A stretch of 64,000 bases of DNA from Treponema primitia ZAS-2 (lineage in GTDB: Bacteria; Spirochaetota; Spirochaetia; Treponematales; Breznakiellaceae), in the NCBI RefSeq assembly GCF_000214375.1, contig NC_015578.1, forward strand, positions 496,001 to 560,000. Direction: 5' to 3'. Below, piece by piece: positions 1 to 64,000 of the stretch. Position 1 is the stretch's first letter. The number at the start of each line of letters is the position of its first letter. Made by a program: the position numbers and the translations under genes. The notes beneath the pieces are model-generated. The model was not told the DNA's origin and searched no databases. It was given only the letters and a program-made list of their open reading frames with translations.

Positions 1-297
1 GCCCTGACCCGGCTCCTGCTCCCCAAAACCCTGCTTCCCGCCACCACTGCCCTGGGGACCATAGACCCCCGGGGCCGGGAACTGGGCCTTATGGCCGGGG
101 CCAACGTGGTGATGCCTAACCTTTCACCCAAGGCTGTCCGCAAACTCTACGCCCTCTACGACAACAAGATCTGTACCGGCGACGAAGCCGCCGAATGCCG
201 GTTCTGTATGGAAGGCAGGATCCGGGATTACGGCTTTGTCCCCGACATGGGCCGGGGGGATTCACGGGTGGAGATTGGGGTGCCCGCTTCTGTGTAA
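1..297 (+). CDS. hydE: [FeFe]-hydrogenase maturase HydE, C-terminal part
   Basis: The 5' part lies outside the window; 98 codons remain, in frame from base 1. The end of the protein carries the radical-SAM HydE tail: a TALGTIDP-like strand, GANVVMPNL, and the YDNKICTG motif, followed by a late CRFCMEGRI stretch with two cysteines. HydE is a radical SAM enzyme that helps build the non-protein ligands of the H-cluster together with HydF and HydG. Its presence implies that the organism makes an [FeFe] hydrogenase, as hydrogen-metabolising gut spirochaetes do. The family assignment is from recognised motifs; related BioB/PylB-like radical SAM proteins are less likely because of the GANVVMPNL and YDNK signatures. 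Confidence 0.88.
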   Translation, partial: ALTRLLLPKTLLPATTALGTIDPRGRELGLMAGANVVMPNLSPKAVRKLYALYDNKICTGDEAAECRFCMEGRIRDYGFVPDMGRGDSRVEIGVPASV

Positions 298-302
298 TCG
301 AA

Positions 303-329
303 CAAAAAAATTCCCCCTTGCGGGGGAAT
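303..329 (-). terminator. Rho-independent terminator after oppA
   Basis: Perfect 8-bp stem (310-317 with 322-329) and a TTGC loop. On the minus strand it is followed by seven T (A-tract 304-310), so it ends the oppA transcript. It sits between two convergent genes and could also stop hydE. Confidence 0.85.
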
Positions 330-354
330 CGGTAAACAAATCAGAACAGTTTTT

Positions 355-2007
355 CTACAGACCCGTCACGTTTTTATAGAAGAAGAACCCTAATGGGGTA
401 TAATACAAACCCTTAATACTGGGTTTCAGCATATAGGGCTGGGTGTAGAAATAGATCGGCGCAACCGCCGCATCTTCGCCCATGAAAATGTCCTCTGCCT
501 GGTGCATATAGCGGAACCGTTCTTCGGGTACCGAGGTAGCTTTGGCGGCGGCCAGAAGGGCGTCATACCGGGGACTGGAATACTGGGGATCGTTGTTGCC
601 GCCACCGGTGACAAACATATCCAGGAAGGAGATAGGATCGTTGTAGTCCGCGATCCAGCCGTGCCGGGCAATGAGATAGTTGCCGGTTTTGCGGTTGTCA
701 ATGAAGACTGCCCAGTCCTGGTTGCCCAGGGTTACGTTGACCCCAAGGACGGTGCGCCACATATTCTGCAGGGCTTCGCCGATGGCACGGTGCCGGTCAT
801 TGGTGTTGAAAAGGTATTCCACCACCGGGAAACCCCGGCCTTCAGGATACCCCGCTTCTGCCAGGAGCCGTTTTGCCTCCGCAACATTACTGTTGTAATC
901 TGTAGGGGCCACGCTGTAATAACCCTTGCCTATATCGCGGAAATCGCTTCCGGCCCCTGCGGCATCGGAAATGCCCGAGGGGACATAAGCGGTGGCGGGT
1001 TTTTCACCGGTGCGGGTGATCTGATCGATCAGGTAGTTCCGGTCAATGGCCAGGGAGAAGGCCCTCCTGACCCGGGCATCGTTGAAGGGCGCCTTCTGGT
1101 TATTAAAGGTAACAAAGTAGGTGCCCAGGTAATCTGCTATGGTCAGGGTTCCCGAGGAAAGCAGGGTGGGAATTTCGTCCACCGGCGGATTCTCTGCAAA
1201 GTCAATGTCCCCACTGCGGAACCCTGCCAGTATGGCGTTGTCATCGTCCATCAGGGAAAAGCGGAGGGTGTCCGGGCCGGTGACCGGCTCATAATAGTTG
1301 GGGTTCTTTTCGTAGAGCAGATAACTGTTGTGGACCCATTCCTTCAGGCGGTAGGGTCCGTTGCTGATGTAGGTGGAGGGGCTGAAGGTCCACTGATCCG
1401 CCGCCTTTGCAATAACATCGGCGCGGACCGGAAAGGCCGCAGGGAAGGCGGCGATTTCAAAGAAATAGGGACAGTCATAGGTCAGGATAATTTCCAGGGT
1501 CCGGTCATCAATTGCCCGGATGCCCAGCTGGCTTTTGTCCAGCGCCCCGTCCATTATCTCGTTAGCGTTTTTAACCATATCGATCATATAGTTATAATCT
1601 GCGGCAGTCTCAGGGTCCACCAGGCGCTGCCAGCCGTAGACAAAGTCTTTGGCGGTAAAGGCTTGGCCGTCGGACCACTTTAGGTTGTTCCGCAGTTTAA
1701 ACAGGTAGGTCACGGACCCGTCGGGGTTTACCGTTTTCTGGGGAGCGCTTTCGGCCTGGCCAGGGACCAGGACTGCGTTGCCCTTCCCGTTATCTTCATA
1801 CTTGTAGAGCCCTTCAAAGCTCTGCACCAGATAGACAGCTCCGTCCACTGCGGTATTCAGCGCAGGATCGATGGAGTTCGGTTCGGAACCGACCACGATG
1901 GTCATTTGGGTCCCGCTGGCTGCGGTGGCTTTTTTGCCGCCGCAGCCGGTAAGAGCCAAGGCTGCTGCAAGAACCAGCAGGACCGATAGTACAAAATTTT
2001 TCTTCAT
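355..2007 (-). CDS. oppA: Oligopeptide ABC transporter substrate-binding lipoprotein
   Basis: 550 residues, family 5 extracellular solute-binding protein (OppA/DppA type). A lipoprotein signal peptide ends in LTGC, so the mature protein is anchored by Cys22 on the outer face of the inner membrane. The family signature is visible as SEPNSIDPAL near residue 42 and the LKWSDGQAFTAKDFVYGWQR block near residue 110. It should deliver peptides to OppBC. The start is fixed by an ideal ribosome site at 2014-2021 (AAGGAGGT). The matching permease and ATPase genes lie on the same strand at 4287-8331, but a CotH gene on the opposite strand is between them, so oppA must have its own promoter or read through an antisense gene. 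Confidence 0.93.
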   Translation of the reverse strand: MKKNFVLSVLLVLAAALALTGCGGKKATAASGTQMTIVVGSEPNSIDPALNTAVDGAVYLVQSFEGLYKYEDNGKGNAVLVPGQAESAPQKTVNPDGSVTYLFKLRNNLKWSDGQAFTAKDFVYGWQRLVDPETAADYNYMIDMVKNANEIMDGALDKSQLGIRAIDDRTLEIILTYDCPYFFEIAAFPAAFPVRADVIAKAADQWTFSPSTYISNGPYRLKEWVHNSYLLYEKNPNYYEPVTGPDTLRFSLMDDDNAILAGFRSGDIDFAENPPVDEIPTLLSSGTLTIADYLGTYFVTFNNQKAPFNDARVRRAFSLAIDRNYLIDQITRTGEKPATAYVPSGISDAAGAGSDFRDIGKGYYSVAPTDYNSNVAEAKRLLAEAGYPEGRGFPVVEYLFNTNDRHRAIGEALQNMWRTVLGVNVTLGNQDWAVFIDNRKTGNYLIARHGWIADYNDPISFLDMFVTGGGNNDPQYSSPRYDALLAAAKATSVPEERFRYMHQAEDIFMGEDAAVAPIYFYTQPYMLKPSIKGLYYTPLGFFFYKNVTGL

Positions 2008-2448
2008 AAGAGTACCTCCTTAAGAAATGAGTGTGCTTCCTTACTTGGGGTTTTGAAAGCTATTGGTATGATATCAGAATATGGGCAATGGATAAAGATA
2101 GGGGCGGGGGAATTAGCAATGGTTGATGTATTGGGGCCGTGTACCGCGACCATAGAACTATTGCTAAACTGTAAGGAATGCCTTTAACCAAATGAAGCTT
2201 TTCTGAAAGAATTGACAATCCATTGGGGAAGCAATAGCCTATCCTAACAATGACTGCTATAAAAGCCGTTAAAAAGAGCCACTTACCCCCCTCCCTCCTC
2301 GTATATAGAGTAGGTAATTTAGGATATACGCCATATATAGCGCCTTCTTTAGTATATAGGCCATTTGCCTTAAAATTAGGTTTACCTTATACAACATTCA
2401 CTCCGAATTATAAGAAATTCATTGAAAATCACTTGAAATTCGCCCTGA
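2008..2448. other. AT-rich intergenic stretch upstream of oppA
   Basis: No convincing gene. An open frame at 2250-2492 (+) lacks a ribosome site and has an unlikely composition (many Tyr/Pro), so it was not called. The region contains several TATATAG-like short repeats between 2300 and 2360. A possible weak oppA promoter (TTTATC, 17 nt, TATCAT on the minus strand) lies around 2065-2095. Confidence 0.4.
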
Positions 2449-2661
2449 ATTCCCAATCATATAGACCATATTACCCGCAAGAGGAGGCGTAAAATATGGC
2501 AGATTGCATTCCCGGCGGGCATTGCGCTTTTAATCAATTCGTCCTTTATTACCAAATCGCCGCTGAACATCAACTTTGAGGAACACGACCGGGGAAAAAA
2601 GTTTTTCTCTGCGGGCGCTGGGAAATACAGCGTGATTATTTATCTCATTGGAACATTATAA
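2449..2661 (+). pseudogene. Possible 3' remnant of a membrane-associated gene
   Basis: A frame opens at 2449 and ends with TAA at 2659-2661, just before the CotH ribosome site. It reads as plausible protein (KIWQIAFPAGIALLINSSF, then SPLNINFEEHDRGKKFF, ending IYLIGTL) but has no start codon. The frame is closed by TGA at 2446. It is probably the tail of a gene whose front was lost when this AT-rich segment was rearranged. The family is not recognised. CotH genes often sit beside VTC-type and DUF4956 membrane-protein genes, which makes a degraded partner possible, but that is inference. Confidence 0.3.
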
Positions 2662-2674
2662 AGGAGGTTTATTA

Positions 2675-4180
2675 ATGCAGAACTATTCTAAAGTACTGGT
2701 TGGGATCATTTTAGTGTTTGGTTTTGTATTATCTGGTTGTAAGCAGGTAAATAATCCGGGAGATGATAAAACTTATTTGGTAAAAATAGGAACAGTAACA
2801 AATGGAACAATTTCTGCTAATCCAACCAGCGGGGCAGAAGGAACTGAAATAACTTTAACGGTAAGCCCCGATGATGGCTATCGGTTAAAAATCGGAACGC
2901 TCAAATATGGGACTACGCTCATTAATGAAAATACGAAAAAATTTAATTTACCGGCCTCCAATATAACCGTTACGGCTAAATTTAGAATTTTAGCTGATGA
3001 TGATTCGGAAGATGAGTCCGGATTATCGATTATAAAAATTGATACCGGCGGACGGGCAATAGATTCCAAAGACACCTGGCTAGAAAATGCTGCCTATACT
3101 ATTTTCAATAGTGACGGCACAACAATAACAGCAAGCGGCGCCACCGATATTAAGGGAAGGGGGAATTTTACCTGGGGCCTGGAAAAAAAGCCTTATTCCC
3201 TAAAACTGTCATCGAAAACCTCGCTTCTTGGTATGCCTTCCCATAAACGATGGGTATTACTGGCAAATCATTTGGATAAAACGCTCTTACGCAATGAAAT
3301 CGGATTTAAACTTGGGGAAATATTTGACCATATTGACTGGACACCACATACCGTACAGGTTGAGTTATATGTGAATGATGTATATCAGGGTGTATATCAA
3401 TTTAGCGAGGCCATAAAACTTGATGCAAATCGGGTTGCTATAGATGAAATTAAAAAAGGCAATCCGGGCGGTGGATACATTCTTGAAATTGATGAACGAA
3501 GGGGTGAAGAGTCCAATTTTACTACCACACATGGAGTGGTTTTCAACTGCTCTGATCCTGACGATGGGCTGGATAAGAAACCTACCGGCAGCCCGCAAAC
3601 CTTGTTTGAAAAAATTCGAGCGGACGTACAGCACGCTGAAGACGTATTATATTCAGGTGATTTTACCGATCCGGACAATGGGTACCGGAAATACCTTGAC
3701 GTTGACTCCTTTGTTGACTGGTATTTGGTCGAAGAAATTGCGTGCTATCAGGATAGTAAATTCTACTCGAGCGTATATATGTATTACGACCCCAGCGACC
3801 AAAAATATCATCTGGGACCGCTCTGGGACTTTGATACCCATTTTGGCAATGCGTGGAGCATGGTGAGTACGGGATTTCTGATAAAAGATTCAAAATGGAT
3901 TTCGAGGCTGTTTGACGACCCCTATTTTGTGTCCCTCATTAAAGCACGCTGGAATGAGAAAAAATCCGCAGTTGATGCATTGCAGACATTCATTGATGCT
4001 CGTGCCGATAGTTTAAATGCTGCGCAAGCAAATAACTTTGAAAGATGGCCTATTTTAAACACCAACATAGGCGGAGCAAATTCTCAAATTGCCGGGAGTT
4101 ATGCCGGAGAAATAGCTTTTCTCAAATTATGGCTGACACTAAGAATCAGTTGGCTGGATACGGCAATAAACAGGTTATAG
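2675..4180 (+). CDS. CotH-kinase family lipoprotein with InlB-type repeat
   Basis: The ATG at 2675 follows AAGGAGG (2661-2667); an upstream in-frame ATG at 2648 lacks a ribosome site. The product is 501 residues. A lipoprotein signal ends in LSGC. Residues ~30-110 form a bacterial InlB B-repeat-like module (IGTVTNGTISANPTSG ... NITVTAKF). The rest is a CotH domain with GRGNFTWGLEKKPYSLKL, the YVNDVYQGVYQFSEAIK block and the acidic WDFDTHFGN motif that corresponds to the metal-binding site of the atypical kinase fold. CotH phosphorylates spore-coat proteins in Bacillus; in spirochaetes its target is unknown. Base composition is more AT-rich than the flanking opp genes and it sits alone on the plus strand, consistent with insertion into an opp locus. 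Confidence 0.88.
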   Translation: MQNYSKVLVGIILVFGFVLSGCKQVNNPGDDKTYLVKIGTVTNGTISANPTSGAEGTEITLTVSPDDGYRLKIGTLKYGTTLINENTKKFNLPASNITVTAKFRILADDDSEDESGLSIIKIDTGGRAIDSKDTWLENAAYTIFNSDGTTITASGATDIKGRGNFTWGLEKKPYSLKLSSKTSLLGMPSHKRWVLLANHLDKTLLRNEIGFKLGEIFDHIDWTPHTVQVELYVNDVYQGVYQFSEAIKLDANRVAIDEIKKGNPGGGYILEIDERRGEESNFTTTHGVVFNCSDPDDGLDKKPTGSPQTLFEKIRADVQHAEDVLYSGDFTDPDNGYRKYLDVDSFVDWYLVEEIACYQDSKFYSSVYMYYDPSDQKYHLGPLWDFDTHFGNAWSMVSTGFLIKDSKWISRLFDDPYFVSLIKARWNEKKSAVDALQTFIDARADSLNAAQANNFERWPILNTNIGGANSQIAGSYAGEIAFLKLWLTLRISWLDTAINRL

Positions 4181-4209
4181 CATTATCGTAGCAGCATTGG
4201 CATTACGGC

Positions 4210-4259
4210 GGCTCATTGACAAATGTCACCGGGAGGGGAACTCTCCTGGTGTATGAGCC
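4210..4259. terminator. Two-tier hairpin between convergent cotH and oppF
   Basis: Outer arms GGCTCAT (4210-4216) and ATGAGCC (4253-4259) enclose inner arms CACCGGGAG and CTCCTGGTG with one G:T pair. There is no T-tract. The place, between the ends of convergent genes, suggests a bidirectional stop or mRNA 3'-end stabiliser. Confidence 0.4.
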
Positions 4260-4286
4260 TCCCTTAGTTAAACTGAGCATTACCAG

Positions 4287-5246
4287 TTAAGTGAACAGAT
4301 GGCAGGCAACCTGGTGCCCCGGGGCAATTTCCTTCAACATCGGCGCCGTCTCGGAGCAGCACTGCATGGCATTGGGGCAGAGGGTGCTGAAACGGCAGCC
4401 CGGGGGGAGGTCCATGGGGCTGGGGATTTCCCCGTTCAGGATGGTCCGCTGCCGGGAGCGGGTGATCCGCGGGTCCGGTATAGGGACCGCCTGGAGCAGG
4501 GTCTTGGTGTAGGGGTGCAGGGGGTTTTTGTACAGCTCCTTGCTGGCTGCCAGCTCTACCAGGTTGCCCAGGTACATCACCCCAATGCGCCGGGAGATGT
4601 GGCGCACCACCGAAATGTCGTGGGCAATGAAGAGGTAGGTCAGCCCCAGTTCCCGCTGCATATCCTCAAGCATGTTCACAATCTGGGACTGGATAGACAC
4701 ATCCAGGGCGGATACGGGCTCATCGCAGACGATAAACTCAGGCTCCACTGCCAGGGCGCGGGCAATGCCTATGCGCTGCTGCTGGCCGCCGGAAAATTCG
4801 TGGGGATAGCGGTTGGCGTGTTCGCTATTCAGGCCCACCCGGGAGAGGAGGTAGTTGATCCGGTCTTTCCGCTCAGGTCTGGAACTTGCCAGGTGGTGGA
4901 TGTCGATGGGTTCACCTACGATTTCGCCCACGGTCATCCGGGGGTTGAGGGAGGAGGATGGGTCTTGAAAGATGATCTGCATCTTCCTTCTATAAGGAAG
5001 CATATCCGCATGGGTAATGTCCTGGCCTCGGAAGAAGATCTTCCCCGAGCTGGGTTCGTGGAGCCGCAGGATGGTCCGCCCCAGGGTGGTTTTGCCGCAG
5101 CCCGATTCTCCCACGAGACCTAAGGTTTCCCCCTGTTCAATATACAGGGGCACGTTTTCCACGGCGTGAATGTACCGGACCTTGCCCCAGGCTTCTTTGA
5201 CCCGGAACCGTTTTTTCAGGTTTTCCAGTTCTATAAGCCGGGTCAT
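4287..5246 (-). CDS. oppF: Oligopeptide ABC transporter ATP-binding protein OppF
   Basis: 319 residues. Walker [10 protein letters not shown] near residue 48, signature SGGQQQR near 158, Walker [13 protein letters not shown] near 180 and a switch histidine (IAHDIS) near 211. The C-terminal extension [19 protein letters not shown] is the peptide-transporter OppD/OppF tail. The [12 protein letters not shown]...C cysteine pattern near the end is the conserved cluster-binding segment of these subunits. It energises peptide import with OppD at the OppBC pore. Its start overlaps the oppD stop by 4 nt (ATGA), so the two are translationally coupled and co-transcribed. Confidence 0.95.
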
Positions 5247-6355
5247 GGTTTCGGCTCCTTCTGCTCTTGCCGGGATTGCGCCTGAACCGGCAGCCAGCAG
5301 GCGACCCGGTGTTCCCGCAGGGGCGGTGAACCGGGGGATGAATCGACAAGCCCGCCGCTGACGGCCGGGAGTATTGTCTCCGGGGGCAGCTGCTGGATGC
5401 AGATCCGCATACAGCTTTCGCAGCGGGGGGCGAAGGGGCAGCCGGGGTTCGGATCCAGCATATTGATGGGGGTCCCCTCAATGGGGATCAGCCGCGTGGC
5501 TTCCTCTGCATCAATACGGGGCATGGACCTGAGGAGGCCCCTGGTATAGGGATGGGCGGGGGCGTAGAAAATATCCTCCACCGTGCCCTGCTCGGCGATA
5601 TGCCCGCCGTACATCACCAGGACGGTGTCGCAGATTTCGGCAATCACCGCCAGGTTGTGGGTGATGAAGATCACGGCCATCCGGGTTTTTTCTTTGATGT
5701 CCTTCATGAGTTCCAGTATCTGGGCCTGGATGGTAACGTCCAGGGCGGTGGTCGGCTCGTCGGCGATGAGCAATTGGGGTTCGCAGAGCAGGGCCATGGC
5801 GATCATCACCCGCTGGCGCATGCCCCCGGAAAGTTCGTAGGGGTACTGGCCCATACGCTGTTCCGGGTGGGTAATGCCCACCAGGCGGAGCATCTCAATG
5901 GCCCTGTCCCGGGCCGCCTGGACGGAAATTTTCGGCGTTTCCTTTGCCCCGGCATTTTCCCCGTCGTTCAGTATTGCTGTGTCCGCCGAGTGGATGCGCA
6001 GCACATCTATCAACTGGTTCCCGATGGTATACACCGGATTGAGGCTTTCCATGGGGTTCTGGAAGATCATGCTCATCCTGTTGCCCCGGATTTTCTCCAT
6101 CTCCTTCGCCGAATGGCCCAGCAGATCCTCCCCTTCAAACCGTATGGACCCGCCCACGACCTTTCCCGGGGAGTCCAGGATCCCCATTATCGAATAGGCC
6201 TCCACGCTTTTGCCGGACCCGGATTCGCCCACAATGCCCATGACTTCGCCGTATTTGAGGGCATAGCTTATGCCCCCCACGGCCTTCACTTCCCCCACGG
6301 GGGTAAAGAAGGAAACCTGTAAATCACGGACATCAAGCAAGGTATCTTCCGCCAT
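5243..6355 (-). CDS. oppD: Oligopeptide ABC transporter ATP-binding protein OppD
   Basis: 370 residues. Walker A GESGSGKS near residue 43, signature LSGGMRQR near 173, Walker B LIADEPTTALD near 195 and the H-loop ITHNLAV near 229. The PAHPYTRGLLRSMPR tail and the C-terminal CPFAPRCESCMRIC cysteines are standard for OppD/DppD. Residues ~138-160 (a Glu/Asn/Gly-rich DGENAGAKETPK stretch) are a short insertion before the signature. It lies 9 nt downstream of oppC and overlaps oppF by 4 nt. It forms the heterodimeric ATPase with OppF. Confidence 0.95.
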   Translation of the reverse strand: MAEDTLLDVRDLQVSFFTPVGEVKAVGGISYALKYGEVMGIVGESGSGKSVEAYSIMGILDSPGKVVGGSIRFEGEDLLGHSAKEMEKIRGNRMSMIFQNPMESLNPVYTIGNQLIDVLRIHSADTAILNDGENAGAKETPKISVQAARDRAIEMLRLVGITHPEQRMGQYPYELSGGMRQRVMIAMALLCEPQLLIADEPTTALDVTIQAQILELMKDIKEKTRMAVIFITHNLAVIAEICDTVLVMYGGHIAEQGTVEDIFYAPAHPYTRGLLRSMPRIDAEEATRLIPIEGTPINMLDPNPGCPFAPRCESCMRICIQQLPPETILPAVSGGLVDSSPGSPPLREHRVACWLPVQAQSRQEQKEPKP

Positions 6356-6364
6356 GCCGCCCCC

Positions 6365-7390
6365 CTATTTCTTGAGCCGGGGATCCAGGGCATCCCGCAG
6401 TCCATCGCCAAAAAGATTAAAGGAGAGGATCAAAAGGCACAGTATTAGTGCCGGAATGATAAGCCGGTAGGTATAGGTGTACATTCCTCCCAGGGCGTCC
6501 GCTGAAAGAGAGCCCAGGCTGGTCATGGGGGCGTTAACCCCGAGACCCAGGAAGGAAAGGAAGGATTCCAGGAAGATGGCAATGGGTATCTGGAGGCAGG
6601 TGGCCGCCACCAGGGAACCTACGCAATTAGGGAGCAGGTGCTTCATGATGATCCGCGAATCCCGGGCCCCCAGGGCAACTGCGGCGATGACGTACTCCTG
6701 CTGTTTGAGCTGGAGTATCTGCCCCCGGACGATCCGGGCCAGAGTGGTCCAGTACAGCAGGGCAAAGGCGATAAAAATAGCGATAATGCTGGGCCCCAGG
6801 GCGATGACCAGCCGCCCCATAAGGTTAGTCTGGTTGGCGTCCGCGAAGGAACCAAGCAGGGGCTTCAGGGTTACTGCGAGTAGTAATACTACGAGCACAT
6901 CGGGAACCGAGTAGATGATGTCCACGATACGCATCATCACCAGATCTGTCCGCCCCCCTATGAAGCCCGAAATTGATCCGTAGACCACCCCGATAAGCAG
7001 GGTCAGTATCGCAGCCATAACTCCGATGATCATGGACACCCGGGTCCCGTACATGACCCTGACAAAGATGTCCCTGCCCAGAGTATCGGTCCCAAAGACG
7101 TGGGGAAACACCTTTTCTCCCCGGGCGATCTTTTCCAGTTCCAGGGGAGAATTGGCGAGGGGCGCCAGGTTTTCACTGCCCCGCACCTGTTCCTCGTAGG
7201 TATAGGCCACGAAAAGGGGCCCGGCATAGGCGAAAAGTATGAGGAAGATGATAACCCCAAGGGAAACCATGGCGACATGGTTCCTCTTCAGCCGCCGCCA
7301 GGCGTCCTCCCAGTAAGAGACGCTCTTATGCTGGGGGATAAAGGCTTCTTTTTCTTCCCTGGTGGCGGGGGTAAAGTCCAGGGCATCCAT
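6365..7390 (-). CDS. oppC: Oligopeptide ABC transporter permease OppC
   Basis: 341 residues, BPD_transp_1 permease with the extra N-terminal transmembrane helix of OppC (VSLGVIIFLILFAYAGPLFV near residue 43). The large periplasmic segment with the FGTDTLGRDIFVRVMYGTR signature follows, then five further helices. The EAA loop is visible as REYVIAAVALGARDSRIIMKHLLPN-like sequence around residue 240, where the ATPases dock. It pairs with OppB. The start codon overlaps the oppB stop by one base and the gene sits in the oppBCDF operon. Confidence 0.95.
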   Translation of the reverse strand: MDALDFTPATREEKEAFIPQHKSVSYWEDAWRRLKRNHVAMVSLGVIIFLILFAYAGPLFVAYTYEEQVRGSENLAPLANSPLELEKIARGEKVFPHVFGTDTLGRDIFVRVMYGTRVSMIIGVMAAILTLLIGVVYGSISGFIGGRTDLVMMRIVDIIYSVPDVLVVLLLAVTLKPLLGSFADANQTNLMGRLVIALGPSIIAIFIAFALLYWTTLARIVRGQILQLKQQEYVIAAVALGARDSRIIMKHLLPNCVGSLVAATCLQIPIAIFLESFLSFLGLGVNAPMTSLGSLSADALGGMYTYTYRLIIPALILCLLILSFNLFGDGLRDALDPRLKK

Positions 7391-8331
7391 CAGCCGGCCT
7401 CATCGTTGGAAAACTGAATCCGGGGATCGATGATCTTGTAGATCAGGTCAACCAGGACGCTCATCAGGATAACCAGGGCGGCAAAGAAGATGGTGGTTCC
7501 CATGATCAGCGGGTAGTCCCGGTTTTGGATGCTCTGGATAAAATAACGGCCCAGGCCGGGGATATTAAAGACGCTTTCCACCACAAAGGTGCCGGTCAGC
7601 ACCGCCGCGATGAGGGGCCCCATGTAGGTAACCACCGGAATCAGGGCGTTCCTGAGTGCATGCTTGAAGATCAGGTGCGGGACCGGGTGCCCGTAAGCCC
7701 GGACGGTCTTAATGTATTCCTTATTAAGCACATCCAACATGGAAGACCGGGTATACCGGGCAATGGAGCACATGGGGGTGAGTCCCAGGGTAAAGCAGGG
7801 CAGCACATAGCTGATGGGCCCCCGGGAAATGCCGGAACTTGGGAAAACATGAAACACCCCCCCGGCAAAGAGGACCAGCAGCGCCGTGGCGCTGACAAAG
7901 ACCGGGAAGGCCACCCCCAGGGTGGTAACTATCTGGAGCAGACTGTCCTCCCACTTTCCCCGGGTATAAGCCGCCAGGCACCCCAATCCTATCCCCGCAA
8001 TGGTCGCCCAGAGCAGGGCAATAGCCCCGATCTTCGCCGAAACGGGAAACATTTCCCCGATAATGATACGAACCGGCCTGTTTTTCTGCATTTTAAGGGA
8101 AACCCCCATGTCTCCATGGAGCAGACTGAGGATATAGTTCTTTAATTGTACCGGAAGAGGCTTGTCCAGGCCGTATTTTGCCTCAAGTTCCGCCAAAACC
8201 CGGGCTGAAATGGCCTTTTCCCCCAGAAACGGCCCCCCGGGGACAGTATTCATCAGGATAAAGGTCAGGCATATCACCAGAAGCAGAGTCCCCAGGGCAA
8301 GTAAGATTCGCTTAATGAAATATCCGGCCAT
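7390..8331 (-). CDS. oppB: Oligopeptide ABC transporter permease OppB
   Basis: 313 residues with the typical OppB start (KRILLALGTLLLVICLTFILMNTVPGGPF), a first helix followed by a periplasmic region with KYGLDKPLPVQ, and a C-terminal permease core. The docking loop NKEYIKTVRAYGHPVPHLIFKHALRNALIP lies around residue 205. It is the first gene of the oppBCDF operon. A modest ribosome site (GAGG about 8 nt before the ATG) supports the start. The region upstream (8332-8462) carries a CACCCGGGTG palindrome near 8370 and must hold its promoter, back to back with the tRNA promoter. Confidence 0.95.
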   Translation of the reverse strand: MAGYFIKRILLALGTLLLVICLTFILMNTVPGGPFLGEKAISARVLAELEAKYGLDKPLPVQLKNYILSLLHGDMGVSLKMQKNRPVRIIIGEMFPVSAKIGAIALLWATIAGIGLGCLAAYTRGKWEDSLLQIVTTLGVAFPVFVSATALLVLFAGGVFHVFPSSGISRGPISYVLPCFTLGLTPMCSIARYTRSSMLDVLNKEYIKTVRAYGHPVPHLIFKHALRNALIPVVTYMGPLIAAVLTGTFVVESVFNIPGLGRYFIQSIQNRDYPLIMGTTIFFAALVILMSVLVDLIYKIIDPRIQFSNDEAG

Positions 8332-8413
8332 TGTTTTGCCTCACATTTCAGGATTGATATTTACGGTAACACCCGGGTGGCGCTTGTGCAAGAGGTTTTC
8401 ATTTTTTTGTGAA

Positions 8414-8442
8414 TTGACTTTTTTGGCTATCCGGAGTATAAA
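8414..8442 (+). promoter_or_regulatory. Sigma-70 promoter of the CAT tRNA
   Basis: TTGACT at 8414-8419 and TATAAA at 8437-8442 with an optimal 17-nt spacer, ending 20 nt before the tRNA. Confidence 0.75.
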
Positions 8443-8462
8443 TTAATCTCACCCAACAAGCA

Positions 8463-8536
8463 GGGCCTTTAGCTCAGTTGGTTAGAGCTGCGGACTCATA
8501 ATCCGTAGGTCCGGGGTTCAAGTCCCTGAAGGCCCA
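8463..8536 (+). tRNA. tRNA with CAT anticodon, probably tRNA-Ile2
   Basis: 74 nt, full cloverleaf: acceptor GGGCCTT/AAGGCCC, A73, anticodon CAT at 8497-8499, T-loop TTCAAGT. No encoded CCA. The GGGCCTTTAGCTC acceptor/D region resembles isoleucine tRNAs more than elongator methionine tRNAs. It is therefore more likely the TilS-modified Ile2 that reads ATA, but elongator Met cannot be excluded by eye. Confidence 0.9.
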
Positions 8537-8562
8537 AAACAATTCCATGCAATAATCGGAAC

Positions 8563-8595
8563 GAAGATACGCCGCTGCTTGCGGCGGGGTTCTTC
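8563..8595 (+). terminator. Hairpin after the tRNA gene
   Basis: CGCCGC (8570-8575) pairs with GCGGCG (8581-8586); outer GAAGA/TCTTC extends it. No clear T-run follows, so it may be a processing hairpin instead of a true terminator. Confidence 0.45.
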
Positions 8596-8667
8596 ATTAT
8601 ACAATACTAATGTGTAGTGTATAAGGGAAAGGCTGACTTCCAGATAATTTTTCAAGTAAAACAATCT

Positions 8668-9000
8668 TTAATGGTCAATATTATGGGCAATTTTATTAAG
8701 AGTTTCTATTGAATCATTAACCAATGAGTTAATATCATTTGTTAATTTGTAAACAACCGCCTTAACATCATGGGTAACGCCATTTTCTTGCTTTAAAAGC
8801 TCAAAGGCTTCGATATTCAAGGCACTAGCCAGCTTAGCCAGCGAATCAGGATGAGGCCACTTATCGCCACGTTCAATTGCCCCGAGGAACGGTATAGAAA
8901 TATCAGCTTTTTCTGCTAGCTCAGCTTGCGAAAAACCACGATGTAAACGAAATTGCTTAATATTTTGGCTTAAAATGATACGTAATTTATCGCCATTCAC
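8668..9000 (-). CDS. XRE-family transcriptional regulator
   Basis: 110 residues. An HTH_3 domain fills residues ~8-65 (FSQAELAEKADISIPFLGAIERGDKWPHPDSLAKLASAL), typical of Cro/CI-type repressors. The C-terminal 40 residues are helical with no known domain. The start is GTG at 9000, with GAGGA 7 nt upstream; no in-frame ATG is nearby. It is divergent from the 9204 lipoprotein gene, so it may regulate that gene and itself; overlapping promoter-like elements lie between them. Confidence 0.85.
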   Translation of the reverse strand: MNGDKLRIILSQNIKQFRLHRGFSQAELAEKADISIPFLGAIERGDKWPHPDSLAKLASALNIEAFELLKQENGVTHDVKAVVYKLTNDINSLVNDSIETLNKIAHNIDH

Positions 9001-9039
9001 GAATATTCCTCATCCCATACATAAAATTATGCAAATTAC

Positions 9040-9069
9040 TTGACATATAATACAAATATCTATTAGAAT
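9040..9069 (+). promoter_or_regulatory. Candidate promoter for the 9204 lipoprotein gene
   Basis: TTGACA at 9040-9045 and TAGAAT at 9064-9069, spacer 18 nt. On the opposite strand TTGTAT and CATAAT (spacer 18) overlap it and could serve the XRE gene, giving face-to-face promoters. Confidence 0.5.
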
Positions 9070-9203
9070 TATTAATAATTCGTTTAGGATCTTATAATGA
9101 AATTGTTGACCTCAAAATTTCCTAGTACTTTAGTAGAATATAAAAATATTCCTAAGCAGGTGAATAGTCATCTGTATTTTAATGTTTTTTAAGGAGAAAT
9201 AGT

Positions 9204-10205
9204 ATGAAAAAAAGGGTGTGCTTTGGGATAATGGCTTTTCTTATTGGAATGGTGTTTTTTGGCTGTGCGAGTTTTCAAAAATTTTATGGTAAAGCATATG
9301 CTAATAGCGAAAAAACAATTTCTAGTAGCAATCAATGGGAATTAAAAGAAGAGGCAGGAGATCTGTTTATTCATTTAAAAGATAAAATTGCCGCAGGAAA
9401 AATAACTAGAAGTGATAGAACCGAAACAAGTTTTGATATTGAAGATCTACGGATTTCCAAGAAACAAGGACTTAGTTTTCGTATTTCAAAAGCAGTTGTT
9501 TCCTCCGGGAATATTTCCGGTACTCTTTTAAACGGAAGGGGTGAACAGGCTCCGCTTGTTAAAGGGAAAGTTGTTGGGGGAAGGCTTATTACTTTTGATG
9601 CAAGTAATCTTGAAAATATTGATAAGCTATTTACTGGTGACGGAAATACGGAAATTCATTTTAATATTGATGGTATACTTGGAAGAGATCAGTATCAATT
9701 CAAATTGCTTATAGTTGGATGGCATAGCGCTTATCGGGCGCTTACTTTAGCACAAGCTGAAAGAGACAGTACCCCGGAAGGCAGAAGGCAATGGGAAATA
9801 AAAATGGATAACGGAGATAAGGTCCTTGTTTTAAAAAATAACATTAATGCAGAAACCACCTCATTTTCAGGAAAAGACGATGAAACTGAGATTGTAAATT
9901 TCCGGATATCTAAGGCGCGGGGATTGATTTTTAATGCTTCAGGTACATCAATGGCCAGCGATATTTCCGGTGTTTTGATCAGTGAGGGTGGTGAAAGATA
10001 TGAGTTGAAAAATGGAAAGATTGATAGTAATGCCTATGCCTTTTATTTTGATGCAAGTAATCTTGAAATTATCGATAAAGTATTTAGTGCAGGCGGAGAT
10101 ACTGTTGAATTCCAGTTCACTATTTCTTCTTTCGGCCTTAAAGATACCTTTAGCTTTAGGCTGAGAACCGATGATTGGCCTGAATCATACCGCTTGCTTG
10201 ATTAA
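9204..10205 (+). CDS. Lipoprotein with two tandem homologous domains
   Basis: 333 residues; ATG preceded by AAGGAG. A lipoprotein signal ends in FFGC. The mature part is an internal duplication. Residues ~47-185 and ~194-333 share the order WE(L/I)K, an I(E)DLRISK/VNFRISKARGL strand pair, an ISG-L block, FDASNLE-IDK and a final SAYRAL/ESYRLL ending. No catalytic motif is seen and the family is not recognised. It is probably a surface or periplasmic beta-rich protein. It is monocistronic and AT-rich, divergent from an XRE regulator. Confidence 0.75.
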   Translation: MKKRVCFGIMAFLIGMVFFGCASFQKFYGKAYANSEKTISSSNQWELKEEAGDLFIHLKDKIAAGKITRSDRTETSFDIEDLRISKKQGLSFRISKAVVSSGNISGTLLNGRGEQAPLVKGKVVGGRLITFDASNLENIDKLFTGDGNTEIHFNIDGILGRDQYQFKLLIVGWHSAYRALTLAQAERDSTPEGRRQWEIKMDNGDKVLVLKNNINAETTSFSGKDDETEIVNFRISKARGLIFNASGTSMASDISGVLISEGGERYELKNGKIDSNAYAFYFDASNLEIIDKVFSAGGDTVEFQFTISSFGLKDTFSFRLRTDDWPESYRLLD

Positions 10206-10216
10206 AAACAATAAGA

Positions 10217-10251
10217 GCATCTCTAAAAACCAACCGAGTTTTTAGAGATGC
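10217..10251. terminator. 14-bp hairpin between convergent genes
   Basis: A perfect 14-bp stem (10217-10230 with 10238-10251) and 7-nt loop, located between the lipoprotein gene (+) and the ATPase gene (-). The long perfect arms (GCATCTCTAAAAAC) look like a dispersed terminator-type repeat. Confidence 0.75.
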
Positions 10252-10311
10252 CCAATAAGGGAAAGTGGAAAACAATAGCGTCACATCTAAGCTGGACTTC
10301 TAACTATGCTG

Positions 10312-11787
10312 TCACCCCTCCAAAAACCACTCCCAAGCCGGTCGCACCGTAATAATCCCCCAGGGCGTCCGCAGTTCCTCCCGCTCATACAGGGTGATCA
10401 CCGTCGCTTCCTGCAAGCCCAGCTCCTCCATGGCCGCCGTCAGGGCGCCCAGTTCCCGCTTGCGGGTTTCCGGGTCCTTCAGGCTGGGGCAGGCCTGGAA
10501 AAGAGCTTGCGGCCCCTGGGCGGGGTTGCCCAGGAGGAAGTTTAGTTCCCGGCGCTCCCGGGTCAGGTAATAGGAGATGCCCCCCTGGCGGAGAGACGGG
10601 TAACGGCGGCGGAGTTCTAGGTAGACCGCCTGTTCCAGGCTGCGGCCCTGGTCCGGGGACGGGGTATGAGCCCAGGCCAGGCCGGGGTCCACTGCATAGA
10701 CTTTCTGGGGGTTCACCCGGGTTTTTTGGGGACTGGAGGCGTAGAGGGGTACCAGAAAGATCAGGAAGGCGTCCTCCAGGTAGGCGCATATCTGGGCGGT
10801 CATCTCCCGGCTCATGGAAAGGCCCCGGGCGGATAATCGGTCCGCTAGGCCTTTCATGGAAACCAGCGTTCCGTTAAGGGCGACCAGGGTGCGGGCAAGC
10901 TCCAGGACCCCAGGAGCATTGGAAAGCCGTCGCCTTTCAAGCAGGTCCCGGAGCACCACGGCGTCCAGGTAACTTTGTAAAAGCCCGGCACGGGTAAAAT
11001 GGTCCTCTAAGATGCCACTTGTAACGTCAACTTTAGTTTGAAAGTTACCAGTTCTGCTTGCAACGAAGTTTCCCGTGCTACTTGCAACGAAGTTTCCCGC
11101 GCAGGCATCGGGGAAGCCACCTTTGATCAGGTATTCCGAAAAAAGATGTTCGTAGTCCGAGCGTTCCAGGGGGGAGTCTGCGGGTGTTGCCGGGTTTTCT
11201 GTAGCTGGGGTCCCGGGCGCCGGGTAGGGCCCGGAAGCTGGATGGGGCCTGTGGGCCGGATGAGACCCGGGGATGTTTTGGTGGCCCAAGGTTTCCCGGA
11301 AACTGAAGGGCAAAAGTTCAAAGCTCCGGGAACGGCCCCTGAATTCCGGGGGAGCGTCCTCGGTGAAGGCCTGGGAAGAGGTGCCGGCAAGAAAAAGCTG
11401 CACCTTTTCGGTGTCGCTTATACGGCGGGCGAATTGGGCCCAGCCGGGGATTTGCTGGATTTCGTCAAAGAACAGCCAGGCGCCTTGGCGGCGGGCTTGG
11501 GGGTTGAGCCTGAAAAAGGTTTCCAGGAGTTCCGTTAGCAGCCCTTCCCCGCCGGCCAGCCGGAGCCGGGGGTCATCGAAGTTGCAGTACAGTATGTGGG
11601 CCCGGTTGATCCCCTGGCGTATCAGCTGGTCCATGCCCTGAAAGAGCCGGCAGGTTTTCCCGCTGCGGCGCATTCCAATGATTGCCGGGGCAAGGTTTCC
11701 TTTTAGCTCAATGCGGAGTTCCCGCCGGGTAAAGGCGGGAAGAGACCGGGCTTGGGATTCTTTGATTATTTGTTCTAATAAAGACAT
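10312..11787 (-). CDS. AAA_14 / DUF4143 ATP-binding protein
   Basis: 491 residues. Walker A GMRRSGKT near residue 38, Walker B WLFFDEIQQI near 105, then a DUF4143 C-terminal half (residues ~270-480) with the AVDPGLAW and LEQAVYLELRRR blocks. These P-loop ATPases of the MNS/STAND-like type are common in gut bacteria and archaea; their substrate is unknown. Two unusual low-complexity insertions are present: a Pro/His/Ala-rich stretch at residues ~183-210 and a GNFVAS/GNFVAS/GNFQTK triple repeat at ~240-265. The second comes from a 24-bp tandem DNA repeat (11040-11100). No strong ribosome site is visible before the ATG. Confidence 0.88.
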   Translation of the reverse strand: MSLLEQIIKESQARSLPAFTRRELRIELKGNLAPAIIGMRRSGKTCRLFQGMDQLIRQGINRAHILYCNFDDPRLRLAGGEGLLTELLETFFRLNPQARRQGAWLFFDEIQQIPGWAQFARRISDTEKVQLFLAGTSSQAFTEDAPPEFRGRSRSFELLPFSFRETLGHQNIPGSHPAHRPHPASGPYPAPGTPATENPATPADSPLERSDYEHLFSEYLIKGGFPDACAGNFVASSTGNFVASRTGNFQTKVDVTSGILEDHFTRAGLLQSYLDAVVLRDLLERRRLSNAPGVLELARTLVALNGTLVSMKGLADRLSARGLSMSREMTAQICAYLEDAFLIFLVPLYASSPQKTRVNPQKVYAVDPGLAWAHTPSPDQGRSLEQAVYLELRRRYPSLRQGGISYYLTRERRELNFLLGNPAQGPQALFQACPSLKDPETRKRELGALTAAMEELGLQEATVITLYEREELRTPWGIITVRPAWEWFLEG

Positions 11788-12028
11788 AAGCTTATGCTAA
11801 CGCCTTAACATGAAAATTGCAAGATAATTAAATAACTTATCACTAATTATTGCAAAATTATATAGCAACTTTTATTAATAATATGAAGTATTAAATGGCA
11901 ATAAGTATTATAAGCAAGAGGTGTATTTCAAACAAAAGCACATGAACCTGAAAGTCCTTTCTACCGATATCTAAGGTATGAGAAGTATCTGCCGAATTGC
12001 AAACCCTACGGGTTTGCTTCCGATTAAA

Positions 12029-13249
12029 ATGCACAAGGTGTATGCAATTATCGCCCTTTTTCTCACCGGGTTTTGCCGGCCTGTTCCCGGCGCTTGGGGG
12101 GAACAGTTTGCCTATAAGCATACTGCGGGGGATAAGTACCGGATACTTTCTACGGTTCATGAGGATGTGTATGTAGACCGGCGGCTGGCGTTCAGATCGG
12201 AGATTCTGAACCGGATTGCCGTGGAGGTCCTGAGGGCCGGAAACGGGTCCGGGTTTCACCGGGCGCTGTTCCAGGTGGCGGAACGGGCTTTGCTAAGCGG
12301 GAGAAATGCCGGGGGACAGAGCTTCCAGTGGGCCCGGGAGTATGAGTCTGAATTTGAGCGGGATAGACTGGGGCATATCACTATTGATCGGCGTTTTTAT
12401 ATGCCTGTGGTGCGGAATGTGCCGGTGTTTCCTGACCGGGACCTGAAAAATGGGGAAACCTGGAGCGCTGAGGGCCACGAGATGCACGATTTTCGGGACA
12501 GTTATGGCATTGCCGAACCCTACCGGATTCCTTTCAATGCGAATTATACCTTTTTAGGGAACCGGGAATGGAAGGGCAAAACGTACCCGGCCTTTTCGGT
12601 GTCCTACCGGATCTTTTTCGAGCCCGAGCCGGCCCGGGGAACCGTCTGGCCCCGGCGTATCATGGGGGCTTCGGATCAGATCGTGTTTTGGGATTCCGTC
12701 CTGGGCCAGGAGCTTTCTTATACAGAAGAATTCAGGATGATCCTGGAGCTTTCCGACGGGCGGACCATTGAATACCGGGGGACTGCGGAGGCGGAAATTG
12801 TGGAGGCCCCCAAACTGGACAAGGAGCGGGTTGTCGAGGATATCAACCGGGATATCGCCAGGATGGGGATCGACGATGCCAGGGCGCGGGTTGTGGACGA
12901 CGGGGTGGCCATCAGCCTGGAAAATGTGCAGTTCCAGGCTGAGTCGGCGGCGCTGTTGGGGACAGAGCAGACCAAACTGGACAAGATCGCCGAAATACTC
13001 CGCCGTTACCCGGACCGGGACATCCTGGTGGGGGGGCATACTGCCATGGCGGGAACCGAAGAGGGGCGGGCCCAGCTTTCCCGGGAACGGGCCGCTTCGG
13101 TGGCGGAGTACCTGATCGGAAAAAAGGTCCGGGCACCGGAGCGGGTGGTGGTCCGGGGCTATGGGGCGGAGCAGCCCCTGGGGGATAACGGTACCGAAGA
13201 AGGCCGGCGGAAAAACCGGCGGGTTGAAATTACCATACTTGAAAATTAA
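12029..13249 (+). CDS. OmpA-domain outer-membrane/periplasmic protein
   Basis: Start chosen at 12029, giving a signal peptide (MHKVYAIIALFLTGF ... GAWG); the open frame extends to 11978 but those 17 residues precede the signal and are polar. The C-terminal ~110 residues are an OmpA/MotB peptidoglycan-binding domain: FQAESAALL, ILVGGHTAMAGT, LSRERAASVAEYL, VRGYGAEQPLG, and RRKNRRVEI. The N-terminal ~270 residues are an unrecognised beta-rich region. It probably links the outer envelope to peptidoglycan. The next gene (prs) begins 28 nt after its stop. Confidence 0.85.
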   Translation: MHKVYAIIALFLTGFCRPVPGAWGEQFAYKHTAGDKYRILSTVHEDVYVDRRLAFRSEILNRIAVEVLRAGNGSGFHRALFQVAERALLSGRNAGGQSFQWAREYESEFERDRLGHITIDRRFYMPVVRNVPVFPDRDLKNGETWSAEGHEMHDFRDSYGIAEPYRIPFNANYTFLGNREWKGKTYPAFSVSYRIFFEPEPARGTVWPRRIMGASDQIVFWDSVLGQELSYTEEFRMILELSDGRTIEYRGTAEAEIVEAPKLDKERVVEDINRDIARMGIDDARARVVDDGVAISLENVQFQAESAALLGTEQTKLDKIAEILRRYPDRDILVGGHTAMAGTEEGRAQLSRERAASVAEYLIGKKVRAPERVVVRGYGAEQPLGDNGTEEGRRKNRRVEITILEN

Positions 13250-13276
13250 TGCTCTTTATAGTATAAAAAATTATCC

Positions 13277-14509
13277 ATGAATTATACCAACCCGGCAAAC
13301 CTTGCCATCCTAGCGTGTCCCGGTGGGGAAGTATTTGCCGATGAGGTTATTCTTCATCTGAAAAAGTACTACCGTCATAAATACAATGAAACCGTGGGCA
13401 ATTTGGTCAGGCAGTTCAATTTGAACACCGAAGACGTGATCCGGCATATCAACTTTATCAACGATGCGGCGCCCCTCACTGCCTTTGCCCGGGGGGACTT
13501 CCTGAAGTACCATAACCCCCAGTTCAAGGTTCCTGCCCGGTTTAGCCTGTTTCCCAATGGGGAGCTTAAGGCAGAGATCCTGGAATCCATCCGGGGGAAG
13601 GACATGTATATCTTCCAGGACGTGGAAAATCATCATCCCCTGAATTTTAACAACGGGTCCCTTTCAAAGGCCCTTTCTATAAACGACCATCTGATGAGCA
13701 TCTTTGTCACCGTGGATGCGGTAAAACAGGCAGGGGCCAACCGGGTTACCCTGGTACTGCCCACTTACCCCTATTCCCGGCAGCATAAGCGGAAGGGACG
13801 GGAGGGGCTGACCGCCAGCAGGGTAGGGGGCATCCTGGAATCCCTGGGTGTGGACTGTATCCTCACCCTGGATATCCATTCCCGGGAAATTGTGAACGCC
13901 TTTAAGACCATGCGCCTGGAAAACCTCCATGCCAGCTATCAGATCATCCGGCAGCTTGCAAAGATGACTGAGCTGCGGGGTGACGATCTGGTGGTGCTTT
14001 CCCCGGATACCGGGGCAGTGGACCGGAACAAGTTTTATGCCACCGCCTTCAAGAAGCCCTTGGCCTTACTCTACAAGGAGCGGGACTATTCCCGGGTGAC
14101 CAAGGATGCCATGGACAATAACATCTCGGAGATCAAACTTCTGGGGAATGTTTCGGGGAAGACGGTCTTTATGGCCGACGATATGCTGGGAACCGGGGGC
14201 ACCCTCCTGAAAGCAATGAAATTCCTCAAGGATCAGGGGGCAAAAAAGGTTATCGCCGCCATCAGCCTTCCCCTGTTTTCCGGGAACGCCATCGGCTACT
14301 TTGATCAGGCCTATAAAGATGGCCTTTTTTACCGCATCATCGGAACCAACGCAATTTACCATGAAGAACTGTTAAAACGGGAATGGTATGTGAGCGTGAA
14401 TATTACAAAACTCTTTGCCCAGACCATTTCCCGACTCCACCAGGGCCTTTCGTTAAGCTCCCTCCTGGATAACCGGGCGATTATAGAAAAAATGCTCACG
14501 GAAAACTGA
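13277..14509 (+). CDS. prs: Ribose-phosphate pyrophosphokinase (PRPP synthetase)
   Basis: 410 residues, longer than the ~315-residue bacterial enzyme, as in the divergent long form of spirochaetes and some other phyla. The paired phosphoribosyltransferase-type folds are visible: LVLPTYPYSRQHKRKGREGLTASRVGGIL (ATP/active site), LTLDIHSREI, VVLSPDTGAVDRNKFYA, and the PRPP-binding loop VFMADDMLGTGGTL. It makes PRPP from ribose 5-phosphate and ATP for nucleotide, His and Trp synthesis. The ribosome site is weak. The FGGY kinase follows after 4 nt, suggesting one transcript. Confidence 0.93.
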   Translation: MNYTNPANLAILACPGGEVFADEVILHLKKYYRHKYNETVGNLVRQFNLNTEDVIRHINFINDAAPLTAFARGDFLKYHNPQFKVPARFSLFPNGELKAEILESIRGKDMYIFQDVENHHPLNFNNGSLSKALSINDHLMSIFVTVDAVKQAGANRVTLVLPTYPYSRQHKRKGREGLTASRVGGILESLGVDCILTLDIHSREIVNAFKTMRLENLHASYQIIRQLAKMTELRGDDLVVLSPDTGAVDRNKFYATAFKKPLALLYKERDYSRVTKDAMDNNISEIKLLGNVSGKTVFMADDMLGTGGTLLKAMKFLKDQGAKKVIAAISLPLFSGNAIGYFDQAYKDGLFYRIIGTNAIYHEELLKREWYVSVNITKLFAQTISRLHQGLSLSSLLDNRAIIEKMLTEN

Positions 14510-14513
14510 ACAA

Positions 14514-15989
14514 ATGGCCTCTCGGATAATACTCTGCGCCGACATCGGCAGTTCCGCCCTGAAAGCGGCCTTCATCAATTCCGAAGGCCGGCAGTTGGCA
14601 TTTGCCCGGGAAGTATATACACCGATATATACCGTTGGGACTGCCTCCGTACCGGTTAGCGCCGGTGACTGGGAGCGCGCCTTTACCCGGGCCATGGGGA
14701 AGCTTTTTTCCCAGGCTCCGGACTGCCGTCCTGACGCTATCTGCATTTCTGGGAACGGCCCCACCCTGGCGCCGCTTACCCGGGACGGCGAGACTCTGGC
14801 CCTCCTTCACTGGTATCAGGGACCCTTGGGCAGTACCGCTCCCGGTTCCCCATCCGGGGATCTGCCGGTGATACGATCTTTTTACCTGCCCCATGCCCTG
14901 GGCTTTCTCCGGGAACGGCCCGGGGAATATGAAAAAACCCGGTACCTCCTGTCCTCCCAGGAATGGCTTTCTTGGCGCCTGGGCGCGGATCCGGTGACGG
15001 TTCTTCCCGAAGGCTATGGGCCCTATTACTGGGACGATGAACAATGCCGGGCCCTGGGGATTGATCCCGGGAAGTTCCCCCCCTTTGTCAGCCTGGGAAG
15101 TGTCATAGGCCGGCTTTCACAGGAAGCGGCGCAAAGGCTGGGCAGTGCCGCTGCTGGCCTCCCTGCGGGTATACCCATCATCGCCGGGGGGTCGGATTTC
15201 ATCATGGCCCTTATCGGCGCCGGTACGGTGGAAAAGGGGATGGTCTGTGACCGGGCGGGCAGCTCCGAGGGGATCAACTGCTGTGACTTACGCCCTGAGG
15301 AAACTGCATCTGCCAGGGATCTCCGGGTTTTGCCCCATGTAAGCCCTGGTCTTTGGAACGTAAGCGTTATTATCCCCAGCTCAGGTCGGCTTTTTGAGTG
15401 GTATAGAACCCTGACCGGCCAGGACGGGCGTCCCTACGAGGACATTCTGGGGGAACTGATACCCGAAGGGTTGTTGCCGTCGGCGTTATCGGCAGCTGGG
15501 TCCCTAAGCTCAGCTCTGTCCCCGGCTGGGGGGGACCAGGGGGCGCTGTTTTTCCCGGGAAAGACGGCGGCCCTGTTCGGAAAGGGCGGACTATTCAGCC
15601 GGACGGACCTGGGCCGGGCGGTTCTAGAGGCCATGGGTTATCAGGTGCGGGATGCCCTGGAGACCCTGGGCCGGCATGGGTTCCCGGTAGGGGAGATGCG
15701 GCTTTCCGGGGGACAGAGCCGAAACCGACGCTGGAATCAGCTTAAGGCCGATATGACCGGGGCTATTCTGCTGGTCCCGGAACTGGGTGACGGTGAACTG
15801 GGCGGGGACGCGGCCTTGGGGCTCATGACCCTGGGGGACGCGGCAAATTTGAAAGAAGCGATTGGCCGGATCGTCCACATACAGGAACGCTACGAACCGG
15901 ACCCCGCAACAGCGGCGGTTTACGGGGAACGTTTTCAGACCTGGCGGGAACTGCGGGAGAAGGCGGGCCCTTTCAATGAAATGCTATAA
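14514..15989 (+). CDS. FGGY-family carbohydrate kinase
   Basis: 491 residues, in the size range of xylulokinase/glycerol kinase. N-terminal ATPase-fold phosphate-1 motif CADIGSSALKAAFI; ISGNGPTLAPL; the second half has IIAGGSDFIMALIGAG and the FGGY C-terminal block LSGGQSRNRRWNQLKADM. The substrate cannot be told from sequence; pentulose or hexulose is likely. The segment LSAAGSLSSALSPAGGDQG near residue 325 is a low-complexity insertion. The gene is 4 nt after prs and overlaps the HAD phosphatase by 14 nt, suggesting a sugar-phosphate salvage unit feeding or balancing the ribose-phosphate pool. Confidence 0.88.
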   Translation: MASRIILCADIGSSALKAAFINSEGRQLAFAREVYTPIYTVGTASVPVSAGDWERAFTRAMGKLFSQAPDCRPDAICISGNGPTLAPLTRDGETLALLHWYQGPLGSTAPGSPSGDLPVIRSFYLPHALGFLRERPGEYEKTRYLLSSQEWLSWRLGADPVTVLPEGYGPYYWDDEQCRALGIDPGKFPPFVSLGSVIGRLSQEAAQRLGSAAAGLPAGIPIIAGGSDFIMALIGAGTVEKGMVCDRAGSSEGINCCDLRPEETASARDLRVLPHVSPGLWNVSVIIPSSGRLFEWYRTLTGQDGRPYEDILGELIPEGLLPSALSAAGSLSSALSPAGGDQGALFFPGKTAALFGKGGLFSRTDLGRAVLEAMGYQVRDALETLGRHGFPVGEMRLSGGQSRNRRWNQLKADMTGAILLVPELGDGELGGDAALGLMTLGDAANLKEAIGRIVHIQERYEPDPATAAVYGERFQTWRELREKAGPFNEML

Positions 15990-16653
15990 ACTGCCCGCCC
16001 GGATTTCGGGGCTCATCTTTGATATGGACGGGACCCTCTATACCCACGAGGAATACCTTAAAGGCCAGATCGACACAATCATTGCGCAGTTCGGCAAGGT
16101 TCGGGGGAAGAGTTTTGAGGAAGCCCGGGAAGCTGTGGAGTCCTATCAGAGCGAGTGGGCCTCGGCGCATGGAGGAAGGACGATCAGTTTGGGGAATACC
16201 CTGGCTGCCTTTGGGATCACCGTAGAGGAAGGCATACGCTGGCGTGAGGAACTGATCGAACCCAGTTTGTACCTCCGGGAGGACCCCCGGCTCAGGGAAA
16301 CCCTCTCTACCCTTTCCGATTCCTTTGCCCTGGCTTTGGTAACCAACAACCCTGTGCTGGTGGCCCGTAAAACTCTTGCTTGCCTGGGGGTGGAGGAATT
16401 TTTTCCGGTCAGCGTCGGCCTGGATACCTGCGGGGTGTCAAAACCCCACGAGGCGCCCTTCATCAAAGCTGCGGAACTGCTGGGCCTGCCCCCGAAGGCC
16501 TGCGTTTCCATCGGGGACCGCTACGATATTGACCTGGCCCTGCCCCTGGAACTCGGCATGGGGGGCATCCTGGTGGACGGGGTGGAGGATGTGCATGGGC
16601 TGCCGGAACAGCTCGCTGCCACGATTTCACTGGGACTAAATAAAAACCCTTGA
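15976..16653 (+). CDS. HAD-family hydrolase (phosphatase)
   Basis: Start chosen at ATG 15976 with a GGAGAAGG ribosome site; the frame extends to 15862 inside the kinase gene but those residues are not HAD-like. The 225-residue product has motif I FDMDGTLY (nucleophile Asp), motif II LVTNN, the conserved Lys in GVSKPHEAPF, and motif IV SIGDRYDIDLALPLELGM. It belongs to the phosphoglycolate/beta-phosphoglucomutase-like HAD group. It overlaps the kinase gene, so the two are translationally coupled. A phosphosugar is the probable substrate. Confidence 0.88.
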   Translation: MKCYKLPARISGLIFDMDGTLYTHEEYLKGQIDTIIAQFGKVRGKSFEEAREAVESYQSEWASAHGGRTISLGNTLAAFGITVEEGIRWREELIEPSLYLREDPRLRETLSTLSDSFALALVTNNPVLVARKTLACLGVEEFFPVSVGLDTCGVSKPHEAPFIKAAELLGLPPKACVSIGDRYDIDLALPLELGMGGILVDGVEDVHGLPEQLAATISLGLNKNP

Positions 16654-16667
16654 CCGCTAGGGTTTTT
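16642..16667 (+). terminator. Rho-independent terminator after the HAD gene
   Basis: Nine-bp stem AAAAACCCT (16642-16650) / AGGGTTTTT (16659-16667), 8-nt loop. The arms make their own U-tract. It overlaps the end of the HAD coding region and ends the prs-kinase-HAD transcript. Confidence 0.8.
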
Positions 16668-16684
16668 CATGCAAGCCTTATAGT

Positions 16685-17809
16685 ATGAACCTTGAAGAAT
16701 TCGCCAAGCCCATGGCCGCCATCTGTTCCCACAGCCTGGTTGCCCCGGGTCGGCCCCTGCATTGGACGATCATCGCCAACCCTACTGCCGGGGGATTTAC
16801 GATAAAGAGCCGGTGGAAGCAGCACAGTGCGGCGTTGAAGTTGTATATGGAAAAGGCAGAGGCCAATCCCCTGCGGGAAGACGCCGGGCCTTCGAAAACC
16901 GCTTTGGAAGCCGATCAGAGCCGGGGGAGCCTGGGCAGGCTGGGACTGACCCTTACCCAGGGGCCGGGTACCGCAGGGAAGATCGTCAAGGCTCTTCTGG
17001 AGGAGGCGTCTTCGACTCGCTCTGGGGGAAATGCGCCCTTCCACCTGCTCATCACCGCCGGGGGAGACGGGACCAGCCTTGAAGCCCTGACGGTCCTCTA
17101 TACGGCGCCGGCAGCGCTCCGGTCTAACTTTGCGGTTCTGCGCCTTCCCATGGGGACCGGGAATGACGGGGCCGATGCCCGGGAACTGGACGGTGTCCTG
17201 GATCGGCTGATCCACCCTTCCACGGTTGAGTATGCCCGGGCCCTGCGGCTTACTACCGCCTCCGGGAAGGGACCCTTTATGGCTTTCAATATCCTTTCCG
17301 TGGGCCTCGACGCATTTGTTACCCACATGACCAATAAGATGAAGGGTAAGCTGCCCGGGGATTCCTACAAACTCTGGGTGGACATAGCATCCCTGCTCTA
17401 TGACCGGCTCTACAAGGTGGGGCACATGGATGTCCGGGCCTTTGACGAGGCAGGCCGGCAGGTGGAGGATTTTGGCGAAAAGGTACTTTTACTGGCCGTG
17501 GGAGCCAGCGGTCACCGGACCTACGGTTCCAACAAACGGATACTGCCTGATGAGCGGAATGTCTGCGTAGTGCAGCAAATGTCCCTGTTCAGGAAGGTGG
17601 CCCTGAAAGGGCTCTTCACCACCGGGGGGCATATCCATAAGCCGGAGTCAAAACCGTTCAACGCCCATCGGGTGGAATTCCGGGGGGAGAACCCCATCCT
17701 GGCCCAGATGGACGGGGAGGCGGTGCTGCTAAAGCCGGAGGATTTTCCTGCGGCAATAGAGTTGACCGAGCTGGCTATACCGGTGCTGAAGTTGGGGGAA
17801 AGGGATTAG
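16685..17809 (+). CDS. Diacylglycerol/lipid kinase-like protein (DAGKc fold)
   Basis: 374 residues. NAD kinase/DAGK-superfamily motifs: IIANPTAGG (phosphate-binding loop, residue ~29), ITAGGDGTSLEAL (GGDGT, ~123), LRLPMGTGNDGA (~154), and a C-terminal IHKPESKPFNA ... QMDGEAVLL strand set. It probably phosphorylates a lipid or a sphingosine-like base at the membrane. It is longer than YegS/DgkB (~300) because of inserted segments around residues 60-90. It follows a terminator, so it has its own promoter. A variant DAGK with GADARELDG after GTGND is unusual but the core is intact. Confidence 0.87.
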   Translation: MNLEEFAKPMAAICSHSLVAPGRPLHWTIIANPTAGGFTIKSRWKQHSAALKLYMEKAEANPLREDAGPSKTALEADQSRGSLGRLGLTLTQGPGTAGKIVKALLEEASSTRSGGNAPFHLLITAGGDGTSLEALTVLYTAPAALRSNFAVLRLPMGTGNDGADARELDGVLDRLIHPSTVEYARALRLTTASGKGPFMAFNILSVGLDAFVTHMTNKMKGKLPGDSYKLWVDIASLLYDRLYKVGHMDVRAFDEAGRQVEDFGEKVLLLAVGASGHRTYGSNKRILPDERNVCVVQQMSLFRKVALKGLFTTGGHIHKPESKPFNAHRVEFRGENPILAQMDGEAVLLKPEDFPAAIELTELAIPVLKLGERD

Positions 17810-17854
17810 GGCTATTTACTTCGTTGTATATATCCTACTGTATACATACTGTAT

Positions 17855-18582
17855 TCATAAATTGCCCTTTATAACATCACATAATATGCTCTTGTTTTCA
17901 TATCCTCCAACTGCCGCAGATTGCAAATATAAATTCCATCCCACGATATTAATTTTATTATATTTGCCATAATAAATACTCAAACGATTTTCTTTTCCAT
18001 TGGCATTTATAAAACTTGAATATTTACATTTTATATCTATCTCTAGGCATTTTGCAACATTCTCAACAACAGTCTTGCCATTTAAAAACATTACCTCAAA
18101 ATTTTTTTTAATAAATACTTTAACACAGGTAAATCCTTATCTAAATGTTTTTGCCTGATATTTTGTGGAACTTTATCCCATTTTGGTGATGTTGCCCATT
18201 GCACAAGGTCTAAATGAACACAAGTATCATCATAATATGAGTAATTACCAAATTGTTTTATAAAATAATCAAATTGATTAAACCATGATTTATATGGGCG
18301 TAGATGAAAATAATTATTGCAGAATTCTAAAACAGTTTCTGCTTCCGCATCTGTCAAGTCTTCATTACCATTTTTATTAAGTTTTTTACGGGAACATAGT
18401 CTTTCTTTGTGGTTTATGTCTAATAAACATCCTGATGAATTGACAAATTCTTTATCGCTGGGGTTTAACGAGACTGTACAAGCCTTTGACTTATCATAAT
18501 TTCCAAAATATATTATGGGTGTTGTTTGAGGCGTGATACACATATCAGGCTCGATTCGCTGTTTTAACCGCTCAATAATCAT
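17855..18582 (-). pseudogene. Frameshifted gene, uracil-DNA-glycosylase-like hypothetical
   Basis: Two abutting frames, 18582-18091 (163 aa) and 18091-17855 (78 aa), form one protein if a single base is added to the run of eight T at 18102-18109. The joined sequence would then read KYLLKKNFEVMFLNGKTVVENV without interruption. The first part has LNPSDKEF, LTDAEAETVLEFCNNYF and HLDLVQWATSPKWDKVP, resembling a widespread accessory family thought related to uracil-DNA glycosylases (LNPS and NGKTV-type motifs at the two ends); this assignment is from memory and uncertain. The break could be a true mutation, slippage-based phase variation, or a homopolymer sequencing error. Confidence 0.7.
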
Positions 18583-18702
18583 TAAATGTTCCTCCCAAAT
18601 TTTTCGGCAGCTTGAAATTCCTTGCTAGGAAGTGTTCTTATAAGCTATTATTCAAAAAATATAAAACAAATTCTACCTAATCCATCATAGGCGTGTCTTC
18701 CT

Positions 18703-27551: not shown

Positions 27552-28862
27552 CTACGGCGCCACCCGCTTCCGGTCCCGGGGAAAGAGGCTCGCTTCCTTT
27601 ACGCTGGTCAGCCCCAGCACCTTCTGAGTAAGCCGCTCGCAGCCTATAGCAAAGCCCCCGTGGGGAGGGCAGCCGTATTTGAGGAGCTCCAGGTAGCCCC
27701 CCATGTCCTCCGTTTTCAGGCCGAACCGGGGCAAAGCTTCCAGAAAGGCCTGGTAGTCGTGGTGGCGGCGGCTTCCGGAAGTGATCTCCAGACCCCGGAA
27801 AATAGCGTCAAAGCTCATGGTGGAGCTGGCCTTACCGTCACCCAAGTCCAGGGGGTAAGTGTAGAAGGGACGGTGCCGCCGGGGGAACTGGTTTACAAAG
27901 ACCAGGTCCACCCCGTTTTCTTTCAGGGACCACTCGCAGATGATCCGTTCAGCCTCAGGGTTGATGTCGAAGATCCTGCCTCCGGGATTTTTCCCTTTGG
28001 CTGCCTCGGCGTTAACGATACTGAGGCACTCATCGTAAGGCACTGTGGGGGCCTTGGCGACAGCATCGGCGGATGGAACAGTTGCATTCCAGGCATCCAG
28101 GTCTTTTTTGTTCTTCCGTTCCAACTCAGCAAAGATGTGGGCCAGGACTCCCTTTTCAAGTTCTATCAAATCTTTTTCCGATTCGATAAACCCCACTTCC
28201 ACATCCAGGGAAACATATTCATTGAGGTGCCGGGGTGTATCGTGTTTTTCCGCCCGATAGACCTGCCCTATTTCAAAGACCCGTTCCATCCCTGCGGCAA
28301 CGAGGGTCTCCTTGTAAAACTGCGGGGACTGGGCCAGGCAGATCTTGTCATCGAAGTACTCAACCTGGAAAAGGTTGGTGCCCCCCTCAGTACCGGTGCT
28401 GACCAGTTTACTGGTTTTTATTTCTGTAAAGTCCTGATTCCGCAAAAATCCTGCGAAGGCTTCCACGATGGTGGCCTGTATATTAAAAATTGACCGTATC
28501 TTAGGATTACGCAGGGAAAGCAAACGATTATCCAGAATTGATTCCAGCCCTGTCTTGCTCACATCCCCATTCACTTGGAAGGGCAATTCCGGCGCAGCTT
28601 TACTGAGTACCTCAAGGCCGCTGACCCGCAGTTCTGTCCCCCCGGGCGCCTTTTCGTTTGCCGCAGGGGTTCCCTTGACGCTGATCACCGATTCCAGGGT
28701 CAAGTCGGGCTTTTTTTCAAAGACAAGCTGTAGAATCCCCGACCTGTCCCGGAGTATCACAAAGGTGATGCCCCCCATGTCCCGGATACGGTGTACCCAG
28801 CCGGAAACTTCCGCTTCCCCGGTAACTTTCCCTTCCAATATATCTTTCGCTAAAACGCGCAT
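27552..28862 (-). CDS. aspS: Archaeal-type aspartyl-tRNA synthetase, probably non-discriminating
   Basis: 436 residues: N-terminal OB-fold anticodon domain (VSGWVHRIRDMGGITFVILRDRSG) and a class II catalytic core with FEIGQVYRAEKHDTPRHLNEY (motif 2) and GFAIGCERLTQKVLG (motif 3). It lacks the ~100-residue GAD insertion of the bacterial AspRS, so it is the short archaeal type. It stands in a run with gatB, gatA and gatC. Such enzymes usually charge both tRNA-Asp and tRNA-Asn, and GatCAB then converts Asp-tRNA-Asn to Asn-tRNA-Asn. The non-discriminating nature is inferred from context. Confidence 0.85.
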   Translation of the reverse strand: MRVLAKDILEGKVTGEAEVSGWVHRIRDMGGITFVILRDRSGILQLVFEKKPDLTLESVISVKGTPAANEKAPGGTELRVSGLEVLSKAAPELPFQVNGDVSKTGLESILDNRLLSLRNPKIRSIFNIQATIVEAFAGFLRNQDFTEIKTSKLVSTGTEGGTNLFQVEYFDDKICLAQSPQFYKETLVAAGMERVFEIGQVYRAEKHDTPRHLNEYVSLDVEVGFIESEKDLIELEKGVLAHIFAELERKNKKDLDAWNATVPSADAVAKAPTVPYDECLSIVNAEAAKGKNPGGRIFDINPEAERIICEWSLKENGVDLVFVNQFPRRHRPFYTYPLDLGDGKASSTMSFDAIFRGLEITSGSRRHHDYQAFLEALPRFGLKTEDMGGYLELLKYGCPPHGGFAIGCERLTQKVLGLTSVKEASLFPRDRKRVAP

Positions 28863-28882
28863 ACTTCCTCCATTATTCGTGA

Positions 28883-28928
28883 GTCTGGTTTAATACCGCG
28901 GAGCTTGCTCCGGGGTATTAAACCAGAC
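28883..28928. repeat. 46-nt near-perfect hairpin between gatB and aspS
   Basis: 15-bp arms GTCTGGTTTAATACC (28883-28897) and its complement (28914-28928), one G/G mismatch, then a further CGGAGC/GCTCCG stem closed by a TT turn. No T-tract follows on either strand. It may attenuate, process or stabilise the gat-asp transcript, or be an inserted palindromic repeat. Confidence 0.75.
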
Positions 28929-28969
28929 GGTATAATAAACTTCCTATCGAACGATCCTCCCGTGGAGGC

Positions 28970-30481
28970 TCATTCTTTCTGCAGCAAATCCTGTATCTGT
29001 TCCCCGACGATTTTCGGGTCCGCCCGTCCCCCGGTAGCAGCCAGCACTTTTCCTACCAGGTAGGCCGTGAGGGCGCTCACCCGCTTAGTATTGCCCTTAG
29101 CCGCAGCTTCCCGTACCTCCGCAACAGAGGGCCCCTCAGCGGCGTATACCTTCTGCACCACTTCGGCAATTTTCACCGGGTCAGTAATTTGCTCCCAGTT
29201 CCGTTCTTTAATAATAACCTGGGGGTCCTTGTCCTCAGCGAGGACCGCCTCAAAGGTCTGCTTGCCGTTTTTCCCGGAAACAACACCTTTTGCCATGAGG
29301 GCCAGCAGTGATGCTGCGCGTTTAGGGGTCAGTTTGAAGGAACCCAGGTCCGCCGCCGCAATCCCTTCCTGGTGAAGGGTATGCTTGATGTCGGTGAGGA
29401 GGAAGTTGGCGACCCGTTTCACCGCGTCCCTTTGCTCAAGCCCCTCTGCAATAGCTTCCCGCACCGCAGCCTCAAAGTAATCCGCCTGGGCCTTTTCCTC
29501 GCAGATAAGGTCCGCCTGTTCTTCCGTGAGGGCGTACTCCGCTTCCAGGCGCTTGACCCGCTTGAGGGGCAGTTCCGTTAGTGAATCCTCCACGGATTTG
29601 AGAAATGCCGCATCCGGGGTAAAGACCGGCAGGTCCGGCTCGGGGAAGAAGCGGTAATCCTGGGCGTTTTCCTTGGTCCGCATGGGGGCGGTCTCGTCCC
29701 GGTTCTCGTTCCAGAGCCGGGTCTCCTGGACCACTACCTTGCCCGCGTCCAGCCTTTCCCCCTGGCGGCGAATTTCGTAGTTAAGCCCCAGCTTTACAAA
29801 GCGGGAGGAGTTGAGGTTTTTAATCTCCACTTTTTTCCCCAGCCCCTTGCCTGGGATGTTGATAGAAACGTTGGCATCCGCCCGGAGGCTGCCCTCTTCC
29901 ATGTTTCCGTCGCAAACCCCCAGGTAACGGACCGTGCGGCGCAGCTGCTGGATGAAAAGTTCCGCCTCTTCCCCGGTTTCCATATCCGGCTCGGTGACAA
30001 TTTCCAGCAGAGAAACCCCGGCCCGGTTATAGTCCAACAGTGATGCTGTTCCGGTGTGGATCATCTTCCCCGCATCTTCTTCCAGGTGGCACTCGGTGAT
30101 CCGCACCCGCTTATTGATCCCCTTTCCCTGAAGATCAACATACCCTTCCTGCCCCAGGGGTGAAGCAAACTGGGATATTTGGTAGTTCTTGGTCATGTCC
30201 GGGTAGAAATACTGTTTCCGCTCAAACCAGGTCCTTTCAGGTATCCGGCAATTTAGTGCCCGGGCCACCAAGCAGCCCAAGCGCATAGCCTCGATGTTGA
30301 GGGCAGGCAGGACCCCGGGGTACCCCAGGCAGACCGGACAAACGTTGGTGTTAGGCTCATCCCCAAAAGCGGAACGGCAGCCGCAGAACACCTTAGTTTT
30401 GGTCAGCAGGTGAATGTGGACCTCCAGGCCGATGAAGGACTGGTATTTTTTTGTAGAAGTAGTGATTTTCGACTCAAACAT
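28970..30481 (-). CDS. gatB: Asp/Glu-tRNA amidotransferase subunit B
   Basis: 503 residues. Start set at ATG 30481, which has GGAG 6 nt upstream and begins 2 nt after the gatA stop; a TTG four codons earlier lacks that spacing. Family blocks visible: GLEVHIHLLTKTKVFCGC, NTNVCPVCLGYPGVLPALN, KQYFYPDMTKNYQISQ (kinase/transamidase core with zinc cysteines), and RADANVSI. The C-terminal YqeY-like tRNA-binding tail is residues ~370-500. It activates Asp- or Glu-charged tRNA with ATP and receives ammonia from GatA. Confidence 0.95.
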   Translation of the reverse strand: MFESKITTSTKKYQSFIGLEVHIHLLTKTKVFCGCRSAFGDEPNTNVCPVCLGYPGVLPALNIEAMRLGCLVARALNCRIPERTWFERKQYFYPDMTKNYQISQFASPLGQEGYVDLQGKGINKRVRITECHLEEDAGKMIHTGTASLLDYNRAGVSLLEIVTEPDMETGEEAELFIQQLRRTVRYLGVCDGNMEEGSLRADANVSINIPGKGLGKKVEIKNLNSSRFVKLGLNYEIRRQGERLDAGKVVVQETRLWNENRDETAPMRTKENAQDYRFFPEPDLPVFTPDAAFLKSVEDSLTELPLKRVKRLEAEYALTEEQADLICEEKAQADYFEAAVREAIAEGLEQRDAVKRVANFLLTDIKHTLHQEGIAAADLGSFKLTPKRAASLLALMAKGVVSGKNGKQTFEAVLAEDKDPQVIIKERNWEQITDPVKIAEVVQKVYAAEGPSVAEVREAAAKGNTKRVSALTAYLVGKVLAATGGRADPKIVGEQIQDLLQKE

Positions 30482-30483
30482 GG

Positions 30484-32001
30484 TTATCTCCAAAATTCCT
30501 TGTAGCCCTCAGGGTGGGGGAAGGGGTGGCTGGCTTCATAATTTTCCACGATATCCAGAAGGGTTCCCTCGGCAAAGGCCCTGCCCAAAAGCTGGACCCC
30601 CACAGGAAGGCCGCCCTCGACGCCCACCGGGAAAGCCAGCGCCGGCAGCCCCGCCAGGTTTGCGCAGCAGGTGTACAGATCCGCCGCTTTTTGTGCAAAG
30701 GGGCTCAGGTTATCCGGCCCCCGGCCAAAGGCCCTGGTGGGAAACACCGGGAGCAATATGGCATCGCACACAGTATTGGTGAGCGAGTAATCCGGCCCCC
30801 CTAGATAGGCCTCAAAATTCCGCCGGATCCCCCCCCGGATACGCTGGGCCCGGAGATAGTATCGGTCCTGGAAACCGGATCGCAGCACAAAGGTCCCCAG
30901 AAGTATCCTGAGCTTCACCTCCGCCCCAAAGCCCGCGTCCCGGGCCTTGTCGATCAGGTCGTCGGGGTTTTCCGCCCACTCAGGCCGCTGCCCGTAGCGT
31001 ATGCTGTCGAACCGTGCCAAATTGGCGCTGGCCTCCGCAGTAGCAATGGTGTAGTAAGCGGGCACCCCGTATTTAAGGCTGGGTAGATCCACATCCACCA
31101 GAGTATGTCCCAAATCTTTCAGCCGGGTCTTGGCCAGTTCAAAGCCCCGGGCCACCTCGTCTTCCAATACGGCAGCCTGGGCCGCCGCCTGGAGGGCCCC
31201 TTCCTCGCCGGCGCTTTCTGCGGCTGACGCCACCGCCCTTGCGATAGCCTCCGGTGAAAGCACCCCGATAGTCCGGGGCGCACCCTTGTTCGCCGGGCCT
31301 TTGCCGCCCGCAGAGCCGCCATTTCCAAGGCCGCCGGTGACGCCCTCAGGGTACAGGGCCGGAGCGCCGACAGGGGCGTCCTGGCTGGTCTGGTCCAGGG
31401 GGTCCGCCCCCCGTATAGCCGCAAAAACCGCCCGGCACCGCGCCGTAGTATCCGCCAGTATGCCGATAGATTCCAAACTTGAGGCATAGGCCACCAGCCC
31501 GAACCGGGAAACCGCCCCGTAAGTGGGCTTAAGCCCTACCACCCCGCAAAAAGCGGCGGGCTGCCGAATAGAGCCCCCGGTGTCGGAACCCAGTGCGTAG
31601 GGAACCAGCCCGGCAGCCACCGCAGCGGCGGACCCCCCGGAGGAACCCCCGGCCACCCGGCTCTGGTCCCAGGGGTTATTAGTCCGCTTTATGCCTGAGT
31701 TGTCCGTAGAGGACCCCATGCCGAATTCGTCCATATTGGTTTTGCCGATCACCGCCTCCCCCAGAGCTTCCAGTTTCTGCACCGCCGTAGCGGTATAGGG
31801 GGACTTCATATTTTCCAGGAGCTTTGATCCGCAGCTTATAGAAAAGCCCTTAACAGCGATATTGTCCTTCACCGCAAAAAAAGTGCCAGGCACCTTTTTT
31901 GCTGGCTCCTTTTCCGGCGGTTTGAATTCGATAAAAGAGCCGATTTTCTCTTCCCAAGTCTTGAAATATGGTAAATAGCCTTCAGGCAACGGTGCTGCCA
32001 T
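30484..32001 (-). CDS. gatA: Asp/Glu-tRNA amidotransferase subunit A
   Basis: 505 residues, amidase-signature family. Catalytic Lys in VKDNIAVKG (~45), cis-Ser and nucleophile Ser in VAGGSSGGSAAAVAAG (~115-130). It hydrolyses Gln to give ammonia for GatB. Residues ~225-290 contain an unusual Gly/Ala-rich expansion (GGLGNGGSAGGKGPANKG, then a long Ala/Glu run) between core strands, absent from compact GatA proteins. Its stop is 2 nt from the gatB start; gatC ends 49 nt upstream. Confidence 0.95.
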   Translation of the reverse strand: MAAPLPEGYLPYFKTWEEKIGSFIEFKPPEKEPAKKVPGTFFAVKDNIAVKGFSISCGSKLLENMKSPYTATAVQKLEALGEAVIGKTNMDEFGMGSSTDNSGIKRTNNPWDQSRVAGGSSGGSAAAVAAGLVPYALGSDTGGSIRQPAAFCGVVGLKPTYGAVSRFGLVAYASSLESIGILADTTARCRAVFAAIRGADPLDQTSQDAPVGAPALYPEGVTGGLGNGGSAGGKGPANKGAPRTIGVLSPEAIARAVASAAESAGEEGALQAAAQAAVLEDEVARGFELAKTRLKDLGHTLVDVDLPSLKYGVPAYYTIATAEASANLARFDSIRYGQRPEWAENPDDLIDKARDAGFGAEVKLRILLGTFVLRSGFQDRYYLRAQRIRGGIRRNFEAYLGGPDYSLTNTVCDAILLPVFPTRAFGRGPDNLSPFAQKAADLYTCCANLAGLPALAFPVGVEGGLPVGVQLLGRAFAEGTLLDIVENYEASHPFPHPEGYKEFWR

Positions 32002-32050
32002 GTACTCCTCCGTCAGGGTATGGATTTAGGTAATCAGGAAACTACAGTTC

Positions 32051-32431
32051 CTACAGAACGTTAGGAACCACGATGAACCGGCCATCCCGATCACCCGCAT
32101 TATTTATCAGAGTTTCGGGGACCAGGGCTTCGGAGACCAAAGCCTCAGAGACTTTAGTCTCACCGTTCAAGCCCTTAGCGGCCGGATTATGGGGGGAAGC
32201 ATCAAGCCGGAAATGATCCGCCTGCACAGCCCGGGTCATGCCGGTCATCTGGGGCACCGCCGCCGCATCAGCCCCGCCGCCAATAAAAGCCGCCGGGTCC
32301 TTATCAGCCGCCTCCATAGCGGCAAAAAACCCCAGCATCTGCTCAAAGGCGGGAAACGCAGCAGCCAGCTCCTTTTCACCCATATTGAGATGGGCAAGCT
32401 GGGCGGTTACCTGTAAATCTTCGATTTTCAT
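32051..32431 (-). CDS. gatC: Asp/Glu-tRNA amidotransferase subunit C
   Basis: 126 residues from ATG 32431; the open frame runs further upstream through promoter sequence and is not used. N-terminal helical GatC part: IEDLQVTAQLAHLNMGEKELAAAFPAFEQMLGFFAAME. The C-terminus has the DG-FIVVPNVL end that wraps the GatA-GatB interface. A short repeat (VSEAL VSEAL VPETL) extends the linker. No ribosome site is visible; a promoter places the transcript start at about the ATG, so the message may be leaderless. It is first in gatC-gatA-gatB-aspS. Confidence 0.88.
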   Translation of the reverse strand: MKIEDLQVTAQLAHLNMGEKELAAAFPAFEQMLGFFAAMEAADKDPAAFIGGGADAAAVPQMTGMTRAVQADHFRLDASPHNPAAKGLNGETKVSEALVSEALVPETLINNAGDRDGRFIVVPNVL

Positions 32432-32437
32432 AGCCCG

Positions 32438-32467
32438 ATATTGGCATATAGGGGTCTTATATGTCAA
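32438..32467 (-). promoter_or_regulatory. Promoter of gatCAB-aspS
   Basis: TTGACA (32462-32467) and CAATAT (32438-32443), 18-nt spacer, minus strand. Transcription would start within a few bases of the gatC ATG at 32431. Confidence 0.5.
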
Positions 32468-32573
32468 GTATACGGTATATTTATGCAAAAAAGGGGGGAG
32501 CACCGCCGCCGTAACCTGAGGCCCTGGTCCGCCCAAACGCCGCCTTTACCGACGCTGCTCCCCCTCGCTCCAA

Positions 32574-32601
32574 AGCCGGCGAGCCCTGGGGCTCGACGGC
32601 T
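32574..32601. terminator. Strong GC-rich hairpin in the 359-nt gap
   Basis: AGCCGGCGAGCC (32574-32585) pairs with GGCTCGACGGCT (32590-32601), one mismatch, CTGG loop. TTTT follows on the plus strand and TTT on the minus strand. It most likely ends the minus-strand Schlafen/AlbA transcript. Confidence 0.55.
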
Positions 32602-32670
32602 TTTCCGCTACCCCCACTTCTGGTTTTTGGGTACTGGGATGCTCATAAGCCTTTTTTTGTTTTTGTCTAA

Positions 32671-32784
32671 TTGCAACCGGATTGCAACTTAGTTGCAATT
32701 ATCTATATTTGTTAATTCTATATAATATAGAGAATTAAGTCGCCGAATTGCAACTTAATTGCAACTTAATGTAATTAGTTGCAA
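32671..32784. repeat. Phased TTGCAA array around a palindrome
   Basis: Six TTGCAA sites (starts 32671, 32682, 32693, 32748, 32759, 32779). The first five are spaced 11, 11, 55 and 11 bp, so they lie on one face of the helix. Between them is an inverted repeat with arms TTAATTCT (32712-32719) and AGAATTAA (32731-32738). The layout is that of an iteron or multi-site operator. Confidence 0.7.
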
Positions 32785-32790
32785 TTATTT

Positions 32791-34404
32791 CTACTTGGGA
32801 AGCCAGCGGGTTCCTTTCGTATGCCCGGATGAAATAATGGTTCCCTCAGCTTTCAATTCTCTGACCAAAACCTGTATACTGCTGCGGTTCAAAAATGGCA
32901 GAACTTGTCGCAATTCCTCCAGTTTGGTCCCTTCTTTTGCATTTTCCTTGATATGTTTGAGCAGCAAAGCCTTATGGGTATCCCGATCAAGCCCTTTTTT
33001 CCGCGTATGGACCCCGGCCTGCCCTATAGCGGTATAGAGCCTTCGTGCCAAAATCCATTTGTATCCCGATGCCCGTGGGGCTCTTTCCAAAAGACCTTCT
33101 TCCAATAAGGCTTTTACATTCTGGGACAAATTTTCCTTTACTGATTTATTATCATATACATTTTGTAAAACGATTAAATCATCGGCGGTAAAAGAGCGTA
33201 TTCTTTCTTCACCAATTTTTTCTAAAACCTTAAGAAATTCAGGGTGCTGTATTTTACCATGAAGGGTGAGCCAAAATTGGTCGGCATCTGAATGGGTAAA
33301 ATCCGGAGTTTCCTTGCTTTCCAGAAGGCAGCTTTCAAAAATACGGTTCATCCCTTGACCTGAACGCTCCACAAGGCCGCATTTGGCAAAGGTCTCTGCA
33401 AGGCGGCGATTCCGCGGCGCCTGCGCCCAAAGGATATTCTCAAAAGTAATTCCCGGCAGAAGGCCGCCGGGACTGGTGATTTCAATACGTTCAGGATATT
33501 GCCGTACAAATACGGAACCGTTCATGCGATAGTCACGATGGCTTACGGCGTTCAGGATAGTTTCACGGATAGCGGATTCGTTAAAAGTTTTTATATCCCA
33601 GATAAAGAGCCCATCCTGAAAATGCTGGTTGGTATTCCGTAAATCAATGGTTTGCCAAAGCTCATCGTAAAAAGAAAAAAATCCTTGGCGATATTCCTTT
33701 CTGAACTCCGCCGGGCCGGAGGCATCATTTGCCCGGTATTCAAAGACCACTTCCGACTGGCTTAAATATCTTCCCAAAGCCCGGAAGGTTCCAAAGAGAA
33801 TAAGCGCCCCATAGGTTAGTTTTCCGTCTATCAACAGTTCCGCATCGCTTAATAATTGTTTTACTGTTAATGTTGCTATGGATTTATTTCCCGACTTTTT
33901 AATCCAGCGGTTTCTAAAATCTTCAATTGCTTTTTCATCAAGATCGGAAAGAGCAGCCTTGGAACAAATTTCCGCAGTAAAATCGGGCCCGGCTTCGTCA
34001 AATATCCGGCGAAGCATATCAGCCGGCATTGAAGTCAACGACTCCCCGGATCGCATTAAATAGCGACCATTTCTATGCAAGGGCATCCCTATTGGCCGGG
34101 ATGGGATGTTAAATATCAGAACTCGCCCCTGTGGAGTAGCGATCTCTTCAATTTCTATATGCAATTTTGTCATATCCATCAAGTGTATTTTTATTTTATT
34201 CAATTCATCAAACGCCCTGGTGCCAACAATGGTTCGCGGCTTCTTATCCGATACGCCAAGAATGAATTTTCCACCCCGTTCATTAGCCAGTGCGATAGTA
34301 TAATCGACAAGTTTGTCAAAACTATAAGAGGATTTTGCCTCTTTGAATTCGATATGTTCATTTTCTGATTGGGCGAGTAGTTGGGTCAGGGTTTTTAGGT
34401 CCAT
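32791..34404 (-). CDS. AlbA_2 / Schlafen-type ATP-binding and winged-helix protein
   Basis: 537 residues; ATG after AGGAG. The N-terminal AlbA_2 (SLFN-AlbA) domain is at ~8-130: SENEHIEFKEAKSSY, YTIALANERGGKFILGVSD. A middle GHKL-like/C-terminal ATP-binding region is at ~255-370 with IRETILNAVSHRDYRMNGS and GQGMNRIFESCLLES. Winged-helix segments end the protein (LPFLNRSSIQVLVRELKAEGTI). Such proteins are variously annotated as RecG-like regulators and are enriched near restriction and toxin genes. It lies 25 nt after DUF2442 and so is probably in one operon with the DUF4160/DUF2442 pair. Confidence 0.85.
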   Translation of the reverse strand: MDLKTLTQLLAQSENEHIEFKEAKSSYSFDKLVDYTIALANERGGKFILGVSDKKPRTIVGTRAFDELNKIKIHLMDMTKLHIEIEEIATPQGRVLIFNIPSRPIGMPLHRNGRYLMRSGESLTSMPADMLRRIFDEAGPDFTAEICSKAALSDLDEKAIEDFRNRWIKKSGNKSIATLTVKQLLSDAELLIDGKLTYGALILFGTFRALGRYLSQSEVVFEYRANDASGPAEFRKEYRQGFFSFYDELWQTIDLRNTNQHFQDGLFIWDIKTFNESAIRETILNAVSHRDYRMNGSVFVRQYPERIEITSPGGLLPGITFENILWAQAPRNRRLAETFAKCGLVERSGQGMNRIFESCLLESKETPDFTHSDADQFWLTLHGKIQHPEFLKVLEKIGEERIRSFTADDLIVLQNVYDNKSVKENLSQNVKALLEEGLLERAPRASGYKWILARRLYTAIGQAGVHTRKKGLDRDTHKALLLKHIKENAKEGTKLEELRQVLPFLNRSSIQVLVRELKAEGTIISSGHTKGTRWLPK

Positions 34405-34429
34405 GTGGTGCTCCTGAAGGATAGATGGG

Positions 34430-34678
34430 TCATGGGGTTAAAACACTTGCATCATATAATTCATGGGGAGCAATATCCTGCCCTTCCGCCCACTCAATTC
34501 CCTTACCACCGTCAGTTATATGAACGGTTTTAAAATACCCGGGATCTTTTAACCGTTCATACCAGGAACCTGAAATATAGGGAGACACGTCAAATATTTT
34601 TTCTTCCTTGGTTTCAAAAATCAGCTTTAACTTATAATCGCTTAAAGGTTCCACCTCAAGTATTCTGGGTTGTAACAT
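34430..34678 (-). CDS. DUF2442 domain protein
   Basis: 82 residues; ATG preceded by AAGGAG. The sequence begins LQPRILEVEPLSDYKLKLIFETKEEKIFDVSPYI and ends with IEWAEGQDIAPHELYDAS, the DUF2442 pattern. It is nearly always next to a DUF4160 gene, as here (11 nt). This has led to the pair being treated as a putative toxin-antitoxin-like module; the biochemical role is not established. Confidence 0.85.
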   Translation of the reverse strand: MLQPRILEVEPLSDYKLKLIFETKEEKIFDVSPYISGSWYERLKDPGYFKTVHITDGGKGIEWAEGQDIAPHELYDASVLTP

Positions 34679-34689
34679 ATTAAATCTCC

Positions 34690-34941
34690 TTATTTAAGAG
34701 GATCAATCTTAAAAAATTGCTCACCGCTGGATAAAAGATGCCAGTTTGCCTGTAAATCTTCCTTATGTATTTCCATCCATGCTTCAAACAGTTTCATTTT
34801 GGCGCTCGGAATACCCCCATCAAGGGATATCACGACTTCATCTCCGGCATACTCAGCATGAATATGCGGCTTATTATGTTTTCCGGTATTTTCCCGGTAC
34901 ATCCGTACTATAATTCCATAAAATAATGATAAAACCGGCAT
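34690..34941 (-). CDS. DUF4160 domain protein
   Basis: 83 residues; ATG after AAGGAA. Signature: FYGIIVRMYREN ... HNKPHIHAEYAGDEVVISLDG, then AKMKLFEAWMEIHKEDL. This conserved His-rich segment is typical of DUF4160. It is first in the DUF4160-DUF2442-AlbA run. A TATAAT box and two CATGATATT direct repeats lie just upstream, suggesting autoregulation as in toxin-antitoxin operons. Confidence 0.87.
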   Translation of the reverse strand: MPVLSLFYGIIVRMYRENTGKHNKPHIHAEYAGDEVVISLDGGIPSAKMKLFEAWMEIHKEDLQANWHLLSSGEQFFKIDPLK

Positions 34942-34961
34942 TGTTAGTTCCTTAGCTTAAC

Positions 34962-35001
34962 ATTATATCATTTTTATCATGATATTGGGTACCATGATAT
35001 T
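34962..35001 (-). promoter_or_regulatory. -10 box and direct-repeat operator of the DUF4160 operon
   Basis: TATAAT (minus strand, 34962-34967) without a good -35, and CATGATATT direct repeats at 34978-34986 and 34993-35001 (15 bp apart) covering the -35 region. Confidence 0.55.
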
Positions 35002-35028
35002 CTCATATTATGGGAATTGGCTCTTTTT

Positions 35029-35781
35029 TCAGATTACTCCTAACTCTGTATACAATAAATTAATAAATGACTTTATTCCTAATGAAATTTCATTCAATAA
35101 TTTTTTTATTTCTATAGTTTGTTCATTCAATTGTATATTGAATTCAACTTTACCTGAAGTAATTGTTACTGGTATTTCATTATTTGTCTGTGCTCGTAAT
35201 TCATCGGGTGTTGTTTCTGGCCCAATTTCTACATAATTATTTTCATCTTTACCTATAGTCCTCCCGTTGTAATAGGAATCTTTAAATATTACCTTTCCGC
35301 AATTCTGGATATTTATTCTATCACCTAATTTATAGCTCAGCTTATTTACTTTCTTAAGTGGTCTTGTTAATTTATCATGTTTGTTAATATTTGTCAGTTT
35401 GCATAGATTGTATAACCATTGATTACTACTTTGAAACGATTGAATATTTAACAACAGGCTATAAACATTTTTATTAATACGCACTAAATCGTTTAATTTA
35501 TTTTTATTAAGACTTTTTGTGAAAAGTGACATATCTTTACCATAAGGAAAATAAATATCTTTTATTAAACCATTGTATATAATATCGTCTATATCATGTA
35601 TACAAAAATCTAAAATGCTTCTGTAATTTTCTAATATGTTTTTTACCTCAACCTTGGATATTATTATAGAATAATTATCAAAAGCTGTTAAATAAATGCT
35701 ATTTATGTTTTCAATTTTCTTATCATTATAACATAATAATTCATTTATATCATCTAATCTATTTGTCATTTCTTTCTCCAT
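35029..35781 (-). CDS. Hypothetical protein beside the type I restriction locus
   Basis: 250 residues, very AT-rich (Lys/Asn/Ile-rich), soluble. The start is ATG 35781 after AAAGGAA; an internal ATG five codons later is also possible. The visible motif is WLYNLCKLTNINKHDKL near residue 125, an N-x-NKH pattern seen in several helical accessory families, followed by a beta-rich half (YYNGRTIGKDENNYVEIG, then VTITSGKVEFNIQL). No domain is recognised. It lies downstream of hsdMS on the same strand, 187 nt away, and shares its low GC, so it may travel with the restriction system. Confidence 0.6.
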   Translation of the reverse strand: MEKEMTNRLDDINELLCYNDKKIENINSIYLTAFDNYSIIISKVEVKNILENYRSILDFCIHDIDDIIYNGLIKDIYFPYGKDMSLFTKSLNKNKLNDLVRINKNVYSLLLNIQSFQSSNQWLYNLCKLTNINKHDKLTRPLKKVNKLSYKLGDRINIQNCGKVIFKDSYYNGRTIGKDENNYVEIGPETTPDELRAQTNNEIPVTITSGKVEFNIQLNEQTIEIKKLLNEISLGIKSFINLLYTELGVI

Positions 35782-35968
35782 TATTATATGTTCCTTTGCT
35801 CCTTTATTTAACTTTAATAAATTTTACATTTTTATATATTATTTCTTGGCTAACATTGAATATTTTCAGTAGAAAGGCATTTTTATATAAAAGCAACATT
35901 GGTATTATTGATACAGATAATAAAAAAATATCATATTTTATTTTTTTTGATTTTTTATTCATTTTATC

Positions 35969-38401
35969 CTATTCCCCCCAAACCCCATCCACAACCTTTT
36001 TAATCTTATCCTCATATGCCCTAATCAACTCTCGGCATCCATCAACAACTTTCCGCTCATCTTCTATTTTTTCCACAATTTCATGCTGCATTTTTACTGA
36101 TGGCAATGGGATTTCCAGTTGATTAATTACACCTAAAGTAAGATATTTTGTCAAATTTCCGATAGATTTTGATTTTAACTCTGGTAATTTTTGTTCTAAA
36201 ATAACTTGCAAATAACTATACAAAATTTGATCCGTATTTTTTATTGTTATGATATAAGTTCGCTGATAGGCATCAAATTTTCCCATATAATATTTTATAT
36301 CATAATCGGCAGAAGCATTATTCCCTGCAAGCAACAAGGCTTCACAATCAAAACTATATGTACCAATTTTATATATTTTTTTTGAACAGGTAAAAAACGG
36401 GTATTTGCCATTTTTACTTGCCGCATTTGCATTTAATTTTCCTGTGGTTATATTTACAAGTTCATCAAGATTATAAATCGGCCATTCAGTATCAATCTCA
36501 ATCTGTGGCTTCCAGTTATCCACCACCTGCCGGGCGCCATCAATAATTTTCTGGTATTTTTCAATTTCTGCTACAATTTCTTGTTGAACTTCAAGAGCTG
36601 GAACAGGAAGTGCTATTTTTTCAAGATCGCCCTTGGTAATATGTACTAATCCAACACCGCCATGTAAATTTTCTTCAACTTCTGTGACAGCAAATTTCAG
36701 CATATGATAAAGAAAGTTTTTTTGAACACAATCTTTATGCTCAACTTTGAAAATATGCTGATTTAGTATTGCCTTTTGTCTTTTCCATATATGAGGGCCA
36801 AAAGATGTTCCTTTTGACCCTGACCATGAAAATAATAAGTCCCCTTCATTAATGATCACCTGGTCATCAATATTTCCAGAATAGTAATTAAAATCCACCT
36901 TTTCGTTATTAAGGTTTTGTATTCTTATAATTGGTAACCCGCCATTTTCTTTTTTCTCCCAATCGCTAGGTTTAAATGCCTTCCCATTGTAAAGATCGCA
37001 AATATCACCGATCCTCACCATCGGCCACTTCTGCTTCCCCCGCCGCTCCACCACCCGGTACCGCTCTCCGGTCAGGCTGTACTCCCCATTCTCCGCCAGC
37101 TTGTCCTTCTGAACCACCAGCGCCCCGTTCTTGCCCTCATCCTTGAAGCCGCGCCCCTTGCCCGCACGAACCGCCTTCTGGTATGCCCGGATGAGCTTTA
37201 GCGCTTCCGGTAAATCGTTCTTTTCAATCTCCCTTCGCTGGGCGCCAAGGGCAAGCCCGTCATTCTCAATCTTAACAAACAACACCGCATCACTCTTGGA
37301 AGTAAGCTGCCGGTCCAGAAGCAGAATAGAAGTCTTTACCCCAGAATAGGGGTTAAACACTCCGGAGGGCAGGGAAACCACGGCGTACAAATACTTTTCT
37401 ACCAACATTTTGCGGAGCTGTTTGTAGGCGGTTCCGCTCTGGAAGATGATCCCCTCGGGCACTATCACTGCGGCCCGGCCTGCGGGGGTAAGGTGTTCGG
37501 CGATATAATCCACAAAAAGCACTTCGCTCCGCTTACTCTGAACGGAAAAGCGTTTGTGGGGGATAATGCCGCCCTTGGGGGACATGAAGGGGGGGTTGGC
37601 CAAAATCACATCGGCGTATTCGTTCCAGCGGTCTTCACTGGTAAGGGTGTCGTACTCGTAGATCTGGGGCTGGACAAAGCCGTGGAGGTACAGATTCACC
37701 AGAGAAAGGCGGACCATGTCCGGGGAAATGTCGTAACCCTTAAAGTTGGTCAGGAGTTTTTTCCGTTCCGTTGGGGTGAGTAAATCTCCGGGACGTTTGT
37801 TGGTATTGCTTCGGCGTATGTGCTTGTAGGACGAAACGAGAAAACCGGCGGTTCCGCAGGCGGGATCGATGATGGTTTCGTGCTTTTGGGGGTCCACCAC
37901 TTCCACCATAAAATCAATGATGTGCCGGGGTGTGCGGAACTGGCCGGCGTCGCCCTGGCTGTCCAGGACCGAAAGGAGGTATTCAAAGGCATCGCCTAAA
38001 TCCTCGGAATGGTCATAGGTAAATTCGTTGATGGTCTTGAGAAAGAGCTTTAGGGTTTCGGGGTCCCGGTAGGGAAGGTAGGCGTTCTTAAAAATATCCC
38101 GAAACAATTGGGGGATATGGGGGTTCTGGTTGAGCTTGGTTATCGCTTCCCCATACAGGCTGATAAGCTCAAAGCCCCCCAGCCGGGGATCGAATATCTT
38201 TGACCATGCGTATTTTTTATACTCCCCGGTAAAGAAGCTCGACTTGCCTCCCATGGCAATAGCTTCCTTATCCATATCATCCATAAATTTATAGATCAGC
38301 GCGATGGTTATCTGTTCCACCTGACTGCTGGGGACCGGTACTTTCCCTACCAGTATGTCCCGGGCGGTGTCGATTCTTCGTTTGACCGTATCATCCATCA
38401 T
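35969..38401 (-). CDS. hsdM: Type I restriction-modification fused HsdM-HsdS protein
   Basis: 810 residues. Residues ~1-450 are the N6-adenine methylase: HsdM N-terminal helices, motif I DPACGTAGF (~179-187) and catalytic NPPF (269-272). Residues ~455-640 and ~645-810 are two HsdS target-recognition domains, each followed by a coiled-coil with EIVAEIEKYQKIIDGARQ or EIVEKIEDERKVVDGCRE. Thus methylase and specificity subunits are one chain. The methylase half is GC-richer and the recognition half AT-rich, with the change near 37.0 kb. HsdR ends 9 nt upstream. Together they modify and cut a bipartite site. Confidence 0.92.
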   Translation of the reverse strand: MMDDTVKRRIDTARDILVGKVPVPSSQVEQITIALIYKFMDDMDKEAIAMGGKSSFFTGEYKKYAWSKIFDPRLGGFELISLYGEAITKLNQNPHIPQLFRDIFKNAYLPYRDPETLKLFLKTINEFTYDHSEDLGDAFEYLLSVLDSQGDAGQFRTPRHIIDFMVEVVDPQKHETIIDPACGTAGFLVSSYKHIRRSNTNKRPGDLLTPTERKKLLTNFKGYDISPDMVRLSLVNLYLHGFVQPQIYEYDTLTSEDRWNEYADVILANPPFMSPKGGIIPHKRFSVQSKRSEVLFVDYIAEHLTPAGRAAVIVPEGIIFQSGTAYKQLRKMLVEKYLYAVVSLPSGVFNPYSGVKTSILLLDRQLTSKSDAVLFVKIENDGLALGAQRREIEKNDLPEALKLIRAYQKAVRAGKGRGFKDEGKNGALVVQKDKLAENGEYSLTGERYRVVERRGKQKWPMVRIGDICDLYNGKAFKPSDWEKKENGGLPIIRIQNLNNEKVDFNYYSGNIDDQVIINEGDLLFSWSGSKGTSFGPHIWKRQKAILNQHIFKVEHKDCVQKNFLYHMLKFAVTEVEENLHGGVGLVHITKGDLEKIALPVPALEVQQEIVAEIEKYQKIIDGARQVVDNWKPQIEIDTEWPIYNLDELVNITTGKLNANAASKNGKYPFFTCSKKIYKIGTYSFDCEALLLAGNNASADYDIKYYMGKFDAYQRTYIITIKNTDQILYSYLQVILEQKLPELKSKSIGNLTKYLTLGVINQLEIPLPSVKMQHEIVEKIEDERKVVDGCRELIRAYEDKIKKVVDGVWGE

Positions 38402-38410
38402 GGTATCCTG

Positions 38411-40969
38411 TTAAGCGACAAAGTTATTGAGGGACACAAAGTCTTTGATGTACTCCGGTATAAGTCTGCGGAGATCCGGTGTTAATTCCCTAAAAGCTTC
38501 CCCATAGGGGCTGTTGTTCAATTCAGCAAAACGGCCGCTGTCTATAATATCCCTGAATTCCCGGTCCCCAATATACGCCTTAAAAACCGTTTTTGCATAG
38601 GTAAAATATTCTTCCTTGGGAAGATACCGGCTGTCGAATTTGTCAAATTCTTCATCTAAGATTTCGTCCCTGGTTTTGAAATAGGGGATAAGGCCCAATA
38701 TTTTTTCTACCATTTCCCGCAGGGGGATACGGCGATCCGCATGTACGGATTTGCGGAGTTTTTCCAGGGTAAAATAATCCTCCGGCTTGTCCAAGATGTT
38801 CCCTTCGATGTAGCGTAATAACTCGTCCCACTTTCCCGCCTCGGCCTGTTCTTTAATGACCGGGTGATCAATAATGATCTGTTCAAATTTTTCAAAGAAC
38901 ATCCGGTCAACCTTCATCCCCTCGGGACCTATCTCCTTCTGGTTCAGAACACTTAACATATCATCAATGGTACTGGTATATTCCACCAGATACCGAGGAG
39001 GTTCATCATGCACTTCGCTTCCCTGCTCACCGTTCCTGGGAACCTGTAATGTTTCGTCGTAGTTAAACTGTTCCTCAAAATATTCGCAGTTGGCAAAGAA
39101 GTCAAAGACCTTGAACCGTTCTTTCTGAATATCACCCAGCTTTTCCTTGAGTTTGGGATCGATCACTTCCTCCGTAAAGTTATGCCGCCTGGTTCCCCGG
39201 CCTTTTATTTGGATAAAGTCGGTGGGTGAAAATATGGGCCGCATGAGGCACAGGTTAAGAAGGTCCTGGCAATCGTAGCCGGTGGTCATCATCCCCACGG
39301 TAACGCAGACCCGGGTTTTACTGGTGTTATAGGCGGGATCGAAGTTGCCGGACCCGGAGAGTTTATTGTTGGTGAAATTAACGGTAAACTGCGGGGCATC
39401 GCTTATGCGGGAGGTAACCTGAACTGCAAAATCGGAATTGTATTTACCGGGGAACATGGTATGGGCATACTCGTTAAGTATCTGGGTGATCTTGGCGGCG
39501 TGGTTTTGGGAAACACAGAAGGCTATGGTTTTGCCTATTTCCCCGCTGATGGGGTCACGTAGGGCCTTTTCCAGAAAGACTTTGCAGAAAGCTCGGTTGG
39601 TATTGTCCGAAAAAAAGGTTTTTTCAAAATCTTGATGTACAAAAACTGTTTCTTCATCGTCTCCATCTTCATTCTGAACACTTATCGTATAGCCCTTGTC
39701 TGAAAGAAGCCGGGTGGTAATATCCGTCCGGGCATCCGCCACTATTGGGTTTACCAGGTAGCCGTCCTTCACGCCGTCCAGTAATGAATAACGGAAGGTC
39801 GGGGCGGCGGCGCTTTTTTCGCCTCCGGTTTCACAACCAAAGGTTTTGTAGGTATCCAGGAGCAGCCGCCGTTCAAGCTCCCGGGGGTCCCGTTCCCCCA
39901 GGTCGGCGGTGTTCACCCGCCGGAGGTAATCCTTGGGGGTGGCGGTAAGGCCCAGCTTATAACCGTTAAAATATTCAAAGACCGCACGGCTATTCCCACC
40001 GATGCTACGGTGGGCCTCGTCGGAAATCAGAAGATCGAAATCGTTGGGGGTAAAATCCCGCTTGTACCGGTTGTTGGAGAGGAAGGTCTGAATGGTGGAC
40101 ACCACAATTTCCGCCTTCCGCCAGTCATCCCGATGCTGTTTGTAAACCTGGGTAGTAAAATCGTTTTTCAGGTAGGCGATAAAGGCAGTATTTGCCTGCC
40201 GTTCCAGTTCCAGCCGGTCCACCAGGAAAAGAACTTTCCGGGCGCTGCCGGTCCGCAGAAAAAGACGGATCACCGCAGCGGAAACCAGGGTCTTCCCGGT
40301 CCCAGTGGCCATCTCGAAAAGAAAGCGATCCTTTTCCTGTTCCATCGCCCGCTGTATGGCCTGAACCGCCTTGACCTGATAGGGCCGTAGAAAACGCAGT
40401 TTGTTTACTTCTATAAAATTTTTGCGGGTCTTTTCATTCTGATAAGAGGGGTCCTGGGCGTAATCCGGTTTTTGGGTTAGGACAATATAATCGCTGTCCA
40501 CGAGCTCATTCACCAAGGCTTGCCGATCCGGCTTGAGGGAGGCAATACCGCTTACGTTCTCCGGGGGAGGAAAGCTGCTTATGATATTCGGATTGCCCTG
40601 CTCAAGATCCCAGAAATAGTGAATATTCCCGTTGGAGAGGATGACAAAGCGGCAATGCTGGGAAAGGGCGTATTTGCGCGCCTGCTCCTTGCCGAAGAGG
40701 GGGTTCTTGTCCTCCCCCTTGGCTTCCAGCACGATAAAGGGGAAGCCCTGTTCATCCAAAAGAAGAAAATCTATAAAGCCGTTTTTGGTTTTTTCAAAAT
40801 CTTCACCCAGGTCGTTTAGCGTGGTCTCCAAAAGCCTCTGGGCGGGGAATTTGACATTGTACTCCACAAGGATATTTGCCCGCCCCTGGGGGGAGTCAAA
40901 GAAGCGCCAACCCGCCTTTTCCAGGAGTTTGTTGATTTTTATCCGGGCTTTCGCTTCTTTTTCCGCCAT
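38411..40969 (-). CDS. hsdR: Type I restriction endonuclease subunit R (EcoEI type)
   Basis: 852 residues. N-terminal PD-(D/E)xK nuclease: FIDFLLL with Asp67, then Glu82-x-Lys84 in VLEAKG. SF2 translocase: Walker A ATGTGKT (221-227), DEAHRS near 320, and a second RecA lobe with MTTGYDCQDLLNLCLMRP and the QIKGRGTR arginine-finger motif. The C-terminal ~200 residues are the EcoEI R-type helical region that docks on the methylase. The start has AAGG at a suitable distance. It comes first in the hsdR-hsdMS operon. Confidence 0.94.
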   Translation of the reverse strand: MAEKEAKARIKINKLLEKAGWRFFDSPQGRANILVEYNVKFPAQRLLETTLNDLGEDFEKTKNGFIDFLLLDEQGFPFIVLEAKGEDKNPLFGKEQARKYALSQHCRFVILSNGNIHYFWDLEQGNPNIISSFPPPENVSGIASLKPDRQALVNELVDSDYIVLTQKPDYAQDPSYQNEKTRKNFIEVNKLRFLRPYQVKAVQAIQRAMEQEKDRFLFEMATGTGKTLVSAAVIRLFLRTGSARKVLFLVDRLELERQANTAFIAYLKNDFTTQVYKQHRDDWRKAEIVVSTIQTFLSNNRYKRDFTPNDFDLLISDEAHRSIGGNSRAVFEYFNGYKLGLTATPKDYLRRVNTADLGERDPRELERRLLLDTYKTFGCETGGEKSAAAPTFRYSLLDGVKDGYLVNPIVADARTDITTRLLSDKGYTISVQNEDGDDEETVFVHQDFEKTFFSDNTNRAFCKVFLEKALRDPISGEIGKTIAFCVSQNHAAKITQILNEYAHTMFPGKYNSDFAVQVTSRISDAPQFTVNFTNNKLSGSGNFDPAYNTSKTRVCVTVGMMTTGYDCQDLLNLCLMRPIFSPTDFIQIKGRGTRRHNFTEEVIDPKLKEKLGDIQKERFKVFDFFANCEYFEEQFNYDETLQVPRNGEQGSEVHDEPPRYLVEYTSTIDDMLSVLNQKEIGPEGMKVDRMFFEKFEQIIIDHPVIKEQAEAGKWDELLRYIEGNILDKPEDYFTLEKLRKSVHADRRIPLREMVEKILGLIPYFKTRDEILDEEFDKFDSRYLPKEEYFTYAKTVFKAYIGDREFRDIIDSGRFAELNNSPYGEAFRELTPDLRRLIPEYIKDFVSLNNFVA

Positions 40970-41096
40970 TGGATTACCTTTATAATGAAGATTTTACTCT
41001 ATTTTTATATTTATGGTAAGTTCCTGCCCCGGTGGTCGCCCTTAGGGCTTCCCCTGCCTGTAGGCCGGATTCCCTGGGGTTGGCAGGTCATATCTA

Positions 41097-41125
41097 TTGA
41101 CATTGCTTTCTATTTAGTCTAACCT
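41097..41125 (+). promoter_or_regulatory. Promoter of the tRNA-Ser array
   Basis: TTGACA (41097-41102), 17-nt spacer, TAACCT (41120-41125), 24 nt before the first array unit. It would drive both disrupted units and the intact tRNA-Ser(TGA). Confidence 0.6.
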
Positions 41126-41148
41126 TAAGACCATTCCGGGTTGTTTTT

Positions 41149-41260
41149 GGAGCGATGTCCGAGTGGTTGAAGTAAGGTAGGCTCCTTGCGGAGCCAATCA
41201 GAATGGTCTTGAAAACCGTTGTGCCGTAAGGTACCGGGGGTTCGAATCCCCCTTGAAGTG
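41149..41260 (+). pseudogene. Disrupted tRNA-Ser(TGA) copy 1
   Basis: Identical to the intact tRNA-Ser(TGA) over the 5' end, the anticodon arm, the variable arm and the T-arm. But 32 nt (41173-41204, with a GGCTCC-TTGC-GGAGCC hairpin) replace 5 nt between the D-arm and the anticodon stem. The 3' acceptor strand is TTGAAGTG in place of TTGCTCCG and cannot pair with GGAGCGA. It cannot form a normal acceptor stem. Confidence 0.8.
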
Positions 41261-41269
41261 TGTTGTTTT

Positions 41270-41381
41270 GGAGCGATGTCCGAGTGGTTGAAGCAAGGTA
41301 GGCTCCTTACGGAGCCAATCAGAATGGTCTTGAAAACCGTTGTGCCATAAGGTACCGGGGGTTCGAATCCCCCTTGAAGTG
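41270..41381 (+). pseudogene. Disrupted tRNA-Ser(TGA) copy 2
   Basis: A 121-bp tandem duplicate of copy 1 with three base changes (T/C before AAGG, G/A in the hairpin loop, G/A in the variable arm). It has the same 32-nt insertion and the same unpaired 3' end. Confidence 0.8.
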
Positions 41382-41390
41382 TGTTGTTTT

Positions 41391-41475
41391 GGAGCGATGT
41401 CCGAGTGGTTGAAGGAGGCGGTCTTGAAAACCGTTGTGCCGTAAGGTACCGGGGGTTCGAATCCCCCTTGCTCCG
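41391..41475 (+). tRNA. tRNA-Ser(TGA)
   Basis: 85 nt, acceptor GGAGCGA/TTGCTCC, G73, anticodon TGA at 41425-41427 in loop CTTGAAA, long class II variable arm, T-loop TTCGAAT. It is the third and only intact unit of a 121-bp tandem array. No encoded CCA. Confidence 0.93.
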
Positions 41476-41555
41476 TATTAATAGGGTTCCGGGCTTTTTA
41501 GGGAAAGGCCGTTTGACATAGGTATTTTGGGACTTGTTCCCTGTTTATAAACTTT

Positions 41556-41643
41556 GGAGCGGTGGGTGAGTGGCCGAAACCAACGGTTTGCTAAACCGTC
41601 GTACCTTCACCGGGTACCGGGGGTTCGAATCCCCCCTGCTCCG
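41556..41643 (+). tRNA. tRNA-Ser(GCT)
   Basis: 88 nt, acceptor GGAGCGG/CTGCTCC, G73, anticodon GCT at 41590-41592, class II variable arm, T-arm GGGGGTTCGAATCCCCC. Reads AGC/AGT. Followed directly by a structured element that copies its 3' end. Confidence 0.93.
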
Positions 41644-41704
41644 AATGGCAAAATGTTGCCAGAGATGTTTGCGTTGGTCTAATAATTTTTAATAGCAAAA
41701 AAGC

Positions 41705-41820
41705 GGGGGATTCGAACCGGAGCCTTCGCTGACCAACGGGAGGAAAAGGCAGAAGGCGCAGGCGGGTCTCCGGTTGCGGACAGGACGTCCGCCACCGGAG
41801 ACCGAATCCCCCCTGCTCCG
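41705..41820 (+). ncRNA. tRNA-Ser-linked structured element A
   Basis: Left end GGGGGATTCGAACC (41705-41718) is the reverse complement of the preceding tRNA T-arm (41622-41635). The right end (41803-41820) repeats the last 18 nt of that tRNA (41626-41643). The ends pair over 10 bp. Inside are a GCCTTC/GAAGGC stem around a conserved GCTGACC-AMGGGAGGAAAA loop and a TCTCCGG/CCGGAGA stem capped by GCGGAC-AGGAC-GTCCGC. The same fold with different paired bases occurs in element B. No reading frame on the plus strand explains it. Confidence 0.55.
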
Positions 41821-41826
41821 TTAAAT

Positions 41827-41900
41827 GAGGTTGTAGCTCAGCTGGATAGAGCATCAGATTGCGGATCTGAAGGTCGGAGGTTCGAATCCTCTCAGCCTCA
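41827..41900 (+). tRNA. tRNA-Arg(GCG)
   Basis: 74 nt, acceptor GAGGTTG/CAGCCTC, A73, D-loop with the A20 typical of arginine tRNAs, anticodon GCG at 41861-41863 in loop TTGCGGA. Bacteria normally use ACG (inosine) for CGY codons, so a genomic GCG is unusual. T-run (TTTTT) follows at 41907. Confidence 0.85.
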
Positions 41901-41971
41901 ACAACGTTTTTATATAGGATAAGTAAAACCAAGGGCTTGAATTGTTAACCGCTCAAAGAGGTTTGTTATGG

Positions 41972-42115
41972 GCCACCTAAAGGTGGCTATTGGTGTTACC
42001 TATCTTTGAACATTTTCAGTTGATCCTGCCGTTTGTCTCTTGTTCCTGGATATACTTCTTGATAGCCTCTTCATCCCGTCCAACTGTCGATACATTACTA
42101 TTTTTAGGGTATGAT
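41972..42115 (-). mobile_element. IS200/IS605-family remnant
   Basis: The minus-strand frame ending at TGA (42016-42018) reads SYPKNSNVSTVGRDEEAI then KKYIQEQETNGRIN, the C-terminus of an IS200-type TnpA (the VSTVG-DE-IKKYI-EQ motif). Just beyond the stop is a perfect GCCACC-TAAA-GGTGGC hairpin (41972-41987), the kind of subterminal hairpin that IS200/IS605 transposases bind. The rest of the gene is missing. Confidence 0.7.
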
Positions 42116-42142
42116 ATATAAATTTTAAAGGAGATATAAAAA

Positions 42143-43135
42143 ATGACATTTGAAGTTAATAGTAAGAATTCATATTTTGATGATTCGGAAGTGAATAAGA
42201 ATATAACAAATTTGGATATAAAAAAGGGGAAGAGTCTTTTAGAGTTGGTAGATGATTATGTAGTTATAGATATTGAAACTACAGGACTAGATCCGTCAAA
42301 TGATGAAATTATTGAACTTGCGGCCGTTAAGGTAAAAGATAACAAAATTATAGATACTTATTCAACCTTATGTAAACCGGAACAAAAGATAGATGGATTC
42401 ATTGAGGAGCTAACAGGTATATCTAACGAAATGGTAAAGAATGCCCCAAAAATCAAAGATGTTATCGAAAAATATATATCTTTTATTGGGGATGCTGTTA
42501 TTGTAGGACATAATGTGTCCTTTGATAAAAATTTTATTTACTATAATTATAAACGATCAACTTATAAGTTATGGCTTTCGAATGATAGAATTGATACTAT
42601 GCGGTTAGCTCGAAAATCTTTTCCAAATTTGAAACATCATAGGCTTAGAGATATTGTAGAATATTTTGAAATTAATAATGAAAATGCACACCGCGCCATA
42701 AATGACTGTTTTGCAACGAATGAGTGCTATTTGAAAATAAAAAATTATATTAAAGACAATGATATATCTCTAAAAAAAAATAATTCAAGAACAAATAATT
42801 CATTTACTAGAATAGATTTAAGAAATATAATTGCCATTAATGATAATTTTGATACGACTCATTTATTATACAAAAAATATTGTGTATTCACGGGAAAACT
42901 TGATAAAATGACAAGGGAAAGTGCTGTTCAGATTGTTGCCAATTTTGGGGGATTTAATGAAAATAATGTTACCAATAAAACTAATTTTCTGATACTTGGA
43001 AATAATGATTATAATTCATCTATAAAAGATGGGAAAAGTTCAAAGCATAAAAAAGCAGAGCAACATATATTACAAGGAAATGATTTACAAATAATATCAG
43101 AAAATGTATTCTACGATATTATAAATGATGAATAA
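42143..43135 (+). CDS. DEDDh 3'-5' exonuclease with C-terminal BRCT domain
   Basis: 330 residues; ATG after AAAGGAG. The exonuclease domain at ~34-195 has ExoI DIETTGLD, ExoII GHNVSFDKNF, and ExoIII HRAINDC (His and Asp of DEDDh). This is the fold of DNA polymerase III epsilon/PolC proofreading domains. Residues ~240-330 are a BRCT domain (YCVFTGKLDKMTRESAVQIVANFGG). Such fusions occur as stand-alone repair or defence enzymes. The gene is AT-rich and flanked by two IS remnants, so it is probably acquired. Confidence 0.87.
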   Translation: MTFEVNSKNSYFDDSEVNKNITNLDIKKGKSLLELVDDYVVIDIETTGLDPSNDEIIELAAVKVKDNKIIDTYSTLCKPEQKIDGFIEELTGISNEMVKNAPKIKDVIEKYISFIGDAVIVGHNVSFDKNFIYYNYKRSTYKLWLSNDRIDTMRLARKSFPNLKHHRLRDIVEYFEINNENAHRAINDCFATNECYLKIKNYIKDNDISLKKNNSRTNNSFTRIDLRNIIAINDNFDTTHLLYKKYCVFTGKLDKMTRESAVQIVANFGGFNENNVTNKTNFLILGNNDYNSSIKDGKSSKHKKAEQHILQGNDLQIISENVFYDIINDE

Positions 43136-43198
43136 TGTTGGGTATGGGGCTATGTACATAACAGTGGGTGACATGTTGAATATCAAGAGAAATTCAAG

Positions 43199-43578
43199 AC
43201 TTGTAACAAAATTAGTGTAAACGGCAATACTGCTTAGAAGGAGCAAGTATGGTCTTTTTAAAAGAAGTCCCGGATACAATTCTAGTGGAACGAGGTCATA
43301 CCGTTTTTTAAATTCCCACCTGAAATCAGGAAGGCGGTGTATACTACCAATGCTATCGAGTCGGTTAATTACACGATTCAAAAAATTATCAAACACCGCC
43401 AGTCTTTCCTGAATGACGAGGCTGCGGTGAAATTAATTTTTATGGGCTTGAAAAATATTTCCAGAAAATGGACAATGCCCATACGGGATTGGGGCGCTGC
43501 CCTCAATCAATTCGCAATCATTTACGGGGAAGACAGAGTCCCCCTATGATTACCGTTTACACTAAAAAAATTACAAGT
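43199..43578 (+). mobile_element. Internally deleted IS256-family element
   Basis: Terminal inverted repeats of about 26 bp, 43199-43224 and 43553-43578, share ACTTGTAA and TTAGTGTAAACGG. Between them only the 3' end of a transposase survives (about 43286-43549): the WNEVIPFFKFPPEIRKAVY block, YTTNAIESVN and the ending WGAALNQFAIIYG, diagnostic of the IS256/mutator family. It is about 380 bp, non-autonomous and MITE-like. No target duplication was found by eye. Confidence 0.82.
43286..43549 (+). pseudogene. IS256 transposase, C-terminal remnant
   Basis: An open frame runs from just after a TAG to TGA at 43547. It encodes about 87 residues of the transposase C-terminus, including the conserved YTTNAIES motif near the catalytic Glu. 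The catalytic Asp residues are missing, so it is inactive. Confidence 0.85.
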
Positions 43579-43624
43579 TCGGGTCAAATTTAAAAGGGCG
43601 TTTTTAAGAATTTTTTCGATTTCA

Positions 43625-43942
43625 TCAGGTTTCCCCCGCATCATACGCCTCTAGCGCGGGGGTAAGGCAAGACAACACACCAGACACACCGCATACGGTC
43701 AATGTCAACAGAATGGTATTCTTGATTTCCTCCCTGGTAGCTCCGGCTTGCTTTGCCATCGGCACATGGGCGCAAACTGCCTGGACATTCTCCTGGGATG
43801 CCTTAATGCCGATGTAGATAAGCTGCATGGTTTTCTGGTCAAGACCATTCGGCAGAGCCAGCGATTGAATTAAACTGTTAAATGCCGCAGCCGCTTCCGG
43901 TGCCTCTTCCATAAATGTCTGATAATTGTTTTTCTTTTTCAT
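43625..43942 (-). CDS. Carboxymuconolactone-decarboxylase-like (AhpD-fold) protein
   Basis: 105 residues. The all-helical CMD pattern is present: LDQKTMQLIYIGIKASQENVQAVCAHVPMAKQAGATREEIKNTILLTLTVCGV. The AVCAH segment occupies the place of the AhpD CxxC redox site but has a single Cys. Members act as peroxidase partners or small oxidoreductases; this one is uncharacterised. It ends 46 nt from the IS256 right end, and the TfoX-like gene precedes it on the same strand. Confidence 0.82.
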   Translation of the reverse strand: MKKKNNYQTFMEEAPEAAAAFNSLIQSLALPNGLDQKTMQLIYIGIKASQENVQAVCAHVPMAKQAGATREEIKNTILLTLTVCGVSGVLSCLTPALEAYDAGET

Positions 43943-43985
43943 GTTGTTAGCTCTCCATCATTTTACTTGCTAAAAAATTATCCAT

Positions 43986-44306
43986 TTATTTCTTTTTCTT
44001 TTTTGAATTTGATAGGGGAACATTCTTTTCCAATATATTTACAACCTTACTAAAATGTTCGCCGTCATCTGTATTTACAATATAATGCTCTTTTGCGCCG
44101 TCATAGGGAAAACCTGTTTCCGCATCTTCCATTAAAGGCTTTATACAATCAAGCATTTTTACAAATGCCGTATTATCACAAACCATTACAACAGGTTTAT
44201 TGTTCAAATATACTAAATATTCACCGAACATTTTTTTATACATTATTGCTCCACTGGTTTTTATTTGGCCAATAACGTATTCAACATAACTTAAATCACT
44301 TGCCAT
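43986..44306 (-). CDS. TfoX N-terminal domain protein
   Basis: 106 residues from ATG 44306; an upstream in-frame ATG at 44360 would add 18 atypical residues. The TfoX_N fold is visible: LSYVEYVIGQIKTSGAIMYKKMFGEYLVYLNNKPVVMVCDNTAFVKML, then AKEHYIVNTDDGEHFSKVVN. It ends in a poly-Lys tail. TfoX regulates competence in gammaproteobacteria, but small stand-alone TfoX_N proteins are widespread and of unknown role. Confidence 0.82.
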   Translation of the reverse strand: MASDLSYVEYVIGQIKTSGAIMYKKMFGEYLVYLNNKPVVMVCDNTAFVKMLDCIKPLMEDAETGFPYDGAKEHYIVNTDDGEHFSKVVNILEKNVPLSNSKKKKK

Positions 44307-44581
44307 ATTATGCCCCAAATGAACCGATTTCCGGCAAATTACCTTCCGGGTCGGCTGCATATAATTTCTTCTCTAAATCCTCAAAATGTTTTTATCATCT
44401 ATATTTTATTTTGTCTACTAGCACGAAGCCGCTTGGCATAATTTTTCTGAAGAATTTATATTGCATTTCACATAATTAGTGTTAGGCGAAATGTAAACCA
44501 GGTAATTACACTTCTTTAGCTGCATTTGTTTATCTTTCCCTGCATAAACGTAATTGTATTTCTATTGTTTTTGATTCATCT

Positions 44582-44752
44582 TTACTTTTGTATGTTTTTT
44601 GCCATTTCAATGTAACATAAATAGCCACCCACATACTCTAAGGCAATCAAAGCACTTGCTCCTGCACATCCAGCATGAACAATGGATTTTCCCCTTAGCA
44701 AAACGGCCGTTTTGCTAAGGGGACCAGGCGCGGACATATTCTCCGCTTCCAT
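44582..44752 (-). CDS. Small unrecognised ORF downstream of the fecB-like gene
   Basis: 56 residues from ATG 44752 (or 44737). It is open in the same frame as the fecB-like gene and starts right after that gene's TAG. The sequence (ENMSAPGPLSKTAVLL, then GKSIVHAGCAGASALIALEY) looks like real protein but the family is not recognised. A perfect 32-bp palindrome (44691-44722) encodes residues ~12-21. No clear ribosome site. It could be a 3' remnant of a larger gene whose front was lost at the fecB end. From 44361 to 44581 nothing else is seen: AT-rich, no gene. Confidence 0.35.
   Translation of the reverse strand: MEAENMSAPGPLSKTAVLLRGKSIVHAGCAGASALIALEYVGGYLCYIEMAKNIQK
44691..44722. repeat. 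Perfect 32-bp palindrome
   Basis: CCCCTTAGCAAAACGG followed directly by its exact reverse complement. No loop and no T-tract, so it is not a classic terminator; cruciform or protein site possible. Confidence 0.8.
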
Positions 44753-44785
44753 ACCGCCGGTATTTATAGTAAGTGTTTTTGAACC

Positions 44786-45907
44786 CTATCTGGTCATAGC
44801 TGTGCTGGCATCACCGGCAAGTACGGTGTCAATTTCCGCAGCGGGGATGTCGTAGTTATAGAAATGGTTGAAGAAATATTTCACGACTTCTCCCATATTT
44901 ATATCAGTAAAACGATCCGGGTACATTTTGGTTCCCATCCAGAGGGGCAGCATGGCTCCTTCGCCGGAGCGGACTGACCAAAGGTAAATGCCATAAGGAC
45001 AGACATAGACCCGGCCATTTTTTACTGCGGAAACAGTTTGCAGCGCGGGGTCCTTTAGCACTGCTGCGGCGCCGGTCTGGTTACTTGTCATGATAACCTG
45101 GGGATCCCATTGAACTATCTGTTCAGCGTCTACGGTCAGGGAATTTCCCGCTGCGCCTCCCAGGTAATTTTTTGCAGTGTTGATGCCTCCGGCGGCTTCG
45201 ATATATTCATTGCTGATGTCCCTGCCGTTAGTGGTCGCATAGGCGTTGGCTGAATAAAAAATAGACAAAAAGCGGACTTTTTCAGTATCCGTGATGCCGG
45301 CGGTTTTGTCCCGCGCAGCTTTGATGTTTCCCTGATAATAGGTAACAAATTCGGCGGCCCGTTTTGCGGCATCCTCTCCCAAAATATCCCCGACAATCTG
45401 AAAGGACTGGCAAAGGCCGGCTACATCGGCAACATTATTGATAGGAACAAAGGCAACTCCTGCTTTCCGCAGTTGTTCTTTTTGTTCAGCTGAAAAGATG
45501 GTCCCCGGGCCGTAGGCTACCTGGGTTTCCGAGGCGATAAGCTCCTCTACTGAAGTGGCGTTGAAATTTCCGCTGTTACTTTGGATGTAATCGGGAAATA
45601 CCTTTTTGAAATAGCTGTTGATGTTCTGAGTGGCTGCCGCACTGATTTTACCGCTTCCGGCGCTTACTACCTGAGTTATCTGGGCAAATGCACCAATCAC
45701 GGGCCCGGCTTTTGTTACTTCCCAGGGTATTTCAACTTCCTGGCCTTCTGAATCCTTTACCACCCGCACCTCAGGGTGGCTGTTGTTTTGACTTGGCGAA
45801 ACGTCTTCTTGTCCCTTCGCATACAGGGAAAACGGTCCGGCGCAGATGAAAATCCCCAATAGGGATACCGCAAAGAGCAAAGGGTTTGTTCTTTGTAAAT
45901 TTTTCAT
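44786..45907 (-). CDS. Iron-chelate/cobalamin-type ABC substrate-binding protein
   Basis: 373 residues with a Sec signal (LLFAVSLLGIFICAGPFSLYA). Periplasmic binding protein type 2 (FecB/BtuF) features: VGAFAQ-like first lobe, VEELIASETQVAYGP, KAGVAFVPINNVADV, EYIEAAGGINTAKNYLGG, and QWDPQVIMTSNQ; long backbone helix ~190-215. It should hand a siderophore, heme or corrinoid to the permease encoded upstream. The ATPase gene ends 65 nt before its start, so all three are one operon. The absence of metabolite-specific motifs leaves the ligand open. Confidence 0.85.
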   Translation of the reverse strand: MKNLQRTNPLLFAVSLLGIFICAGPFSLYAKGQEDVSPSQNNSHPEVRVVKDSEGQEVEIPWEVTKAGPVIGAFAQITQVVSAGSGKISAAATQNINSYFKKVFPDYIQSNSGNFNATSVEELIASETQVAYGPGTIFSAEQKEQLRKAGVAFVPINNVADVAGLCQSFQIVGDILGEDAAKRAAEFVTYYQGNIKAARDKTAGITDTEKVRFLSIFYSANAYATTNGRDISNEYIEAAGGINTAKNYLGGAAGNSLTVDAEQIVQWDPQVIMTSNQTGAAAVLKDPALQTVSAVKNGRVYVCPYGIYLWSVRSGEGAMLPLWMGTKMYPDRFTDINMGEVVKYFFNHFYNYDIPAAEIDTVLAGDASTAMTR

Positions 45908-45972
45908 GGCATACTCCTTGAAACCTGGCTCAGACCTCCAATTGGCCTGTAGCCGTAACTATGTAATACCCG

Positions 45973-46749
45973 CTATAAAAGGGGCTGGCATACTGCGAGA
46001 TTTTTTCCTTCGTAGGAAACTTCGGTTAGAGCAACCGGAACCCCATAGGCTTCTTCAAGATTCTTTTTTGTGAGGAGTTCCCGGGCCGGGCCACAGAAGG
46101 CTTCGCCGTCTCTTTTCAACAATGCAACCCGTGCATTCAGCATCAGCGCTTGTTCCGGGTAATGGGTGGTCATGATGATTCCCAAACGGCCTGCCGCAAG
46201 ATTGATAATCTGTTTCAGCACCAGCGCTTGATTGCCGAAGTCCAGGCTGTTTGTCGGCTCGTCCATCATAAGAAAAGACGGCTCCTGGGCAAGGGCGCGG
46301 GCGATAAGAACCATCTGCCGTTCACCGCCTGAAAGTTCAGTGTACATCCGGTCGCGCAGATGGATAATTCCCAGTTTGCGCATCAGAGCTTCCGCTATCT
46401 CCAAATCATCCATACCCGGTTGGTTGAAAGGTCCCAGATGAACAACCCGGCCCATAAGGATAATATCCAAAACCCGGAATGCAAACGAGGGTGTCTGATT
46501 TTGAGGCACATAGCCTACATAGCGGGCAAAATCCCCGGCCTTTAATGATGATGAAGGTTTACCGTCTATGGTAATACTTCCGCCAAGCAGGGGTAAAAAC
46601 CCCAGAATAGTTTTAAACAGCGTTGTTTTGCCAATGCCATTGGGACCGAGAAGACAAAAAATTTCTCCCGCAGAAATCTGTGCGGAAAAATTTTTAAGAA
46701 TAATTTTTTTGCCGTATCCGCAGGCTACCTGCTGTAATTCGATTTCCAT
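45973..46749 (-). CDS. Iron-chelate ABC transporter ATP-binding protein
   Basis: 258 residues from ATG 46749, one base after the permease stop; longer frames upstream run inside the permease gene. Walker A GPNGIGKTTLF (~37), signature ELSGGERQMVLIARALAQ (~137), Walker B FLMMDEPTNSLD and H-loop MTTHYPEQAL. FecE/BtuD family. It powers the FecCD-type permease. Confidence 0.93.
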   Translation of the reverse strand: MEIELQQVACGYGKKIILKNFSAQISAGEIFCLLGPNGIGKTTLFKTILGFLPLLGGSITIDGKPSSSLKAGDFARYVGYVPQNQTPSFAFRVLDIILMGRVVHLGPFNQPGMDDLEIAEALMRKLGIIHLRDRMYTELSGGERQMVLIARALAQEPSFLMMDEPTNSLDFGNQALVLKQIINLAAGRLGIIMTTHYPEQALMLNARVALLKRDGEAFCGPARELLTKKNLEEAYGVPVALTEVSYEGKNLAVCQPLL

Positions 46750-46750
46750 C

Positions 46751-47791
46751 TTAAAGCCACTCTTTTTTGCCGCAGAATAACATATACAAAAACAGCGGCG
46801 CTCCGATGAACGAAACCAGTACACCTACCGGCAGTTCTCCGGGAATCAGCGCCCTGGCACAATTATCTACAAGCAACATAAAAAGTGCGCCGCCCAAAAG
46901 ACTGACCGGAAACAAGGCCTGGTTATTAGGCCCCACAAGAAGCCGTGCAATATGGGGAATGATAAGCCCAACCCACGAGATAATCCCACAGAGACTTACC
47001 GAAGCAGCGGTAAGCAGCGTAGACGCGAGTATCACTACCGTTCGTACCTGCCGGGTATTGACTCCCATGGAACGAGCTTCTTCATCACTAAATGAAAGGA
47101 TGTTGATTTTCCATCGCAGAAGGAACAGAACCGTCCCTGCCACAAGCAGTACGCCAAGCATGATCAGCACATTCTTGTTGTTTCCTGATCGGGCAAAACT
47201 CCCCATAAGCCAAAAGGTGATTTCAGGCAACTTGTTGTCCGCATCTGCAACATATTTTGTAAACGAAATAACCGATGAAAAAAGCGCATTCATAATCGTG
47301 CCCGTAAGAATAAGTATTACCGTAGAATTCCTGCCTTTTCCGGCAAATTGGGTAAGCGAAAGCACGGCTGCTACTGTAATAAGCCCAAAAATAAATGCGA
47401 AGCTTTGAATGACTACCGATGGCAGGCTGAAAAGAATGCCCAGTGCTGCGCCGAATCCCGCGCCGCTGGTAACCCCAAGCACGCCGGGCGAAACCAGGGG
47501 GTCTTTAAAAAGACTCTGGTAAGCCGCACCGGAAAGGGAAAGGGCGGCGCCAACCAGCATGGCAAGAAAAATCCGGGGAAGGCGTATGATAAAAATGATG
47601 TTATCCGCCTGAGGAACCGGATCCTTGCCGGTAAGACGGGCGCGGAACACCTTTAATAGCATGGCTGGCGAAAGGTTGAAACGACCCACAAGCAGGGATC
47701 CCAGGGCCGCCAAAACCAACAGCCCTGTCAGGCTTAGAAGAACCGCATTTTCTCGCCGGGAAAGAGGTATTTTCAGTCCTTGCTTTTGCAT
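46751..47791 (-). CDS. FecCD-family ABC permease
   Basis: 346 residues from ATG 47791 (the frame extends to 47869, but that overlaps the promoter). About ten helices with family blocks RLPRIFLAMLVGAALSLSGAAYQSLFKDPLVSPGVLGVTSGAGFGA, FWLMGSFARS, and the C-terminal GIISWVGLIIPHIARLLVGPNNQALFPVSLLGGALFM coupling region. Forms a homodimeric pore for a metal chelate or corrinoid. First gene of the operon. Confidence 0.93.
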   Translation of the reverse strand: MQKQGLKIPLSRRENAVLLSLTGLLVLAALGSLLVGRFNLSPAMLLKVFRARLTGKDPVPQADNIIFIIRLPRIFLAMLVGAALSLSGAAYQSLFKDPLVSPGVLGVTSGAGFGAALGILFSLPSVVIQSFAFIFGLITVAAVLSLTQFAGKGRNSTVILILTGTIMNALFSSVISFTKYVADADNKLPEITFWLMGSFARSGNNKNVLIMLGVLLVAGTVLFLLRWKINILSFSDEEARSMGVNTRQVRTVVILASTLLTAASVSLCGIISWVGLIIPHIARLLVGPNNQALFPVSLLGGALFMLLVDNCARALIPGELPVGVLVSFIGAPLFLYMLFCGKKEWL

Positions 47792-47840
47792 AGCCAAACA
47801 ATAGAACGAAACTGAATAATAGTCAATAAAACCAAACAAT

Positions 47841-47869
47841 AGTATAAAATGTATCGGTCCTACTATCAA
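47841..47869 (-). promoter_or_regulatory. Promoter of the fec-type operon
   Basis: TTGATA (47864-47869), exact 17-nt spacer, TATACT (47841-47846). The leader is about 40 nt. A GATAATTAT motif at about 47920-47930 upstream resembles half of a Fur site. Confidence 0.7.
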
Positions 47870-47973
47870 AATCCACCATATGTCATAGAATGCATCGGTT
47901 TCTTTATGTGTTGATAATTATACCACACGTATATTAAGGTATCATATGATAGGTCATCTCATTTAAGTTTGGA

Positions 47974-48018
47974 TTGGGTAAATAGTTCACATGGTGTGAA
48001 TTATTTACCCAATTTTTT
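47974..48018 (+). terminator. Orphan strong terminator upstream of the fec operon
   Basis: TTGGGTAAATA-TTCAC pairs with GTGAA-TATTTACCCAA (47974-48012) and is followed by T6 (48013-48018), plus strand. No plus-strand gene precedes it, so it may close a small RNA from 47870-47973. From 48019 to 48264 no gene is seen, only AT-rich sequence before the TolC start. Confidence 0.7.
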
Positions 48019-48264
48019 CATCCTTTATCTTGCTTTATCCTATTAGGAGCTGTCCCGTATAAGTTCCGGCATAAGTTGCCACCTGCTCTGGCTTCGATCC
48101 TGTTCTGAGCGGTATTGCTATCTGGAAATTTCTGCTTTCTATGGTTGTTTCACCGCAATTATTTTTTTTATCCCATAATTTACTATGTTGGTACGGTTGT
48201 TGCTACATTATTGTAATATGACTAAAGACGATATATAATCGTGCTCTATAATTAGGAGATAATA

Positions 48265-49602
48265 TTGAAGCGGATAGTGGCGCGTATTACGTTTTTTCTG
48301 GTTTTCTGCGGCGTTTTAGCTGCGGAACCGGTGGAACCAGTAGCTTCCCTTACCCTCGAAGAGGCGCTTGATGCAGCCCTTAAAAACAACGTGGATTTGC
48401 AGAAAAGCCAACTTGCGGCATATCAATCTCTGCGTGAAAAGAACAATGGGTGGAATATGTTTTTGCCCTCCGTGTCCGCATCCCTGGGAATTGCGAATAC
48501 CCATCCCATGCAACCTGCCGGGGATCCCACTAACTCCTGGAGCGCCGGCGCATCCGTAAGTTTGCAGCTTTCTGCGGCAATACCGGCGAATATAAAACTG
48601 CTTGATTACAAAGCAGTGGCCGCAGAAGCGGCCTATGATAATACCAGGCGGACACTGGTCACTCAAGTGTCTACAAGCTTTTACAGCCTGCTTGCGGAGA
48701 ATATGAATCTTGAAATCCTGCAGAACGATATGGAGCTTAAAAAGCAGCAATACGAACAGACAAACAAAAATTATCAAAACGGCCTGGCCTCGGAGCTTGA
48801 AATGCTCAACGCCATGTACGCATATCAAATTGCAGGCCCGACGCTGAACGATGCAGCTGTCAAATATGAGCAAAATCGTGCCGCTTTTTTACTACTAATC
48901 GGGCTTGACGCCTCCGGCGGAGGTACCGGCGCCATGGAACTCGAAGGTCTTATTGAGGTAAAGCTGCTCGACCTTCCCCCGGTAGGGGAACTGACTGCGC
49001 GGTACCGCGAGAACCGGTATGACGTGCGCTCCCAGGCCCTTACCCTTGAACAGGCAAAGCTCGGTGCGCAAATCGGATCGGTAAACAGGGCGCCCAGCAT
49101 CAGTTTTTCTGAAAGCATAAGTTTAAGCCCGCCCCAAAACGCGGGGTTCACCTTCGACGATCCCAGCTCATCGGGCAGGTTTTCACTTTCAGTTTCGATT
49201 CCAATTTCATCGTGGATTCCCGGCTCATCCCAATCCCTGAATGCGAAGACCCTGAAAGAAAACGCCGCCCAAACAGAATCATCCCTGGACACGGTGCGGA
49301 AAAACGCAGCCCAGGATATTCAAAAAAAAGTAGATGAGATCGGACGGATCCGTGAGAATCTGGAGTCCGCCACCCTCAATTTAAGGATTACTTCCAGGGC
49401 ATACGAACTTTCGGAGCAGGGTTACCGCGGGGGCCTGGTGAGCCAGACGGATTTGCAGAATGCCAACAAAAACATGGTAAACGCGAAACAAACGCTTCTT
49501 AATACGAATACCAGTTATTTAGCCGCAGTGTACAATTTGGCTGCGGCCCTGGGGCTTGATATTGCCGAAGTATATACATTGTACGCACAGGGGAACATAT
49601 GA
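48265..49602 (+). CDS. TolC-family outer-membrane efflux protein
   Basis: 445 residues. It starts at TTG 48265 with AGGAG six nt upstream. Signal peptide ARITFFLVFCGVLAAEP. Two OEP domains: LTLEEALDAALKNNVDLQKSQLAAYQS with SLQLSAAIPANIKLLDYKA, and the second half YDVRSQALTLEQAKLGAQIGSVNRAPSISFSESIS, with long coiled helices. It makes the outer-membrane channel of the pump encoded by the next two genes; its stop overlaps the adaptor start by 4 nt. Confidence 0.9.
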   Translation: MKRIVARITFFLVFCGVLAAEPVEPVASLTLEEALDAALKNNVDLQKSQLAAYQSLREKNNGWNMFLPSVSASLGIANTHPMQPAGDPTNSWSAGASVSLQLSAAIPANIKLLDYKAVAAEAAYDNTRRTLVTQVSTSFYSLLAENMNLEILQNDMELKKQQYEQTNKNYQNGLASELEMLNAMYAYQIAGPTLNDAAVKYEQNRAAFLLLIGLDASGGGTGAMELEGLIEVKLLDLPPVGELTARYRENRYDVRSQALTLEQAKLGAQIGSVNRAPSISFSESISLSPPQNAGFTFDDPSSSGRFSLSVSIPISSWIPGSSQSLNAKTLKENAAQTESSLDTVRKNAAQDIQKKVDEIGRIRENLESATLNLRITSRAYELSEQGYRGGLVSQTDLQNANKNMVNAKQTLLNTNTSYLAAVYNLAAALGLDIAEVYTLYAQGNI

Positions 49603-50717
49603 TTAAAGGGGATGTGATCGCAAAAGTTATTGTAATTGTACTTATTGCGGCATTTTTGGGGATTGCGGCGTTTAATATGCTTGCACCGAAAGCTTCGCCG
49701 GCTATGGGTAATGCTCCTGCGGGTATGCCCCCGGGTGGGAACGCTCCGGCAAGCGGGCAGAGGGCTGCGCAGGGCGGGCAGGGCGGCGGGCAATCAGGGG
49801 GTCCAGCGGGGAGTACTGCGGGAAACACCGCTGGAAGTACCGCCGCCGGAAGTACCGCGGGGAACTCGGCAGGGGGTTCCGGGGGGCGTCCTGCTGCGGG
49901 CAGGCCGGCTGCCAATGCTATTACCGTCTTGGCAAAAACACTGCAACCGGAAACTATCAGGCAGGTTGTTAAGCTTAACGGCGATGTATCTTCCCAGTCG
50001 GAAGTCAACGTAATGCCGGATACTTCGGGCAAAATAACCCGCATGATAAAAAACCTGGGCGATACGGTGCAGCGCGGCGAAGTTATCGCCTATATCGATC
50101 CTTCCCGGGCCGGACAATCCTATTCGGAAAATCCGGTTACCTCTCCGGTGGCGGGTACGATTTCCAGCCTGCCTGTTACTACCGGAAGCACTGTTTCGTC
50201 GGCCACGGTGGTCGCGGTGGTCGGTTCCCTGGACAATCTTAAAATTACGATTTATGTTGCAGAGAAATACAGCGCCTATCTGCGGAGGGGGCTCCCGGCC
50301 ATTGTTTCCTTCACCTTCGCACCGGATGAAGAATTCGCAGCATCCGTATCGTCTATCAGCCCGGTGGTCAACAATAAAAACCGTACCATCGAAACAACCT
50401 TGCTTCTGGACAAACGGGACGGGCGGATTAAGCAGGGAATGTTTGCGTCAGTGTATTTGGTTATCCGCGAGGAAAATCGATCCCTGGTTATTCCCCGGGC
50501 CGCAGTAAAAAATTATAACGGCGATCCGACAGTATATATAATAGATGAAAATAACCTTGCCCGGCGTGTTCCTATTAGCCTGGGATTAACCAACGATTCG
50601 GACGCCCAGGTTATTTCAGGGCTAAAGGCAGGGGACCGGGTTATTACAGCCGGTTCGGTCACCGACGGTTCCCCGGTGCGTATTGCCGCCGCAGGGCTTT
50701 CCTCAAATACAGATTAG
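49599..50717 (+). CDS. RND efflux periplasmic adaptor (membrane-fusion protein)
   Basis: 372 residues. One N-terminal transmembrane anchor (residues ~5-27) is followed by a long Gly/Ala/Ser/Pro linker at ~32-105 (GNTAGSTAAGSTAGNSAGG), much longer than usual and built of a degenerate DNA repeat. The HlyD-type lipoyl and barrel region follows: VKLNGDVSSQSEVNVMPDTSGKITRMIKNLGDTVQRGEVIAYIDPS, and the beta-barrel RGLPAIVSFTFAPDEEFAASVSSISPVVNNKNRT. It bridges the RND pump and the TolC channel. Coupled to tolC by ATGA, 9 nt before the pump gene. Confidence 0.9.
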   Translation: MIKGDVIAKVIVIVLIAAFLGIAAFNMLAPKASPAMGNAPAGMPPGGNAPASGQRAAQGGQGGGQSGGPAGSTAGNTAGSTAAGSTAGNSAGGSGGRPAAGRPAANAITVLAKTLQPETIRQVVKLNGDVSSQSEVNVMPDTSGKITRMIKNLGDTVQRGEVIAYIDPSRAGQSYSENPVTSPVAGTISSLPVTTGSTVSSATVVAVVGSLDNLKITIYVAEKYSAYLRRGLPAIVSFTFAPDEEFAASVSSISPVVNNKNRTIETTLLLDKRDGRIKQGMFASVYLVIREENRSLVIPRAAVKNYNGDPTVYIIDENNLARRVPISLGLTNDSDAQVISGLKAGDRVITAGSVTDGSPVRIAAAGLSSNTD

Positions 50718-50726
50718 GGGACTAAT

Positions 50727-53700
50727 ATGGATATTTCTGAACTATCGGTACGTAAACCTGTTACGGTTACTATGCTCTATATCCTGGTGTGCGTTATTGC
50801 TGCAGTGTTTATACCCAGACTCGGTATTGCCCTGTATCCTTCCGTCAGCCCGCCCTATGTGAACGTCATAACCAGTTACAGCAATGTGGGCCCTGAAGAA
50901 ATTGACAAAACCGTAACAAAGCCGATTTTAAATTCCTTGAGGCGTATTGCGGATGTAAAGGCGATTACATCCCGTTCCTCCAGCGGGCGCAGCCAGGTGC
51001 AGCTTGAATTTGGCTACAATAAGGATATGGAAGAGGCGGTTAACGATATTACCGCCGTACTGGCACGTATAACAAACGCCCTGCCCGACGGTTGTGGTGC
51101 CCCCACCATTATGCGTTTCAGCATGAGCGCCATGCCGATTATGCGAATGGCGGTAATGGGAGATCTGAGCCTGGATGAACTGCGGGTCATTTCCGAAGAA
51201 ACCGTGCAGCCCCTGCTGGAGCGGATAGCCGGGGTCGCCTCCGCAGAAATAAATGGCGGGGTTAACAGGGAAATTCGCGTTGACGTGAACAATAACCGCC
51301 TTGAAGCCTACGGCCTGACCCTGCAAACGATTACCGGAGCATTAGCGGCCCGTAATATTCAGACATCCAATGGCACGCTGACCCACGGCACCACGGACTA
51401 CGAAATAATCACCGATGAATATTTTAAGTCCCTGGACGATATACGCAATACCATAATTTCATCCAGTGCAGGTACTGTGGGCATACGCCTTGATGATGTA
51501 GCGGAGGTGTACGAAAGCACGGACAACACCGGGCGGCGGGTGTATATTAACGGCGAGCCGGGTATCTATATCAGTATTACTAATGAGTCGGGTACAAACC
51601 CTTCGACTATTTCAAAGGGCGTGCATGCAATACTTCCTGAAATTGAAGATAATCTCCCCAAAGGGGTAAGTATAACCGTACTGAGTGATGATACATCCCT
51701 CATTGATTCTACGATGGACGAGGTATATTCCTCGGGCATCCAGGGCGCAGTGCTCGCTATGCTGATCATCTTTTTGTTTTTGCGAAACTTCCGCAGCGCC
51801 ATTATCATTGGCATGTCGATCCCGATTTCGATCGTTATCACCCTGATGGTTATGTCGCTTATGGACCTGACCATCAATATGATGACCATGTCGGGGCTGA
51901 TTCTGGGCATGGGCATGACCGTGGACTCCTCGATTGTCATCCTGGAGAACATCAACAAACGGCGGGGCTGGGGTGAAAAATCGGCGGTGGCCGCCATTTT
52001 CGGCAGCCGGAATATGGTGATGGCGATTATCGCGTCCACCGCAACAACGGTGTGCGTATTTGTGCCCATGCTGCTCTATCGCGCAGATCTTGAAATGTAC
52101 GGCATGATGTTTCAGGAATTGATACTGACCGTGGTAGTGTCCCTGATTGTGTCTCTCATCGTATCGGTGACCCTGGTTCCGGCCCTAGCGGGCAGTATTA
52201 TTAAAATTTATACCCGGACTCAAAAACCCCTGCACTTTAAGCCCTTTGTAATAGTCGATACTGTTTTTGCAAAGTTTATCAAGGGTCTTGAAAACGGCTA
52301 CGCAACAGCCCTGAGATTCTGCTTAAAAAACCGTTTGATTGTTCTGGTACTGGTGTTTGCCCTGCTGATTCCGTCAATCCAGCATCTTAGCTCAACAGGC
52401 ATGAACCTGGCACCGTCGTCCCAGGCGGATGACCAGGTAAATATCAACATTTCTTTGCCCGTTGGTACCACCAGCGGACTTGTCCAGCGATACTTATTCG
52501 ATTTTCAGGAAATTATCGTCAGGGAGATCCCCCGGGATGCGTACAACACCATCGTTATCAATAGTGGTGGCAGTAATTCCGGCTCAGTGCAAATTAACCT
52601 GCCTAAATTAAAGAATCAAAAGATTAGCGCCCGGGAAATCCAGGCTACGCTAACTCCCTTTACAACCCAGTGGAGTGATGTGCGGATTACCTTTTCGTCC
52701 GGCCGCGGGCCGGGGGGCATGGGCGGCGGCGGCGTTAATATCAAAGTCATCTCCGACGACACCGCCGCCATGACCCAGGTGTCTAACGAGATTGTAGCCC
52801 TGATTAAAGCAAATGTACCCCAGGCGCTCAATCCCGCAAGCGCCCTTGACTCGGGCAGCCCCCGTTACGAAGTACGTATTGACACTGATACTGCCTCTGC
52901 AGCTGGGGTTAATGTTAATACAATCTCCGGGCTGCTGAAAACTGCTATCACCGGATCGACGGCAACGACCTACCATATTGGGGGCGACGATGTGAGCATC
53001 ATCGTGTCCCTTGCGGAATCGGATTTAGCCGCTCCGGCTGACTTGGGCGCTATTACCATTCAGACCGCCAATGGGCTAATGGCCCTGGATAATTTTATTA
53101 GCTACCAGGAGGGCATATCGCCCCAGCAGATCCAGCGGGAAGAAGGGGTGCGGGTTAACCGCGTAACTGCGAGCCTTGCGCCGGGAGCTATAGCTACGGA
53201 ATTACAGGCCCGGGTCGAACAGCTTATAAACGAAAATATCGTGCTGCCTGATACGGTGAAAATAGAATACCAGGGTGACGCCCGGGACATCCAGCGTTTT
53301 GGCGGCGCATTCCTGGTAGTTATTCTGCTGGCCGTCTTTTTGGTGTTCTGCGTAATGGCAGCGCAGTTTGAATCACTGGTGGATCCCTTTATCATCTTTG
53401 CGTCGATTCCCCTGCTTGCCATAGGGGTCATGGCGGTGTACCAGCTCACCGGGCAAACCATGAGCCTCTATTCCCTGGTGGGCATTGTCGCCCTGGTCGG
53501 CATTGTGGTTAACAATGGTATCGTGTTGGTGGACTTTACTAACCAGTTGGTGGAACGGAAAACCCCGGTTATTGAAGCCTGTATTGAAGCGGGGCGCAAC
53601 CGTCTGCAGCCGATTTTAATGACTACCCTGACTACGGTGCTCGGAATGGTCCCCATCGCGTTTTTCCCCGGTGAAGGCGCAGAAACCATGCAGCCCATAT

Positions 53701-53894
53701 GCTTGACCATAGTAGGGGGCCTCTTATCAGGGGCCTTTATGACACTTTTTGTATCGCCGATTTTGTATTCCCTGCTCAACAAACGGCGTGAAAAGCGCTT
53801 CAATGATCCTGAATCGCTTATGAACCAATTGGAAGAGGTGGACGAGATAAAGGCGAAGAATATAAAGGTGGAATTGACACAAAAGGACACTTAG
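50727..53894 (+). CDS. RND multidrug efflux permease (AcrB/HAE1 type)
   Basis: 1055 residues, full-length RND pump with 12 helices. Family motifs: N-terminal VRKPVTVTMLYILVCVIAAVFIPRL, GVASAEINGG, the TM4 charged region GMGMTVDSSIVILENINKRR (one Asp of the proton relay), and the second-half NGIVLVDFTNQLVERK. The C-terminus has a long helical tail. It exports amphipathic compounds by proton or Na+ antiport with the adaptor and TolC-like protein of the same operon. Ribosome site AGGGGA. Confidence 0.95.
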   Translation: MDISELSVRKPVTVTMLYILVCVIAAVFIPRLGIALYPSVSPPYVNVITSYSNVGPEEIDKTVTKPILNSLRRIADVKAITSRSSSGRSQVQLEFGYNKDMEEAVNDITAVLARITNALPDGCGAPTIMRFSMSAMPIMRMAVMGDLSLDELRVISEETVQPLLERIAGVASAEINGGVNREIRVDVNNNRLEAYGLTLQTITGALAARNIQTSNGTLTHGTTDYEIITDEYFKSLDDIRNTIISSSAGTVGIRLDDVAEVYESTDNTGRRVYINGEPGIYISITNESGTNPSTISKGVHAILPEIEDNLPKGVSITVLSDDTSLIDSTMDEVYSSGIQGAVLAMLIIFLFLRNFRSAIIIGMSIPISIVITLMVMSLMDLTINMMTMSGLILGMGMTVDSSIVILENINKRRGWGEKSAVAAIFGSRNMVMAIIASTATTVCVFVPMLLYRADLEMYGMMFQELILTVVVSLIVSLIVSVTLVPALAGSIIKIYTRTQKPLHFKPFVIVDTVFAKFIKGLENGYATALRFCLKNRLIVLVLVFALLIPSIQHLSSTGMNLAPSSQADDQVNINISLPVGTTSGLVQRYLFDFQEIIVREIPRDAYNTIVINSGGSNSGSVQINLPKLKNQKISAREIQATLTPFTTQWSDVRITFSSGRGPGGMGGGGVNIKVISDDTAAMTQVSNEIVALIKANVPQALNPASALDSGSPRYEVRIDTDTASAAGVNVNTISGLLKTAITGSTATTYHIGGDDVSIIVSLAESDLAAPADLGAITIQTANGLMALDNFISYQEGISPQQIQREEGVRVNRVTASLAPGAIATELQARVEQLINENIVLPDTVKIEYQGDARDIQRFGGAFLVVILLAVFLVFCVMAAQFESLVDPFIIFASIPLLAIGVMAVYQLTGQTMSLYSLVGIVALVGIVVNNGIVLVDFTNQLVERKTPVIEACIEAGRNRLQPILMTTLTTVLGMVPIAFFPGEGAETMQPICLTIVGGLLSGAFMTLFVSPILYSLLNKRREKRFNDPESLMNQLEEVDEIKAKNIKVELTQKDT

Positions 53895-53909
53895 AACCCT
53901 GCCGGGGTT
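53893..53909. terminator. Short hairpin between the RND and rpoD genes
   Basis: GAACCC (53893-53898) and GGGTTC (53904-53909), 5-nt loop, in the 35-nt gap between convergent genes. No T-tract; weak. Confidence 0.35.
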
Positions 53910-53929
53910 CCAAGCAAATCTTGCGGCTA

Positions 53930-55678
53930 TCAGTGCTCCAAGTAGTCCTTCAGTTTCCGGCTCCTCCTGGGATGGCGCAGCCGGCGCAGAGCCTTGGCCT
54001 CAATCTGTCGGATCCGTTCCCGGGTGATGTTGAAGTAGAGCCCCACCTCTTCCAGGGTGAGGGAGTATCCATCGTCCAGGCCGAAACGCATCTTGAGGAT
54101 CTCCTGTTCCCGGGCAGGCAGGGTGGAAAGCACCTCGGCAATCTGCTCCTGGAGTAGGGTAGAGACGGTCTGATTCGCCGGTTTTTCTGTGTCCTTGTCC
54201 TCAATGAAGTCCCCCAGCAGGGAATCTTCCTCATCTCCAACGGGGGTTTCCAGGCTGATAGGTTCCCGGGCTACGTTTTTCACCGACTTTACCCGCTGGG
54301 CGGTCCAGCCCAGGCTTTCTGCGATTTCCTCGTCCGTGGGTTCCCGGTTCAGGGTCTGCAAGAGGGACTTGGATTCCTGGGATACCTTGTTGATCTGCTC
54401 GATCATGTGGACCGGCACACGGATAGTCCGGGCTTGATCCGAGATACATCGGGTTATGGCTTGCCGTATCCACCAGGTAGCGTAGGTAGAGAATTTGAAG
54501 CCCTTGCGGTACTCGAACTTTTCCACCGCCCTGATAAGGCCGATGTTCCCCTCCTGAACCAGGTCGAAGAAATGGAGTCCCCGGTTGGTGTACCTCTTAG
54601 TGATGGATACCACCAGGCGGAGGTTCGCCTTGATAAGCCGGTCCTTGGCTTTTTTCATCATCACCTGTCCCCGGTTTATCTCCTTTGCCATGAGCTTGAT
54701 ATCCTCTATAGAAGCCTCAAACTCCGATTCTATCTGCCGGACTTTTTTCTCCGTAACCTGGATATTCTGGATAAGCTCCTTGATTTCACCTGAGCTAAGC
54801 CCTAGAGCTTCCTCCAACCGTTCCCGTTCCTCTTTGATGGTCAGGCTTCGGCCTAAGGCTCGCAGTTCCTTGAGGGAACCCACTCGAAGCCGCTTTTCGA
54901 TCAGTTCCTGATCCTTTTTGTACCGCTTTATTTTTTCTTCAGCCTGGACAAACTTTTCCGAGAAGTCTGCTATTTCATCAGGGTGAATCTCAGCGGATTC
55001 AATTACCTTCAGGATACGGGCCCGTAGGTTGCAGAGATCCTGATCCTCATAGATATCCCCTCCCCGGGTGATGATCCGCCGCTTGCTTTCAATGTAGCTT
55101 TTCAGATCCCCCCCAATAGCCATGAGGGTTTCTTTGTAAAACTGGTTCAACCGGCGACATTCGGCGAAGTATTCCGTGGCTTCCTTTTTGGTCAGGCCTA
55201 ATTTTCGGGAGTCCTGCTTTGAAAAAGCCCGCTGGACTAGGTGGTAAAATCCCGAAATAACTATCCCCGACTTCTTGATAACGCCTTTGACGATATTCTC
55301 CCCGCTTTCCATGAGCTTGGAAAGTTCTACCTCCTGCTCGGCGGTGAGGAGTTTTTCCTTCCCGATTTCCCTTAGGTACACCCGTATGGGGTCGTCCAAG
55401 GAGGATTCTTTCTCGCTGGAAGCCAAGCGTTTTTTATCTACCGCTTCTTTTTTCTGATCTGCGCCCTCTACCTGAGTATCTTCATCAACGAGCTGGATAT
55501 TATTTGCGTTTAGCTGTACAAGAACCTGTTCCATTTTGTCAGGATTTGCAATATCCTCAGGCAATAAAAAATCAGACAGTTCATCATAGGAAAGGTATTT
55601 CTTTTTCTTTGCGTATTCAATTAAATTTACCACAGCAGGATCAAGCGGCGTTATTTCGGGCGTGCGTATTTCCATCAT
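53930..55678 (-). CDS. rpoD: RNA polymerase primary sigma factor RpoD
   Basis: 582 residues. Region 1.2 [30 protein letters not shown], a non-conserved insertion (~150-330), region 2 ([57 protein letters not shown]), region 3 ([10 protein letters not shown]) and region 4 ([31 protein letters not shown]). It is the housekeeping sigma-70, recognising TTGACA/TATAAT, the consensus seen at several promoters in this window. The start could be either of two adjacent Met codons. It is not preceded by dnaG here. Confidence 0.97.
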
Positions 55679-55939
55679 TTGTTTGCTTCCTTACCCGGAA
55701 CATTCTTTTCTTGCAGCCCCATTTGAGCGTCTCCCATATTTCCATTGATTTCAGTATTAATTCGAGGAAAGCTGCCTGAAAACCATCAATTACGCCTTTC
55801 CTTTAAGAAAAGCAGTTGGCTAATGATATAAGTATAATGAAATTTGAGACTTTTGTCTATTCTATGGGAAATAACAGGAGTATTGGAGAAAGCCCCTGTT
55901 TTTTCCGCGAATTGGGTTGCTGTCCCTGAGGTCATCCAT

Positions 55940-57481
55940 TTACCGCTCCTGGATTCTTAAATTCCCGGGGTCCCTTATACCGTCTTTACCCCTTTCCGGC
56001 ACAGAATGGGATGGAATAGGCCGGGTATCCTCCATCTGGCCTGGCTTGGTCATGGCTACCGCTCCTTCAAGTATGCCGCCTGATATGGACAGCTTTCCGG
56101 TATCCACCAAAAGTATGGCGGGATGTTCCCGCCGTGTGCCCATATTGATTGCCGGGTTAGCTTCCCGTAATTCAGGGTCGATAATTTCCCGTATCCTTTT
56201 TAGTATATCGCTAATCGTTTCATCGGGCTTTGCCTGACGGTCCTGAGGGGGTATATAGTTGTTGTCAAAAACTGCCCCGCCGGAAATGCAGGCTTTGCCG
56301 AATATGGCCAGGGCATTTCCCATAACATCGGCGGTATTTTTTGCAATTGCCCCATCCTCCATGGAAAAAACGCTGTCGATCAGGGCATTGACCGCCCCGC
56401 CGCAGCCACAGGTGGAGTTATGGGCCACATACCCGCCTTTCATGGTAAAGGCGCCGGCCTTCCCGGCAATTTGAATGCCCCCTCCGCCTAAACCGGCTTC
56501 ATTATAAGAGATCATGGCCAATGAATCGGCGGTAAAAGCGCCTTCGGTGTATACGCCACCTCCCCAGTTGCTTGCGCTGTTTTCGGCAATGTCCCCCAAC
56601 AGGCAGGTGAAGCGCCCTCCCTCTGCAACATAGACGCCTGCCCCGGAACCCCCGTTCTGCGCTTCTCCCTGAGCGGCCATGGCGCGGTTTTTCCGGATTA
56701 AGCCATCATACATGGTAAAGGCCGCCCCATCATCGACATACACGCCGCCCCCCTTTCCGGAGGAAATCCTGATCCCCCCAATCTTCACGTCCCCTTGGCC
56801 GCCCGCTTGGTTTTCTTCGATAGTGCCGTCATGCAGGGCAAATTCGGCATCCTCTCCCACATATACGGCTCCTCCTGAAATGGCGGCCCTATTGCCGGCG
56901 ATACAGCCGTCCCGCATGGTAAAGACGCCGCCCTCATCGGCAAATACTCCGCCGCCAAACATCTTGCTGTTATTTCGCGTTATGGCGCCGCCCCGCATGA
57001 TAAATTCGCTGTCCTTACCCACATACACACCGCCACCCATGCCTACCCCGGTATCGTTGTCTGAAATTTCGCCCCCTTCCATGATCAAGGTTCCTCCTTG
57101 GATGCAAACCCCCGCCCCGCCGTTGCCGTTTACCGAACCGCCCCGGATCACAATATTGTCCCCCAGGCATAGGCTGTTGCCATCGGAAATATGCAGGACC
57201 TGCCTGTTAAGCCCCTCGGCATTCAGTATCCCCGGCTGTTCCGGGCTTTCCCCCCTAAGAAAAACCGGCGGCAGCCCCTTCCCGCAAATGTCGACCATGG
57301 CCTTCCGCGCCGCAGGCTCGGTAATAGTCCCGGTAATGACAATTTCCGCCTTTTTGTAGGATTTTCCCCCGATTTTCCCCAACGCCGCCGCAATGCTCCA
57401 CAGGGGCTTTTCGCGGCTCCCGTCATTCCGGTCATCCCCATTTTCCGAAACAAACAGGGTGATTTCCGTATTTTCATTCAT
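55940..57481 (-). CDS. Right-handed beta-helix repeat protein
   Basis: 513 residues, Gly-rich, with a repeating short-strand pattern of about 20-25 residues (GGAITRNNSKMFGGGVFADEGG, GGAVYVGEDAEFALHDGTIEEN). This is the parallel beta-helix/polymorphic-membrane-protein architecture common in termite-gut treponemes. No signal peptide is seen at the N-terminus (MNENTEITLFVSENGDDRNDGSREKPLWSI), so the route to the surface, if any, is unclear; the front resembles the DUF1565-type start with the DG(T/S)-x-PLWSI motif. It might bind carbohydrate. Confidence 0.75.
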   Translation of the reverse strand: MNENTEITLFVSENGDDRNDGSREKPLWSIAAALGKIGGKSYKKAEIVITGTITEPAARKAMVDICGKGLPPVFLRGESPEQPGILNAEGLNRQVLHISDGNSLCLGDNIVIRGGSVNGNGGAGVCIQGGTLIMEGGEISDNDTGVGMGGGVYVGKDSEFIMRGGAITRNNSKMFGGGVFADEGGVFTMRDGCIAGNRAAISGGAVYVGEDAEFALHDGTIEENQAGGQGDVKIGGIRISSGKGGGVYVDDGAAFTMYDGLIRKNRAMAAQGEAQNGGSGAGVYVAEGGRFTCLLGDIAENSASNWGGGVYTEGAFTADSLAMISYNEAGLGGGGIQIAGKAGAFTMKGGYVAHNSTCGCGGAVNALIDSVFSMEDGAIAKNTADVMGNALAIFGKACISGGAVFDNNYIPPQDRQAKPDETISDILKRIREIIDPELREANPAINMGTRREHPAILLVDTGKLSISGGILEGAVAMTKPGQMEDTRPIPSHSVPERGKDGIRDPGNLRIQER

Positions 57482-57575
57482 AGTAACTCCCTTTCCCGCT
57501 CCCTATTCAGTTTTTCGTCCACCTTAGGCTTTCCCGTATGCGAATTCGGCAAAATAATGATTCAAGTCACCCCTC

Positions 57576-57605
57576 TTGCCAGTATTTATGGAAAAATGCT
57601 ATAAT
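57576..57605 (+). promoter_or_regulatory. Promoter of the tRNA-Ser(CGA)-Ser(GGA) pair
   Basis: TTGCCA (57576-57581), 18-nt spacer, perfect TATAAT (57600-57605), 13 nt before the tRNA. Confidence 0.7.
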
Positions 57606-57618
57606 CACTTCCGGTATT

Positions 57619-57705
57619 GGAGCGGTGTCCGAGTGGCCGAAGGAGATGGTTTCGAAAACCATTGAACCCGCGAGGGTTCCGGGGGTTCGAATCCCCCCTG
57701 CTCCG
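57619..57705 (+). tRNA. tRNA-Ser(CGA)
   Basis: 87 nt, acceptor GGAGCGG/CTGCTCC, anticodon CGA at 57653-57655 in loop TTCGAAA, class II variable arm, T-loop TTCGAAT. Followed by an inverted copy of its own T-arm at 57713-57728. Confidence 0.92.
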
Positions 57706-57712
57706 AAGTGAA

Positions 57713-57740
57713 GGGGGGATTCGAACCCTCGCTGCATGGT
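57713..57740 (+). repeat. Truncated tRNA-Ser-linked element C
   Basis: GGGGGGATTCGAACCC (57713-57728) is the exact reverse complement of the tRNA-Ser(CGA) T-arm (57683-57698), giving a 16-bp hairpin across the tRNA end. The following TCGCTG matches the start of element A's conserved loop, but the rest of the element is absent. Confidence 0.6.
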
Positions 57741-57764
57741 TGCTTATTGTTAAGGTTCTAGTTT

Positions 57765-57851
57765 GGAGAGGTGTCCGAGTGGTCGAAGGTGCACGCTTGG
57801 AAAGCGTGTGTGCTTGAAAGAGTACCGGGGGTTCAAATCCCCCCCTCTCCG
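57765..57851 (+). tRNA. tRNA-Ser(GGA)
   Basis: 87 nt, acceptor GGAGAGG/CCTCTCC, anticodon GGA at 57799-57801, class II variable arm, T-loop TTCAAAT. Same transcript as tRNA-Ser(CGA). Followed by structured element B. Confidence 0.93.
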
Positions 57852-57877
57852 TTAAAGTATCTATATCTAAACAAGAT

Positions 57878-58011
57878 GGGGGATTTGAACCGGAGTCCCC
57901 GCTGACCGAAGGGAAGAAAAGGGCGCATGGATGCGCCCGTCAGGGGACGTAGGCGGGGGTGGAGGAGCAAACAGGATGTTTGCGACGGAACCCCAAATCC
58001 CCCCCTCTCCG
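57878..58011 (+). ncRNA. tRNA-Ser-linked structured element B
   Basis: Left end GGGGGATTTGAACC (57878-57891) is the reverse complement of the T-arm of the preceding tRNA, including its own TTCAAAT variant. The right end (57994-58011) repeats the last 18 nt of that tRNA (57834-57851). Inside: GTCCCC/GGGGAC stem around GCTGACCGAAGGGAAGAAAA, a GGGCGCAT/ATGCGCCC hairpin, then a GGGGT/ACCCC stem capped by GCAAAC-AGGAT-GTTTGC. The paired positions covary with element A. Confidence 0.55.
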
Positions 58012-58020
58012 TAAAACTGG

Positions 58021-58575
58021 CTATTTTATATAGCTTATCTTGCTTAAATCAACATCGTGGGGTTTGCCTGTATCGGCAGCATAGCCTATCGCCACAGAAA
58101 TGCCGTACTCGTAGCCTTCAGGGAAGCCAAGCTTAGCCTTCCAGTAGGCGGCGGTTTCAGGAGCATTGAACACAACTCCCGGAAGGCCCAGGATGATATT
58201 GCCGAGTCCCAGGGAGGTCGCGGCGATGGCGATATTTTCAGCGGCAATACCAACATCAATATTGGATTTATTCTTCACCGCAAGAAATAAAACCGTAGAA
58301 GCATCGTAAAAAATCTTATTGTTGCGCTGCTTGTTGCGGCTCACAATTGCTTCATTGCCGGCTTTGACAAAATAGTCAATTACCGCTTTTTCCAGTTCCA
58401 GGATCAAAGTCGTGTTCTGCACCACAATCACATTGACCGGCTGGCCATTAGCGCCCGAGGGAGCAGCCAGGGCTGCCTTTGCAAGGTCCGCTACAGTTTC
58501 ATCGTCCACCTTTTGGCCCGTATAGGAGCGGCTGGACCTTCTGGTAAAAATTGCCTCTAATGTAGAATTTGCCAT
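58021..58575 (-). CDS. Nitroreductase-family protein
   Basis: 184 residues. FMN-binding family blocks: IFTRRSSRSYTGQKVDDETVADLAKAALAAPSGANGQPVNVIVVQN and SLGLGNIILGLPGVVF, ending with ISVAIGYAADTGKPH. Small NfsB/YdjA-like flavin enzyme that may reduce nitro compounds, quinones or serve in redox stress. Located with rubrerythrin and rubredoxin genes, consistent with an oxidative-stress cluster, though it has its own transcript. Confidence 0.9.
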   Translation of the reverse strand: MANSTLEAIFTRRSSRSYTGQKVDDETVADLAKAALAAPSGANGQPVNVIVVQNTTLILELEKAVIDYFVKAGNEAIVSRNKQRNNKIFYDASTVLFLAVKNKSNIDVGIAAENIAIAATSLGLGNIILGLPGVVFNAPETAAYWKAKLGFPEGYEYGISVAIGYAADTGKPHDVDLSKISYIK

Positions 58576-58648
58576 TTGCTACCTTCCTTTATGGCCTTAT
58601 TATATCAAGGTTTTTATGTGATGTATATAAGTTTTATGGGAATACTAG

Positions 58649-58777
58649 GTTAAGCAGGGTTTTTTCCTACAGACTTGCGCCCACGATAAAACCTATGGGT
58701 ACCGAATTGCGCTGACCTTAAAACAACAGGGCGCTGAAACGGACCTCTCTATCCGCTCCCGCGCCCCGTTACCATGA
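58649..58777 (+). other. Short coding-like fragment before the rubrerythrin gene end
   Basis: A frame bounded by TAG (58646-58648) and TGA (58775-58777) encodes VKQGFFLQTCAHDKTYGYRI and further plausible protein (LTLKQQGAETDLSIRSRAP) but has no start codon. It looks like the end of a lost gene; family not recognised. Confidence 0.3.
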
Positions 58778-58782
58778 CTTTT

Positions 58783-59328
58783 TTATTTTCCGAAATACCG
58801 TTTCAGCAATCCTACGAAACCGGCGCCGTGGCGGGCTTCGTCACGGGCCATTTCGTGGACCGTGTCGTGGATGGCGTCATAGCCCCGTTCCTTGGCACGT
58901 TTGGCCAGGTCGGTCTTTCCGGCGCAGGCGCCGTGTTCCGCTTCCGCCCGGAGTTCCAGGTTTTTCTTGGTGCTGTCGGTGATAACCTCACCCAGGAGCT
59001 CGGCGAATTTGGAGGCGTGTTCCGCTTCCTCAAAGGCATAGCGCTTGTAGGCTTCGGCGATCTCGGGATAGCCTTCCCGGTCGGCGACCCGGCTCATGGC
59101 CAGGTACATACCCACTTCGGTGCATTCGCCGTTGAAATTGGCCCGGAGATCCGTGAGGATATCCTCTTCCACACCCTTGGCGACACCCACGACATGAACC
59201 GCAGCATAGGAAGCGCCTTCAACCTGTTCGGTGAACTTGGACGCCGGAGCTTTACATTGGGGACAAACCTCGGGGGGCTTATCACCGGTATAGACATACC
59301 CGCAAACTTGACATACCCATTTCTTCAT
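58783..59328 (-). CDS. Rubrerythrin (reverse type, N-terminal rubredoxin domain)
   Basis: 181 residues from ATG 59328, with GAGAG upstream; longer frames add a short atypical leader. Residues 1-35 are a rubredoxin domain with two CxxC pairs ([20 protein letters not shown]). The rest is a ferritin-like four-helix bundle with ExxH iron ligands ([41 protein letters not shown] and DEARHGAGF). It reduces H2O2 in anaerobes. In this reverse arrangement the rubredoxin comes first. Its 5' leader and domain are duplicated as the next upstream gene. Confidence 0.94.
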
Positions 59329-59360
59329 ACTTTTACTCTCCATTCTCAAAATATATACCA

Positions 59361-59374
59361 ACGGCTTAAGCCGT
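59361..59374. promoter_or_regulatory. 14-bp palindrome upstream of rubrerythrin
   Basis: Perfect ACGGCTTAAGCCGT, 33 nt upstream of the rubrerythrin start. An identical palindrome occupies the same relative place before the rubredoxin gene (59523-59536). Confidence 0.55.
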
Positions 59375-59382
59375 AGTTTTCG

Positions 59383-59493
59383 CTATTTCTGTTCTTTAAA
59401 TTTGGACGCCGGAGCTTTGCACGTGGGACAGATTTCAGGGGGCTTATCCCCGGTATGAATATACCCGCAAATTACACATATCCATTTCTTCAT
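59383..59493 (-). CDS. Small rubredoxin
   Basis: A complete 36-residue rubredoxin from ATG 59493 (GGGAG upstream) to TAG 59383. It has both CxxC iron sites (CVICGYIHTGDKPPEICPTC) and ends KFKEQK. It is about 17 residues shorter than classical rubredoxins and matches the rubredoxin domain of the rubrerythrin almost residue for residue. The leader, palindrome and domain are a tandem partial duplication of the rubrerythrin 5' end. It could feed electrons to rubrerythrin. It lies between the PerR-like regulator and rubrerythrin, same strand. Confidence 0.88.
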   Translation of the reverse strand: MKKWICVICGYIHTGDKPPEICPTCKAPASKFKEQK

Positions 59494-59522
59494 AATGACA
59501 CTCTCCCTTCTTAAAATATGCC

Positions 59523-59536
59523 ACGGCTTAAGCCGT
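59523..59536. promoter_or_regulatory. 14-bp palindrome upstream of the rubredoxin gene
   Basis: Perfect ACGGCTTAAGCCGT spanning the last codons and stop of the PerR-like gene, 30 nt before the rubredoxin start; identical to 59361-59374. Confidence 0.55.
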
Positions 59537-59956
59537 AGGTTTTACGCAATAGGCGCAGAGGCCGCTGAATACGGTTTTACGGCAATCAATTGTAGCCCCT
59601 CTTTCATTATCCATTAATTCCTCCAATTTTTCCATAATTTCAGGAAAATTGGCCGGAAGTTCCGGGGAATCATAGTCCAGGACCCGCCCGCAGCAGGCGC
59701 AGACAAAATGGGGGTGGGGTTCAACCCGGCCGTCGAAGCGCTCTTCCCCATCCACTACGCCCACGGATATAACCGACCCTTCCCGCTGGAAAAGGTTGAT
59801 GTTCCGGTACACCGTAGCCAGGGAAAGCCCAGGGATGCTTGATTTTAGCTGATCATAAACCCACTGGGCCCCAGGGTGGTCGGTGGTGGACCGGATGACC
59901 CTTAAAATCTCATCCCGTTTTTTGCTGTGCTTTCTGTCTATCGCTGCTATTGACAT
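59528..59956 (-). CDS. Fur-family regulator, PerR-like
   Basis: 142 residues from ATG 59956 (AAGGA upstream; a TTG 15 nt earlier is less likely). Fur winged helix: ILRVIRSTTDHPGAQWVYDQLKSSIPGLSLATVYRNINLFQREG. Metal site RFDGRVEPHPHFVC, and two CxxC pairs (CACC, CAYC) for the structural zinc. The GLSLATVYRN helix and RFDGR...HPHF sequence match PerR more than Fur. With rubrerythrin and rubredoxin downstream, it is likely a peroxide-sensing repressor of this cluster. An AATAATA-AC-TATTATT box precedes it. Confidence 0.88.
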   Translation of the reverse strand: MSIAAIDRKHSKKRDEILRVIRSTTDHPGAQWVYDQLKSSIPGLSLATVYRNINLFQREGSVISVGVVDGEERFDGRVEPHPHFVCACCGRVLDYDSPELPANFPEIMEKLEELMDNERGATIDCRKTVFSGLCAYCVKPTA

Positions 59957-59972
59957 TTTATTCCTTTTCAAT

Positions 59973-59988
59973 AATAATAACTATTATT
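59973..59988. promoter_or_regulatory. Putative Fur/PerR box
   Basis: AATAATA-AC-TATTATT, a perfect 7-2-7 inverted repeat 17 nt upstream of the regulator ATG; AT-rich palindromes of this kind are PerR/Fur operators, implying autoregulation. Confidence 0.6.
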
Positions 59989-60108
59989 AATATATAACTA
60001 TTTTTATCTTAATGCAAGGAGTTTTTTGAATTATTTCAATGTTTATTTGTTACACGGACAAAACGAGGTCATTGCCGTGCCGGGTTCCTTTACCGGAAGC
60101 TAATCTAT

Positions 60109-60137
60109 TGAATGAATTTTGCGGGATTGGTATGATA
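60109..60137 (+). promoter_or_regulatory. Promoter of the CoA-dehydratase activase gene
   Basis: TTGAAT (60109-60114), 17-nt spacer, TATGAT (60132-60137). The ~90-nt leader contains a GTGCGG/CCGCAC hairpin (60206-60220) before the ribosome site. Confidence 0.6.
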
Positions 60138-60232
60138 ATTATTTATATCGTAAAATTCAGAAGAATTTATCGAAGTTGTATACAAAACTTCGTTTCGATT
60201 TAATTGTGCGGCAGCCGCACTTGGGAGATGTT

Positions 60233-63200
60233 ATGCAATCATTAGGGATAAATATCGGTTCCACCAGCCTGAAGATGGTGTTGGTAGAAAATGGGCAGTC
60301 CGGCGGCGATGTGCGGGTTGTGTGGAGCGCCGCGGTTCCCCACGAAGGGGATTTTAGCGCCGCAGTACGGAAGCTCCTGAGTCAAGGGCAGATTCCCCAG
60401 GGGATCCCCGCACTGGTAACCGGCAATGAGGGCCGGTTTATGTTTAACGCCGCAGGTACCCTGGAGCCCCTCTGCGTGGAGTCCGCCCTGAGGGCCCTGA
60501 ATTTGACCGCCGACGCGGTGGTCAGTATGGGTGGGGAGGACCTGGTGGTGTATTCCCTCAATAAAGAGGGGAAGATTATCAACAATTTCTCCGGGAACAA
60601 GTGCGCCAGCGGCACCGGGGAGTTCCTCAAGCAACAGCTTGCCCGTATGGACATGACCCTGGACGACATTGACAAGGTCCCTGATGAGGCCAAGGTCTAC
60701 ACCCTGTCCACCCGGTGCTCGGTGTTCATGAAGAGCGATTGTACCCACCGGCTCAACAAACGGGAGGCGACGAAAGACGATATAGTCCTTTCCCTGTCGG
60801 ACGTGATGGCGGTTAAGGTTATCGACTTCCTCAAGCGGGCGAAGATCCGCTCTGGCCGGGTGGTTCTGGCCGGGGGCATCACCCTGAACCGGCACATCAT
60901 CCGGTTTATCCGGGAAAAGGCCCCGCATATCGAGTTTATCATCCCCGAAACCGCCTCGGTATTTGAAGCCCTGGGCGCGGCGGCCCTGGCCCCCCAAACG
61001 GGAAGCCCCCTGCCATCGGCGGACCAGCTCCTGAAGCCCAACGAGATACGCTTCGGCGCCCTGCCTGCCCTGAAGGACTGGACCAATAAGGTAAAAACCT
61101 TCGACAAGCCCGACGGCAAGGTCCGCGCGGACCGGAAGTACATCCTGGGGGTGGACGGGGGTTCCACCACAACCAAAGCCTCCCTGGTGGACATGGAGTC
61201 CGACGAGATCGTGGCCAGCCACTACGGCCGCACCCACGGGGACCCGGTCAAGGCCCTGAAGGAATGCCTGAAGATCATCCAGGACAAGATCATCGCCGAC
61301 ACGGGGGACAAAAAAATCGACATACGCCTGGTGTCCACTACCGGTTCCTCTCGGGAAATCCTGGGGGTGTTCCTGGAAACCCCCGGGGTTTACAATGAAA
61401 TCATCGCCCACGCGGTGGGCACCACCTACTTTGATCCCGAAGTTGAGACCATCTTTGAAATCGGGGGCCAGGACGCTAAGTACGTGCTTCTCAAAAACGG
61501 GGTACCCATTGACTACGCAATGAACGAAGCTTGTTCCGCCGGGACCGGCTCCTTCCTGGAGGAATCCGCTGCCGGGGACCTTTCCATACACAGCGCCAAG
61601 GACATAGGGCCCATAGCCCTCAACGCCGACGCTCCCCTCAAGTTCGGGGAACACTGCTCGGCCTTTATCAACTCGGATATACGCAAGGCGGTCCAGCAGG
61701 GGGCCACCAAGGAAAACATCACCGCCGGGATAGTCTGCTCCATCGTGGCCAACTACCTGAACCGGGTGGTGGGGAACCGGACCATTGGGGGGAAGATCTT
61801 CCTCCAGGGCGGGGTGGCAAAAAACGTCGCCGTGCCTCTGGCCTTTGCCATGATGCTGGATAAGGAAATCCTGGTACCCCCCTCACCGGAACTGACCGGC
61901 TGTTTCGGGGTGGCCCTGCTGGCAAAGCGGAAAAACGCCGACGGCCTCCTGGACGAGAAGCCCGTGGACATCGACGAACTGTTAAGCCGGGAAATCGGTT
62001 ACGAGCGGGTCTTTACCTGCCAGGCTTGCGACAACCGCTGCCCCATCCAGGTCCTGTCCGTGGGCGGCGCCAATGGCCGCAAGTATATGTTCGGCGGTCG
62101 TTGTAACAAGTACACCAATATGCGGAAAGCCGTAAAGGACGTTCCGGTATTCGACTATGTGGAGAAGCGGCAGAAGATGCTCTTCGAGGAATTCGCCGCC
62201 CCGGTTTCTCCGGTGGCCTTAGAAAAGCTGAAGGGCGACCCGGCGGTTACTAAAGCTGAGGGGCTGAGCGGCGGCGCGGACGCCCTGAAAACCGCTTCGT
62301 TTACCGCCGCTGCGGTGCCGAAAGTCGATCCTTCCGCAACATACAAGCGTAATTTTACTGTGGGCATTCCCCGGGCCTTCTCGGTGCATACCCTCTATCC
62401 CCTCTACTCCTGGTTCTTTCACGAACTGGGAATTCAGACCTTCCTCTCCACCGAGGTAGCCCACGCCGGTGTGGCCCGTGCGGAATCCACCTACTGCTTC
62501 CCCGCGGAAATTGCCCACGGGGCGGTACAGGACTGCCTGGACAAGGGGGCCGACTACGTGCTGCTGCCCCATTTTCGGGATATGCCCTCCTATGAAGATG
62601 ATGTGCACGCCAACTTCTGCCCCATCACCCAGAGCCTGCCCTATTATATAGAAAAAGCTTTCCCCGATGTGGACAAGAAAAAGTGGCTGCCCCTGGTGGT
62701 GAGCTTTAAGTTTGGCGAAGAAAAAGCCCTGGAACTCTTTACGGTGATGACCCGCATCCTCGGAATCAGCGATGCTGAAGCCAAGGACGCCTTTGACAAG
62801 GCCCTGGCAAAACAGTATTCCTATTTTGACGCGGTAAAGAAAATGGGCGAGCAGGCGCTGGCAGATGCCCGCAAGGCTGACCGCCCGGTGATCGCCGTCC
62901 TGGGCCGGCCCTACAACGCCTTTACCCCGGAGGCCAACATGGGCATACCCCGGAAGTTTACCACCCGGGGCTATTCGATAATTCCCTTTGACATTCTTCC
63001 TTTCACGGAAGAAAAGATATTCCCCAATATGTACTGGTACTACGGCCAGCAGGATGTGAAGTCTGCGGCGCTTCTCAAGAACGAAGATAACATCTATGTT
63101 ACCTACGTTACAAACTTTTCCTGCGCCCCGGACTCCTTCATCCTCCACTACCTTAAGTGGTTCATGGGGCAGAAACCCTTCCTGGTGCTGGAACTGGATT

Positions 63201-64000
63201 CCCACTCTGCGGACGCCGGGGTGGACACCCGGGTTGAAGCCTTCCTGGACATCATCGATGGGTACCGGGCAAAGAAGACCGATATTGAAGCTGAACGCTA
63301 CAGCAACGGCTGGCGTTTTGTGGCGGAAAAGACCACGGGGAAAAACTTTGATCTCCGTATCGACAATGACAAAACCGGGGAGAAGGTCCCCATTGTGGGC
63401 AATAAGCGGGTTAAGGTGCTGCTTTCCAGCATGGGGGCCATTTCCACGGAGTACATGAGCGCCGCTGTGCGCCATCAGGGGATTAACGCCGTGGCCCTGC
63501 CGGTGGCTACCAGTAAAACTATTCAATTAGCCCGGGCCCACGCCTCGGGTAAGGAATGTGTGCCCAGCCATTTGGTCTTAGGCGGCGCTCTCCAGTTCTT
63601 CTTCAGTGAACAGTACCGCAAGGATGAACTGTACCTCCTCTTTGTGCCCATCACCACCGGCCCCTGCCGGACTGGGCAGTATTATGTTTACTACGAAAAC
63701 CTCTTCAAGGACCTGCGACTGGAAAACGTGGTGATCTTCATCCTTTCTGCGGATAATTCCTACGGCGAGCTGGGCGGTGACTTTGTTAAGGAGATGTGGC
63801 GGGGCTTTGTCCTGGCGGATTACCTCAAGGATATACAGACCGCCCTTAAAGCGGTGGCGGTGGAGCCCGAGAAGGCTCTGACGGATTTTGAAAAATCCTG
63901 GCGCAAGGTCATGCACGCGGTGGAATTTAACCCCAACAATATCTGGAAAGAACTGGAACAGGTTGCCAGTGATGTTAAAAAGATACCCCTGAAGCGTAAG
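60233..64000 (+). CDS. Large 2-hydroxyacyl-CoA dehydratase activase (BadF/BcrA type)
   Basis: At least 1256 residues, continuing past the window end; GGGAG precedes the ATG. Two consecutive ASKHA ATPase domains: GINIGSTSLKMVLV at the start and GVDGGSTTTKASLV near residue 305, each with the later NACSAGTGSFLEE / NKCASGTGEFLKQ cysteine motif that holds the bridging [4Fe-4S] cluster, plus GEHCSAF. From ~590 on are DUF2229 segments (FTCQACDNRCPIQV, GIPRAFSVHTLYPLYSWFF). These fused activases fire electrons by ATP hydrolysis to a radical dehydratase; the partner enzyme is not in the window. Very large single-chain form is typical of clostridial and spirochaete activases. Confidence 0.9.
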   Translation, partial: MQSLGINIGSTSLKMVLVENGQSGGDVRVVWSAAVPHEGDFSAAVRKLLSQGQIPQGIPALVTGNEGRFMFNAAGTLEPLCVESALRALNLTADAVVSMGGEDLVVYSLNKEGKIINNFSGNKCASGTGEFLKQQLARMDMTLDDIDKVPDEAKVYTLSTRCSVFMKSDCTHRLNKREATKDDIVLSLSDVMAVKVIDFLKRAKIRSGRVVLAGGITLNRHIIRFIREKAPHIEFIIPETASVFEALGAAALAPQTGSPLPSADQLLKPNEIRFGALPALKDWTNKVKTFDKPDGKVRADRKYILGVDGGSTTTKASLVDMESDEIVASHYGRTHGDPVKALKECLKIIQDKIIADTGDKKIDIRLVSTTGSSREILGVFLETPGVYNEIIAHAVGTTYFDPEVETIFEIGGQDAKYVLLKNGVPIDYAMNEACSAGTGSFLEESAAGDLSIHSAKDIGPIALNADAPLKFGEHCSAFINSDIRKAVQQGATKENITAGIVCSIVANYLNRVVGNRTIGGKIFLQGGVAKNVAVPLAFAMMLDKEILVPPSPELTGCFGVALLAKRKNADGLLDEKPVDIDELLSREIGYERVFTCQACDNRCPIQVLSVGGANGRKYMFGGRCNKYTNMRKAVKDVPVFDYVEKRQKMLFEEFAAPVSPVALEKLKGDPAVTKAEGLSGGADALKTASFTAAAVPKVDPSATYKRNFTVGIPRAFSVHTLYPLYSWFFHELGIQTFLSTEVAHAGVARAESTYCFPAEIAHGAVQDCLDKGADYVLLPHFRDMPSYEDDVHANFCPITQSLPYYIEKAFPDVDKKKWLPLVVSFKFGEEKALELFTVMTRILGISDAEAKDAFDKALAKQYSYFDAVKKMGEQALADARKADRPVIAVLGRPYNAFTPEANMGIPRKFTTRGYSIIPFDILPFTEEKIFPNMYWYYGQQDVKSAALLKNEDNIYVTYVTNFSCAPDSFILHYLKWFMGQKPFLVLELDSHSADAGVDTRVEAFLDIIDGYRAKKTDIEAERYSNGWRFVAEKTTGKNFDLRIDNDKTGEKVPIVGNKRVKVLLSSMGAISTEYMSAAVRHQGINAVALPVATSKTIQLARAHASGKECVPSHLVLGGALQFFFSEQYRKDELYLLFVPITTGPCRTGQYYVYYENLFKDLRLENVVIFILSADNSYGELGGDFVKEMWRGFVLADYLKDIQTALKAVAVEPEKALTDFEKSWRKVMHAVEFNPNNIWKELEQVASDVKKIPLKRK

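What the first reader, a model, noticed from the sequence alone, without database searches (positions are those of the whole stretch)
57852..58011. Second copy (element B) with compensatory changes, matched to tRNA-Ser(GGA)
Element B repeats the layout behind a different tRNA and tracks that tRNA's own variant bases (TTCAAAT, CCTCTCC). Stem pairs differ from A but still pair: GTCCCC/GGGGAC against GCCTTC/GAAGGC, and GCAAAC/GTTTGC against GCGGAC/GTCCGC. The loop text GCTGACC-A-GGGA-GAAAA is kept, as is ACAGGAYGT at the apex. This is covariation in a window of only 64 kb. ACAGGATGT in a hairpin loop is also close to the CsrA-binding consensus, so CsrA titration is one possible role.
Basis: partly seen in the sequence, partly recalled or inferred. 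Interest (0 to 1): 0.85.

Follow-up and report, generated by a model that had tools for sequence, protein, structure and literature searches.

The report
Repeats ending in neighbouring tRNA sequence
A short folded DNA repeat sits just after many different tRNA genes in spirochaetes and some other bacteria, and each copy's two ends are copies of part of that particular tRNA, so it looks like an undescribed kind of mobile repeat that adapts its ends to its landing site and may also soak up the regulator CsrA.

Summary
Element B (57852-58011) and its partner A (41703-41820) belong to a large family: 23 copies in this genome, 188 of 294 genomes of the same order, plus Omnitrophota, two Deltaproteobacteria-labelled genomes, Margulisbacteria and one Clostridia bin. 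Copies lie directly 3' of tRNA genes (15 isotypes) or tmRNA. Each starts with an arm, 11-12 nt, the inverted copy of that tRNA's T-loop plus 3' T-stem (positions 54-65), and ends with a tail, a direct copy from position 56 to at least the tRNA 3' end. Between them is a conserved fold; 35 of 36 pairs change on both sides.

The RNA interpretation is only partly supported. Arm and tail drift independently from the tRNA, so their pairing is not compensatory evolution. Core helices hold few G-U pairs (1.4%, against about 6% in tRNA stems). Reverse transcriptase and Y1 transposase do not co-occur with the family. P3 and P5 loops match CsrA-binding consensus in genomes with csrA and lose GGA in Omnitrophota, where csrA was not found, so a CsrA sponge stays a live rival.

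Best reading: a non-autonomous mobile repeat whose ends are taken from the target tRNA. The mobilising machinery is unknown.

The parts
57764..57852 (+). tRNA-Ser(GGA), the neighbouring tRNA gene that the ends of element B copy (mature gene about 57765-57851)
   Evidence: ARAGORN; Rfam tRNA 54 bits
57852..57877 (+). spacer S between tRNA and arm of element B
   Evidence: sequence
57878..57891 (+). arm of B: inverted copy of the tRNA T-loop and 3' T-stem (GGGGGATTTGAACC)
   Evidence: 14/14 complementary to tRNA 57830-57843, (I3)
57892..57993 (+). core of B: P2, tandem-GA hairpin, P3, P4, P5
   Evidence: fold; family alignment
57895..57948 (+). P2 (GTCCCC 57895-57900 / GGGGAC 57943-57948) enclosing the tandem-GA hairpin and P3
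57902..57917 (+). tandem-GA hairpin CTGACCGAAGGGAAG (family consensus CCGACCnnnGGGAGG), the most conserved motif
57921..57938 (+). P3 hairpin with loop C[ATGGAT]G (ANGGAN, CsrA-like)
57967..57983 (+). P5 hairpin GCAAAC-AGGAT-GTTTGC (CAGGATG apex, CsrA-like)
57994..58011 (+). tail of B: direct copy of the tRNA-Ser(GGA) 3' end from C56 (CAAATCCCCCCCTCTCCG)
   Evidence: 18/18 identical to 57834-57851
41555..41644 (+). tRNA-Ser(GCT), neighbouring tRNA of element A
   Evidence: ARAGORN
41705..41718 (+). arm of element A (GGGGGATTCGAACC)
   Evidence: complementary to tRNA-Ser(GCT) T-arm
41719..41802 (+). core of element A (P2, GA hairpin, P4, P5; P3 missing)
   Evidence: 100 bits
41803..41820 (+). 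tail of element A, copy of the tRNA-Ser(GCT) 3' end
   Evidence: 18-bp direct repeat, (L068)
57712..57731 (+). arm-like remnant directly after tRNA-Ser(CGA) (AGGGGGGATTCGAACCCTCG), probably a truncated third copy
   Evidence: 20 nt, 95% complementary to the tRNA T-arm, (I1)

Best explanation
Element B is one copy of an undescribed, non-autonomous mobile repeat of about 115-145 bp that settles in the 3' part of tRNA and tmRNA genes. Shown: each copy consists of an arm (inverted copy of positions 54-65 of the neighbouring tRNA), a conserved hairpin-rich core, and a tail (direct copy from position 56 to at least the tRNA 3' end). Units multiply in tandem, as tRNA 3' end plus spacer plus arm plus core, and arrays often end in a truncated unit. 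Inferred: on insertion at the 55/56 joint of the T-loop, both ends are taken from the new target. This would happen either because the arm of the incoming molecule must match the target (guide-like), or because the ends are recopied from the target by strand switching at the near-palindromic T-loop TTCRA. Afterwards arm and tail drift independently. Tandem copies would arise by recombination between the 18-bp tRNA 3' direct repeats. The core is kept as inverted repeats in the copies that move. The enzyme that moves it is unknown, and need not be encoded next to the element.
For: Family and spread. Position: 131 of 150 hits lie within 700 nt 3' of a tRNA gene on the same strand; hits in four further loci follow tmRNA. 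End structure: over 113 copies arm match is 0.98-1.0 for positions 54-62, 0.93 and 0.90 at the next two, then 0.62 and background. Tail match jumps from 0.05 to 0.95 at C56, stays at 0.92-1.0 to the tRNA 3' end, then drops to about 0.67. Contiguous arm length peaks at 11-12 nt, 70 of 122 copies. Both ends come from the tRNA, not from each other: 46 against 2. The arm is mainly an inverted copy of the 3' T-stem strand (25 against 10 at G-U positions). Repeats with spacer included: L042 36 bp, L272 60 bp, L085 39 bp. Tandem arrays. 3' part only (5' part missing): L056; nested copy: L008. No Rfam match; absent from phages, plasmids and viral contigs.
Against: No empty site of a close relative was found, so insertion was not seen directly; close trios in one genus differ mainly in tandem number. 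The length of the right-hand repeat has no sharp maximum. No partner enzyme: reverse transcriptase and Y1 transposase occur equally with and without the element. Core helices are better kept than the ends and have some G-U excess (41 G-U to 14 A-C), so a function of the transcript cannot be excluded. In one genome (G520) most copies are not at tRNAs; there the arm is complementary to a repeated GGAGCGAGAAYCC context.
Confidence: 0.55

Rival explanations
1. CsrA-sequestering small RNA: the core is transcribed and its GGA hairpin loops bind and titrate CsrA, as CsrB does; many tRNA-linked copies raise the number of sites.
For: P3 is often C[ANGGAN]G and P5 CAGGANG; E. coli CsrB repeats are CAGGA(U/A/C)G in hairpin loops and RsmE binds an ANGGAN hexaloop (PMC7652899). 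csrA is present in all spirochaetes tested, in G520 and in Margulisbacteria G521, all with GGA loops where copies exist. In seven Omnitrophota genomes without a match over the csrA cut-off, only 2/21 P3 and 3/21 P5 loops hold GGA, against 136/148 and 117/148 in spirochaetes.
Against: About one in eight spirochaete P5 loops reads CACGANG, without GGA. Loss of GGA (P3 8%, P5 about 11% without the CGA class) is near that expected from the drift seen in the tails (about 4.4% per site). G-U pairs are few. An intrinsic terminator often lies between tRNA and element (21 of 82 by a simple scan). G519 and G522 have GGA loops but no csrA was found in those bins. The csrA contrast rests on few clades.
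Confidence: 0.25
2. Target-primed reverse transcription: an RNA copy is inserted at the T-loop by a reverse transcriptase, giving a target duplication of variable length and occasional 5' truncation.
For: Fixed joint at the element's 3' end, variable repeat length, and one copy with only the 3' part at tRNA-Tyr.
Against: This genome has 23 copies and no RVT_1 match. RT occurs in 29% of genomes with the element and 29% without (p = 1).
Confidence: 0.07
3. RNA- or DNA-guided insertion: the arm is an 11-12-nt guide complementary to the target across the joint, and copies land where the guide fits.
For: Sharp arm length of 11-12 nt spanning the joint. In G520 the arm complements a non-tRNA context, with a perfect 13-nt match at a protein-coding gene end in L326.
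Against: Matching 15 isotypes plus tmRNA would need many guide changes. In G520 the matched context may be part of the moving unit. No nuclease is linked.
Confidence: 0.2
4. Ordinary structured RNA gene or attenuator vertically inherited downstream of tRNA genes.
For: Strong double-sided changes and constant strand relative to the tRNA.
Against: Patchy occurrence: none or many copies in related genomes, different tRNAs in different species, tandem and nested copies, decay of single copies, low G-U content.
Confidence: 0.08

Closest known systems
REP/BIME elements mobilised by RAYT (Y1) transposases
   Same: Short dispersed hairpin repeats without a gene of their own, single and in tandem
   Different: Here each copy carries an inverted and a direct copy of the neighbouring tRNA; Y1 genes do not co-occur
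Integrative elements that use tRNA 3' ends as attachment sites
   Same: Direct repeat from the T-loop to the tRNA 3' end
   Different: No integrase in the unit, about 130 bp, ends differ with every tRNA, extra inverted arm
CsrB/RsmZ-type CsrA-sequestering RNAs and TwoAYGGAY (Rfam RF01731)
   Same: Hairpin loops with GGA in ANGGAN or CAGGANG form
   Different: No Rfam match for the element itself (only a 26-bit, E = 2, TwoAYGGAY hit beside a Margulisbacteria copy); tRNA-derived ends; low G-U content
Guide-bearing mobile elements (IS110 bridge RNA, group II introns); comparison from general knowledge
   Same: A short stretch of the element is complementary to the insertion site across the joint
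   Different: No protein in the unit; RT absent; direct repeats of the target are present

Membership tests
Rfam families (any) | Covariance-model match at gathering score over the element | tested here: not met
REP/RAYT | Y1 transposase present together with the repeat | tested here: not met
   Y1 in 46% of genomes with and 46% without the element, p = 1
Retrotransposed element (TPRT, retron, group II) | Reverse transcriptase in the genome | tested here: not met
   none in own genome; no co-occurrence
tRNA-site integrative element | Integrase within the unit | tested here: not met
   units of about 115-145 nt hold no gene; an integrase-like ORF near one truncated copy (L080) was noticed but not followed
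CsrA-sequestering RNA | GGA in hairpin loops | tested here: met
   136/148 P3 and 117/148 P5 in spirochaetes
CsrA-sequestering RNA | csrA in the genome | tested here: inconclusive
   all spirochaetes tested, G520, G521 yes; not found in G519 and G522, which have GGA loops, nor in Omnitrophota, which lack them
CsrA-sequestering RNA | Transcribed and binds CsrA | not testable with these tools
   needs RNA-seq or binding assay
RNA structure under selection | Double-sided changes plus G-U intermediates | tested here: inconclusive
   35/36 pairs change on both sides; G-U 1.4% against 5.7-6.6% in tRNA stems

The most novel reading that the evidence does not exclude
A gene-less element that rewrites or selects its own 11-12-nt targeting arm for whichever tRNA it enters, and so has spread over 15 tRNA isotypes and tmRNA in several phyla, using an insertion process not known from transposons, introns or retroelements, while offering GGA hairpins that can load CsrA.
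Probability: 0.25. Interest if true: 0.93.

Novelty: categorically new. Interest (0 to 1): 0.78.

Why it matters
A repeat whose two ends nearly always equal part of the tRNA next to it implies an insertion process that either reads its target or copies it, with no linked enzyme. It is common (188 of 294 genomes of one order, and other phyla), so it affects annotation of tRNA and tmRNA flanks. It also shows that double-sided 'covariation' need not mean RNA selection when both strands of a helix are copied from one source. If the GGA loops load CsrA, it would be a CsrA sponge spread by a mobile repeat.

Tried and rejected
Reverse-transcriptase partner: rejected by absence in this genome and lack of association. 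Y1/RAYT partner: rejected. Phage, plasmid or viral origin: no hits. Arm-tail compensatory evolution, or mutual correction of arm and tail: rejected, the arm follows the tRNA and not the tail. Arm as a direct copy of the 5' T-stem strand: mostly rejected (25 against 10). Simple target-site duplication with one rule for its length: not supported, repeat ends are spread, partly by truncated tandem units. Empty-site search at tmRNA in one genus: the nearest genomes without the element were too diverged to align. Autonomous protein-bearing copy: none seen in the loci read. Pattern hits in Streptomyces, Rhizobium, Erythrobacteraceae, Mangrovicoccus, Planctomycetota, Chloroflexi and Myxococcaceae look like coding-sequence chance matches and were dropped. 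Literature: nothing describing it was found; two large structured-RNA surveys were searched for tRNA and spirochaete terms without a match.

Full report
Check. The window is part of a 4,059,867-bp complete genome of the order of Treponema; from its size it resembles Treponema primitia ZAS-2 (own knowledge, not tested). Element B lies exactly as described behind tRNA-Ser(GGA): arm 57878-57891, core 57892-57993, tail 57994-58011. Element A lies behind tRNA-Ser(GCT).

Family. BLAST in relatives found similar inserts behind Ser, Pro, Glu, Trp, Leu, Ala, Arg, Gln, Val and Tyr tRNAs. An alignment of 19 copies gave a shared fold: P1 (arm with tail), P2 holding a small hairpin CCGACCnnnGGGAGG with a tandem GA motif plus P3, and P4 with P5. 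A covariance model finds 23 copies at E up to 1 in this genome, about 13 tRNA loci among them, 188 of 294 genomes of the order and 31 of 247 in a draw from the phylum, mostly the same order. A pattern scan of species genomes found it beyond spirochaetes; model searches confirmed copies in seven Omnitrophota genomes (1-14 each), two Deltaproteobacteria-labelled genomes (8 and 39), Margulisbacteria (4) and a Clostridia bin (2). Plasmids, phages and viral contigs have none. No Rfam family matches.

Matching to the tRNA. Of 150 aligned hits, 131 lie within 700 nt 3' of a tRNA gene on the same strand. Several of the remaining 19 follow tmRNA genes (L202, L182, L174, L210) and others lie at contig ends. 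Over 113 copies the arm agrees with the neighbouring tRNA from T54 to about position 64, then falls to background; the tail starts sharply at C56 and agrees to the tRNA 3' end, and about a third of the agreement is lost beyond it. Arm length peaks at 11-12 nt. Control tRNAs of other isotypes match much less.

What the covariation means. The stored alignment shows 35 of 36 pairs with double-sided change and 91.5% paired cells against every control (the alignment is fitted to the model). P1 is different in kind: where the tail has drifted from the tRNA, the arm still equals the tRNA in 46 of 50 cells and the tail in 2, so arm and tail are two independent copies of the tRNA and not a co-evolving stem. 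At helix positions the element core has 1.4% G-U and 0.48% A-C, P1 has 24 G-U to 27 A-C and P3 6 to 7, while tRNA acceptor and T stems from the same loci have 5.7-6.6% G-U and 0.1-0.25% A-C. ARAGORN favours G-U over A-C in the control and the covariance model does so for the elements, so the low G-U percentage is the safer part of this comparison. P2, P4 and P5 keep a small G-U excess, so some RNA-level selection is possible.

Mobility. Tandem arrays (2 to 5 units) are frequent, often with a truncated last unit. One copy is nested in another (L008), one keeps only the 3' part at tRNA-Tyr (L056). In G520 most copies are away from tRNAs, and the arm is complementary to a repeated GGAGCGAGAAYCC context, tracking its variable bases. 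Three close genomes differ in unit number at tRNA-Ala and tmRNA and in state at tRNA-Thr. Reverse transcriptase and Y1 transposase are each equally frequent with and without the element. I could not find an empty site, so the insertion step is inferred.

CsrA. P3 loops are mostly C[ANGGAN]G or CAGGANG and P5 loops CAGGANG in spirochaetes. The literature gives CAGGA(U/A/C)G for CsrB repeats and ANGGAN hexaloops for RsmE (PMC7652899). Element-bearing genomes in which csrA was found have GGA loops; Omnitrophota, with no csrA above the cut-off, have UAU, UCU and similar loops. Against this stand the CGA variant, loss of GGA near the drift rate, terminators between tRNA and element in about a quarter of loci, and two bins with GGA loops in which csrA was not found. 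This is a correlation over few clades.

Verdict. A real, widespread and, as far as I could search, undescribed repeat family; mobile element most likely; insertion mechanism open between recopying of ends and guide-like targeting; CsrA loading possible.

Noticed in passing
window 57712-57731: Arm-like inverted copy of the T-arm right after tRNA-Ser(CGA), followed by core-like bases: probably a truncated third copy in the window.
   Followed up: partly
window about 41324-41375: Partial copy of a tRNA-Ser 3' half just upstream of tRNA-Ser(TGA), not called by ARAGORN.
   Followed up: no
L008 (own genome 3622400-3623200): A second copy of the element is nested in the P5 loop of the tRNA-Pro copy.
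   Followed up: partly
L009 (own genome 3458700-3459300): Element behind a tRNA-Leu whose 5' half is degenerate; ARAGORN calls no tRNA there.
   Followed up: no
L080 (own genome about 1462362): Third tandem unit at tRNA-Met is cut off by what looks like a tyrosine-integrase-like reading frame.
   Followed up: no
G520 copies, L318-L335: 39 model hits in one Deltaproteobacteria-labelled genome, mostly away from tRNAs, preceded by a repeated GGAGCGAGAAYCCAACC context with S partly conserved.
   Followed up: partly
L394 and L402 (tRNA-Thr, G586 and G553): Arm and tail here use the 5' T-stem strand (GACCCG) instead of the 3' strand; in G553 the tail ends at a different repeat CCTGAGCCTGTCGAAGGG.
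   Followed up: partly
L215, L162, L307: Copies with extra sequence (roughly 60-110 nt) in the P3 loop or core.
   Followed up: no
P5 loops in L098, L171, L277 and others: Recurrent CACGANG loop in place of CAGGANG, sometimes in both P3 and P5 of the same copy.
   Followed up: partly
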